DNA from: Ectocarpus siliculosus
Taxonomy: Eukaryota; Sar; Phaeophyceae; Ectocarpales; Ectocarpaceae
Direction: 5' to 3'
Length of the DNA stretch: 64,000 bases
Assembly (NCBI GenBank): GCA_000310025.1
Contig: FN649749.1
Span: 605,193-669,192, forward strand
Positions 1 through 64,000 of the stretch are shown piece by piece. Within the stretch, counting starts at the first letter, position 1, and every line of letters starts with the position of its first letter. The notes beneath the pieces were generated by a model. It was not told the origin of the DNA and did no database searches. It was given only the letters and a program-made list of their open reading frames with translations. Position numbers and translations under genes: made by a program.

Positions 1-2032
1 AACCTTTGAACCGTAATTGTAAGCAGAAACTAGATTTTTCTGTAGAACAAGACGTTGAACGACTTGTTTTCGCTTAGGATTCCATCCGCGGCGCTCGGTT
101 GGCCGAGGCGATATTCACGCGCAATGTGGGGAGAGCTCGGCCAACCTCTTATAGACGAGAGGACACCATCTGGGTTTGATATCGACATACTACGTACAGT
201 ACGTGCGTCATTTCCCTTTCTATATCCTCCAGGGAGTGCGCATCAAGCGGAAATTGGGCTGATTCCAACGTTTCCACGCGACGCTCGCTTGAACGTGTGA
301 TACGTTGCCTTCTTACCCATGTCGGATGCTTGTAAGTGCGAAGATCCCGTTTCGTTTCCTCTCGGCCATCCGGATGTGTCCAAGGTATAAGAGAACCTTT
401 TTGACCCATTGGCCGAGTCGTGCCCTTGCGAACCACCAGGGTTGTCTCGACTAGGACGTCTCCTTCGTCTTCTGCGAGAGGTGGTGTTGCCGCCGTCGCT
501 TCTCCGTGCGCCACTCCCCTCTGCTGCGGTTGTGGTTTCCCCTGAGCAAGCATGACCCAGAGTCCGGCCTTCGAATAAAACACAAGTCACTGCAAATCGA
601 GCAGTTCCGAAACTGTGCGGGTATTCAACATTTCGTGAAGGAGACGTTGCGTGTGTATTTTGCTCTTTGTGACGATGGCTGCGTCGCAATAGTCCATTGT
701 CTATGCATAGCACCGGGATTTACAGTCGGCAAGATCGCATTGTACCTTGTTTCTTGCAGTGTAACAGTCTACGGTGGGGCTCCTTTTGTAGTGCCCGCCA
801 GATTCACGGGCACCATACATTTGTTACAGGACACCCAGAACTATTCAGATAATGAGATAACATGAACATTCCATTCGTGTCACGCGATTTCACCGGCACT
901 GCTGCTGTGTACCCTACAGCAGTGTCACTATTCAACCGTCTCTACTGAGGGACCCCCACTGCATATCTTGTGTACGACGGTACGCACCACCCATGCCACC
1001 AAGCTTTCCAGAATTTCGCTGGCCTTGTCGGCTTGGTTGCTGTGGCTGCTGCTCCTGCCGCCTGGAGCCACTACTGTCCCCGCGGATAGTGTGCAGCAGG
1101 CGCATAGTCTCGTCCTAGAGCACCCACACGTTCGAACGGAGACCCAAAAATAGTGGTCATGTATAGTCCATGGCAACACATGGTGAACGGAGACTCCCAG
1201 CTGTTAACATACTCCGTATTGTTTTCGACAACTAACCAAACCCAAGTTTGTTGAATGGATGCCACCGCAGTCTCATACTAACACTGCAGGAATCAGACCG
1301 ATGACGGGGCGCAAAAAAGGCCAGATGCATATGGTTGATAAGTATAGAAGTAATGGCGCTGACACTCACTCATTCTTTGACAATTGCATATCCTTTACAA
1401 GACGAGGGTCCAACCATGCAGATGGTGTTGGGAGTGCACATGCATCACAGCAGTAGAAACATGAAGGACTGGCGTGCGGCAAGGGTACGCATGCCTGCAG
1501 GCGAAATACGCGGTGTTCGTTTCAAAATAATAATAGCAACGAGCACACGCACCCACCTGCAACTGCTGGAGCTCTCCACTCCAGCCCGCAGGACGGATCG
1601 TGTTCGCTGCGTTCGCCGCCATTTCTCGTGTATGTGTTCGAGTGCGGCGTTTGCGACCCTCGCACGTTGATTGATTTACATCAAGGTACGAGATCAGGTG
1701 CTAATTACGCCGCACATTGGACGAGAGCAGCGTAGAGTCCAACAGGGTCAGCTCGTCACCTGCAATCATATTGCACCCAACTCGTGTTCCCCGATCCCAC
1801 ATTGTGTTCTCAATCGTATAGAAAGGGACGGAAGACAGGAAACACGCGACCCCAGCCCGTGCTTGCACGGCTGTGTTTTGTTCCTGCTCGTCAAAGTTTG
1901 TGGCTAGCGAGAGGGGCTCGGCCGTTTTTGGAGAACCAATAAACAAGCCGTCCAAACGTCCAAACCAAGTCCGAACTCTCGGCCATTCCGCTTCGGGAAA
2001 CACGTGCGGCGCGATTGCATCTCTTCCTGCTC
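1..2032. other. Upstream spacer, no gene supported
   Basis: I see no convincing gene here. The longest open frame is on the minus strand at 149-583 (144 codons, arginine- and threonine-rich). I do not recognise it, and it lacks a clear start context or splice partners. A short imperfect hairpin of the CTGCTGT...ACAGCAG type lies near 901-926. The stretch just before 2033 is presumably the 5' region of the monooxygenase gene. Confidence 0.5.
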
Positions 2033-2101
2033 ATGGAACCTGTTCCCCACACAATCACCATCGAGCACCACACTGGGTGTGCCTCATTCCATACCAGTAC
2101 C

Positions 2102-3976
2102 ATGCTGGAGAGGTGTGCATCCCTGGGTGGTAGCCTACGCATGCCAGTTTCTTCTCTTCGAGCCGGCCTGAAGCGTCCACGCCCGCTTAGTCACCACCAC
2201 GGTTCTGCGGCATCATTCACCAACAGCAATTCTAGGCAGCAGGGGCAGGAGGAAGGCCTTGACGCTTCTACTCCAGTGGCTATCGTCGGCGCTGGGCCGG
2301 CGGGCCTCACGCTCTCTACTCTGCTCTCGAAGTTCGGGGTCCCTTCCATCCTGCTGGAGAGAGCCCCGGAGCTGCCCACCCACCCCCAGGCGCACTTCAT
2401 CAATTTGCGCAGCATGGAAATCATGCGGCATGCCTTTGGAGGACTGGATAGGAAGGTGCTAGAGATGTGTCCACCGCAAGAGGAGTGGAGGTATGGCGAA
2501 AACATTGGTGCACCAGTACCGTAGCCTATTCCCCATTTGCAACTGCTGCCACGAAGATATTGCGAATCACCAGACAGCAGTCGTTCCTGCGGTTGAATAA
2601 TGCGTGATATTCGGGGTAGCCACGAGATGGGTTGCTCCTTCAAGCAAAAAATACTCCTACATCGGAGTCTCTGAACTCCTGCCAGTTCGTCGGTTCACTA
2701 TAGATGCGGCTTTTGCTGCATAAATATCCTACTGTAGATCGCGTCCGTCAAAATTCCCTATACAGCCCCCTCAGCGAAGTTTCGTGAACTACCTGGTGGT
2801 GTCCCGATTTGTACACGCTTTTTTAGTTATATGGTGCCGACGTTTTGCTTCGACGACGTCGTTTGCAGGGATTTTGTGGTATGCTCGACCGTCCTGGGGC
2901 GCCAGCTGGCGCGCGTCGACAATTTCTACGGAGGTGGGCTTATAAAAATGCTTACGAGTAACGGAAGACCCATATGAAACAATCGCTTCTCAACTACTGT
3001 TCCGTTCGCGTCCAAACTCGGCGCGTGTTGTTTTCCCTCTTGTCAAATTTGTGCTTGTTTTCATGCTGACTGAAGGAGAGGCGGAGAGGCGAGCGCTGTC
3101 CCCAACAGGCGTTGCCCATCTGTCGCAAAACGTTCTGCTGCCCTTGCTTCTGCAAGAAGCCCAGCGCGTCGCCGTCGAGTCGTGCCCATCAACTAAGGTA
3201 AAGTGTATTTACACAGCTGAGGACATGTCCTGTGCGACGCGGGTTAATCCACCCCTGTCGACCTGCCGCGGAATTCGTGACAACAACAGTGTTGCTGTTG
3301 CTTCTTGTCTTCACGGTGCTCGCCTCTTGTGACCACTATTATTCACCTACCCCACCATTGACTTTGCCCCGAATCAGATCCTTTTCAACGCGGAGATGAC
3401 TGGGCTCCGGAGGCTAGAAGGCGTCGGCAGTAACAACAGCACCGGCAATACCTCTCCACACTCACAACTTGAACTATCAGTGCGACATCACTTGAGTCCT
3501 AGCGGCGGTCCGGCAGCAGCAACAGCAGCAGCTTCTACTCCCAACAGCACCAGGGCCTCCAGCGTTTCGTGCAAGTATATCATTGCAGCTGACGGTGCTG
3601 GTAGCTCGGTGCGCGCGGCGGCCGGTCTCCGCCTGTCAGGGCGGAGAGATCTGGGACACGTTGTCAACATTCACTTTCGGTGCGAGGGGCTTGGAGAACT
3701 ACTGCTAGGGGAGGGCGGGGGAGGGAAGAGGCAACGGCCGGGAATGCTGTATTTCGTGTACAACGAGGTAAGTGCTGGTGTGTGCGAGGGAGCGAAGGGG
3801 GGCGGGTTAGTCACTCGTCGGAGCAGTGGCCGCCTGAATTGCCGTTTTTTGTGCTGTCGTGAGGGGTACGAGCAGAGGCTTGATTGTTCTCACTTGCTAC
3901 CTTGGGGATGCGAATCATTGATATGGGGGTGTATATTGGCCAGGGTGGTGGGTGGGCTTCGCTTATCTCGTGATGA

Positions 3977-4015
<39 letters not shown>

Positions 4016-7000
4016 TAGATGAATCTCGGGTGGCCGTAGGCCCGGGGGACGGAGCACACGTCGGGGTTTCACCCACCAGGCAGCAACAGCGGAATAGGCT
4101 CGTTGTGCGCCCGTCCGTTCCACATCCCGCGAGTTCTTCGGACGTGAATAACACGTAACTTGACTGCTTTCGAGCAACCGTTATTGTTGTGCGCCCTCGT
4201 CGACCTAGCCGTCATCGGTCGACTATCCGACACTTGTTCTTTTGTTGATTTCGGCGCACATATTTTCTTGTCACAGCAGTCTTTGCTTGCCTTGTTCTGC
4301 GCTGTGTGTGTTCCTATCGCGCTTGTTTCAGGAGACGATCTGCGTGCTTGTGGCGCATAACGTGCGAAAGGGGGAGTGGGCCTGCCAGGTGCCTTTCTTC
4401 CCGCCGCACCAGACTGCTGAGGTGCGCAAGTTCGGCTACAGTCTGGCCATACGGCATGATTTCGTTTGCTGCTTTTGCTGGAAAGTCAACGTTGTTGTTG
4501 TTGTTGCTGCTGCTGCTACTGTTTTTTAGACGTTGTTTTTCGTGGTGGTGGTGGTGCTGTTTTTGCTTTTACGTATTTCTCTACCGTGTTTTTGTACGCT
4601 TGGACGATCGATAACCCCAAACCTGAATTTCAAACCTGAATGTCCGCCCTTTTCATTTGAACCGTTAGATCATGTCACTTTTGTGCTTGAGTTCCTTTCT
4701 GCCACCCCCCAGCCAAATCGAGAGCCCACCAACCTAAAAGGCATCGACGACAACGACGCTGACCCTCCCTACCTCCAACAACATTTTCCCTATAAGCGGG
4801 TCTGGTCTACGCCGCCTTTCCCCTCGTTCAACCGCAGTTCTTCACTCGCGAGCGATCACTCTCCATCATCCGGGAGGCCCTAGGGCCCGGAGGCGGTGTC
4901 TTGGACATTGAAATCTGCTCCGTACGTCCCTGGACGATGAACGCTCTCGTTGCGGACCGCTATTTTACGGGGGGGTTTTCGTCGGAAGGGACAGGCGTCG
5001 CCGCAGAACAGGGCACGGGGGTTGAATCCGGGGGCGTGTTTCTTGCGGGGGATGCGGCGCACCAGTTCCCTCCCGCTGGTGGATTCGGCCTCAACACCGG
5101 TGTTCAGGTAAGCGCGCGTGTTGGGGGTGGCGGGCTGTTCCTGCTGTGATTCGCAACGTGTACGTAATGTCGCTTCATGCCCTTTAGGCACATATCTTCA
5201 TCACATTGTATAGTCAAATCTCTGAGAATACTAGACCGGCACCTTGGTTTGCATGTGTCGTTCTCCGTGCTAGAAGCAAGCAAGGGAAGCCGTTTTGCCT
5301 TACACTTTTGGCCTTGCGGGGCCTAACACCCACCCTGTTCCTGGGTAACCGTTTGACGACCTTTTGCCACGGGAACCCATATTCTTCCGCACCTGGAACG
5401 ACTTGTGGAGCATTGACGTCACAATTTGTCGGCATGGAGATGTAGCTGTGGGTGTTTCCCGCGAAACCCCCACGGTATATTCGGAGGGATGGCACGCAAG
5501 AAGTCGCTCGCGGCAAGAGCACACGACTACGGTGATGCCGTGATATCTTTGCCCCACCTGAGCAACGAAGGATATGTCTAGACATTTGGAGAGAAATCCT
5601 AGCTTTTGGATGCGGGCCTCTACCTGGCTGCAGAACCTTGAGCTGCAGAGCCTCACCCCCTTCAGAATCAGGCATAGATTCGAGACTCATTCTAGTCTAG
5701 CTGCAAGTGATTTCCCTGCAAGCATTCTTCACAGAATACCCAAGTTTCGAGCTGAATCCAACCTTTACTAACGGAAACAGACGGCCTCGAAGTGTGAGGC
5801 AATCCCGAAAGACGCCCCCGCCCCCGCCTCCCTTACTGCCTGTCGTGGATGCGCAGGATGCGCATAACCTGGCCTGGAAGCTGGCTGCGGTACATCATGG
5901 CCTAGCCTCTCCTGACCTTTTGCTGACCTATGAACAAGGTTTGTGCTTGTCGTTGGGAGACAAACGTCACGACTGAGCCCATCCCTGCTGACCCGAACAT
6001 GTGCCGAGACGATGCCGTGGCGTGTTTGACGATGGGTTTGTAAGAATGTGATTCCCTCATCTACCCCCCCGTGTGTGGGGCGTGGGCCCAACGTCACCGC
6101 GGCGCGTCAGAGAGCCTTCCTTCATGGTGGGTTGAACTCGCTCGCCCAGCTCCAAGTTCAGATTTAGTAGGTGTAGCACCGACGCGAGACAAGTCTCTGG
6201 GCAACCCCCCCGGCCCCCTTCCGTGCAACGTTCGTCTAGGCCAAATATCACCAGACCCTTATTTATCAGCCCTGGTCCTACTCAGCGGAACCCCCACGGA
6301 CAACAGGCCCGTGACGTGTCGACATTTTTGTACGCGAATCCTCCGCTTTTTATCGTGTTGTGACATTCGCACGTCCCCTCGCATACCATGCCCTGGGACA
6401 CAGAACGGCGGCCAGTGGCAATGCGCAACGCGACATTGAGCGTGCGGAACCTGAAGAGAAGCTTGAGGGTGTTGGAAACTCTGGGCGTAGATCCTAGCCT
6501 TGGAGCCTCGCCCAACCTCATGGATCAGGTGACTTTATTTCACGACAAGTTCGGGTTACATGGTAGCGTTACTCGTTTTCATGATCATGACGTTTTAGAG
6601 CTTGGCCCAAAGAAGATAAAAGGTTGGCACACGTGCTCAAGAAAAAACGTTACCATCGCACATGTTCACTTCAACGACCCCCTGGTGCACGTGCTTGGTG
6701 TACCATGACCTTCAAGCTCCATGTAGCTCCATGTAGCCATCGGCCTGATCAATGCTATGTCAGGGACGCCAGCTGGACAGCCGCCAGCTGGACAGCATTA
6801 GGTATTCGCAAATCGTCGGTTGGTATAAGGTTACCCGCAGAGTAAGCGTGCCCACATCAAAGCAGCAACATTATTTCGGCACTCCTGAGTACTTGGTGCC
6901 CCCGCCCGCCCCCTCCGAATACCTTTTCCAGCTCGTGCGCTCGCCTTTGACCCTGAACTGGGGCGGTGGCATCAGGGACATGGCGGCTTCCCTTCTGGGG

Positions 7001-8008
7001 AAGACCAGTGCCGCGGAGAGTGCCGAGGAACGGTCCGAGAGGATCCTCCGCCTCGGCCGCCGTCAGCTGGAGAGCCTGCGGGAAGAGGGCCACCCGTACG
7101 GCGAATCGCGCGTCCGAGACTTGCGCCGACTGCTGGCTGAGGGCGGGGGGCTGCCCCTCCTCTTCCCCGAACACGACGTGGGTTTTACGTACGGTGGCCA
7201 CGGCGCGGCGCTGCTCGCGGCTAGTGGTGGCAGGGCGGCAGGGGTAGGACCCCCGCCAACGTCACGGTCGTCGAGGCCGTTGCCAGCGGCGGGATTTTCA
7301 TCGCGACCACCAGCAGTCCGGCGCAACGGTCAAGGACACGGTGACAACACCGGTGCGTTTCGTGCTGCACCGTGCAGCATACGGCTCGGAGGACGAATGC
7401 CCCACTTTTTCTTGAGGCCACCTTCCTCTTCTTCTTCTTCCTTGCTCTCCACCGTGGACCTTCCGGACCAGATTCGAGGACTGCTGCTCGATTGTTTCGG
7501 TTCAGAACTCTCGTCCGCGACGCCCGAGCTAGCATCCCTAGCCTCCGTGCTGATCGTGTATTCGTCAGAGCGCGACGGAATGGCGATGGTAGGGACCGAT
7601 ACATCGTGGCACAGCCGCACTTCCCGTTCGAGCCCTCTCGTCGTCTTGACGGTTTCACCACCTTCTCCTGGATCGACCGTCAGTAGCAGCATCAGCAACG
7701 ACCAACACAACACCGCCATTACCTCGCCAGCCCCATCCATCGAGAATCTGAGAGAGTACTTGGACTACCGCGAAGAAATCGTCCCGACGCAACCGGGGTG
7801 GGTGCTACCCATGCGCGCGGTCGACGGAAGCGGTGGAAAACTCGGAGAGGCATTGGCTGCCGCGAGGACCGAAGCGGTTTTACTCCGTCCAGACGGCCAC
7901 ATTGCTTGGCTGGCTCCTAGACGGACAGGGGGGACAGGGAAAGGAGAAGGGGACCCCGCACTCGTCGGAGACTTGGAACGCGCGTTGGGTGCAGTGTATA
8001 TGCTCTAG
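2102..8008 (+). CDS. FAD-dependent aromatic-ring monooxygenase, nine exons
   Basis: The product is a PheA/TfdB/MhpA-type flavoprotein hydroxylase (FAD_binding_3 family), which normally uses NAD(P)H and O2 to hydroxylate a phenolic or quinone-like ring. The substrate cannot be told from sequence. Exons: 2102-2490, 2869-2933, 3076-3197, 3378-3767, 4332-4421, 4838-5107, 5857-5938, 6404-6528, 6932-8008. All phases agree and give 869 residues; an in-frame ATG at 2033 would add 23. Visible motifs are the dinucleotide fold VAIVGAGPAGL near residue 59, the DG motif AADGAGSSVR near 260, and the GD motif FLAGDAAHQFPPAGGFG near 420-440, followed by the helix DAHNLAWKLA. The last exon (about residues 512-869) matches the C-terminal thioredoxin-like domain of phenol hydroxylases, starting with LLFPEHDVGF and ending with VLLRPDGHIAWLAP. 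That exon carries serine/proline-rich insertions. The arginine-rich N-terminus (MLERCASLGGSLRMPVSSLR) could be a mitochondrial presequence, but this is inference. The fourth intron has an AGGC microsatellite. Confidence 0.9.
3978..4017 (+). repeat. (AGGC)n microsatellite in a monooxygenase intron
   Basis: About ten uninterrupted AGGC units lie in the intron between exons 4 and 5. Open frames of both strands through this tract (poly RQAG / LPAC) are artefacts of the repeat. Confidence 0.9.
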
Positions 8009-10255
8009 GAAAAACGATCAGCCGGGAGTAGGGGCTGGGTAAACAAACGCGACATGTGGTCGCGAAGGATGGGCAGTCGGGCGGGAAGCCGTCGTAATTC
8101 TCCCGGAGAGAAACGTGGTGCAATACGTTCCAGTTTGCAACAAATCGCGCAAGGCGTCAGATGATCATGAGCGCTGCAGTAGAAGCCACCTTCCGTCGTG
8201 GACTCCCACATTCACACGCGTGGATCACCGGTACATCATCCATCACTACTTGCATCGGGACGCCTCTTTCGAAAGAAGCTGGAATATCCTACATGGGGCG
8301 GCGAACGAGTACCCTTGGGTAGATAGATATCTACCAGATGGTTAGAACTGAGCACTTCGAGCAACCAGCCCTCTGATATCGAAGAAAACACTCCCGAGGT
8401 AGCAAACGACCAGGGTAACAGCTACGCGACGGTGAGACGCCCTCCCAACCTTTTTTTTGAAGGTCTGGCCTTACCCACCCCGGGTGTGAGAAGGTGCGCG
8501 AACTTGGCTCTTGAGAGCGAGCGAAATCTTTGATTTCAGAGTTTTCGGAGATGGGAGGTTGCTTCGTAGATCTGGGACGGAAACTCAAACCCCCCCGAAG
8601 GGGGCTTGAGAATGATGGAAGCAGCGCAACTTGTACCTTCCTTCTGCTGACATTCCCACCCCTCATGAGAAAGTGAAAGGGGGTCCATCACCACTTCTCT
8701 ATTGCTGTTATCAACAATGGCACATGGAGCGAAACCGCTCCGCTTTACTAATGCAAAATGATACAGCTGGAACAGAAAAAAAAATTGTGGGTGCGAGAGC
8801 ATTCTCCACATCCGCTACCGCGCCCCTTGCTAACGCTGGCTAGATTCATTCCTCGGCACGAGCCCGATCTACGGGATCTACGGTTCACCTCTCCATTCTG
8901 CAGAATGACAACTCTCACGTCACGACCAAAAAGCAATCACATGCCGTTGGTGGCTTTGGAAGCAGAGGGGTATGTGTGTGTTGAGGGACGTTGTTTCTTA
9001 TAATTGCCTCACGCATGCTCTTGAATTGCTCCCGAAGCAGTTCATTCTCCAGCATGACGCGGGTTTCCAGCATGAAACAGGCGTGTTTCCATTCGGGGTC
9101 ACGCAGCACAAAATTTCTCTACTCCCCCCCCCCCCCCCCTGAGACCACCCCTTGGCTGTCCTGATGCAGAAAGGAAAGGCGTGGGAAAATCAAAAACAAA
9201 CGGCATACCCGCAATCACAAGATAAACACTCGCACAACAATTTACGTGCTACCAAGTGCCTGCCTGAGGTTCCAAAATCTTCCCTACGACAGGAAAACAA
9301 AAAACATACTCGGAAAAAGCCTTGCGCGAAATCGAGCAAGCATTGCTTTTGAGTATGCTGCAATAGCAGTTTCTTGACACACCTCGCCTAAACGTAACTG
9401 CGACACACCATCACCCAAAACATGTGCCGCGTATACCGTACGCACTTGCATAAGTGCATGAATAAAACTTCCCACACCATACGCAAACCCATGAATCAGA
9501 TGCCATTCGGGAGAGCTACAATATGCATAAAAGACCGATCTTCCATCACAAGGGTTAGTTCCATCTTCATTCTCGACCCACCAACGTACCAGACGTCAAG
9601 AACGCCATATAAATATAAAAATAGCACGCGCACTGCCGGACCAAAAAAAGAAAATCGATCCCACAGATGGAAGGATTGTCCGTGGGGGACTCGTCAAGAG
9701 CATCTAGTACATGAAAAAGCCAGACCAAACCACAAGAAAACAGGGACAACATTGTACGCCCATTTCCGAACCCCAACGAGCCAACGCCCTTGTTCCTCCC
9801 AACGGAAAAAATTGAGCCCCAATCCCGCAATACTGAATGCTAAATCAGAGTGGTGGTGTGTGGGGTTACTTGAATAATTTGACACGCATCAAGTTTGCAC
9901 CTACAACTAGGAACCGGTTGCGATCGACGGGCCAGGGGACAACACTACAAAATTCTACCGGTGCCGAATGAAGCGCATCTTCGCCATGGGGGCACCGACT
10001 GATCGGCCCTGACCACAAACCGCAGAATTTAATTCCCAAAACACAGCTACGCGAAGGTAAGCGACCAAGCAAATTAACCGGCATCTAAATGACCAATCTC
10101 CTGAAAATCGAACAGGAGTCTTCCCACAACAATCAAACCGCCTGATGCTATAAAGGAGGAACTGTCTACGATCTATCTTCCTTAGCAGCAGAGCAGATTT
10201 GCCTCTTTTCCCCTTCCACAACTCCAAAATGAGGGCTTGAGTCATGATAAAAAAC
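8009..10255. other. Tail-to-tail spacer
   Basis: This lies between the ends of the monooxygenase (+) and the TRIC-like gene (-). No open frame resembles a known protein. A homopolymeric C tract of about 15 nt lies at 9125-9139. The stretch 9150-9850 is relatively A-rich. Both 3' UTRs must lie here. Confidence 0.6.
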
Positions 10256-13200
10256 CTATTTCCCCGCCGAGCTCCACTGCAGCTGTCCGCCCTTGTAGAC
10301 CTCTAGGGCCCCCTTTACTGCGTCAAGCCTTGCTTCCACTCTGTCGGCGAGTCGTTGTGCGGTGGAAAATTTCCCAACAGGGGAGACGGGGGCGGGAGAG
10401 GGTCAAAGATGCACGGGAAGGCGGGGCGCGTCACCACAGGGGGAAATCATCACAGACTAACCTTGCGGTTCGTGAACCTTCTACGTAGCATCTCTGTAAA
10501 TACAAGGAGGCATGTTGTGAGGGGGGGTAGATCGTATCGCACGACACCGGTTCGTGCGAGGTGCGAGGGCCACAAAACAAAGAATAAGAAAGATTGAGGC
10601 GGCCCCCAAGAGGAACGAGGAGGACGGTGAAGGCATCGATTCTGGTCGACGCACGTCCGATGTGATCAATGCGTGTTGGACAAAGACAACCCTTGCAATC
10701 TCTGTCATTAGTGAACAACACACAAAGCCTGGGTTGCCAAAAAGTCGTGACCTCATGTTCTTTGTGCGGCAATCCAACTTCTACCATCGCCCGGCGTTTT
10801 CCGACTACGCTCCTCCGGTCTTCATGAACTCTCCTCTCAACTCAAGGGCGTCAACCTGGAATCTACTGCGCTCAGAATACCTCCGCGGCAAGCGCCTGCG
10901 TTTCAAGCGCGAGCACGATTCAGCGTGCTTAAATGTGCGCGCTGCAGCGGACGAGTCATGAGCGCGTGTTATATACCAGTTGAGCGCAACAAGGTACAAG
11001 TGATGAACGTGTGTTGACAAGGTCCAGCATCCCGCGTTGCATTCAACTTTCGCCTCTTCCATCCGTGCGGCGACGGCCGGACCTCTATAATGCCGCAGGG
11101 GCAAGACGTATTTGACGGGAGTGCGTTGGCTTGGAGTCTCTCTCTGGATGAGTAAGGCGGTGACTTTTTCGTACTTTCCTGCTTTTCGTCTGCCCTGTTT
11201 GCTGATCAAGTCGTAAACGTTTGCTGGACATAGCTCGCGACTCTGTTTAGGTGGTGCCAAGAATCCCATCAAAAACCGTGGTACTTCCACCAAGTATGCC
11301 ACACGACGTGCTAAAAAGCCGAAGGGGGGAGGTTACGCAGGTGCAGGTAGATAGGCACCTGAAGTTCGGGAGACGCTTCCCGAGCGTGGTGAGGGTGCTC
11401 GACCACAGCTTCTTGTCGCCGGCCATCACGCTCAGGATGCCGTCCTCGCTCAGGTCTAGTTGGACTTCATCCTCGGCCTGCTCACGGACAACAACACGCT
11501 GCTTTAAGACTGGTTGCTTTTTTCATTGGTCAGCTGCTGGTTAGTGCCCTTGATGCTACTTTTCACGTGTCGGGGGAACTTCGTGCAGTATGAAGCGACT
11601 CTGCATCCGTGTATTGGGCGGGGAAACACGAGTATAAGATTCCAAAACTCATCCAGATAGCCAGAGACATGTCACCCACTTCGGGTGGAGGTGAGCAAAC
11701 CATCTCTGCTGTAACATTGCCGTCCTTCGCCTAGTCCTTGTGTCTTGGCCAGCGCTGTTGATACACGTCTACATATCGAGGCAAACGCTACCCCCCCCCC
11801 CCCCCCCCCCCAAAACACTGAGACCGTAACCTCATCGCAACATTGGCATGCATATTTTGAACCTTTCCCGCAAGACCCTTTCAATGATACCTGACCAAGG
11901 CTACCAATCTGTCAAATGTTTCCTTCAAAGGACACAGCTCAAAAATCTTCCGACGTGCACACAAAATACGAAAAACAATTTCCACAGATTCTATCAACTT
12001 ACCGCCAATTTCTTGGGAGCGGGAGAGGACCAAAGGACCTCGGGGCCATCATCACCCTCCACCTTCTTCTTTGCGGCCGGCAACACGGGCACCTGTTAGC
12101 CACAAGAACACGACAGCAGCAAGCACCGTTTTAAGAGCATGGTGAAGGGGTTGTTTGCTGTGCCTCCGCTGTAGCTTACGCGGGCTAAAAAAAATCTGCG
12201 ACCACGAATTCGTTCTTGTCTTCCTCCACCCGTTAAAATAAAGTAAAAGTATGTGCATGGCAAACACCAGAGCCGTAACATGGCGAGAGGCCTTTTCTGT
12301 GTCTCCCTTTGTCAGTTGTAGCTAATGCGTTTTACTACCTGTGACCACTTTTTTTTGTTTCACCCTTAAATAAATATAACTGGTTATGCATACGTGGTAC
12401 TGCTGTAGCCAGCATCAGGGAGGGCCGTCATATGGTGAGAGGCTATTTGCTTTCTGTCTCCCTTCGCCAGTTGTAGCTTACGCGTGTTAAAACCTGCTAA
12501 CACGAACTTCCCGTGTCTTCCACCCTTCAATAAACAAAACTATATGCATACCAACACATCAGAGTTGTCGTAAATGAACCAAACACACAACAGCAACAAC
12601 AACATCAAACAAAAACAACGACAATATCAACAACATCAAATGAAAAACAACAACGACCATTCATACCTCCTTGCCCCTGTAGACCACAAGGGACCCCGTC
12701 TCCGTCACGGCAGCCCGAAGAGGGGTGCACCCGTTGCTGAGCACCTTAGGCAAGAAGGCGCACGATGCCAGGCCCGACCCGCCCGCCTTCACGACCACCC
12801 CGGGGATGATGGTCGAAGGGGGTTGGCGGGAGTAGAGCGCCAAGACGGCCACAGCAGCCACGCCTACCGGCTTGAGCGCCTGTTCGAGGTGGGGGGGAGG
12901 GTTGTCAGCTGATTTCGACACCCGCAGCATTCAAATGTTCTGACAGCCCGTGATATTGTTCCGCATAACTTATCGTTGTGGCGCTTGCCCCCATCATGCC
13001 CCTGATTGTTCCACCCGCCAAGCCCTTGGTTTGTGGTTCTTATTTCTCCTCCCTGCGCGAACGTGGCTCTCTACGATCAGGGGTTCAGTCGGAAACACGC
13101 AATAGAGACTTGTTTCTCTTCTCCGAGACCCCAATGCCACGCCAATCTGTCGCGGTACCGCTGGATCTCTTGCTGTTTCCGGAACTAAAACAACGGTCCC

Positions 13201-16200
13201 TCGTTTGTATCTACACGCGCCGTTGTAGCCTTGGACATAATATCGGACCGCATATGCTACGTTCGCGTCTCTCAATCCCCCCCCCCGCTTCACACAACAG
13301 CAATGCGCCCCTCACCCAATCTCCTCAAAACCCTCTCTTCTCTTAGCCAGCCCCACACAAACCGATACATCATACATACCTCGAGAAATGACTGGATTTT
13401 CTTGCGGGTCTTGAGGTCGTACAGCCCCCCCCCCTCCCCCTCCTTCTTTTCCTTGTCCTTGGCCTCCTCGGCGCCGTTGCCACCGTTGTCCTTAGCCTTG
13501 TCGGCGTCGGTGGAGGGAGTGCTCCGGGGCACCTCGATCGTGATGGCCGTCTTGGGCATGCCGGTTACGGTGTAGAGAGCCTGGAAGATACAACACCATT
13601 GCCGAAGGTGAAATTCATCCCCAGACTGGTCAAAAGCAAGCGCACACGCTCGACCAATAGACGAGACGCTGACGGGCAATGGCATCTACAATAGCTCGGT
13701 GGTCCTTACGAAGGCTCCACGCAAGCAAGCTCGACCCTCACCTTATGTCACGAGTAAAACAAACCGCCAAGGCTAGGGTGGGGGCCAAGGAGGACACAAA
13801 CGCAGGTAAGGTGGGCAGGACAAGGGCAAGCATACTCGCCTGGTGTGCCGGCGTGAAGGGGTTGAACTTGGGAGCGTAGTACGTCTGGATCACGGTCACG
13901 ACAACGCCGAAGGTCACCGCGATCAGGCGGATATCTTCCCGGGTCGCGTTCTCCAGGCCGAGGGCACCGCGAACCATCCTGGACGTACGTAATACACAGT
14001 TCGATTCATGTTCATCGGTGAAAGTAAACACGCCTCCTTTGTGGATCCTTTTTTTGGGCGCTATGGCTGAATGCTTGTAGAAGATTGCTCACCGCAAACC
14101 ATGTGGACGCACGCAATAAATGGTTTCGTTGGTGTCCGTCGGTCTCATGACAACATCCCAAACAAAGCCGGATAAAGCCTAAAGATCCTTCCGGTTTGAG
14201 TCAGACACACACTTTGACACTTCGCAAACTAACCCCTTGGGGGGGTTATACAGAGTTCAAGACCTTTGCGCCCAGGCAACTTTCTGACGTCTTTTCATTG
14301 GTCAGCTGTTCGAATTTGCTCATTGTGAAGAAACACACAAAACAAACAAAACACTCATTGTGAACAAACACACACCAAGCACCAAAACACTTATCGTAAA
14401 GAAACATACGCACACAAACACACGAGCACCAAAACACTCTTTGTGAAGAAAAACACACAAAAAACACATAATACCAACAATACACTCACCCTCCTAGGAT
14501 GTACGTGTCGTTGGCGACGACGTGGTAGAAGGTCGCCACCGAGAAGCAGAGCTGAACGGCCCAAGGCAGGTCCTTGCTGATGCTCGACAGACCCTTGTCG
14601 GCGGGAACCAGGCTTCCGCCGATACCACGCGCAAGCCCGATCTGATTCATGGGTGTGACATGTATCTTTCATCAGTTCCATTCCATGGATTCAGGCTACA
14701 AAGAGCAGCAAGCACCCGTATTTCAATTATGAGATCAGTGCGTACCAGTCTTTCCACAGATTAGGCTGCAGAAACACGAGCAGAAAAAGCAGCGGCATTT
14801 CAACTACTAGGGGAAGGGTACTGGGGACGCACGTAGATTGACTTTGGCGCTAATATCCACGTGTTCCGAAAACACGTACCATGATGGGTCCGAACAAAGC
14901 GATAGGGTAGTACGGGCTGGGGGGGAACTTGGTGAGGGCGTAGTCGACGATGAAGCAGATCTTGTTCATGCGGCTCGTGGTCGACAGCAGAGCCATGGCC
15001 TTCCACAGGTGTGGCTGAACAAAAAGAAGAGACGAAGCAAAAATACACCACAAATACACACACGAGTGAGAGTTGAACGGATGGGCTTTTTTCGATCCTG
15101 CCGCAAAAAGATTGACATTTTTTCATTGGCCAGTCGGGTAGCCAGTTAGCGCACTCCATGTTAACAAAATACGACCGCAACAACCCACAAAATACACAGT
15201 GCCAACACCACGTGCGCGAAAATCAGATCCGCAACCAACTCGATATTTTGTCACGATTGGTAATAGATGTACAAAAAAAAAATACGACCTTAAAGTAGTG
15301 CTATTAACAAGACTAAGCCGGCCCATACCGTTTTGATAAAGTTGACCACGTACGGGTCGAAGACGACGGAGAACAGGAAGAAGACCATGATGCACGTCAC
15401 CAGCAGGTCGTTGTTCAGGAACAACGGCGGGTCCCTCATGAGGAGGGGGCCAACGACGCCGCTACCAGTCGTGCACATGAGGGTGTGCACGAACATCGGC
15501 AGCAGCATCCCTTCGAACCTGTCATCGATCGGGAAGAGGAACCAAAACAACCAAGTTATTTACCACCCCGAAAGAAAACCCATGACTCAGACTTGATCCG
15601 ACCCGGGTAACCGCAAACTCCGCGGTATGAGCACAGGATTCTCGGCTAAGGCAGAGGCGAAACAACAACTGAGCGTACCGATCCGTGCGTGCGGTCACGC
15701 GGTCCAAACAACACCGCAACTCCGTTCTTTCGGGCATAAAAAAACTGACGCCGCTGCTTGCTCGCTCTCTTTGTGCGTGCAAACCGGTTTGTTTTAACAC
15801 CACCCAAGCGAACATCCTTGCTCATAGCACTATGTACCGCCATGTCATATGGGGGGGAGGAGCTTCAGCCGTGTTTGTCTGATGTGCCGTTATTGTTTGG
15901 TGTATTGTCCAAGACAACACGAGGTAAAGGCCGAAGCCTTCCTACTGCTGCTGTAGGGAAACAAAAAACAAGCAAGCAGGGACTGCGGTAGGGGAGGGAG
16001 TTCTTGACGAGGCGACGCACGATCGGAGCTCTCCTCATTGCGAAACAAGGCCAAAGGAAAGGTAGAAACAGCGGCACAGAAGCAGTGTGATCACGTATGG
16101 CATCCACTACAGCAGTTGTGTACCATGGAATAGATAGATGCCTGTGTGGGACATGGTATCTCGACGGCGACTGACGTCTTGTCATTGTTCAGCCGGTTAA

Positions 16201-17096
16201 CGCGGTCCATGCTACATGCATACAATAACTGCATGCGACCGCACATCTTCCTATACTGCGGGTGTACAGCTATAAACAGCTACTGCTGTACAGCAGTAGC
16301 GTAGCAGCGAAAGCGCTGCAACATGGGAGTTTTCGATGTACAAGCTACTTTCGAACGGCCAATGAAATTTAGAGAGGGCACCTACACCTCGCCGCCGCTC
16401 GGCTTGCTCACTGCTGTTGCTGCTTAAATTGCTTTGGGGAGGTTTCGTTTTCCCGCCGTCGTATGACACATGCATCGACATTGGAGTACCTGGTACCTGA
16501 CCCTTTTGCCGACCTGGGGTCACCCGCGCTACGTACTTCGTTCGAACACCTACGATTCATGTACTCTTGCCTCGGATCTCATATTCATTCATTTCAATTT
16601 TTCATGTCTCACGACCCCCCAAAACAGGGCTGTCCCTGATCGTCGGCAACAGGCCCCCAACAGACCACAAGGGGATGCTGGCTCTCGCGCTGCTTGCTAT
16701 CGTGCATCACGTGCATCATGCGCACCGAGTGTGTGTGTGGGGTACAGCAGGGGTACGGAGTTGGGCGATTACGTAAGAGAGGGACCGAAAACAGACGGCC
16801 AACGACGTTTGCTACCTCAGGAGGGACAGATAAGAGAGACAGAGAGACCATGCTTACAGGAAAAATACACGGGTGAGCCATCAATAGCGTTCTCCTCTCT
16901 GCCGAGCTATCATGCTCCACCAGCAGCGGACATCGTGTGCTTACCCTACCGTAGCTCTCTCCCTCTCCACAATACACTCACTTAGTGCTTTTGCCACGTG
17001 CTTTCACGCACGCAGACGTCACCAGCGAAAAGAGGTAGAACTCGCTGGAGTACGGCCACTTGAGCAGCACGATGTAGCGAAGCCATTCGATTGCTT
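10256..17096 (-). CDS. TRIC-type cation channel with lectin-like C-terminus, 5' end missing
   Basis: The product is a trimeric intracellular cation channel (TRIC) homologue; the family forms K+ channels in ER/SR membranes. Exons in transcript order: 17096-17012, 15518-15329, 15014-14880, 14641-14490, 13978-13840, 13580-13380, 12879-12667, 11498-11359, 10340-10256. Phases agree throughout and encode 445 residues plus stop, entering in phase 1. Repeat 1 shows GSGVVGPLLMRDPPLFLNN then LLVTCIMVFFLFSVVF, matching the family's glycine-kinked helix and next helix. Repeat 2 shows KAMALLSTTSRMNKICFIVD, YYPIALFGPIM and GLARGIGGSLVP, matching the K/R-rich loop and second glycine-rich helix. A charged K/E/G linker follows (exon 13580-13380), then a hydrophobic stretch PVGVAAVAVLALYS. 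The end contains three bulb-lectin-like strands: GSLVVYRG, GILSVMAGDKKLWSS and GALEVYKGGQLQWSS. The usual mannose-binding Q-D-N-Y residues are not evident. The intron after exon 13978-13840 uses a GC donor. A first exon was not found; see 19393-19423. Confidence 0.72.
11512..11550 (+). repeat. CATTGGTCAGC dispersed repeat, copy 1
   Basis: Reads TTTTTTCATTGGTCAGCTG then CTGGTTAGTGC. It lies about 15 nt before exon 11498-11359 in transcript direction. Confidence 0.6.
12139..12575 (+). repeat. Three degenerate tandem units of about 140-150 bp
   Basis: Units start near 12139, 12280 and 12433. Each carries in order a GTGAGAGG/GTGAAGGG-like start, a 'CAGTTGTAGCTTACGCG'-like core, a C/T-rich block, an AATAAA on the plus strand and a TATGCAT-like element. 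The copies are diverged, with several indels. They lie in the TRIC-like gene's intron between exons 12879-12667 and 11498-11359. Confidence 0.7.
14281..14321 (+). repeat. CATTGGTCAGC dispersed repeat, copy 2
   Basis: Reads CTGACGTCTTTTCATTGGTC then AGCTG. It is intronic in the TRIC-like gene. Confidence 0.6.
15112..15164 (+). repeat. CATTGGTCAGC dispersed repeat, copy 3
   Basis: Reads TTTTTTCATTGGCCAGTCGG, then GCCAGTTAGCGCACTCCATG. It is a diverged copy with a small insertion, intronic in the TRIC-like gene. Confidence 0.6.
16171..16220 (+). repeat. CATTGGTCAGC dispersed repeat, copy 4
   Basis: Reads CTGACGTCTTGTCATTGTTC, then AGCCGGTTAACGCGGTCCAT. It shares its 3' part with copies 3 and 5. 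Confidence 0.6.
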
Positions 17097-17548
17097 CTGA
17101 CAACATGGTCGGTTAGGAACCCTGAGAGCTCGCTCCGTATTGCGGCACTGCAAGCTATCCTCTCCTCTTTCGGCTCCTTTCTGTGTCTGCTCTTCTGTGT
17201 CTGCTTCCCGCGCCGGCAAGAGGCAAATCAAAAGCTGCTGTGACGTAATATAGTAGGGGTAGGTGAGGTTATGGGGGCTCCGTGGCTGTTGCTCTTCCAA
17301 AGCCATGCAGCACAGCCGCGCAGAGAGCTGAATGCGGCCAGAGCAGTACTGCTGTAGTACCGGTACCGGTACCGCTACCCCCTCACAGGCGCCTTCTTGC
17401 CTTCGGTGTGGAGGGAATCCCTCCCTTTTTCTCTCGCTATCTCCCTGTGGGCCTGTGGGTGGCCCAACGACGACTTCTGCAAGCCGCAGGTGCTGTGCTG
17501 GAGTGCAGGGCGAGGAGCGAGCAGTACACATAATTTGAAACTTTGAAA

Positions 17549-17700
17549 ATGTGGACGGCTCTCGGCGTTGCCGCTGTTTGCCTGGCGCCGCTGGCCTCCG
17601 CAGAGACAGCACCATCACCAGCTGCAACGGCATCAACCGATGCACAAGGTCGTGCTACTCGAGGGACAGCAGTGCGGCCAGCATCACGGGGCGGTCTACC
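17549..17700 (+). other. Possible start of a secreted protein, very weak
   Basis: An ATG at 17549 opens a signal-peptide-like stretch (MWTALGVAAVCLAPLASAE) followed by A/T/S-rich sequence that continues to 18010. An overlapping frame, 17640-17840, is cysteine- and histidine-rich (QQCGQHHGAVYQTGFFVDPC), but I see no intron of normal size that would join the two. I do not recognise a family. It could be chance in GC-rich sequence. Confidence 0.15.
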
Positions 17701-19330
17701 AAACCGGCTTCTTCGTAGATCCATGCCCGGTGCGACCGATGCACAGCGAGGCAACCGCCAGCTGCGGGCACCGGGCCACCACACCACCTCTACTGCTGTT
17801 CTTGCTGGAGGGACATGGACCGGACCTCTGCCGTGCTTCGTGACTCCGGTGGGTGGTTGCAGTGTCGGGCAGGAACAGAGGCGGAGCATCTGCTTCGAGG
17901 ATCAACAGCAGAAACACGGTCGGCCGATCACCCCGCGGTCGGCAAGGAGACCGAGGTGCGCCGGGAGGTCATGTGTGTGCGTAGATATGAGAGGAGTGGA
18001 ACGGGTATGAAAAAGCCGCTTCGGGGTCTGCTCTGTAGCACTAGCGCTGGTTGAGTGACTGAGAGACAGTGGGCGTGTGTACACGCTGAAAGCTGCTGCG
18101 CAGAAACATGATCAGCCTTCTACTCTTGGTCCTACTGTACGATACTCATGCCCGTACATCTTGGGGTGGCGAGACAGGTACTGTAGGACATTGGCCGTCG
18201 TAGCGTTTTTTTCTGCGCTGTACCATGAACGACAGGTTTTGGAGGCCTTTGAACAAAGGGTGCTGGTGTTTGTAACACTAAAATCATAATCGGGCGACAC
18301 GTGCACATCGGCGAGGTGGGGAGGAGGGGTGTGTGTGGTATACAGCATCATGTGTATATTCCTCGACACAACGTGAACCGGGAGGTCCAGCGGCGCCAAA
18401 CATTCACAATGCGCCCACCCAGTAATAACGCGGGCATCCCGTGGTTAACCCCTTTGGGTCTAGGCTGGACTGTCAGATTTGTTTTTGCGCCAAAAAACAA
18501 AATGAGAGCGAGAGCGAGCGGGAGAGAGAGAAGTGCAGAGGAAGACACCAGTGTACTTCTGCACACGCAACAGCTATCTCCACCTGTAGGCCATGAGAGA
18601 AGCTGGCGACAGGGTGGTGGCCACAGACAGGGTCGTAGAAGGGTTGATGGGTGGTCGCGCTGCGGTCAGTAGGGCAGGTTAGCTGTGTAGACTTTGAAAT
18701 GATCAGTCGTCTAGCTGCCTCAACTATTCTATTTTCGGTATATTGTAAATGATCAGTCCAGAGAGGGCCAAATGATCAGTGAAGATCCAGCTGGTATTTG
18801 TACTTCTGTACTTCTCTGTTCTCTGTGCCCCCCCGAAATGTGCCCTGCCAGCTCTCTAGAGCTCCTGTGTTTTTCAAACAACAAGCACATCCACCAGCAC
18901 ACACCTGTACCTCGTGGTTTCCTAGGTTCGGGCGAGGGTAGTATGTGTGGCGCTACGAGTGTGGATGTGTTGCTGATATGTTTTACTCGTCTACAGCAGT
19001 AGTAGTAGTGTTGTTGTAGCGTTCGTTGTAGCTGCTGACAATGACTGCTGGATCTTGGGAACGATTTTCAAATTGTTGGGAACCACGATATCCTCGATAT
19101 CTGGGCTTCGGCAGGGATTGCAATACCCCTCCCTTTTGCTGCCCTCTGCTCTTTGCAGCAGTGGCTTCCTACGTTCGGGCGAGTGTATGCGTGGTGCTGC
19201 GAAAGAACACATATGTATGTATGTATGTATGCACACACGCGTTCATTGACATGTGCATACGTTGAGAGATTCATGATTTGGCATTGATTAGCCCCATTCC
19301 CATTCCCGAGACCTTGATATTACCCGCTGT

Positions 19331-19375
19331 CACTGAAGTCTCTTCATTGGTCAGCCGGTTAGCGCGGGTGCTAAT
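19331..19375 (+). repeat. CATTGGTCAGC dispersed repeat, copy 5
   Basis: Reads CTGAAGTCTCTTCATTGGTC then AGCCGGTTAGCGCGGGTGCT. With copies 2 and 4 it gives the consensus CTGACGTCTTTTCATTGGTC-AGCCGGTTAGCGCG. Confidence 0.65.
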
Positions 19376-19392
19376 AATCTAGACACACCTAC

Positions 19393-19423
19393 CTATGGAC
19401 TTGCCAATACACGGCGCGAAGGG
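19393..19423 (-). other. Candidate upstream exon of the TRIC-like gene
   Basis: On the minus strand a strong donor (AG|GTAGGT) at 19393/19392 ends a frame reading PFAPCIGKSI in phase 1. That is exactly the phase needed by exon 17096-17012, and joining gives KSIEAIEWLRYIVLLKW. An acceptor CTGCAG lies at 19424-19426. No ATG is in frame, so a further upstream exon would be needed. The phase match has a one-in-three chance of being accidental. Confidence 0.3.
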
Positions 19424-20022
19424 CTGCAGGGCGGCAACTCCACGACTAGCCACTACACCAGCATTTGCAAATGATCAATCAATGATCAGTGAGAACGCCT
19501 GAAGACTCAAAAGGGTTAACTACAGTTTGATATCTTCTCCCTGCCTGTTCAATTACCTGTCGTTACTTTCCGTCGATGGAACTCTTCCATCTATTGCTCT
19601 TTCTCCGTTCTTGTTGCCAAGCCTTTCTCACCGCTACGTATTACACCCACGGATACCTAGTGGTCTCGATCATGCGCCGTTACCCCCTTTTGCGTAGGAG
19701 CTATGCGCGTCGTGTGTCCCACTAAAAGTGAGCCCGCTTCCAAAAATCAAGTTTTTAACTTTCGCTCACACGCTCGGTTATTTATTTTGCCAACACATAC
19801 GTCAATGGGTTTCCAATGGCGTCCTCGCTGGAGCCACGTAAGTTTTGCCCCTGAAACAACCACGTAATTTTTGCCGCCCACACTGGAGCCACCCGCGAGG
19901 CTGTAACGTCCATTCTATAATGGCATACTGAGGGGTTGGATCCCTTCGTCGAATCATGCTTACACAACGAGTTTACCCAAGGCCGCGTGGCGCACGGGGC
20001 GCTTTACGTCTAGACCGAGCCT

Positions 20023-20304
20023 TTGAATTTCAGCCAATCATGTGAATACAGCATCAGAAGCGAGTACAACACCGGCGATGTCGTCGGCAACAGCAATACC
20101 GACTACGACCGACAACAGGTAGCACTGTTGTATGAGCGACACCAACAACAAATCCTAAACAACGCGTACAGGGAGGATGAACGGAGCAGCAGCGACACGG
20201 GTGGCAGCTGGAATGAAGGAGAAGACGATGAGAGTGTCCCAGAAAGGAGGTCTGGCAAGGCTGGGACTCCGATGCCAAGGTGCAAAGCCGAATGCGTCAA
20301 GTAA
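20023..20304 (+). other. Acidic open frame upstream of radA, unrecognised
   Basis: This is a 93-codon frame without a usable internal ATG near its start. It encodes glutamine- and acid-rich sequence (DRQQVALLYERHQQQILNNA ... GGSWNEGEDDESVPERR). Its composition looks more coding-like than its surroundings, and a TTTCAG acceptor lies at its left edge. It might be a 5' exon of radA or a separate small gene. I cannot decide. Confidence 0.2.
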
Positions 20305-20671
20305 GGAAATGCTGCGCCAATGTCTCTCCGTTGAAATCCATACGAGCGTAGAAAGTGGTGCCGTTCCGGTGGCGTACTGCTGTACCATGGGTGTGCAAGA
20401 TGTCAGGCGGCGGTACGCAGGTATTGTCACCAAGGGTCGTTGACCAGGACTCTGCCGAAAGCTGCATGCGAAGAGAGGAACCTCTTGAAGCACATGTCAA
20501 GCACGTCAACCTGCTTTTGCCGCGCATAACCGCGTGGGAGACGATGCTTTAACTCCACTGCTACCCCTTCGTCAAATAAGGAAAAAGACAAGAGACAAAG
20601 AAGGAGATCTCCGTGCACAAGCCCAGGTAACTCACTGCTTGTTTGCGAAAAATGCGGGGGCAAGATTGGGA

Positions 20672-23600
20672 ATGATCAGGAGAAGACTTCAACTCCGTTC
20701 GGGCGAAATTGTGGTCTTTCATCCCCATTTGCTGCGGTGTAGCGTTGGTCAATGTTTCACGTCACTAAGGCTAAGGCAACCAATACTGACGACCCCCCCC
20801 CCCCCCTCTTTCTCCCCCCGGCAAAGAATGGTGTCGTGGGGGCTGAACTCTAGGAGCCAACCCAGCGCGAGGAAGGCTCTCGGCAGCAACAAAAAGACGC
20901 ACACCATAGTGAGTGGAAACAAATGTTTTTTTTGGCTTGATAGACGTTTCGGATCTGGTTGTGTTTCTTTTGTGAATGTGCTCTCGGTCGTTTGCCGCTC
21001 GACAATGCTTACAGGCACACGCCGCTAGGTTTCGGGAAATTACTACCGCCAATGGCGCTAGTAGATTGTAACTGTGCCTTCTTCATGCGCCTGTGCCTTC
21101 CGATTTGCGTGCCTCAGCCTGCTCGGCACGTTTGTTGCCCGCGGCATCGGCTTGCGATATTTCCTTCGTTAGATTCATTTCCCGTGTTATTTGAGCGAGT
21201 GCGACACACCCCGCTGTATCTGTCCCCCTTACACCTACCACTGCGGTATAGTTGGCGCGGCCACGCTTTTATATCTCTCCGCATGTAACCGTCTTTGCTC
21301 GGCGCTGATTTTTTTTTTTTCCAGGTGTATGTCTGCGAGGTGTGCGGGTCGGAGCACGTGCAGTGGGTGGGCCGCTGCCCAACGTGCAAGGAGTGGAATT
21401 GCGTCAAACCCTTCAAGGTCCGCAGGGAGCAAGGTAGGAGAATCCCCTGGGCACGGGGGTGGACGACACGAGGGGAGGCACGGGGAGTCCCAGCTCGCAT
21501 TGTGATGGGAACCCTCGTTGGGTGCCTTTGGGTGGGCTTGCGGCAGGACCGCGTGCGAGGCCCGCGGGGGGCATGGGAAGTAGCTCGATTCAACACAAAA
21601 CACAGCAGGTGTTTCCTCATATGCATGCGTCAAGTGTGTGTTGTTGGGGAGATTTGGATGCGTTTTGAACCACTCTGCTGCTTGTTTTCAACGCCCTCGT
21701 TGTCGAGACAATCGGCAGCACGGAAAGAGCTTCGTACATGACGGTGCTTGTTTTGGTCTGCACTGACGAAACGTCTTTACTCTTTATTCGCTCTCCGACG
21801 CGTACGTGTTTCCCATTGTTGTCTTGTCCTGTCTTGTCTTGCAGGTTCGAGCCCCTCGCGCGTGTCCCGGGCTGCGGCTGCTAGCGTTACCGCTGGAGCT
21901 CGCGGCGGGGGACGGTGTGACAAGAGTAGACCTTTGATTCGCTGAATGAAATAAACCCTTCGTAGTTCGTGGCTGTGTCGTTGTTCTTGTTGGTGTGTTG
22001 TTGCCGTTTCTCTGCTGTCGGCTTTTGTGGCTGTCGCCGCTGTTGTTCTGTTGCTGTGTGCTCACGCTAGTGTTCATTTTGTGGTCGCTAGTTCCTCTAT
22101 GCATCCCGCGCTGATCCTGTTGATGAAGCAATGACACCGTTGGAGATGGAATTGAACCGGGTAGTGCACTGAATAGTCATTGTGACCCCCCCTCATTCCT
22201 CTCTGCGTATTCCCCATAGGTCGGCCGTAAACAGAGAAACACACGCCAACACCTACAAAGACTTCGGCTTTGATGTGTCCGACCCATCCCTTGGCTCACC
22301 ATCCACGCAATAGAATGCATGTACAGCAAGCATCTGCATCGTGAAACACGCAAACCCAACCCAACGGTGCACTTGCATCACTTGTCAGTACCACCACCAA
22401 ATAATAAAAACGAAAACCTCGTCGTCTTCTCCCCTTCTGCACGGGGCGCCGTTTCTAGTCGCAGAGTTGGCTGCTTGATGGATTTATGGAAACTAGTACT
22501 CCCCCCCCCCCCTGCTCCGTCCCGTGGCATATTGTTGCTGCATACCGCAATGACGCTCAACGAACAAAAAGCGGGGCGTCAGGTGGTGATCCGGAGTTCA
22601 GCGGCCTGGGAGGCGGTGCCTTCGGAGGGAGCGGGGGTGCCGGGTGGCTTCCCGAGGAAGGATTTGCCGCTCCCACGCTCCTCTCGGAAGTGGGCGAAGG
22701 TTTGTGTCTGCGTTTGTTGTGGCGGTGATGAGGATAAGGGCAGAGGTGGCGCAGAGTCTTGCACAAAGGCAGTGGATGAAATATCCGCTCGACTTTGCTC
22801 TGGATAAGGGGGGGCAGCCCCGCCCCAGACAAGCCTCGGCCTCAGCATGTTGAGTGGGCTGCACAGCCGCGCTTGGTCAAAAACTGGTGGAATTAATGGT
22901 CTCTTTGTCGGAAGATGATGCCGCCTTCTGCCCCGGCACGTATCCAGTGCGCGCTCGCCAGCCAACGGTACCCTTACCTCGCATCAAACGGTGGTCTGTG
23001 GATTCTGGTTCAAACCAGTATGCAAAGACAGCGTGCTAGGACTATGTCTTGCAGCGTCAACCATGTATTTCGATATAGTCGTAAGGTCGCCTGGGGTGAA
23101 GTTTGGAAGCGCGTGCCAGCTAGTGTCTCTTGATCTGGTCGTTGTGAGTTTTTTTTCTTAATTTGCTCGCCGCGGTGAGTCCAGCTAGAGCAGAGAGGGG
23201 GGGGTGATTGTGAACCAACGTTTTGGGTAGAGATAGCAGGAGGGGGGAGAGCAGGCAGCAGTACACCCGGTCATACACGATGTTGCCATTGCGCACGCTT
23301 TTTTATCGTCGATGCGCGGCCTCCCCCTCCAGCCCCCCGCCCTCCCCAACGGGGAAGGCGTCCGTTGACGACGCCGCAACGAACCACGGCATATCTGCGT
23401 GACCTTATCGATGTTGCCGTGTTGATTTTGACGACATGTAATCGCCGATTATGGTCGAGGATGGTCCAAATGTTGGGGCGTGGTTCAGAACCCGGTTACG
23501 GGGGGGTGACACTGTCACAAAGGGCATGCAAGGCCAGGCGGCCTCGAGGCTAGTTGTTGAACGTGTAGACCGGGAAACAAGCCCAGCAGTCGGACGCCCC

Positions 23601-25997
23601 CATCCATGCGCAAGAAAATTACGCACAAGGTTCCGAGGTCCGCCTCACGAGCGGTTCTTTTTACCGCAGATGTTGCTCAAGCCTTAACGCGGCTCGCCGA
23701 ACAAGAATCTCTCGCTTCTCCGCACTGGGTGCTTTAGTAGGAGCCTCCTCGTACATGTAGGCGAAACCCCAATGTATTGGTCCCGACTTTGTGGGGATGC
23801 GAAGTCGTACGGTCGAAAACGCTCGGGAATTCATGTTCATGAAGAACCCCCCCCACCCCTGATCTCATGCTCCTGACCGCGTGACCCCCCCCCCCGCGCG
23901 CGGTCGACCTCCGTCGCATACCCGTATCGGCGCAGCCGAAAAGCAAGGAAGAATGCCGCTGCCTGGCACGGAACTCCCCCGTGTGCTCGGCGGCGGCCTC
24001 GTGCCCGGAAGCATGGTGATGCTTGGCGGGGACCCCGGGGTGGGGAAGTCCACGCTCCTGCTGCAGCTCGCGGGGCAGTTGGCGTCCTCGCAAGCTGGGT
24101 GGGTGTTGTTTTACCGTTCAGACCAACCAGGATTGCCTTCTGTGTAACCCCGGCTTGTTCCCCTAAAAAAAAATCTGATGAGGGTCAAGAATGGATGGGG
24201 ATGGATGACAGTGTATGTTTAACACGGGCCAGTATTTGGACCAACACCACCCGATCGCACACGGCTTTTTTGACGATACCTTGATACCAAACGACTGGTG
24301 CCTCATGCCTGTCTCTCGGACATGCACCACCGGCAACAATTCTCGGCATGTGGCGGGGGTAGCGCATTTGAGGCGGCGTTCGAAGAGGAGGAGGAAGCCG
24401 ACGAAGGTTTCCAGGAGGAAGCAGGCGGCGAGGCGGGAGAGGATGCCACACCCGTGACGGAAGCGGAGCGGTGTCGGGCGGGCACCGTAGTCTACATCTC
24501 CGGAGAAGAGAACAACTCGCAGGTCGCGGCGAGGGCAGCGCGGTGAGCAAGAGAAGAGGGGTGCACGTGTTCCTATCTGACGGTACAGCAGTGGACCCGC
24601 TATAGTACCGGTTGCCCTGCAAATGCCGGCGTGACACAGATGGCGTATTCAAGCTGTTTCATACTCTGAATGGTGTTGCCCGCAGTAGTGCCGGTTCAAA
24701 GGGGCTTGCACTTGCCGGCATTATAGCGGGACCACGACTGTCTACCCGCATGAATGAAAGCATGAGAGGAGGCGTGTGTCGGCAGTGCCTTCTACACCCC
24801 ACATACAGCCGCACGGCGCCGCGGTTGCAGGGTGGTGAGTGTCCACATTTCGATAGTGGCTAGTTTGTTGCGTGACGTTGGTACGGCGATATCGTCATTG
24901 GCTTGCTGCCTCTGTACACTGTACAAATACTAAGGTATCTGTAACCTGTCGTATGCATATATAGATACGTATCATGTGGTACTCTTTCACCGTAACTCCA
25001 GAATTGTCATCTCTCTCGGCCTCCTGGCTTGTGCGTTGTTGCCAATGCGCGCGTCTGGAAGAGAAAAACGACAGGCGCGTCGAAAGCGAATGCACGGACA
25101 CATTTCTGTGTCGCTGCAATGGTGGTCGTGCGCACGGTAATATTTTCAGCCGAAGCATTTTGTGTTGGGCGCATCCCTCGACGTTCATGGCGATCCTCCA
25201 CCCTTTCGTGCTTTGCTCTGTTGAGCTAGCTGACTTTGCCTAGGGTCCCACGCTCCACCGACCGCTGTCACCAATCTCGTACGTACGGCCTCTCTATTCG
25301 GTGGAACTGATCGTCTGCTCCTTTTCTTGGCGTGTTTTTTTTCTTTTTGCATAGGATGGGCATCGGCGGGGTAGACCTATTCCTGTACTGTGAGACGGAC
25401 ATCGATGTCATCATTGACCAGGCGAGTTTTTTTTGTTGTCGTTGCCGCTGTCGATGGTGGCTCGAGCTATAGATGCGGTTCAGACACTTTTCAGCAACCT
25501 TGATGTGTGTTGTACATCGATTCAACTACTGTTGCTCATTGTTGGTTGCCTGGTCTACTGTTTCTGAGGCCCCTGGCCCGGCCCTTCCTGTTCTTGTTTC
25601 ATATCAGCACCTCCGTGTACCCACCTTGGTTATCCTTTCGCTGCTGTTAGTGTTGCACCAGTTTCACCAGTTGTACAGTGCGAGTCACAGCAGTAGTGTG
25701 GAAAGCACCAGCCTGCGACAAGCCCCTTTGGTTCACAAGCACACACACACAACCCTGCTCGGTGTTTAACACCTGCTGCTTTTACCCGGTGTTTGCTGGA
25801 CTCTTTCAGATGTTGGTCATGCAGCCTCAGCCGGCACTGGTGATGGTGGACTCCATCCAGACCATGAGGACGCAGGACTCAACCTCCAGTCCTGGCAGCG
25901 TCACGCAGGTTATTGTCGTTGTCGTTGTCGTTGTCGCTGTTGTTGTCGTTGTCGTTGTCGTTGTCGCTGTTGTTGTTGTTGTCGTTGTCCTTGTCGC

Positions 25998-26033
<36 letters not shown>

Positions 26034-26048
26034 CGTTGTCGTTGTCGC

Positions 26049-26107
<59 letters not shown>

Positions 26108-26557
26108 TTGCTATTGGTGGTGGTGGGGTAGCTCTGCGCCAAACTGTTTTAGTGCACAATGATGATCGGACCGCGCCGGTTATCTACATACCTGTGCCGG
26201 CAGGTGAAGGAGTGCGCGAGCAGGCTCGTCCGCCTAGCCAAGGGCTCCGGGATCACCGTGTTTATCGTAGGGCACGTGACTAAGTCGGGATCGATTGCCG
26301 GTCCTAAGGTGGTGGAGCACATGGTTGACACGGTCCTCTACCTCGAGGGGGATCGCTTCAACTCCTACAGGTATTGATTGCTAGTTTTTGTGTGTTGTGC
26401 ATGGAGCGTACGGTGTACCCTGAGTTGTAAAAAGGAAGATTGTGTCCCCCACCCCTGCCCCCCGCAATTTTCGACGCTCGATGGATGTACCATATGAGGG
26501 TTTTAGAGTAAATTGGAATTACATGCGAGACCTACCGAGACAGAGACAGAGGGAGAG

Positions 26558-26588
<31 letters not shown>

Positions 26589-29500
26589 GAGAGTGGACAA
26601 GGGTGCTTTGCTTTGTGTTTTTTCCCCAAGAGTATGACCACTCACTCACTGCTACCAGGGACCCAAAAATCCTTTTTTTGTTTTTCCGAGAGTACGAAAA
26701 GCACTTCACGTCGCCGTCGCGTCTCACTCTCTCGATGCCCAAACACGGCCACAAATCGCCAGTATTCGGCCAGTTTTCGTCCCACTCACTGTTAAGACTT
26801 CAACCCATCCCCTTGGACTTGCACTGTGGTTTTATCTCGAACGGGTAGTCTTTCTGTGTTTGATGTATATTTGCTAAGACGCGAACCATGAACCAGGTTG
26901 CTGAGGAGCGTGAAGAACCGCTTCGGGCCCAGCAACGAGATCGGGGTGTTTCAGATGGAGGCCGGCGGTTTGGACGATGTGGCGGACCCTTCCATGCTCT
27001 TCCTTTCCGACAAAAATGTCGATGACGACGACGTGAGGCTACTTTTCGATATAGAACAGCATGTGACGTGGTATATCAGCCCCCCCTTCCCCTGGAGTTA
27101 ATAACCTCCAGCCTCGTGAGGTGTGGAACAACAGCCTGGTAGGTTTTAGTGTGTGTTTTTCGTTCAATTTCCATTGTCGCTGCGCGGGATGCATGGTTAT
27201 CGAACAGCTTGCACCCTATGATGTTTGTTGTTGACGTCTTTGTTTGTTGTTCACGCTTGTGTCTGTGTTTGACTTGTTTTTCCTAAGCACGTGTTTGGAG
27301 GTATACGAAATATGAATTGTACACCAATACCAAGGTCATCACCATCGCTACCAACAAACAGCAACCGCGACAGTAACAACGGCGACGACAACGATACCTA
27401 ACTACAATCGTCTTTCTACGTCGTGTCCAGGCACTATTAACAACAATGACGATATTGTTTTTTTTTACATTTCCTCTTTGCTTTCGGCGACAAAATAAAC
27501 AACAGCTACAATAACAACAGCAGCAGCAGCAACACCAACACCAACACCAAGGACATTGCTATTCATATCATGAACCAACGATCAACCCCAATTCGAACTC
27601 GCTCCCGCCTCGTCACACAGCACGCAGAGCACATGGACGGGTCAGCGGTGTGCGTGTACATGGAAGGAAGCCGGCCCATCCTTTGCGAGCTGCAGTCCCT
27701 GGTCACGTACACCAGGCTACCGTCCCCGAGGCGCACCTCCGGTAAAGTAAAGCGCATGCATCGCCACGGCAGTGGAGCTGTGCTAATTTTATGGCTCGAT
27801 CAGGCACAGGACACCACCCGTCGCCCAAGGGTCTTGGGTCGTGCCTGTTTTTGATATTCCGCCGCAGGTTTTCTTACCAATCAGCGAATTGCGTGCCACA
27901 AAACCTGTACCGTTTCGCTTGGTTGGTGCCTGTGGCACAATTTCGAGCGGGCCCACTATCTTTGGGCCTTGCTCTCGTAGGCCCGTTTTACTCGCAGCTG
28001 TTTTGCCCAAACTTTGGCTATTTGGCAGTAATCGAGATTCCCAAAACGTGGAAAAGCGAGTGAGGCTCAAGACATGTGGGACGGTCGCTTCCAAGGTTTT
28101 GAAAATTTTCAAATGTGTTTTGCGATCGAAAATGGCTTCGCCGAGTTCTCAAATTTGGGCACGTTCCAAAATTTGGAAGGAAAGGGCTCCGTCTAAAACG
28201 GCCCTTCTCCCCAGTTGTTTTGACCTTTGTAAATTTCGTCTGCTTGCTAGTGTCCAACAGCTAGGCCGCGCCATGTATGTGCTATTGCAGTAGCAACTTG
28301 GTACAGAGCAGCCTTTGTGGATATCAGCAAAGGTCTGACTGCGGCTCCGGAGGCGGAGCAACGCGATCAGTCACACAACCGTCCTTCCACACGGTACTGT
28401 ATCTTACCTTTCGAACCTCGGGGTCTGACTCTTTCTCCCTCTCTCTCTGTCGCTTCCCTCTTCTCCCTTCCCCCGGGTTTGGCTGCTCCGCGCTGCGTTT
28501 TGGCGGTCTGTGTTTGTTGCCTTGCCTCTTGTCAGACGGTTTGCCCATTCCGCGGCTGCTGTTGCTGCTAGCCGTTCTCCAGAAGAGGCTAGGTTACGAC
28601 ATGAGCTCCCGCGAGGTGAGCTTGTTGTTGTTGTTGTTGCTGTTATTGTTGTTGTCGAATGCTTATTCAGTCGAAAGTTCCGCGAGGCATCGATTCTGAG
28701 GCCGCGTATCGCTCGCGCACTCTTAACCGGCAAGTATCCGTTGTAACACCTGTCGTTACCTGTCTTTGCTCATTGCCAACAGAAACTGTCGTTGCAACAA
28801 CTATGGAGACACCCCACGGTGAAATGCCCGCATCTGCTGGGACGTATGTCGTTTTTTTTCATGCTGCGCCGCCGTTAGGTGTACTTGAACATCGTCGGGG
28901 GATTGAAGGTGCAGGAGACGGCTGCCGATCTGGCCGTGGCCCTCGCCGTTGTGAGCAGTTACACCACCATCCCCGTCCGACCGGTAAGTCGGAGGGAGAG
29001 AATAGAGAGGGGATGGGCTTGTTCGCTTCATTCGCCCGCCCTCCGTGTACCGTCTCTATTGTGTCCCAATTTACTGATCCCCGGACGTTGAGTGGTTGCT
29101 TTGGGCTCACCTGGTACAATTTGTTTTTGCCATTTTTCGGAGGTATTGAGTGAAGCGCATTCGAGTAAGAAAACTTGTGTTCCAGGGACGGGTGGAAGTG
29201 TACGGGGTCACATCACGATCTCCCCGTTGGATAGTAGAGAGATAAACTTTTGTTGTCTTCCAGGCATCCCTTTTCTGAATCCAATTGGACCTCAGGAGCC
29301 AGCTTCATGCCTTGTTACCACGCCTTTCAAGACACACACGAATGCAGTTGTTACGAACGCTCAAAGAAGCCACAACTGTTGAAATGTTCCAAGCACTTGT
29401 GTCAGTTGCGAGTGAAGCATCACGTCAATTCAATCTGTCCTGTAGCGCGCAAAAGCAAGACAAGTTGGGGACGCGTGGTTGGAGGCAAGACGTACATACC

Positions 29501-31534
29501 ACCAAGGGTTTTCGCCCCATTTTAGCCAGAACCCGTCTAGCTTCCCTCGATTTATCGAAGAGATGGAATGGATGGAGCGTTTGGAGTTGGAGCAAGTCCA
29601 CTCATCACACATCTTTAACTCTCACCCGGGACTGTGATGATCATTCAAATCCCGCCGCTTGTTGTTTCCAATGCACTATAGTTTCAAGTCGACCTCAACA
29701 ACACCGCTGTTCTCACCGACCACAACTCCCAAGAATTGATTATCATGTGCATGTCAGTTATGTTCAAGTTGCTTGTCGACAATTCGTGAATCCCGGCGAT
29801 GAGGCATTGATCTCCAGTCGTTTTCTCGCCGGTGATTCACAAGCTGTGTATTTCATAAACATGACCGGCTTGCAAGGGGGTTGCTTGTGACAGGCACCCT
29901 TTCACCTTTAGTAGATTGACAGTGACTCTCGGGCGATGCCGAAAGAACCAAACCATGTCGTTTCCTGAGCACGGAAAACATACTCTTGAGTACGTGGTGG
30001 TGGGGAGAATATACCCGAGACACGCAGCGAAATAGTCCAGTCGACTTTCGAGATTTCACTCGCCCGAGGTAATGTAGTCTGACATTTATGTCAGTTGCCT
30101 TGCCATCACACTAGTAACCAGAGACTGATACTCGGCCACCGTAACACTACTGTAACATTGTAAAAGGACACGTGCTTCATCGGAGAGATCGGCCTCGGAG
30201 GAGAGCTCAGGCCAGTGCAGCAACTACCCAGGCGAATCCAGGTGAAACGTTCGCGCCACTGCTCTAGTGCACCACACGTGTCCTTTGGTCCGAATAGCAG
30301 TGCTTCGTTTTATGATTGTCAGACGCGTTACGTACGTTTATCAGCCATGATATCAGAGGTGGCGGTGTTCCTCGTTGAAACCCTGACAGAGTGCTGGTCG
30401 ATATGCCTGCCCGCCAGGAGAACCCCACAAAATTCGAAAACGGCGCCTAAGAAGTACAGATAATCAACAAGGGGCTTCTGAAGGAGTATGCTTCAGCAGT
30501 GGTATTGGGGCAAACGTTATTGATATCAGCAGCAGCTTCTGGTATTGGTACATTGGTGTCTCTGTTGACGCAGAGCAGTTGATTGATGCTGGAAACTCGG
30601 ACTCTATGTTTAAAGGACCCCTATGGTGTTTGATTCTTGTCGTCTTGGATGACTTTTACGGCGACCCCGATTTCCATGCACCAGGAAGCGGAGACGTTCG
30701 GATTTTCCAGAGTAGTGGTCCCGTTCACGCGCAAGAATCGCTCCGCAAGGTCAAGGGGGGGTGGGAGGGCTGGCAAAGCTAGAGTGGCTGCGGGGGTGTC
30801 GGAAGCAGGGAATGACGGCCGACGCGGCGCGATCGAAGTCATTGAGTGCAGGTGAGTTGGCTGTTTTGGTCTGCCGTTGTGGCCCTTGTTGCAGAAAGTA
30901 GTTGCAGACTTTGCGGCAGTAGCAGACTGTAGCGGCCCGTGATTGTTGCAGCAGTAGTAGCAGTAGTAGCATTCGTAGTACTGTATGTGGTAGTAGTCCT
31001 TGTTGTACATGTAGTTGTTGTTCCCCCATTTCACACCACGTCGCTCTTCTCCTTGCTTGTTCTGTCGCGCAGACCTTGTGCCCATGCTCGCGTGATATAA
31101 AGTCGCCTCCACACCAACTATTTAGGCCATCCTTCACGCACCGAACCCTCCCCCCACCTCTTAGGAACCTCAAGGATGCTGTGGCAGCGGGGCTTACAGC
31201 GGTCCCCAAGAAACGGGGCGGAGGCAGCCGCCGGTCAGGAGGAAAGGGTAGAGGCCGCTTTGATCCCTCATCGTCCTCATCATCTTCGGAGCCAGAGTAT
31301 GGTTGGCAGAGCAATAAGAAGAGACAGCCGATGGAAGACGAGGGTGGTGGTGGTGGTGGGAAAGTACGAGAGTCCGGGTTTGGTAGTACAAGCGGGGGCG
31401 ATGTTGTTGATATGGAGGGGTTTGAGGGAGGATGGCGGGATAGTATGAGGGACCCTGGAGGGTATGGGAGTAGTGCGGAGGAGGAAGAGTTTGATGAGTG
31501 GGCGGATGGCGAAGATGGCGACGAGCGACGATAG
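20672..31534 (+). CDS. radA: RadA/Sms DNA recombination and repair helicase, sixteen exons
   Basis: RadA/Sms is a RecA-fold hexameric helicase that drives branch migration and D-loop extension in bacteria; eukaryotic copies usually serve organelles. Exons: 20672-20908, 21325-21433, 21845-21916, 22583-22699, 23936-24098, 24363-24542, 25355-25421, 25810-25908, 26204-26370, 26897-27032, 27621-27741, 28536-28615, 28879-28983, 30167-30241, 30685-30851, 31165-31534 (754 residues). The third exon's donor is the least certain border. Features in order: four-cysteine zinc finger [18 protein letters not shown] (residues 83-100), Walker [11 protein letters not shown] (about 208), an acidic insertion ([13 protein letters not shown]), Walker [11 protein letters not shown] (about 324), the family signature KNRFG (about 410), and the Lon-like domain with [19 protein letters not shown] and [20 protein letters not shown]. 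The tail (about 632-754) is a long G/S/E-rich extension absent from bacterial RadA. The start at 20672 gives a basic N-terminus ([11 protein letters not shown]) compatible with organelle targeting; ATG 20828 is an alternative. The intron after 25421 has a GC donor. Confidence 0.93.
24591..24735. repeat. 145-bp inverted-repeat element in a radA intron
   Basis: The left end reads GTGGACCCGCTATAGT and the right end, inverted, reads GTGGTCCCGCTATAAT. Over 21 nt, 18 positions match. The inner sequence has no coding frame. A MITE or solo hairpin is likely. No target-site duplication is clear. Similar GCCCGCTATAGTG strings occur at about 33655 and, inverted, near 42897. Confidence 0.55.
25909..26110 (+). 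repeat. (GTT/GTC)n microsatellite in a radA intron
   Basis: About 200 nt of almost pure GTT and GTC triplets start right at the donor of the intron after exon 25810-25908. Long frames of V, T, N or L/S residues through it are repeat artefacts. Confidence 0.9.
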
Positions 31535-32529
31535 TATCGGTTTGGTTCAGATTGCTAGTTTTTTGTTGAGTGTGGGCATGTGAGAGTATGGTTGAGACAG
31601 TTGTCTCATTCGTTTTCGAAACGGGTTTTCATACGCGTGATGATTCACTTTTCGTTGAAACCTGGTCGCAGTATGAGCGCCAGCGGAAGGTCAAGATCGG
31701 ATCTCGTTTTGCGAAATACATTGTACGACACCAACGAGATAAATTCTGTCCACGTGAAAATCTCCAAGTTGGTATTTATCTGCGATATTCAATCTCTATG
31801 TGAGACATTCACTCTCCGTTTCATTTCCAACGCTGCGGCAGATGTTGTTCTTACCCTTTCGGCATATTCATGTTGTTTGCCAAGATGATCACGTGCAAAG
31901 GTCACGACAATCACTTGCACGGGGAACACATCATCGTCATTGCACCCATTTGTCAGCGCCACCACACGCTTATGCCATTGGGGGGCATATGAATCGACGG
32001 TTGCGAGTGAAAAGTGAAGCGTTGACGCAGCACGCGCGGGAGAGAGGAAATTCGCCCAGACTCGTCCAGCGACCCCAAAATCCTCTCAGAGGCACGCACG
32101 CATAGCGCAGTGGTTTTGAGACGTGCAAAGGAACCTCATATGCAGTTGGCATTTCACTTCATCAACACAAGAAGTACAAACGAAAACGTAACGGGGTCGA
32201 GCACATACAATATGGCGTTTAGACAACGTTTCTGCGGCATACTCGAGGAGGCCCGAAACTGCTCCTCACAAAATTCTCTTCGCAGCACAAATCCCACTGC
32301 CTCACACCGAAATGCTGTTCAGATTTACGTTCCTATAGTCTTATCTACTTCTCGTGCTGCATCACGCACAAGGTCCACCTCCCACTGCTCCTAACGTCTC
32401 TCTCTCACGTCCAACAACCCCCTGGAAGCCAGACAGGGTGGGTGGGTGCATGAAGGCAAATCTTGTCTGTGTACCCCCCCCTCGATACAAGTGGGTTTCT
32501 CATCCACAGCACCAACTACCAGCACAGCA
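31535..32529. other. Spacer between radA and the TOPOVIB-like gene
   Basis: This is about 1 kb between two same-strand genes. It must hold the radA 3' UTR and the promoter of the next gene. I see no gene or clear repeat. Confidence 0.6.
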
Positions 32530-35500
32530 ATGCAGCGCTCATCTAGCCTCGCCGGCAGCAACGGCATCACACTATCATCATCGTCGTCGTCGTCAGCAAC
32601 AGGCAACAGCAGCGTGGTGCATCACTTTAGACAAAATTTCGAGCTGTCCGGTTTTGGGTCAACTGGCGAAGCGCTTGTGGTATGCATACTGTATGCATGC
32701 GCCTGTAATACAATGAAGGAGTGATTTGAGAGATGGTCATACGGCACTACTGTAGCCCTGCATAAAAACAATACAAGATGAAATAGCTTCGTGTTGCGGT
32801 GCCGAGAAGGTGCTGCCATCATGTCTCATGAGTTGGGCACGGTGACCCCTCTGTCTCGATCTCTGTCTCTGTTCCGTTTCCTGCTCCCAGTCAACCGACA
32901 CACACACACACGCGATCTGAGCGCGCGTGAGCCCTAATGGCGAAGAGCACGCTAACGCCGGTAGTGTTGGGAAGCGTAGTAAGGTGGTGTGAAATGCGTG
33001 GACTTGCCAGTCAACTCTCTCAGAGCAATCGATTTTCGAGCCCTTCTCGAGAACCTCTTCCAAGCATGGTCCCACTCTGTTGTTGTTGTTGTTCTTCACT
33101 ACACACGCTGCTCTGCCGTGTTGGCCTCGGCATGAGATCGTGAATCGTGCAACATGGGCTGACGGCAACATAGCTACCAATCTAAGACGCAAAACACCGT
33201 GTCAAGGTACTATGGTTTGGTCCTCACGTTCGGGTAAGAATAATCAACCCGGTCTCTCGGTCGGACTGTCTGTCGTGCGTGTAACGAACGGTGCGTTTCA
33301 CTCTCAGCAAACAAAGAAAGGCTTGCAGCGACATCGCGTTGCTCTGTCGATCGCCTTCAACGTCACAATAACAAGAATGGATGTGACACTGCTGTTGGCG
33401 ACGTTGACGGTGTTAGCTGCATGTGGACCTTCATGGCCTACACCAGACAAAAGCAGTGTATGCTGCAACAACTTTTGCCGCAGTATCTGAGGTCACTCTA
33501 CAGGGGCCCGCTTTAGTGCAGGTTGAATTTGGCGGGTGCCCGATATACTGTAGTTCGGGTAACATTGGCTGGCACAGACGGACCACAAAATTTAATTTGT
33601 AATGAAGATATTTATTCATTGACTATTTTAGGTGCCCGCTATAGTGGTGGTGAAAGCGCTTTGAATTACTCGCACTACAGCAGCCTGACTTCAATTGCAC
33701 TCCCCCCCACGAATGAATAATATGCATGATTGCAGGGTAAGGATCGTTGTTGGTCTCCAGACATGCCAGCTGGTATACTGGCAAGTGATACGATGTTCAC
33801 GTGCCGCCCACATGTCAAATGAAAGCAAGGGATTCCTTTTTGTCCTAGTCAGTGAGTGGTACGAGGTTGTCCTGAACGAACGAGTGAAACTAACAGTTGG
33901 GAGACTCCTCCTCCCGAAACATCACAATCGACGTGGGAAAGTGGACAGGCGAGCGAATAGCCTCCCATCCCTACTCGATACCACCCTTCCTCTGTTGTTG
34001 TTCTTCTTCCTCTTGACTGCTGATTCATGTTGTCCGTTTTTCCGTCTTCCACATTATTATTGCGTTGTCGCGCGATGCTCACAAGGGCATCCTACGAGGA
34101 GTAACGGACAACGTCACAGACTTTGTCTTCTTGCTGGTGCAGGACCTGACCGCAGGCTCTTTCCTTGTTCGCCGCATCTTGCGACCGTGTCCCTCCAGCC
34201 TGGGAGGAACTGCACTGAATCGCGCAGATGGCACAGAATAAGAAAAACTGTTTTGATCGTTCCGTTTCCCCTCTCTTCCCGTTTCGCTCTCGCAAATTCA
34301 ATGGACCACTTTTCTTGACCGCAACTTAATGACTTTTCCGTCATCTTTTCACATTCCGTTTCACCAGTTCCGTTCTTTAACGTTCGTTCTCCGGCCTCCC
34401 CTGCAACACCGCTGTCGTCGCGGCACAACCGATCATCAAGCAAACGGTCAAGGAGTTGGTCGACAACGCGATAGACTCTTGCCGGTGCCGGACCTCAGAG
34501 CAAGACGCCCCGACGGTGCGGGTTGTGCTCCGTAGGGCAGCGGCAGGGGCAGCCGTCGCCGAGGGGGTAGGGGAGGACCTCGACCTGGAAGAAGGTGATG
34601 CATGCGCGTTTTCTTTCTTTTCCGCGGGGATTGGTCTGCCGAGTGAGCGTCGATTTGGTTGACGTTTCGTTGCGATGGGTGAGGTGATGCCGCGGTGTGA
34701 CGATGCCGAGCACCTGCAGAAGGACAAGGTCTGTGTGAAACCGCTGGCGATGTTTGGATATGATCATAGGGTTGTTGGTGGTATGTCATGCTTGACCCAA
34801 AGAAGCCTTTTGGGCTTTGCCGTGATGAATGTTTGACCTCATCTTGCTCGATAGAACGTGATGATGTTCTGTCGGAACACAGAAATCTAATATGTCGCCG
34901 AGACAACAGTATATATGCCGTAGATAGTTCTTCGTACCCCTCTACTTGCACATACTCCAAAGACACAGAACCTCTGGAACAATAGGTTGCGGGTGACCAG
35001 GACGACAATATATATATTTGTGACAAAAATGGTCGAGTTTTATCGTCCTATTTCCGACTTGCCGTTGTGACCCCCCCCGGTATCCCCGTGGTTTCCCCCC
35101 GTACAACAGAACCTCTGGAACTTCAGGTTGCGGACAACGGCGCCGGGTTGACGGACGTTACCAAGGCCCTTGGACTCTTCTCTTCCACCAAGTCCGGACA
35201 CACACCGCCGGTCGCTCCAGGTTTGTCTCTCGTCGTAGGTACAGCGGACGCAGAGAGCCGTGAATGGGCTGGTTCGAGGATCGTGCGCACGACCGACACG
35301 GCCAACAAGTCGACCTTTTTCGTGTGCCAGGTGTCTGTGCGAAAACGACGAGCCTGCGGTAGCCATGAGCGGAGGGTCATAGATACCCGTAGCAGGCCTC
35401 TTTGTTGAATTTGGACTGTTATGTTCCGGTAATGGTACCCGTTCGGTTCCGACCCTAAACAAGAGGATATTTGCATCCGACGACACAAGTTTCGCCTTGC

Positions 35501-38500
35501 GCTTGGAAAAATGCAGGTAAACACAATGTGGCACCGGTTGGACCTACAAATACATGATACACCGGGTTGATGTCCACCATTGTTGAAGTTCCGAGAAGAG
35601 GCGTGTTTGTGACGCTTTCGGAAAGGCGTTATCAACCGATATTCGTGCAAGATTGTTTTACCCACTCTCGTTTGTGGAGGTTTCGTTGCCCGTGGATTTT
35701 TGTTAACCCTGTCGTCCATGTTTCCCCTGGGACTCTTCCTGTCGCCGGTTTCGACGGAGTAAAGATGTGTCGTCGAGCGGTGCGGCCGGGAAGAACGCCG
35801 GCAAGTACGGTCTGGGCTTGACGCTGTCTCTCCTCTACTCACAGAAGCATTTCGGTGGCTTCCTGAAGGTTAGTCTAGTGGTCGGGCTCTCATGGGTAGC
35901 TTTGCATGACGAAGAAAGATCTCATCGCAACAGAGAGAGCCAGGAGTAGGACACACGCCACCATTCCGAAACGTTTGTCTACCAATACTGATTGCCCCAA
36001 GAAACAACAAACAATGTCGGCAACACGACAACGATGGAACGAAAACGACACCCTCGCCAACACGACAACGACGACGACACCATCAGCGCCATCCAGAACA
36101 ACAACAACAACAACGATATCGGCACGATGGCGATGACGATGACGACACCAACCACAACCAGTACACCAAACAAACACCGACACCAACACCATCAACCAGA
36201 ACCAGAACACCAACACCAACACCGATAACGACAACTCCCCAAAGCAGGCAACGACGGCGACGATGGAGTCCACGCAGTGGTCTTTCACGAAATGCGACAT
36301 CGACCTTGAGACGGGCACGCCTCGCACGGTCTATCGCAAGAGTGGCTTGAAACCTGACTCATGGGCACGGGGGTGAGTTGGCAATGGTTCGTGAGGTAAG
36401 GTGTTGGCTGTCAGAGTTTGATGCTTCTCGTTTCGTGTAACAACGCAAGTGTGAGGCAATGAGCCCAAGCCAAAACGACGTACAACAGGACTAAACCACC
36501 AGGTTTTGCTGAAAATTATCATGGGGGCTTGTGTAGCTCTTCGTGAACTCTCTCCAGCCTCAAGTTGTCTGACCGCAAACGAGTTTCTAGCTACTCTTTG
36601 CCGCCCAGCTTTGTTGTTCCTGAAGTGCTTAGCTGGCACCATTCACACTCGGAATCGGTTTGTTCCTGAGAGATTGGCATCAATACACTTCTGTATGGGG
36701 TAACGACACCGTCTGGTGCAGGTGCTGGGGTGAGGAGGGAAGAGAGGGAGCGATGCAACCAACCACACTAAGCCCAAAGTTCAGCCCATCAAGAATCCCC
36801 TTTAGGATGGAAGCATGTTTCATCCCCAAGAACAAACGCCCCAAACAGCGAAACAGCGAGCTGAAGGCCCATAACCACGCAAAACAAGATAGAAAGTCAT
36901 ATAAGCTGCTATTGGTTTTCAGATGCGGGACGGACATGCGGTTACTGGTGCCTGGGGATGAAGAAGCCTTGGACTTTGCAGCACCCAGGCTGAAGGCCTT
37001 CTTCACGCGCATGCATCTCTTGCCGGACCGCCCCGCAGGGGTGTCCTTCGCGTGTGAGGTAGGGGGGTAGGGGGGTAGGGGGGTAGGGGGGTAGAGGGAT
37101 AGGATGAGACTTCTCGCCGTCGTCGTCGTCGTCATCGCCGTTGTTGTCGCTGTTAAAGCAAGAAGTACCTGTTTCCTTATCCGTATGTTAATCCGTGTCG
37201 CGTTCGTTGTCATTTTTGCGTAGTACACGGACAAGTTTCATCTGTCTTTCTTAGGCCGGCAAGCCAAAGTAGTACTCATCCTTGCAAGTTGATATCGCAC
37301 CATGCATTTTCCTGTGGATTTCCTTAGGTAAGTGGCAAGGAAAAACTTATCCCATATTTTCTTAGGTGGGTGGCATGAAAAACACGTATCCTTTGTGAAG
37401 ACAACGTCCAATAGTTCTTCAGTAAACAGTAACAATACTACACCGAATTCTCGATGCCATGTACAATTTCCCCCCAAATTGCCTCCATGCCCCCTTTTGC
37501 TTTCATGCGGGAGCTTTTTGTGCGAATATGTGGGCATCTCTTCCATCGAGCACACACGGTATCTACTGAGTCGTGTGTTGCTCTTGTACTTTCTCAGGGT
37601 TGCCTGGACAACATGAGCGTCTGCGTGCCTCGTGGCGGGAGGGATGCCTCGCCCCACCTGCTGCTAGATAACCAAGATCTCGTGCAGGCTTTCGCAAAGG
37701 TATATCTACAGTGAAATGCAGAGCTCTTTTTCTTGGCCTGTGTTGCATGGTACTCACGGCAGTTGTGACCCTATCTGTAGTACACAATATTCTCTGCGTC
37801 TGCTTATGAAAGGCTTCATGGTGCTAGAGAGGGTATTATTGCAATGGCTACAGAGTGCGGCTTCGACCTCTTTTGTATTGGACGTGAGGAGCGACGCTCG
37901 TCCCGCCTAGTGGCTGATGGCAGCGTCTCGAAGGCCCGATCAACAGCCTAGGGGTATCGTCTTGTGTGACACTAGACCCGAGCTTAATACCTCTTTACCA
38001 AGAGAGCCAAGGCCATAGGTCATTCCTTGGACTGTGAGCGTTGGTTCACGTGACCACCACAAGAATCAAAGACCAATTCTTCAAGCAAAGGCTTCAAATA
38101 GTGCCATGAATTTCATGTGATGAATACGCGATCGTTTGCTTTCAAAAGAAGTTGTTCGCATGGCTCATTCGTCGGACATGACATGGACTACGGTTGTGCC
38201 GGTGCTAGTGTGCCGGGAATAGGGGGGTAGGTCAGGGATCCTCGCCCGACCGTTCGGTCAGTAAGGACAATGCCTTGCGGGCGACTATCACAAACTTGCG
38301 CCTTGCAAGTCACAGAAAAAGCTACCTACATCAAACAAGGACGCGCACACGCACACTGTGGTCCCTCTTTGCTTCTTACGCCGCCAACAGACTGTAACGT
38401 TTGCCTGTTCGGCGTTCGTTGTTAATCGATTCAAGTAGGGTCTCTCGGCTATGGCCAAAGCCAACAAAGCACCCATCGGTACTCTCGAAACACCACCACC

Positions 38501-40512
38501 ACCGCCAGCAACAACGGCAAGCCTTGGGGGCCAGAGCGAAGGATCCCCACACTCGAACGACACACTAGACCGAGACACAGATCAGCCTCAGGGCCAACAC
38601 CACCTCCAGCAGCAGCGGCAGTCTCAGAGCTGCGGAGGTCAGCGGGAGGGCAGCAGCATTGGAAGCGCCAGCCAGGGGATTCAAAGACTGGAGGAAGCTG
38701 ACTCTAGTGGCGGGGGAGCATCCTCATCGTCGTCATTAGCACCATCTTTTCCGGGTCACCTGGACTTCGCTGCTGAAGATGTGGCTGTTTTCGAGTGCCA
38801 GGTACGACGTGACAGCGTTTGTTCACCACTTTTTGTGACGTGGTGGTTGCCCTTTGTTTGATCTTGAGGGACTTGTAAAGCTACGGGGAGACTCAACGCG
38901 CTCCTCTCTCTGACCATCGTCTTTGCACTGTTATTGTTGTAGCGTGGCGCACAACGTCTTTGTTTGCAGTGGTTGTCACCCGTTTGTTCTGTGCTGAAGG
39001 GCTCGGAGAGGTATGGGGTGACTTCACGTCTCACCAGTTTTGTACTTTCTCCCTTTCTTGTGTTTTGGTCGTCATGCGCCCACCTAGCGTCCATCGCGGG
39101 TTCTACCAACCCGCGTCTCTGGTCTCTCAATACACGAGGCCCCCTCCCGTAAACTGGATTAGCACGCAAACGCAAGGATTATGACCAGCTTCTAGTTCAT
39201 CATCGTTGTGAAATGTAGCCTGGGCAGACGGAAACCTGTCATATCGCTCCGTCTCGGCGTTGTAGGGATGTAACGTCTGTGGTTTAACGACTACGGCATG
39301 CGCTTACATTAGTACTCCCGCCCCCCCGTAATTTTCGAGGAATGATTTTCGCTCGCCCGATTCCACTCGTCGTGATACTATCGCGTCGATGCAGGGCAAG
39401 AACAGCAGCACTTGGGTGATGGCGGCCGTAGCAGTGGAGCGAGCGCCGCCCACGAGGGACCAGGGCACCTTCACACAGCAGGTACGCGCCCCCTCTCCTA
39501 TAGACCAGTGACTCAAGTGGTGGTCGTGCGTGTAAGCACTGACCGTTCCTGAACTCTACTCATGTGCTGCGTCCCGGGTCCCGCGTTGTGCAGCATCGCC
39601 TGCCTGATCAATGCAGGTTGAGTAAGAAGCTCATGAAAGAGAGGTGAGCACAACGGCCAAACGACCAAGGACGAGAAACAACCCAAGATACCCCTCCCCC
39701 CTTTCCCCCATCGCGCTCTTGTGCAAAAAAAAAACTAAACGCTAGGCCGACAGGGGCGAAACAACCGTGCCCCTCTTCGTGCACCGCTTCGCGAACGGCG
39801 TTCCCATGCTGGACACGAACACCTCCGCGGCTTGCGCCCTCGTGGCGGGGGTTGCCTCAAAAGGCAGCTGGAGGAACCTAGGGCTCAAGATTTCGTCGGC
39901 GCGCGTGCGGAGGAGGGAGGGAAGGCTGCGATTCGTCTTGTCCGAGGCTCCAACGCCCCTCAAGGTACCACCAGCGTAATCAAACCAGCAGCGTTATGAG
40001 GGTGGATGGAAAGATAAAAGAAAAGGCGAGGATAGTAGACTGACACCGTGATCATCGATAGTGCTTGATGATGAAATATGGTCTGGTGGCACGGTTGTAG
40101 TGCTTTTTGACTGTGCATTGTTGCCCATATTGTCCTTGCAGAGGAGGGATGTAGGGAGAGAGGGGTAAGGGGCAAGGGACATTTGAATCAAGTAGGCGGC
40201 TAGCTGCCTCATGATCTCTGAAGCCCCATCCATATATCCATCGAGTTGATACACACAGCCAAATCAGTAGGTTTGTTGTCCAAACCAACTTGTGCACACG
40301 TGCAAGGGCCACACCCATGTTGTCGTCTTGAATGTTCTTCGATGTGCCATAACATTCTATCCCCAACCCTTAGGTGAACGGTGGTGCGGATTGGTCAGCC
40401 CTTGCCGACATCAAGGCAGTTCACGTCGCAGTCACGGCCAACTCGCAGACGGTGCCCTTCACCAGCCTTAGAAAGGATGCCATCGCACACAAAGAGGTGG
40501 ATACCTTTCTCC

Positions 40513-40554
<42 letters not shown>

Positions 40555-43500
40555 GTCATTGCCCGCTAGCGAGAAAACCATTTCTGCACGTTTGGACATG
40601 ACCACCTAGAGCCTACATATTAGTCTTTCGAATGCTACTGCACCGAAAAGTGCGGCTTTGCGCTCGTCGTTGTTGAAGGCATACGACTACTTTGTTTTCA
40701 ATGGCTTGATGTTGTTGCACTACTGTAGAAACATGATGGTAACCTTTTGCAATCGTTTTGAGACTGGGAGACCGGCCTCAGGCACCATGGTTTTACTTCG
40801 CCGTTGCGACTTGTAGCCTTGCTTGGACGCCACGATTGTTGTCAAAATTCCAGGGCTACGTGTCAGCTGCGGAAAGCGCGGTGCGTCAGGGGTTGCTATC
40901 CCTCAGCAACCGCGAGTCGGGCGGGTTCCGCTCGGCAGCGGAGGCGGCGAAGGATATGATGCAAGAGGTATGTACATGACGACGATGAGATGGGACAGGG
41001 GCGTGAGCGGTGGGAAAAAAAAGTATTGTTGTATATCTTAAGAGTTAGCATTGACCGTGCTGACCAACCGATCAATTAAGAGACGTCAGTCTTCACAGCG
41101 GGTTTGTGTGTTTTCGCCCTATCTATTCCGAAAATGTTTTGACTGTCAGCCGAAGGAATATGGTCGGGGACAGCGGAAACATGTCATTTTTCGTACAAGG
41201 GGTCAGGTATGATGCGAGGCGGTACGGTACAAATGCAAAGGGTTGAGAGATCGAACGGGAGTTAACGGGGGGAGCATGAGTTGATTGATGACAGAGCGCA
41301 TGAAGCATGTTCAGGACTTTTAGGAACCAGGAGGTAGACGGCGGAGTTCCATTCAGTCAAACTGCAGTGCGCTTATAGTTTTCTTCGCGACGTTCCTGTC
41401 GTACGGGAAAATGTTGATGTGTAACCGCAAGTCGTACTTCCACGTTTAGTCGCGAAGCTTCTAAGGTGCAGCACTCTCAAGTTTCCTCCTTCAACACGAA
41501 CCAATGAATGTTTACTGTAGTGCGCATGATGGCGGGCGTATTTACTCGCTAAACGACGCCCCACGCTCCCTGGTCCGGTGAAAACCCGGCGTGCTCCGTC
41601 CCGGCTTTCTAGGAATGCGAGGTCAATGGTCTCACGACTACGGCATGCACGGATATGAGTACCTCCCCCCCCCCATTATGTCTATTTGCCTTCTCTTTGG
41701 TTCGTTTTCTTGCAGGACTTGATCCCGCTTGCTGCTTCGAGCGTGGCTTCCATGGTCAGCCGCAGCGCGAACGCCAACTTCCAGAAGAAGTGCCTTCAGG
41801 TGGATTGTTTGTTTTGTTGTCGTTGTTGTCGTTATTGTTGTTGTTGTTATCGTTGTTGTCGATACATAGCTCACGCATCAAACTACTGTGCTTTAGCATT
41901 GCGCGTGCCTGTGTGTTTATCCAATACGCCTCGGACGACTCGGTTGTCGTTAAGGATGCCAGGAGACGCACTAGAAAGTGTTTTTCCTTCAAAGAAGGTA
42001 GCCCACTCATCACGTACTCTGATTCCAATCGTGCCTGAAGTAGCATGTACCTTAGCAGGTGACGTAACACCGCCGTAGAACGTGTCATACCCCTCTGTAG
42101 GGCGCTATTGAAGACGAAAAGAGGATGATTGTAAGTACATAGACTAGTCCCTAAACGCCCACCACTTTTTCGACTTGAAATGTTAGGAGCACCTTCAGAT
42201 AAATCACCCCCTTCACGGGGGTGCCATTAAAAATGTTCACACCCTGTACAAATAATTAGGCAAATATTTCCAGTTTTTTGCCGATTGAGGTCGACACACG
42301 AAGCAAGGAGTCACAAAAAATTGATGTCGAAAACTATGGGCTAAAAAACAACCGAAAAAAAAAGTACCCTTGGTGAGGTTCGAACTCGCCTCCTGCGAAG
42401 ACATATGGCCGCAAAGTATTTGCGAAATATTTGCAAATAAATATTTGTCTAGAAAATCCTTGAATCGCCGAAGTCGAGGGTTCGAGTCCCGCTGGGTCGT
42501 TTTTTTTCGTTTTTCGCTTTTTTTCCCCGCGACCTACGCTGCCAAAAAAAATCACGTCGACGACGGTATTCATACCCGCTGTAGAAGGACATTCCCTTTC
42601 GGTCCAAAATAGGCAAATATTTATTTGTACAGGGTGTGAAAATGTTACCCCCCCTAGACAGGAAACCACACAACTGCCACTTCGAAACAGATTCTAAAGC
42701 GCTGAAATAATATTGCGTCCGGCATGTTGACCGTTCTGCCCACAGTAAGCACCAGTTCCGGGACTTGATAGTATCACGGTTTCACTCTAGTAATTCTGGA
42801 GAAGTACCGCCCGGGTTTGCGGGGATTTGTTTGGCCTGCGGTATGACGGCACGATCCCCTCAAAGAACCCCTACTTACCGGACACCGGACATCCCGTATA
42901 GCGGGTGCACCAGCTGCGGGTACCAGTCGCATTTCCGCCATTGCTGGAGAGGAGTAAACCCGGAGGACTGGTCGAGGGATCAACGTGGAACAACCGCTTG
43001 TTCCCCCCCCCCTCACTGTTTCAACCCACGACCCGCGAAATCGTTATCAGTATGAGCTTAATTACAGAGTTTCCGGCAGCTTACGCGTTCCTTTCTGATG
43101 CAGGAACGGGCATCCTAAGGGGCGCGAGGGTCCATGGTTTGGGAACTAATAATACTGCACCTCATTCGCCACCGTGAGGGTCCCAACTCCGCTGCGGCCG
43201 GCTATTTCATGTAATTTCTTTCCCCCTCTTGAACCACAATAGCCCGGGGGTAGTCCCGGCCTCATCTGAAGCCCTTTCGCTTGTTCCCTGATTTCCCTCT
43301 CTTGAACTACTGTATTGTTTTGCGGAAACCTACTTAGGCTCTCGGTGTCGGTCACGAGTACGTGCAGGAGAGGCGCCTCAGCGACCTCCTCCGGTTCGAG
43401 CTGCAGGAGAACATCCGCCAAGAGGAGGAGCGCCGGTGAGATGTCATGTCTCATGCCTACCCCGGCAGTTACATCAGTTTGTTGCTACTGCATTGTCGTT

Positions 43501-44066
43501 GTTGCCATGACAACTGTTTTACGGTAAATCCGCGGTTTCTGCTGCTATTTTGTCGCCCTCGTTTCGCCGTCGTTGAGTAGTTGGTTGTCCTGACTCAATG
43601 GCAATATGGCGTTGGGATGGGAGAGTGAAGTTGTTCATAAATAATGAAAATACATCGTTTTTTTTGGGGTGAGGGCATGCATGTGGGGAAAGTTTCATCT
43701 TGGGCTGAAACCTATAATGATGATGATTTTCGCGATATGTCCAACGGTGGTACTGCTGTGGGTGAAAAGAGGACCCGGCTTGGATTTTCGAGGACGGGAA
43801 TTGTTTGGAAGAAATCAACCGCGGATGAATGCGTGAAGAAACGGGGCTATCCACTGCCTGCCGCTCTAAACTCCACGGCCTCGCCCCCCCCCCCCCCGGG
43901 CAATAATAATAGCGTTGCGGCCACGGCGAGAGCTGCGGCGCGGAGGGCAGAGGAGGCTGGAAAAAAGAAGAAAGGCAAGAAATTTGGCAAGGAGAAAAAG
44001 CGCACCAACCCGGAAGACGATGGAGAGTCATCATCCCAGCAGGCAGAGGGCCGAACGAAACGTTGA
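32530..44066 (+). CDS. Topoisomerase VI subunit B / meiotic TOPOVIB-like GHKL ATPase, sixteen exons
   Basis: The family partners Spo11/Top6A-type subunits: topo VI decatenates DNA, and the meiotic form is needed for programmed double-strand breaks. Exons: 32530-32679, 34441-34594, 35110-35220, 35765-35868, 36248-36372, 36923-37058, 37598-37699, 38439-38801, 39395-39481, 39746-39964, 40374-40496, 40854-40967, 41716-41799, 42101-42130, 43338-43435, 43913-44066. Phases close to give 717 residues. The ATPase motifs are intact: N-box VKELVDNAIDS (E55, N59), DNGAGL (110-115), SSTK (126-129) and GKYGLGLT (151-158). GTDMRLLVPG and FFTRMHLLPDRPAGVSF match the end of the GHKL domain. The transducer follows with VPLFVHRFANGVPMLD and WRNLGL (486-491), where topo VI has WKxY; the tyrosine is replaced by leucine. 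Exon 8 adds about 120 low-complexity residues. The C-terminus is helical and charged, ending in a lysine-rich tail. The conserved ATPase but divergent body suggests the meiotic type over canonical Top6B; this is inference. Confidence 0.85.
34966..35000 (+). repeat. Partial copy of the start of TOPOVIB-like exon 3
   Basis: ACAGAACCTCTGGAAC, then AGGTTGCGG after a short gap, recurs from the acceptor and first bases of exon 3 (35106-35134), about 140 bp upstream inside the same intron. The copy includes the AG acceptor but no extended frame. Confidence 0.6.
35989..36235 (+). repeat. CAA/ACC/CGA-rich low-complexity intron
   Basis: Interrupted runs of CAACAA, ACGACG and CAACAC units fill the intron before exon 36248-36372. 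Asparagine/threonine/histidine-rich frames here are artefacts. Confidence 0.75.
37059..37095 (+). repeat. (TAGGGGGG)n at a splice donor
   Basis: Four near-identical TAGGGGGG units begin at the donor of the intron after exon 36923-37058. The G runs could fold as a quadruplex. Confidence 0.85.
40514..40554 (+). repeat. (GTT)n microsatellite
   Basis: About thirteen GTT units lie 15-20 nt after the donor of the intron following exon 40374-40496. Confidence 0.85.
42230..42645. mobile_element. 416-bp MITE with TA target site, Tc1/mariner-like
   Basis: The termini are inverted copies sharing TTCACACCCTGTACAAATAA, flanked on both sides by TA (42228-42229 and 42646-42647), as Tc1/mariner elements leave. 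It has no transposase frame, so it is non-autonomous. Inside, two T-arm-like blocks point outwards: GGTTCGAAC (minus, about 42371-42392) and GGGTTCGAGTCCC (plus, about 42478-42490). Each is followed by a T run. An AT-rich centre of AAATATTTGC units separates them. The element sits in the intron between exons 42101-42130 and 43338-43435. Confidence 0.75.
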
Positions 44067-46230
44067 TATGGAGGGCGGGAGACAACACAGGGAGAAACAT
44101 GCATCAAACCAGGAAAATACATCAAGTGAACAATCAATTGGCGATCCATCGAAGGCTGCAGAGGATTGCGTGTTCCGCAGGTAGCAAATAGGTTTGGCGT
44201 GGCGTGGCGTGGATCATCACACGTACGTGCGCATGTTGTGGATGGATACACGTGCGCCAAGTGTTTGTATAAATGCGCTACATAGACTAGACCACGGCCC
44301 TTTCGTGTTTTTCCGAAGCACAAGAAGAAGACGAGAACAGAACGAGTAGCAACAGCGAACGATGCCCTGTCGATCCCACACTCGATGATGGACGTCTAAA
44401 GGCAAATCCTCTGGACTGCTGTTCTGCATACTTTGTTGCTGCTCAGCAAGTGATACACTGCCACCTAGACCGAGACTAGTTAGCTTGTGCAACAAGCAGA
44501 AGAGGACCACAACGCGTAACGACCGCGAAGAAAGAAAGGCCGCCGACAAACAACAAGACATGGGGTAAAGGAAACCCTGGCACCTGGGAAACGAGACAAT
44601 GAACGTGAAACACAATTAGTCTAACGTGAAATGTTTTCCCTTGTGAACAAATGGTTGTTGGCGAAGCTTCTCATCAATACCCTACGGTGAGCGCTTTCCT
44701 TTCCTCCCAACAACGTCTACCTTTCGTAGGTACTGGTGTATCGGAGGCAAGCGCGAAAAGGCTTCACGGCAATATCAGTTGACAACAGACAGGTGCCTGC
44801 GCAATAAAGCTATTGCGTTTATGTTCCTTTTTCAACAACGACATGGAACAGATGAACACGCCCTCACATCGGTGGCTGCGCAAGAACACCACGGATGGTG
44901 TAAGTTTTCCCACGTGTTCACGGCAGAGCATCTACGAAGGTGCCAGCCGTACGTGAATTAATGTAGAAACTTTTCATACCCACACGACACGTTGTCACGA
45001 CGAACTTTCAATTTGTCTCTGTAGGGCAGAATTAGTAGAGCTGCAATCAGTCGTGTGGGAGTGCTGCTACCGTAGCGCAAGATTTGTGCGAGTCCTCAAG
45101 TGAAAAACGTTTCCCGAACGAATAGCGTAGTCTATGATGATAGTTGCATGGCTTATCCGTGTCAATGCATGCGTGTGTCGCGCTCGTGATTTCGGGTTTT
45201 TACCCACATGGGCCAGGGGAGAGTTCAATGGGTGATGATTTCGAAGGGTGTCACGGGGCGCACCCGTAATAGTTGCTTGCAACCATACGGGGCAACTTTT
45301 CCCGCCCTTCGTGCACAATCAAGCCGTTATGCAACACTGACGCTTTGCTCTAACGGTTAAAACAAAAGCGGCAAGAAATGTAGTGGGAAGAACGGGTCAT
45401 GGACACAATGAGACCAACGCGGCTGTTTATCGCCCAAGTACCGTTCACAGTCAACGGGACTTAGGGACCTTCCCACAAATAGTCTACCCGTCCAACGGCC
45501 CGATCAATGACCAACGAGAAAAAAGAGAAGTAACCCCCATGCGCTGAGCAGAGAATGAAACGCATTTAAATGTGAACGCGGACAATTTTCTTCCGCTGTC
45601 GGGACGACGAGAGCATGGCCACAGAGATGCGAATTGCGCCTCCTCGCCAGAGGCCCGACACACAGGGGCACGCAACTCGCCATTTTGTGTCCTTCAATGG
45701 CCCTCGCGCGTGCGGGTGTTTCACAAGAAAATTGGGGATGGTATTAACCGTACGCAGCATACGAAGCACTGACAAAAAGTGCAGAAAAACAAACCATTCA
45801 CCCCACCACGAACAGCTTCACTCTCGCGTTGAAGGAATGAAAGGCTTTACTACGGCAGGAGAAATGTAATACGGGATGCAAGGCGCACATATCTTATATG
45901 GCTGTTCGCCCGAGTCTATGAAATACCTGACACAGCAGTCAGAGCAAGTGTGGTTGCTCTGCCATCTCATTTATCTAGCGTACCTGGCGCCAGTTACTTT
46001 ACTGTACAGAAACAAACAAGGCTTCCGCTCCCGATTTTTTTCTCGTCTTGCTTTGCCGCAGGAACGAATACGTATGTACATGACCATCTAGGTCTCTCCA
46101 AAGCCAAGGGCTGTCCTATCAGAAGCTGTGGGCACAACAAGCCTCTTTCAGAATTCAAGACGTTTGTTGCACACCGAGTACCATTCTTCCCGGAACACCA
46201 TATCCTAGCCAGAAAGCTCATGTGCTTTCG
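44067..46230. other. Tail-to-tail spacer
   Basis: This lies between the TOPOVIB-like gene (+) and the DUF1295 gene (-). It contains a short GGCGT tandem near 44195-44212 and an AATAAA at about 44802. A 132-codon minus-strand frame at 44217-44615 is unrecognised and probably chance. Confidence 0.55.
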
Positions 46231-49200
46231 TCAGAAGAAGACACTCCGCCACACTTTGGACATGTCGGGCAGGATCATGGGCGTGTTCTCCTTCCATTCG
46301 CGATACCTGGGGCAGCGCATAACAGTATCGTAGAGACGCGTCGGGGTGGGTGAGGAAAGGCACACCGCCACCCAACGCCGATCACGCCCGACGGCCCAAA
46401 GCATGCGAGACATGCAGCCGAGTCCAAAGCCTTCCAAAAAAAAGACAACTAAATCTCGCAGATACGTTGACCAGCCTACTACTCAAGGTCCCACGCGAGG
46501 AAAACGGCTGAACGGGCAAATATCGATTCCACCACTACGCCGATTGTGTGGAAAAAGAACCCCACGCCCGCTCCACACTTGTTCCGACGGCGGGAATCAT
46601 ACCTCGGGTCGCCGCCGTACTTCTCGTCGTGCTGCTGCTCCAGCATGGGGACTCCGCTCACGTACATGATGAGGGCGGTGATGAACGCCGGGCTAGCGAA
46701 CCCAAGCGCGACTCTTCCGGGCCCCCTAAGGAAACAAGGCGTGACAGACGCGATTCGGTCAAGTCAAGGTCTGCTAGACAAAGAAAGGAATGAGAATTCG
46801 AAGGAAGAAAATCATCCTTCCTCAGCAGGCCGGAGAAACCGCTCATGTCGTTCCGCGATTCATTCGACAAGACTCCGATTCTTATTTCAACAGCTATTAT
46901 TATTTGAATAAGTGCTCATTCCAAAGGAGAGCGAACTCTTGACGTGAAGAAAGCATGGAGCGTGCCTTTTCAAGGCGCGATGAGTACGTTATTAGTAGGC
47001 GTTCACATGGCGGACGAAGGCGTTTCGTTGCGCCATACCAACCTGTCAAGACGAACCATGAACCGGCGCAGGACCACGCGTGACGCGGCTTTGGTGTCGT
47101 GTGTGGCTAGGAAACGATCAGGAATACCCCTTAAACGAACACATTCAGAAAAATATCCCAAAAAAGTTCCACTCGAGCACCAACTGATGGACAACCACTG
47201 CATACAAATACTCGCACGACCTGGCATAGAAAGCGTTAGATACATTCCACCAGCTATATCTGCTGAGCATGATATGTACTTGAAGAAGTTGTTGGGTACG
47301 ACGCTGTCCCAAAACACCGTGACCACCCTTGAAGTTGCATCGGGGCGACTCATGTTCTGCGCTCTCGTGCCCACCTTAACGCGGGAAGGGCCACGCCGAG
47401 AATAGCCCACCACACACCCATTTCTCCCAGGTAGTTGGGGTGTCGTGACAAGCTCCACAGCCCGGAGGTCATGAACTTCCCTTTGTTGTCGGGATCATTC
47501 TTGAACTGAAACTTCTGCGGATGGGAGAAAAAGGGGAGGGGGTGAGAGCAATGCCGGACGTTTGCAATACCGATGTGGTATTGCAGAAGGTTTGCGGCGT
47601 CAAGGATCATGAGCTCGAACACCATGTGTTCAGAAGGTGCAGGCTACCGGAAGCATACGTCTCAAAGCAACATATTTTCTGCTATTGGCTCTGCTACTTC
47701 ATCCAGAATGTCTGCTTTCGGTGCTTTCGGTACGAGCAGAGAGACCTATGCAGAGATTACCACAACAAGGAACATCAGAACAGAACCGGTGGCATGGCAT
47801 GCGGTGGAACGGTAGGTAAGGCTGTGTCTTGTCACTTTTCGTGCGGCAGTACTTTCGCCGAGTTCATCTCTCATATGCACCCCATGTCACACAACAATGG
47901 TCGTACGAGGACATGAAAAAAAAAATAAAGCACCTGGTAGTCCGCCACCGTCTCCACAGCTAACCCGGTGGCCGCTAGACCAAGGCACGCCCACCCTCCC
48001 ACTCCCATCGGCACCGCCCTCGCCGGCGAGAAGTTGGCAAGGGTAACCGGTAGCGATACCACCCAGGCCCACATCGCCTTCGGAGACAAGGAGAAGACGA
48101 GGACGTCCAGCGTTCTTAGGTTAGTGTACTTGGGTGAAAGGGCGATGGAGACATTACAATTTGTGCAGTCGGTGGGTTGGTTGTTGGTGTCTTGTGAGGT
48201 GTCTTGGTGCTGTCAGTTGTCACTCTTGACGCCTTCGGCAAAACTGAAAAAAAAAAAGAAGACTCCCCCGTACTCCTGTACGTGTGTAAGCTGAGCTAGC
48301 CGGAAAAGAGCTGATTCTTTCATGAATACAAAGCTGAAAACAAACCCTTTCCGATGGGGGGGGGGGGGGGGGCACCGTCAAAAAAAAAAAACATCCATCG
48401 TTCCCCAGTTGACTTGACTATCCTAGCGATCACGGAAGACTGTAAATAACTCAGCGCTAGTACCTCGAGAGCTAAAGACTCACGAACGAACCTGTATCGT
48501 CCAGAAGCCAGCCAGGTTAACCGGGAACAACGACCTAGCGCTGTCCAGCCACCCTTCATCCTTGCCAGGGAAAAACCTAGCCAACCGCTGGTCCTCGCCT
48601 GACCGATACAAGCACAGAGACCAAGAGCAGACTCACAGTAAAACACGAGTGTACGCTGACGCAGTGAGACGAAGAGATACACCAGCGCACCGGCGTACAG
48701 GGAACATGCATAGACACGTGTCCCGTTCTGGCAGGTGACAATTGACTGGCCATGGAATCCACCCGCCATTCCTGACGGTCTTCTTGGCGACGACAGGAAA
48801 AAAGCGGGTGCGACACGCGCGGGCACTACTCGCGCCCCCACGTACGATAGCGCACCAAGATGCTTGCATCATCAAGCACAAGAATGGTGCATGCAAGTAC
48901 AACGTCACCCAGTACTTTGTGTCGGTCTTGATCTCAGCATTGGACATGACATAACCAACCCGTCTAAGACGGCACCCTGCTCGGCAGTTCTGTTGGTTGT
49001 GTTTTGTATGTCTCTCGTGTTGTCTCCCTGCCTCGACCGATAGGAAGGATATCCATCTCACCCGTCTTGATAATACGCGCAAAGAGGTACGATGCCAGCC
49101 GAACACCCCATACCCCGACAGCCACGTTGAGCAACAGAGGCCGAATGGCCCCGCTTCGGAAGGACCCCGATTTCCTGGTACGGACGGATGCGGCAAGGTG

Positions 49201-52200
49201 CGGGGAAACAACAATGCTCGTCTACAGACCAATCCTGAGATAAGCGCGTGGTACATAGCTCGGATGGAGAAAACCTCTCCTTTCGCAGGGCGGATGATCC
49301 CGGTGCAGTAAACGGAAGGGGAAAACAAAACAGCGGAAAATAACCCAGGGGTTTCCCACGGCGATAAGTTTCCGAGGGTGGTCGACAAAATAAACCCTTG
49401 GAGGGTTTCTGCGCTAACCGAGGATTAACGCCCACAACTCGACCATGCTCTTCGCGTGTGCTTTGGAATAGCTCGCAGTAAGGAAATGACATAAAAAGCA
49501 CCAGGCATGCGAAAATCCCACATGACCAGCCGTCTCTCTGCGATGTAGACAAGTTAGCTCGCAGCGATAGGATTAGGGTAAGAGTGTACAACAGGTCGAC
49601 AGTGCAGATTTTACGAAGAACGCCGAGCGGTGGACGCTATAGAAACGAAAACGTTGGGATTCGGGACTATGATAAGGCCAGTCGCTTCTACGATAAGGGT
49701 AGTCGCTTGTCTCCGAAACCTACATCACATATCTGCCCACCGCCGCCGGGATAACATCGGACACAGCGAAAGAAGTGCCACGAACGCGCGCGCGAACAAA
49801 AATGCTCGAAAAATAAGAAACTCAAATCTCGAGAGTCCACCCACCACCACAAGTCCAAGCACTCACCACGCACACGCCGCAGCGGACAGGACGAAGGCCC
49901 CGGCTCCGGTTAAGTCTGTCACCTTGTGAGTCTTGGTGGTCGCCGTGACTCCGAAGCCGATGAGGTTCGCCCCCCCTATCACTCCTGCTCAAAATGAAGG
50001 ACAAATAATCAATCCGTCAGCCACAAACACCAACTCATGGGCATCGATGGCTCCTCCTATCACCTATGCAACAGACGAAACATTTTACGCCGGTCCCCCG
50101 AAAGGTTAGCGCAGCAGCTGTGCCTCACGCACGATCCCTGTTCCAGAGTTTGGAAGACGAGGGGCGTACGGCACCATCGAGGCAGCAGCCGAGGCTGTGT
50201 GTATGATGTGTCACCTAAATTATTCACGCACAGTCTCTGTCGAGAGTGTATGGAAGAGAGTCATGAACGGCGTCGAAGCAGCAGCTGAGGCGGAGGCTGT
50301 GTGTTTTTTACTGAACATAAAGAAACCTGAACTTTTTGAAAACCAACCAGGCTAAAAACAAAGAGGAATCAAGTCCGGACACCCCGGTAAGGCTCAGCAC
50401 CTCCACATATGAACCCAATGTTGCAAAAGATGAAGCGATGATGGAGCCAATAGCTGGTTGCTCAACGACTAATGCTCCTGACCGGTGGAGGTGTTTCCGG
50501 GGCCTCACCGATTGGGTCGAAAACACTCTCGGCAGGACTCTTGGGTGAGCGGGAGCGTCAGCGCGAAATACCGCTTGCTTGATCACCGCACCAAACACGA
50601 ACGAACATCACACATGTACACACGACGAGCAGCACACACCATCCACAACTGTGCGCAGTAGGACGCCTTACTTCTGAGCCACATAACCGCCACTCGTGCT
50701 CGACGAAGGTCAAGTGTGCTAGACTACTGCTGTAATGGCAAGATGTCCAGTCTGCCCGGAGGTGACAGCTGGAGCACACTCTTCGCCCCTGCTTGACTAA
50801 TGTTTCAAGCACGGGCTTCGTGCGCTCTCCGTCTACGTGCTGTATTCCGGAGGTGGGAGGCGAAGGAATAGATGCGCACTAAACGCGTACACAATTTCCA
50901 AAACGTTTGCAACGCATATTGGTACATGTAGCACTGTGTTCATCGCTCTTTGTGCGCACGTACGATTGGTTTGCTTATACTGGCGAGCTAGAAAGCGGCA
51001 TTCTTTTCCCGACCATTTTTTCCAAATCTCACTCAGCACATGCACATGCAACCGCAACTTTGACCTCCGCGATACATGGTGCACCCACCTTCGACTATTC
51101 TACAACTGCGGTATGTACAACTATTAATATTATAGTAGGTTTGAACGTTGTGGTGGTTCTACTCTGCTCTGTACATACATGGAACATGCATACATACATA
51201 CCCGAATAACTGACCGCTGCTGGTCTGGTTGTATCCACAGCAATACTGCTGTTTGCATACACCCGGCTTGTTTCCGTTTTTCGGACTAGTTTGCCGAAAC
51301 TGATGCCGAAGGTGTCAAGAACAGAAGGAGAGACGGATATGACGATAGATATCCTTGTGTGCACGTGTGCACCGAGCAAATGGAGATTGGACGGTATTTC
51401 GGACCAATTTCCACGCTTCCCAGGGACCCGCGGGTAAGCGGTATCGCATGCACAAAGTCAAACAGTGAGGGACCCGACGAGAAGGGTACGTCGCAGCGGT
51501 GCCTACGATGACGACGGCATCCGCTCACACTTTTCCCCGACCAATATGCGTATGATATCGTAGTGCCGGAGGACAAGCCACAACAATAGTCACAAAAAGG
51601 ATATCAGTATGCATGTATCAATCTCTTAAGGACCTGTTGTTCGTATCCATACATGTATTTTCTATGATGTGCTTACAGATATGTTCACATGAAGTACATT
51701 TGTTTGGCTGCCAACGAACGTGTGTGGTGCTTCCTGCGCGTATCTACTGCTGTACTGGTCCACGAAAGTGCGAGAATAGGAAACTGCTCCATTGTGAACG
51801 GGACGACGATCCAGGCACCATCGCAAGAGCGAACGGTACTATATCTGCAACAGCAATCGTTGAACAGGAATGCTATGCTGCTGTTGACGGCGACGGCTTG
51901 GCCGCTTCACTTCGCATGGATGCGTGGATCCACAATTGATCCACCGAAAATACTTCGCACACAGCAGTCTCCACTCTACCGGTGACGCACACAAGCTGGA
52001 AGAAGCACGACGGATATGCACAGCATACAAGTACTCTATAGACAAAAATACGTGTGCCGATGACCGATACGCGTACAACAAGCCAAGCAACGCAGCACAT
52101 GAAGGGTCTTATACCAACACCAAAGCACGTCAAACCCAGAGAGAAAAAGGGGGTCGCATCATGGCTGATCGTCGACCCTGCTGCTGTACAATAATATGTA

Positions 52201-52364
52201 CAGCAGTCTCTGGAAGAGAGCTCTCGGTCCGACTTGCCTGCGGAGAATAGCAGCCCCGAGCCTCCTCCGGCCATCTTGAGCCCTGTGCGCGTAGAGAATG
52301 GTCTGAAAGCGGCAGCCGCACCACCTAGAGCATGACCGAAACCAAGCACACGCCCCGCCGCCAT
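46231..52364 (-). CDS. DUF1295 / steroid 5-alpha-reductase-like membrane protein, eight exons
   Basis: DUF1295 proteins are multi-pass membrane enzymes related to steroid reductases and isoprenylcysteine methyltransferases. The substrate here is unknown. Exons in transcript order: 52364-52238, 49984-49867, 49174-49062, 48598-48492, 48077-47934, 47514-47375, 46725-46603, 46306-46231. Phases close exactly to 315 residues. Diagnostic stretches in order: [68 protein letters not shown] (the family hallmark, residues 217-234), [16 protein letters not shown] and [13 protein letters not shown] near the end. At least five hydrophobic segments are visible. The N-terminus ([20 protein letters not shown], then RPFSTRTG) suits a mitochondrial presequence. 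The AAAAF string also resembles the heterokont plastid ASA-F cleavage motif, though the preceding hydrophobic core is weak. The first intron (2.25 kb) starts with GCAAGT, a GC donor. Confidence 0.92.
52186..52212. repeat. CTGCTGTAC...GTACAGCAG hairpin
   Basis: Nine-base perfect inverted arms are separated by eight A/T-rich bases. It lies in the first intron of the DUF1295 gene, about 30 nt past the donor. It is the clearest example of a motif scattered over the window. Confidence 0.75.
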
Positions 52365-53057
52365 GTTTCAAGGCGCTGCTGGCCCCGCCCTGCTGCCCTT
52401 GGTAGCGTAGCCTGTACTTGCACACACCACACGCGTCCGCTATTCGTCATACACAGCAGGGAGCCAGCGCGTTCACCCCACAGCACACCAGCTGCGGAAG
52501 CAGGAAGAGAAAAGAAGGAATGCCCCGTGGCGCTACAGCAGCACTACGCGAACAAGTATCACTGCTGTCTTACGAAGAAGCCAGTAGAACGTTCTTGTAC
52601 CCAACCGTCACACCAGCCCGCCGGGCCAGCCTCCCTCCGTTTGATGCTGCTGGTCGATGTTGTGTGTTTGTTCGTTTGTTCCTCCAGATGATGATAGTCA
52701 ACGAGTCTCTCTCGAACCTTTTTTTTTTTGGCACGCGCGGCACGTGACTGTCAAAACTTCCTTCGTGCGGGTTCCGCAATCTCGCTCTCTCTCTCTCTCG
52801 CAACCTGCTCAAAGACACCCGCGGCAGCTGCATCGCCCGAGTGGCCAGTAGACGACAGCCGGCCTCTCCTGCGGCGGGGGAACCACACGAGCTTAGCTAG
52901 GGGGGCGTCTCTCGAGAGGTGAGTGGCGACGATAGGAGTACCGCGCTCTGCCTCTGGAAAAGAAAGGGTGTGGTTGGGTCGCGAAGATTGGCAGCCCGCT
53001 CTCTCCACGCTCCACACCTCTTCCATTTTTTTCGTAAAACCGGCAGCAGTTGTGCTG

Positions 53058-53126
<69 letters not shown>

Positions 53127-56100
53127 CGCCACGGCGCGCACACCCACGCCTAGACCAATTGAACGCACCCACCTCAAGGTTGGGCTGATTACAGCTAGGA
53201 ACGGTACATTGCACACGGATTACTTGGAGCGCGCTTCAGAACAGCGTGCACGAAGCGAGGAGATGATGCTGGCTGTGCGCGGACATGAAGTGCCATCGTC
53301 TGTTTCAGCGTGTCTGTCACAAAAATACACAAAAGACAACATTGCGAACTCTCACGTAGCCTTTGTGTTGCTGACATCAGGCCAAAGACGGCGAGCAGTG
53401 CACCGCCTCCCTGCCGCACGAACATTGTCTTACCCGAGCAGCACGGCCGCTGCTGCTGCTGCGACTGCTGCCGCGCGGCTGATGCTGCTGTTCCGAGAGA
53501 GATGGAGAGTCCGGCGAACATCGGCAGCAGCGCCACGGAGGATTGATTGTCGAAACTGCTTCATAAAGATACGCACAACTTCACAACTTCACGAATGTTT
53601 CATCATGGAAATGCACCCTTTCATCACCCATCTCTCGCTCTCGTTGCTACACGGCGACGCCTCTCCATGTTGTTCAGCCACCATCCCCTCCGGCGTTGCC
53701 GAATCCCTGCCCGTTTCTGGTCCCCGCTCGGTAGGTCAGGCAGCTCGGCACTGACCCCATGGATGACACGAACTTTGCAACCACCACTTCGGTATTTTTG
53801 CCCTCGCAAATCTAGCAGGATAGGCCCCCCAAAGCACGTTGTTGTGCAGCGGGAGAGCTCACCTTTTTTCCGAAAGTGCTGCTGCCGCTGCTGCTGCTGC
53901 TGCTGCAAACAAAAGCAGTTGTATGCATCCGAGCGAGGGCGAGGCATTTGCTCGTTGTTGACTGTTTCATGGCCGTTTTCTCGGTGCTGCTGAAAAACAG
54001 AGCGCACCCGCTTGGCCGTACTGGCTACCCGGTGGTATTCACATTTTTTGCACACAATTGCTCGTTTGGTGGTGTTTCTTATGAAGACAAGAATCTGGGT
54101 ACATACAAGTACATACAGAACATATGTTGTAGATGTACCGTCATACGCTGCGAAAATTGGTGACGAGACACTTGAGGGGGAGCGACAAAGCTGGCCTCTT
54201 TTTCGTCGTTTGCTTCTCTCGCGAAGGCCGTGTGGGGAATAAATAACCTCAGGCGCGGCCGGTAAAGCAAGCACCACGTGTGTGTGTGTACAGCGTAGTG
54301 CAGTATCTGCGCGAGGATGCCGGAAAGATCGAAAACACTTGCCGCACTTCGTCCCAACCACGTCCGTCCACAGCAGTGCACAGGTTTTCGGACCGCTCGT
54401 ACCTCAAGGTGTGAGTCAAGTGGAAAATCGGGAATCTTGGCTTGGGCTGCAGACCTCTCTCTCTCTCTCTCTCCGCAAGCGCTGTGCGCGCGTGTTGTTG
54501 CTGTCTCTGGCCCCCATCTCTTAGCTTTGTGATGCTCCTCTAAGCTCCGTTTTGCATTTCACCGAAAACTCAAAGGATAAAAAAAACACAGCGACAACGT
54601 GAGAGAAAAAAGCTAAATATGGTGGTGCGTGCGTGTGCGTACTGTCCGGCAGTGGCTCGCGGTTTTGTAACAGCAGCAGTTTTGGCCCGGGTGATCTCGT
54701 CCTCACTTGATTTGTGCTATCTCAGCACTACAGACCATTCATTACTGAAAAGACTACCCGTTCGAGAAAGTACCGCAACAGCAGTTGTTGTATTTGTCTT
54801 CGCATAAAGTTACAATGGCAAGAGTACCGGCCGCTGCAAAATGGTCGGTGCATTCTTATTTCGAGCAGTCAGTGGGGAAGGAACCTGCTTTTTGAAGCAG
54901 GGCTGTGCCCCTGTCGAGAGAGAACAACAGACGAGGTTCTCTTCGCTCTCGGGAGAACAAGAGGGACAGCAGCAGATAACAAGATTGTGGTGTTGTAGCC
55001 CCCCCCCCCCCCCCTCCCCCAGACTCGTGTTTGGTGTTTTTTTTCGTGGCAAGAGCGTGTACCCCTGCCCTACCTTCTCCCTTTCGTCGTGTTTGGTCGT
55101 TCGTTCGTTACGCGCAAACGTGTCACGGATGCTGCCCCGCACTGCTGTTCGGTACCTTGGTTGGGTACATCCGTGCATGTTATTTTTCCTCCTCGTCTTC
55201 TTCTTCCAATAATTTCCCATAATTTCCGACGAGTTCCCACCGGCAGGCTATGACGTAAGCAACACCACACTGACATTTTTCTGTAGGTGGTCGTCAGCGC
55301 ACTGCTGCTGCTTGTAGCAAAAAACTCTTTGGCAAATGATTGGCGGAGAAGATCGAGAAAAGAAGACAGCCGCGGCGTGGCGTGTGCCCCAACCGCTCGC
55401 CCGCCCACGCGCGTGTTGGCTTGCAACCTAAATATTTAGTGTTGCTATGCTATACTCGCTCGTACAGACATTCGCACCTCATCCAGCTCGCACTCTCGCT
55501 GCCCACTTGTGGATATGGTTGGGCGGTCCCCAGACTTGAACAACTCACGTTCATGCATGTGCATGCGCTTGCAGTGCACCAGAGCCAAATATTTTCTCGT
55601 TTGCCCGTCTTGTCTCTGCTGTAATTTTTTTCAACGTCATGTGTGTTGGGTGTTGGTTACTCAATACAGAGAAGTATTTTTGTTTGTGCGTAGTTGCGTA
55701 AAAAAACACAAAACATGAGTTTCCTATGAAGTCATTTTTATTTCCTTCGCCCCTAAAACCCAACAATCATTTGAGTTCAGTGGAAAACACCTCAATCTTT
55801 TTTTTTGCGGTCATTTCAAGTAATTTCCGAATGTTGTTTCAAGTCGTGCTACCGGAGTATCATACTTGTATGCATGTGCATAGATCCGCTACTGCTGTAC
55901 CGAGGAGAGCGGAAAGAGAGAGAGAGAGAAGCACAAAGACGCCGGAGACCATGCCACCCCGTGCGTTAAGAAACGCGGATAGGATAGGATAGAATAGGTG
56001 CGTGTTGACTTGTGCAGCGATGCCTTGTTCTTCTTTTCCATTACTTCTGTTGCGCCTATTTTCATGGTTGTCCCTGCTGTCTTGTGGTGTTGGTTGGTTA

Positions 56101-57270
56101 TTTGTGTTAATTTTATCGTCGACAAGACCTCGGGGCTCTTCCATATAGGCGTGGTGTGCATGGCAGCAAGAAATTGTGCAGCATTTTGAGTTGTACGGCT
56201 GTGCCAAGTTCCTGTGGTGTGCCGTTTTTATTTTGTTTGAATGGTTGTTTTTGATCAGGGACATGTTCAGGCAGTAGTACACAAAAGAAGACAAGAAGTG
56301 ATAGAATTTTCGGTGGCCTTCAGGGATTTGTGGACCGAGTTTATGGCGAACGCGTATCGACCAAGGATTGAAGGCACTTGCAGAAATGGAAAAATATGAA
56401 ATGTGAAAAAATATGGTGTGAACGAAGGTCCGCTGACGCGTCCGGCCAGAACGAAACCGTAACCGTTGGGAGCCAACCGAGAGCGTGAGCGTTTTGGAAC
56501 GGTGCCCACCGCTTCATGTGCGTCTCCCTGGAGAAGGGCGTGTTGATTTCAACGGTCTTGATCTTGCGTTCCGTTATTTTAAGTCTTTCGAAAAGCAAGC
56601 ACGCTTGCTCTCTTCCGTCGGGGGTTCGGAAAATCTACAAGTAGCCATTTATCGGTACAGCATCAGCCTTGTCCTCTATCCGAGTCACCAGTGAAGGTCG
56701 GTAGGCGCAGGAGACGGCACCCTTGCTGCGGCCGCAGCCCCTTTCCAGCTGGTTGTGCCGACAGCAGCTACGCAACGTTCCAAGACTTACAATACCTTGA
56801 TTCTTACCGCCAACAGCAGTTTGGCATTCGTTGGCGGTTTCGGCGACGAAACGCGTTCCTGTCATGGAGCGTGATCTGTCCGCCCGTCTTCGTGAGGTGC
56901 AACAGCGTTGGTACAGCAGTACCCCAACTGATCTGTACGCCAACCGTCTTGTGGCAAGAAGACGAAGTAAAAGTTGGTGAGCCCCTTGTCTTGCACCTGG
57001 GAGTGAGTGCAACATTGGCCCGGCATCCATCCACACGACCCGCAGCCTGATCAGGTATCTATTTGCCACCCTCCCAAGTTTGCCGGCGCTGACATGTCCT
57101 TTGTTCGATTCTTGCTTCCCCGCGTGTTGCTGTCCGCTTCGCCCTCGGCGCCAGGTTGAGGAAACCAGACTCACTCATTTGTATCCCGCGCCCGGGCGAC
57201 CTGGACAAGCAAGCCCCTCCGGCGAGCAGCCAGGGCTACAGCAGGGGCACACTCCGCCCCGCGTGGACTA
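52365..57270. other. Spacer between divergent DUF1295 and ankyrin genes
   Basis: This is about 4.9 kb without a supported gene. It is rich in simple repeats: GA/CT runs (52785-52800, 53093-53120, 54456-54475, 55914-55930) and CTG/GCT runs (53055-53090, 53445-53475, 53877-53907), plus a C tract at 55000-55015. The longest frames (53050-53754 plus, 53624-54361 minus) run through these repeats and match nothing I know. Both promoters should lie here. Confidence 0.55.
53055..53121 (+). repeat. (CTG)n next to (GA)n
   Basis: About ten CTG/GCT units run directly into about fourteen GA dinucleotides. Confidence 0.9.
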
Positions 57271-58998
57271 ATGGAAGGAGGCAAGAACGGCAGCGTCTTC
57301 GACAGAGCCTCGCTTCGCGGCAGGGGGGAGGACCTCCTCGTCATCGTCCTGAAGCGCAGCAGCCGGGCCCAAAGCACGGAGTGGCTCCGGTTCCCCAGGG
57401 TGCTCTCCCCGGACGCCAAGTGCCTGCTGCAGAAGAGGGAGCAGTGCTGCGAGATCCGCCGCAAGGGCGAGGACATCCTCGAGTTCGTCATGGCGCGGGC
57501 GTCGGACGAGCAGTGGTGCAGGTGGCTGCGCTTGCCGTTGGAGCACGCCGTGGAGGCCGGCAAGGGGTGGTTGGTCGAGCCGCTGCTTGCGGCCGGAGCG
57601 GGGCTCGCCGGCGCCGTCGGCGGCGGCGGCCGAAGAGAAGGCGGAGGGAAGGGAGCGGGTACCGCGGCGGTGGCGGTGCCGGGGCCTGGCAAGCCCAGCT
57701 GTAGCGGCGGCGGTTGCAGCGGCGGTTGCAGCGGCGGTGGGTCCGCCCCGCCTTCCCCGTCACAGGAATCCCCCTCTGTTTCTACACCGGCGTCCTCGTC
57801 GTGCGGCCACACGCCCCACCGCACCCCCGTCAAACAACAAGCGGGTTTGGATTTCGCGTGGGCCTGCAGCGCTCCTTCCACGCCGCCGTCGTGCTCTACC
57901 GGGCCGCCTTCTATTCGGCCGGATGGAGGCGAGCCGTCAGCTTCGTCCGGCTGCAGCAGGAACTTCGGGAGCCAAGCACCACCGTCCTCTCCGCGGTGCG
58001 GTTCCCCAGGAGCCAGCAGCTCCCCGTCTCCATCTTCTTCCGGTTCCACCTCCTCGAATGGGTCCGACCACGCGTCGTCGCATTCCCCCACGGCCGCCGC
58101 CATCGCCAGCGTAACCAGCGACCCCCTGTGCCTGCACCGCGCGACCATGGCTCGCGACGCGGGCCTCATGCGCGAGCTCTTGGCCGCCGGAGTCGACCGG
58201 AACGCGGTCGACCTCTGGGACTGCACGGCCTTGCACCGCGCGGCCGAGCAGGAGCGGTCCGCGGAGCACGTGCGGCTTCTCCTGGCCGCGGGGCTAAACG
58301 TGCGGGCGCGGGATATGGAGGGTTACTCGCCGCTCCATTTCGCAGCCGCCCGCGGCGCCGAGACCGCGGTCGTGGACCTTCTCGCTGCCGGGTCCTGCCT
58401 ATCGGACCGCGGCAACAACGGCGACAGCCCGCTGCATAGCGCGGTCCGGTTCCTGTCCCTCCCGACCGTGCGCATCCTGCTGGACTCGGACGCGGACGAG
58501 GCGGCCAAGAACAACGACGGTCAAACGCCGAGGGAAGTGACCGGCGTGCACCCGGACGGCCGGCCGCTGGAGAACCAGCCCGGCCCGGTCGTGCCGCGTA
58601 AGATCGTGGCCCTGCTCGATGCCGCCGTGCTGCGGCGCAAGTGGAAGCGGCGCGGGTGGCTCGTCATGCTCCGGGCCAGGGCCCAGAGGCAGGCGGCTCT
58701 CGAGCTGGTCGAGGCCGCGAGGACCGGCTGCGTGGTGATCGTACGAAAAGAGGACGAGGGCGTCGCCGCGGGGGGCAGTGATGCCGAAGCCAGACCGTGT
58801 GAGAGCGGGGCTGATGGCGGTGGCGAACCGGAGAAGAGCGAACCGGAGAAGGGGTGTGGTGGTGGTGGTGATCGTGATGGGTGTGGTGGTGGAGTGGCAG
58901 TGCCAGAGCGAAACCAGTCGGAATTTTATCATCTCGTGGGGCAAACGACTCTTCTGACCGAGGAGGGCGTGTTCCAGAAGGTCGTGCAGTTTTTGTGA
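57271..58998 (+). CDS. Ankyrin-repeat protein, single exon
   Basis: This is a 575-residue frame with no intron needed. The first ATG follows directly on a TAA-overlapping context at 57270. Residues 1-115 form a conserved-looking helical block (LRFPRVLSPDAKCLLQKREQ, ILEFVMARASDEQWCRWLRL, PLEHAVEAG) that I recall at the front of many brown-algal ankyrin proteins. Residues 115-283 are a G/S/P-rich linker. About four ankyrin repeats follow (about 284-425), shown by TALHRAAEQ, SPLHFAAARGAE and SPLHSAV. A basic helix LRRKWKRRGWLVMLRARAQR (about 448-470) is IQ-like, and the tail is glycine/glutamate-rich with GGGGDRDGCGGGVAVPE. Ankyrin repeats bind protein partners; no catalytic domain is visible. 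GC content is much higher than in flanking DNA, and it throws long shadow frames on the other frames and strand. Confidence 0.88.
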   Translation: MEGGKNGSVFDRASLRGRGEDLLVIVLKRSSRAQSTEWLRFPRVLSPDAKCLLQKREQCCEIRRKGEDILEFVMARASDEQWCRWLRLPLEHAVEAGKGWLVEPLLAAGAGLAGAVGGGGRREGGGKGAGTAAVAVPGPGKPSCSGGGCSGGCSGGGSAPPSPSQESPSVSTPASSSCGHTPHRTPVKQQAGLDFAWACSAPSTPPSCSTGPPSIRPDGGEPSASSGCSRNFGSQAPPSSPRCGSPGASSSPSPSSSGSTSSNGSDHASSHSPTAAAIASVTSDPLCLHRATMARDAGLMRELLAAGVDRNAVDLWDCTALHRAAEQERSAEHVRLLLAAGLNVRARDMEGYSPLHFAAARGAETAVVDLLAAGSCLSDRGNNGDSPLHSAVRFLSLPTVRILLDSDADEAAKNNDGQTPREVTGVHPDGRPLENQPGPVVPRKIVALLDAAVLRRKWKRRGWLVMLRARAQRQAALELVEAARTGCVVIVRKEDEGVAAGGSDAEARPCESGADGGGEPEKSEPEKGCGGGGDRDGCGGGVAVPERNQSEFYHLVGQTTLLTEEGVFQKVVQFL

Positions 58999-61490
58999 AA
59001 GCTAAGGTGAGAAAGAGACGCGCCGGCGCGTTCGTTTTTTTTTCTGGTGCTCTGCTGTACCGCTGCTGTGTGTGTTGTACGGGGAAGGGAGAAATGCTGT
59101 CGGTACATGTCGATAGCTCGCTCGCTGCCTCTCCACAGGTTTTACCCGGATAGGCGTGCTGGTATAGAAGGAAACCAGGCCGGAGAGGTGTAGCACGAAC
59201 ATAACGTACCATATAGTATCTGCTGGAGAGAGACAGGATCCGCACCCGCAAATAATGCCATTGCGATCGAGCCAAGTTTGATATTTTCTCCATTCCTTCC
59301 TTCCGCACTGCCGCCGCTGCCGGTCTTGTTGCCGACGTCGCCCCCGTCTCCCCTGTTTGCTCTTCCGTGTTGACCTTATTTCTAAACCGATTAACGCGTG
59401 AGCCAGAGGCCTGGAGCCAGCGAGGTGACACCGTTGTTGTGTGGGGTGCGACAACAGGGATTGGGCTGTGTTAGTCCAGTCAGGTCGTGGGTTGAATTCA
59501 CCTATTTATTCATGCGGTCAGCTTGTTTTTTAGTCCGGCCGGCCTGAACTACTTTTGACGGTGGGTTTGGTGAGTTTGTCGGGGTTAGACGTTGCGCGGA
59601 TGACAATTGTGTGTTAGTTCCTTTTTTTTTGTCGTTTTCTTGCTTGTGTTGTTGTTCGTGGTAACCGTTGAAATGATGGATGATTGATTTTGTTACCTGG
59701 CTGTTTGGTTTAATTGACTTCATGACGAAGCGGTGTCTTTTCGGGATAGATGCTTGGATTCGTGAGACCGAACTTGAAGCGTAGACACTAGGAAGAGGAT
59801 GGGGTTCATGATGGGTGGGTGGGTGCGTGTGGATCGATTGAACCGGGAGGGGCTGTATGAGGAATCTTGACTTTCGTGCTTGGGGGGGAGGGGGCGCGCA
59901 TGTGCTTGGCGCTAGGTAGGGCATTTTTTGTTTCGTGTTAAGGGATCTCTTGGTTGTGTTTTGTCGGTCTTGTTCTCTCTTGCTTGCATTCCGGAATGTT
60001 GCGTGCCATGTGTCCTCGTGTTTGTTCGCAGCGTTGGGTTTCCTCTTGGGAAGCAGCGGTGACATTAGTGGTCGTAGTGGTGTACAGGAGGGCGTTGGGA
60101 GCGAAAAGCTGAAGGACGGCGACGACGAGTTGTTGTCGTGTCTTGGTTTCGCTCATCAAGTCCTCAAAAGGGTAGAATTTTCGAGCCATCGTGCTCCCCT
60201 TGTGTATTTGTTTTCTTGTTTCATCGGGCTTTCGATTGCTCGATCGTTCCCGAGGTGTCGCTGCCAAGAGCAGCGAGCGTTGGCGTTATGTTGCCTGTTT
60301 CTTCCGCGTTTGGTGGCACACCCGTCGCGATTTTGACGGCACAACAACACTGGCACGGGGCGGGGGTGTTATCTATCGTCCCCCGACCTGGCGGACCACG
60401 AATTATCTTCGAGCAATCTCATGGGGTGAATGATTGACTCGTTGATTTGCTTGGATCATTCTTGTTGTCATTTTCGGGTCGATTTTATCCCCACCCCTCT
60501 TCTCGGTATCTATAGTAGGATATTTTATTGTCGGACACAAAGCCAAGCGGTGATTATTGTATTGCCTTATTTTCGGACCAGCTTTGCTTTGGTGGCAGGA
60601 AGGGAGCCTATTTTTGTTCGACAATCAGGAACAAAGGACGGGCCAGGACACCACGTGTGCAGACGTGGCAGTTGATGAGGACAGGAGGGGTCACAGCAGG
60701 CTCGAAAGCCTGCCAAATGGGGGGGGGTGAGGTTGTTCGACGTGGAAAGAGCCGTTCGAGCATGACTCGCAGCCTAACGTTGGAAACGACATGGAAGTGG
60801 CAGCGTACAGGAGATTTAGTGACTTCAAGGGCGCGGGGGGGGGGAGTTGTGTACAGGGGCAGGCGGGGTATTGGCGGGGGGCTAGTGCGCATCGCTTGTG
60901 TAAGGTTGGTTTGGTTCGCAAATGCTAAACCGAAGCGCTCTGTATTTTGCCGTGAGAGGCTGTCGTGGGCGAGGGGAGGGGGCGACGTGTTTGAAGTCGT
61001 CGGAGGGTGGTTGTTTGGCTTTTTGCTGTCAGCGCATTGAGAGTTGATCTGAATCAGGGCGCATCTGGTTGATGGTAAGAGTCTACAAAATGTTAAAACT
61101 CAAAAGCGACTTGCAGAAGAGCGAACACAGGAGACAACGGAGTGTCTATCCGCGGCAGCTGTAACATTATTCTTTTTTTCACAACGCAAAGACAAAACAT
61201 AACATAACAAGAGCGTTGACAACTCAATCTATGAGCAACCCGTTTGTGAAGCAGGCGGCTTTCTTTGCGGTGGGCAGTTTTCAATCTGTGATCTATCTAT
61301 CTCGTGTGGTGTATCGGTTTCGACCATTCATCCATCGGGTTGCGGATTATTTGATTATTTGACGCATTTCGGACAAGTGGTGTGGTGAGTTCTCTTGGCA
61401 ACTAGGACGGCGAAGGCAACAGAAGTAGGGTGTGTTGTTGCACCTTGTTGCGTCGCAGTGCAGCTCGGACACACGCCGGACGCGCCCGGA
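58999..61490. other. Spacer after the ankyrin gene
   Basis: I see no supported gene. A 170-codon plus frame at 60528-61040 is glycine/arginine-rich, has no splice logic and matches nothing I know. Short C/G homopolymers occur at 60720-60730 and 60835-60845. Confidence 0.5.
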
Positions 61491-61491
61491 G

Positions 61492-64000
61492 ATGAGAAAA
61501 GCCTTCCGCGAAAACATGAGTAGCTGTCTGAACTGCTCGGATAATCACCATTCCGTGAAGCAATGCGCTTCGCCGTTCACAATTCTAGTGGTTTGCTGAA
61601 TCCCGAGCTGGGTAATCTCAATGACGATTCTTCTGCTGCTTTTAGGCGTTGGCAAAAGGCCGCATGCGGTCTTTCCGTCGCAAAAATTCGGACGGCCGCA
61701 ACACCAGTCAGGGTAGACGCAACCAGCGCTCTTCCTCCTCCGCCTCTCAGAGTCGAAACCACGCTGGGACTCGCCGTTCTGGCGATGGGTAGTTCTCCTC
61801 CCGATCACCAGCCATAGTCACACAACAGTGGTCACACCCCGGGAATTTTGCGGGTAGCCATCACACTACACAACACACGTCTGGCAACACCCACCACGCT
61901 GGTGCTCTGTCCGTCTACCAACCCCACCCGCATGCTCAAACCGATCCTTCGTCTGGCATCATGGTTTCGACCAATCACAACGCTCGCCAACCTGATCATT
62001 TCCAAAATGGTGGCCGTTCTCGCACAGGATGACTCATCGACGGTGGTTCGCCTCCCCCCCTTGGACCGCCTCCAGCAACTTCGGGGACTTCGTCTCGTTC
62101 ATGACAAGACGTGCGTGCGTGTGTCACGCCCTGTTGCGTCGAACCCTTCGGTTTTACGCAACACCAATAATACTTCGGTACTGCTGTTTTTCCTTCACAC
62201 CCTGTTGCCTCTAACCCTTCGGATTTACCCAACGCCAACAATAATACTTCGATACATATGTCATGTTGTTCCTTCATGTCCTGTTGCATCTAGCACTTCG
62301 GTTCTATGCAACGATAGCAACACTTCGGTGAATGTTATCCCTACGCACTCTACTGCCCCTAGCCCCTAGTATTCCAGTGCTATGCAATAACATCGGTACA
62401 CGTTGTTTCTTCAAGTGTTGGTCGGGTCGGTATCAAGCCAAACGCTCTCATCCCACCTTCACCATCACACTTGCAGCACCATCTGCGACCCCTGCACCCT
62501 TGACTCTTCGGATTGATGCTCCGTCGGAAACTAACCAGTCTGGCCCGAGTACTGTCTTGAGGTGCGGGAACAGGCCCGTAGGACCTTCGGGACCATTGAG
62601 TGCCGCTCGTTCGTCGGGCACCGCTCGTTCGCTCCCCCCCCCGTCGTCTGCAGATAAGACCGGCCGTAGCCATACGCTTCGGACGATTGATGAGGAATCG
62701 CCTGATTTTGTTATCCCGGGCGAATCTTCGGACGCGCTCCATTCGTCTGTGTGCGCTTCCGTTGAGGGTCCGCCCTCGACCGTTGCACCGGTAGCTAACT
62801 TGATTGGTTCCGACCGGCAAGTTTCAGGATCAAATTCGCCTGGCTTCGAATCACCTTGTTCCCGCGGTTCCGACCATCGAACATCATCAGATTCCGCCAC
62901 GAAACATTTCGACCATGGGTCGTCATTGCACGCCCCATTTCCTCCGACGCACGCTTGCACAGAGGCGCCTAATAGTAGGACGCCGCGACCGACGTCGACA
63001 GTGCTGACACCACCGCTTTGGGAGGACCCTCCCGGAGTGACCTCCCAACCGCCGGCAGTCTCGCGTGTACCTTGTCACGGGGGAATGGCCAGGAGCACCA
63101 CGCGCGGCTCAGTTCTTTCACTGGCCCGGCCTTGGCAGCCGTTCCTAACGAAAGAGGCCTGTTGAATGACATCTTACGAGGCGTTTCTTCAGGTTTATAA
63201 TTGGAGCGCACGCAGCATCGAGTCACTGGCATCAGACTTCGGTCGATCCTTCGCCGGTCCCTGCCGTTGCCGGGACCACCCCCACGGATATCCATGTCGT
63301 CAAACCCAACACGGGCGTTTTGCCCGCCACGGCTTCGGCTGCAACACCAGCTTCGGCTTCAGCACTCAGGGCACTTTGGCTGGCCCCTACAGCCCCGGCT
63401 GTTTTTTCGATCATTCTACCGAGTATTGTACTCCTGACATGGCACTTTTTTGGAAGCCCCCCTCTCGTTTTCCCCAATGGACACCGTCGACTTTTGTTGT
63501 GGTTGATGGAGGAGTTGTTTACTTGTGTGCTGAGCATTTTTCGCTATGGAAAAAGCTCGTTTTTTTCGAAGACCACAAAGCTTTGCAGAACATCATGCGA
63601 GCATCCGACCCTGCCTTACACAAGCAGTTTGGCCGCGCAAAGTCCGTGGATGCGACCAACCTATTGGGAACGAGAGCACGAAAACATTGTGCTCACTGGC
63701 TCTTACGCAAAATTTAGTGAAAACTCCGAGTTACGAGATCATCTTCTCGGATCTGGTGACAAAATCCTTGCCGACGGAGCCCCTTCGACCGTATTTGGGG
63801 CATTGTCCTTCAGGCCGATGATCCCGACGCTCGATCAACGTCTCGATGGCGCGGTCTCAATTTGTTGGGAAACGCCCTCCAACCATGCCCCGCCTCCCGA
63901 GCGCAGCTCTCGTTTGCTGCCTTCCAGCGATCAAGTTTCATCGTCATCTCTCCGTAGCGCGGTGCACGAAGTTAGGCTTCGCGCCCTTCGTTGACTGAAC
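61492..64000 (+). mobile_element. Retroelement-like fossil with zinc knuckle and NADAR remnant
   Basis: The unit starts with a CCHC zinc knuckle (CLNCSDNHHSVKQC, about 61525-61566), typical of Gag proteins of LTR retroelements. R/S/H-rich sequence and an S/P-rich low-complexity region (about 62400-63165) follow. From about 63400 to the window end there is similarity to the NADAR family (YbiA-like N-glycosidase fold), for example GGVVYLCAEHFSLWKK. It looks broken: the similarity is spread over more than one reading frame, with at least two breaks. No LTR, protease, integrase or reverse transcriptase is visible, and the right part is cut by the window edge. The assignment to an LTR-type element rests on the zinc knuckle alone. 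A captured host gene next to a Gag-like fragment is the alternative. The age cannot be judged. Confidence 0.45.
62124..62400 (+). repeat. Imperfect 70-80 bp tandem repeat inside the fossil
   Basis: Three to four units each begin CCTGTTGC(G/C/A)TC, continue with CACTTCGG/CCCTTCGG, then CAACACCAATAATACTTCGG or a variant. They encode a PVASNxSVLxNxxNTSV-like peptide period. The last unit is strongly diverged. Confidence 0.6.

Follow-up and report, generated by a model that had tools for sequence, protein, structure and literature searches.

A decayed NADAR-bearing Gypsy-type retrotransposon of Ectocarpus siliculosus and a candidate function for its NADAR domain

NADAR-bearing retrotransposons have been described before. 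Dinatale et al. (2025) reported one lineage of Ectocarpus Gypsy elements, Gypsy-12_Ec32 for example, in which Pol carries NADAR at its N-terminus, and a chromodomain is also reported for this lineage (PMC12477816). The same paper names Tx1 LINEs of Crassostrea gigas whose ORF1 contains NADAR, terming these matches divergent, and in its main text the terms readthrough, read-through, stop codon and frameshift have 0 mentions. We found no further report of such an element in the literature searched, which took in few subscription papers.

The element kind was therefore already described in 2025, and the copy presented here is a worn member of it. What is added is the UGA-C junction between gag and pol, the conservation of the active site, the selection on the domain, its tight linkage, and the observation that its nearest relatives are stand-alone bacterial YbiA-type proteins. 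The interest lies in a testable function of the element NADAR rather than in novelty of kind.

The element at the right window edge

The window is the whole 64,000-nucleotide stretch of DNA that was analysed (G000:C24:605193-669192), and the genome searched was the 189-Mb assembly of 492 contigs. Using blastn, the window was found to align with family copies (L013, L017, L028, L029 and L030) at ~80–85% DNA identity, and the left edge of the similarity falls at the same position, 61499, in 5/5 of them; the start of 61492 given by the earlier note was right to within 7 bp. The right edge lies at about G000:C24:675406, ~6.2 kb past the window and ~86 bp short of the start of the L013 3' LTR, while the left part of gag is absent from this copy.

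Table. Features of the window copy, and two loci with N-rich open frames
Feature	Position	Strand	Basis
5'-truncated decayed LTR retrotransposon (Gypsy-type, NADAR lineage)	61499..64000, in-window part	+	blastn, five family copies
gag remnant, 3' part	61499..62029	+	82% identity to L013 over 616 bp
Gag zinc knuckle CX2CX4HX4C, CLNCSDNHHSVKQC	61525..61566	+	motif
gag stop UGA then C, in-frame pol start; putative readthrough site	62030..62032	+	junction pattern and relatives
pol N-terminal linker	62033..63447	+	alignment to L013 pol
NADAR remnant (PF08719), frameshifted, with stops	63448..63882	+	Pfam in two frames; tblastn
Beginning of pol stretch 3' of NADAR	63883..64000	+	comparison with L013 pol
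L020, 10887-aa 'open frame' with N runs	G000:C3:3913787		NADAR match list
L023, 6365-aa 'open frame' with N runs	G000:C489:435177		NADAR match list

Apart from the knuckle CLNCSDNHHSVKQC, none of the six window frames holds a stop-free CX2CX4HX4C. Pfam at E<=1 gave no family for the window ORF that holds it, so the call rests on the motif and on the DNA identity of this part to the L013 copy. Among relatives, a CCHC motif was present in 11/11 gag ORFs, starting 100–167 residues before the ORF end. For NADAR, PF08719 matched two overlapping plus-strand frames of the window, one with E=4.5e-7 and 30.7 bits (profile 2–76) and the other with E=3.1e-8 and 34.5 bits (profile 35–124). Both are just under the gathering cut-off of 35.1 bits because a frame change splits the domain. 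Taken frame by frame there is thus formally no NADAR profile match above threshold, an outcome that the earlier note had set against its own proposal, whereas tblastn with the intact element NADAR of L013 identified the remnant at E=3e-41 in an alignment interrupted by stops and a shift of frame, and the DNA alignment to the family covers it.

The 1.8 kb between knuckle and NADAR had been taken for low complexity, which proved incorrect: it aligns to relatives as the tail of gag, the UGA stop and the pol linker, and Pfam at E<=1 gave no match for the linker ORF at 62332-63165. Past the right window edge, remnants of RT (E=1.5e-8), RNase H (1.8e-28) and Integrase_H2C2 (2e-11) follow in that order, as had been anticipated for a pol region there (Pfam on L009 frames; L009 position + 60000 gives the window coordinate). 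These remnants, the alignment to family copies, which runs from the left edge onwards, and the same order in better-preserved copies support the first proposal, that the same-strand knuckle and NADAR are parts of a single LTR-type element whose pol lies to their right. We rejected the possibility that the two are chance neighbours, given this alignment, the genome-wide NADAR–RT linkage and the gag CCHC of relatives.

The element was also correctly described as decayed, with its frameshifted and stop-containing NADAR, its truncated 5' end and no recognisable LTR. When the whole window was compared with the L013 5' region, which holds the L013 5' LTR, there was no match; the right side (L010) matched L013 only until 86 bp before the 3' LTR, besides short matches elsewhere, and comparison of window positions 50000-62500 with the right side gave no direct repeats of use for LTR finding. 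Across the RT stretch the window copy and L013 differ at 10, 12 and 30 sites of codon positions 1, 2 and 3, respectively, compared with 14, 6 and 77 between L013 and its sister family L018. On this stretch the window copy is closer to L013 than L018 is, and the share of its differences at first and second positions (22/52, against 20/97 for L013–L018) is as expected for decay under relaxed constraint.

The surroundings of the element hold two further open frames. About 2.5 kb to its left lies a 612-codon ankyrin-repeat frame (57160-58998, plus strand; Ank_2 E=5.3e-17), and to its right a 390-codon frame on the minus strand (L010:1689-2858) contains many runs of Ser, Asn and Gly; other frames there have long tracts of Leu, Ala and Gln.

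Relatives in the genome

The full plan seen in relatives is LTR, gag with CCHC, in-frame UGA, pol and LTR, and within pol the order is linker, NADAR, protease motif, RT, RNase H and integrase. NADAR occupies pol residues 301–452 in L014, 384–533 in L011 and 444–594 in L013. Pfam analysis of six pol ORFs detected NADAR, RVT_1, RNase H and H2C2, with rve in 4/6: above the cut-off in L013, L011 and L017, under it in L014, and not found in the shorter frames of L025 and L019. The protease motif LLDTGSP/LLDSGSP stands between NADAR and RT in 5/5 pol ORFs searched, all from relatives; at the cut-off, Pfam gave no support for the gag CCHC or the protease, with RVP_2 at E=0.043 in L019 only. A PF00385 chromodomain behind the integrase reached E=0.092 and 0.083 in pol ORFs of relatives, below the cut-off, and Pfam found none in L032 or in the frame with which the window copy ends.

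LTR pairs were present in 3/3 relatives whose flanks were fetched, with lengths of 315, 299 and 269 bp, identities of 99.0%, 99.7% and 100%, and 13.0, 14.3 and 13.5 kb between LTR ends, respectively. The same domain order with flanking LTRs, which the earlier note had suggested looking for in other copies, is thus found, and the near-identity of the pairs indicates that at least three families moved recently. Two relatives also show short duplications at their flanks (CTTT and AGGG, judged by eye). The combination of RT–RNase H–integrase order, LTRs, CCHC and protease motif in relatives points to an LTR retrotransposon of Ty3/Gypsy type. In L031 and L033, from two families, TGGCGTC and, after it, GGCAGGA lie a few bases past the 5' LTR and probably form a shared primer-binding site.

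We evaluated the linkage of NADAR and RT across the genome. Searching with the NADAR family, the best 150 of 230 candidates were scored and all 150 were above the cut-off; searching with the L013 RT, the best 150 of 432 candidates include the window copy, at 84% identity and with one stop. The RT of the lineage lies downstream on the same strand in 125/150 NADAR matches listed, at a distance of 671–2688 bp (median 1627), compared with 0/150 for RT upstream on the same strand and 0/150 for RT on the opposite strand within 4 kb. Likewise, 125/150 RT matches listed have an upstream NADAR. The matches listed that have no partner (25/150 NADAR and 25/150 RT) include L020, which has a downstream run of N, and the RT of the window copy, whose NADAR is too broken to enter the NADAR match list. 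The count uses RT and not the integrase, for which the best 150 of 658 candidates were scored. The earlier note had considered NADAR an uncommon cargo, which this linkage contradicts, the domain being a standing part of the lineage.

Besides the window copy, tblastn found NADAR at 27 loci, which represent 26 copies because L001 and L021 overlap on one of them; 7 of these were used for the domain alignment and 12 for the tree described below. The giant proteins read from L020 and L023 are probably not real, as these loci contain 4889 and 1231 N, respectively. A diverged NADAR copy, L026 (G000:C33:2208143-2218142), has blocks of ~150–860 bp repeated at 80–91% identity, perhaps from nested or duplicated elements.

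The gag–pol junction

In relatives from four families, gag and pol share one frame and are parted by a single UGA-C at 11/11 junctions located. Four further stops, namely two TAA, one TAG and a TGA lying in a broken frame, do not represent the junction. A junction pattern for the window's family, in which the codon was left free and the CTCATCG after it was fixed, had 42 matches in the genome, 41 of them with UGA and the window copy among these 41; the sole exception reads GGATGT... (C110), and the reversed control of the pattern gave 1 genome match. UGA is absent from the interior of pol frames of >2000 codons, which indicates that it is a stop here.

Readthrough is the simplest reading of this in-frame UGA-C, and it would join NADAR to Gag. 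A search for stable RNA structure 3' of the UGA gave nothing convincing, with MFE z-scores from -1.95 to +0.42 over the 11 junctions (100 mononucleotide shuffles each). A UGA also parts gag and pol in Tca2 of Candida albicans, where the junction alone is reported not to have directed readthrough in yeast (PMC2194720), a precedent which suggests that such a junction need not work by itself.

The NADAR domain and its possible role

The NADAR of Phytophthora nicotianae contacts ADP-ribose through E43, K50, R79, W89, R93, E125, D130 and W133 (PMC11543638). When the contact and catalytic residues of the P. nicotianae and E. coli C7 NADARs were transferred through a phmmer alignment to 8bau, the counterparts in a seven-domain alignment were E28, K35, R62, W72, R76, E108, D113 and W116, each invariant in 7/7 element NADARs; in the window copy the mapped active-site region is broken (tblastn). 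A lysine required for DarT1 rescue, K115 in E. coli C7 and K75 in P. nicotianae (PMC11543638), falls on element K58, which is likewise invariant. The bacterial L037 and L038 have this lysine too, so it does not single out an antitoxin role. Since a Glu at the place of E125 marks the YbiA subfamily (PMC11543638, PMC11125620), the element domains, with this Glu (E108) and the active-site Glu and Lys (E28, K35) in 7/7, have the residues of that subfamily.

These residues bear on what the domain might do. NADARs of several subfamilies are reported to hydrolyse guanine-ADPr (PMC11125620), the activity that we tentatively favour for the element domain. Counting against it, TIGR02464, the riboflavin-intermediate N-glycosidase and thus a different reaction, was the best NCBIfam match by name, at 146–151 bits in 3/3 element domains, about twice the cut-off of 73.7. 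The domain might accordingly act, within the particle or the cell, on small molecules (riboflavin intermediates, free ADP-ribose derivatives or NAD-linked signals) and tune or blunt a host response while leaving element nucleic acid untouched. We consider this unlikely, as the fusion into Pol beside RT would place NADAR with nucleic acid, and NADARs in RNA-virus polyproteins have been argued to target macromolecular ADP-ribosylation (PMC9503650). A role as a binding module, docking on ADP-ribosylated chromatin or element RNA and aiding targeting or packaging, has a precedent in the chromatin-reader domains that all four Gypsy lineages of Ectocarpus are reported to have in some of their families (PMC12477816). 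A domain that served only as a reader could dispense with the catalytic Glu and Lys, yet these are invariant along with the binding residues, and we therefore judge this role rather improbable.

We next consider selection. The NADARs of six other families are 58–79% identical to that of the first family. Six pairs compared between families have saturated synonymous sites (pS 0.74–0.88), and their pN is 0.23–0.33 for NADAR and 0.23–0.32 for RT. That the protein is kept between families at such synonymous divergence argues for a working part and not a stray cargo. In two closer family pairs NADAR evolves more quickly than RT, with nonsynonymous figures of 51.8 versus 21.5 and 50.5 versus 11.5; for L013–L018, dN was 0.166 for NADAR and 0.061 for RT with dS near saturation, and for L014–L025, omega was 0.19 and 0.014, respectively. 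As estimated from these comparisons, the element NADAR is constrained, and in the closer pairs less so than RT. Five near-identical pairs gave NADAR omega values of 0.15 to 1.2 on 5–14 changes, and one near-identical pair has 4 nonsynonymous versus 1 synonymous change. Such counts in the youngest pairs are too small to reveal constraint, and the pair with an excess of nonsynonymous changes is what might be seen if NADAR were passive cargo, captured once and carried along. Set against the identity retained between families at saturated synonymous sites, pN values like those of RT in six pairs, and the RT linkage in most NADAR matches listed, this account appears highly improbable.

The nearest relatives found outside the element are bacterial, from a Planctomycetota MAG (59% identity), a Polyangia MAG (58%) and a deltaproteobacterial MAG (55%), and in the bacterial L037 and L038 NADAR forms its own short ORF of 174 and 189 aa, respectively. 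Neither phage records (681 matches, each under 60%, top 56%) nor viral contigs (only 4 relatives, at 29–37% identity) come closer than the top bacterial matches. A tree of 81 rows, made by a quick ML run, comprised 12 element NADARs, 65 of the 70 cellular relatives (L101 and L103–L106, short or remote, were omitted) and 4 viral ones, with in-frame stops read as X (1 in L097, 5 in L100); its scope did not extend to eukaryotic and phage-record NADARs. The 12 element NADARs fall on one side of a branch with an SH-aLRT of 83, which is not strong, and their neighbours are Myxococcota, Planctomycetota and some alphaproteobacteria. A single acquisition of NADAR by the lineage is likely on this basis. 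The most likely origin, though weakly supported, is that a stand-alone YbiA-type protein of bacteria was transferred once, long ago, and has since been inherited with the element.

Our preferred explanation, which we put forward tentatively and would not yet call probable, combines these observations. Gag of the better-preserved copies ends at the UGA-C stop, with Pol next in frame, and readthrough would yield a Gag-UGA-Pol product that includes NADAR (Gag-NADAR-PR-RT-IN). This product would be packed into the particle and its parts freed by the protease 3' of NADAR. NADAR would then act as an ADP-ribosyl-guanine (N-glycosidic) hydrolase on element RNA or cDNA. It would take off ADP-ribose marks that otherwise stand in the way of reverse transcription, be they placed by a host defence or by general nucleic-acid ADP-ribosylation. 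To our knowledge there has been no enzymatic test of an element NADAR. A role in processing the RNA intermediate of transposition, with no link to defence, has been suggested in print for the NADAR lineage by Dinatale et al. (PMC12477816); the paper, so far as its text was available, names no RNA substrate or cleavage step, and we regard this suggestion as distinctly doubtful.

The guanine-ADPr explanation can be narrowed to a counter-defence, in which the lineage packs its own ADP-ribosyl-guanine hydrolase through the UGA-readthrough Gag-Pol against a host ADP-ribose block on its RNA or cDNA. This version is improbable in our assessment; were it true, brown algae would mark invading nucleic acids with ADP-ribose. 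In the host genome, exon-by-exon searches, in which absence is weak evidence, found no DarT and no KptA, and for PARP only four fragments near the cut-off. No host enzyme that marks nucleic acids was thus found, which counts against the defence version. The four PARP fragments and one Macro domain fragment (C455:326723, E=1.3e-7) were the only matches to the four ADP-ribose families searched (PARP, DarT, Macro and KptA). The EsV_1_7_cys family is expanded in brown algae, and for its motifs the best 150 of 880 candidates in this genome were scored, in keeping with a brown-algal source.

That a retroelement lineage has kept an ADP-ribose hydrolase domain under constraint while its families diverged suggests a bearing of ADP-ribosylation, perhaps that of nucleic acids, on algal retrotransposition. 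As NADAR is small, with solved relatives and published assays, the idea is directly testable.

Compared with known systems, the element domain resembles bacterial YbiA and DarT1-associated NADARs in its domain family, its ADP-ribose-binding and catalytic residues and its YbiA-type Glu (PMC11543638, PMC11125620); those proteins, as described there, are however stand-alone or operonic with no retroelement, and the algal genome gave no DarT match. Like the NADARs of positive-strand RNA viruses, it is embedded in a replicase-type polyprotein of a eukaryote parasite, although those viruses infect animals; the likeness noted here is one of arrangement (PMC9503650). Tca2 similarly has a UGA between gag and pol but is another element, the abstract of its report making no mention of NADAR (PMC2194720). 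The Tx1 LINEs of Crassostrea gigas are also retrotransposons with NADAR, but non-LTR ones, with the domain in ORF1 (PMC12477816). From the NADAR-Gypsy lineage of Dinatale et al. the window copy differs in being a decayed fragment, and the chromodomain here is below threshold, but it shares with that lineage the placement of NADAR on the N-terminal side of Pol (PMC12477816).
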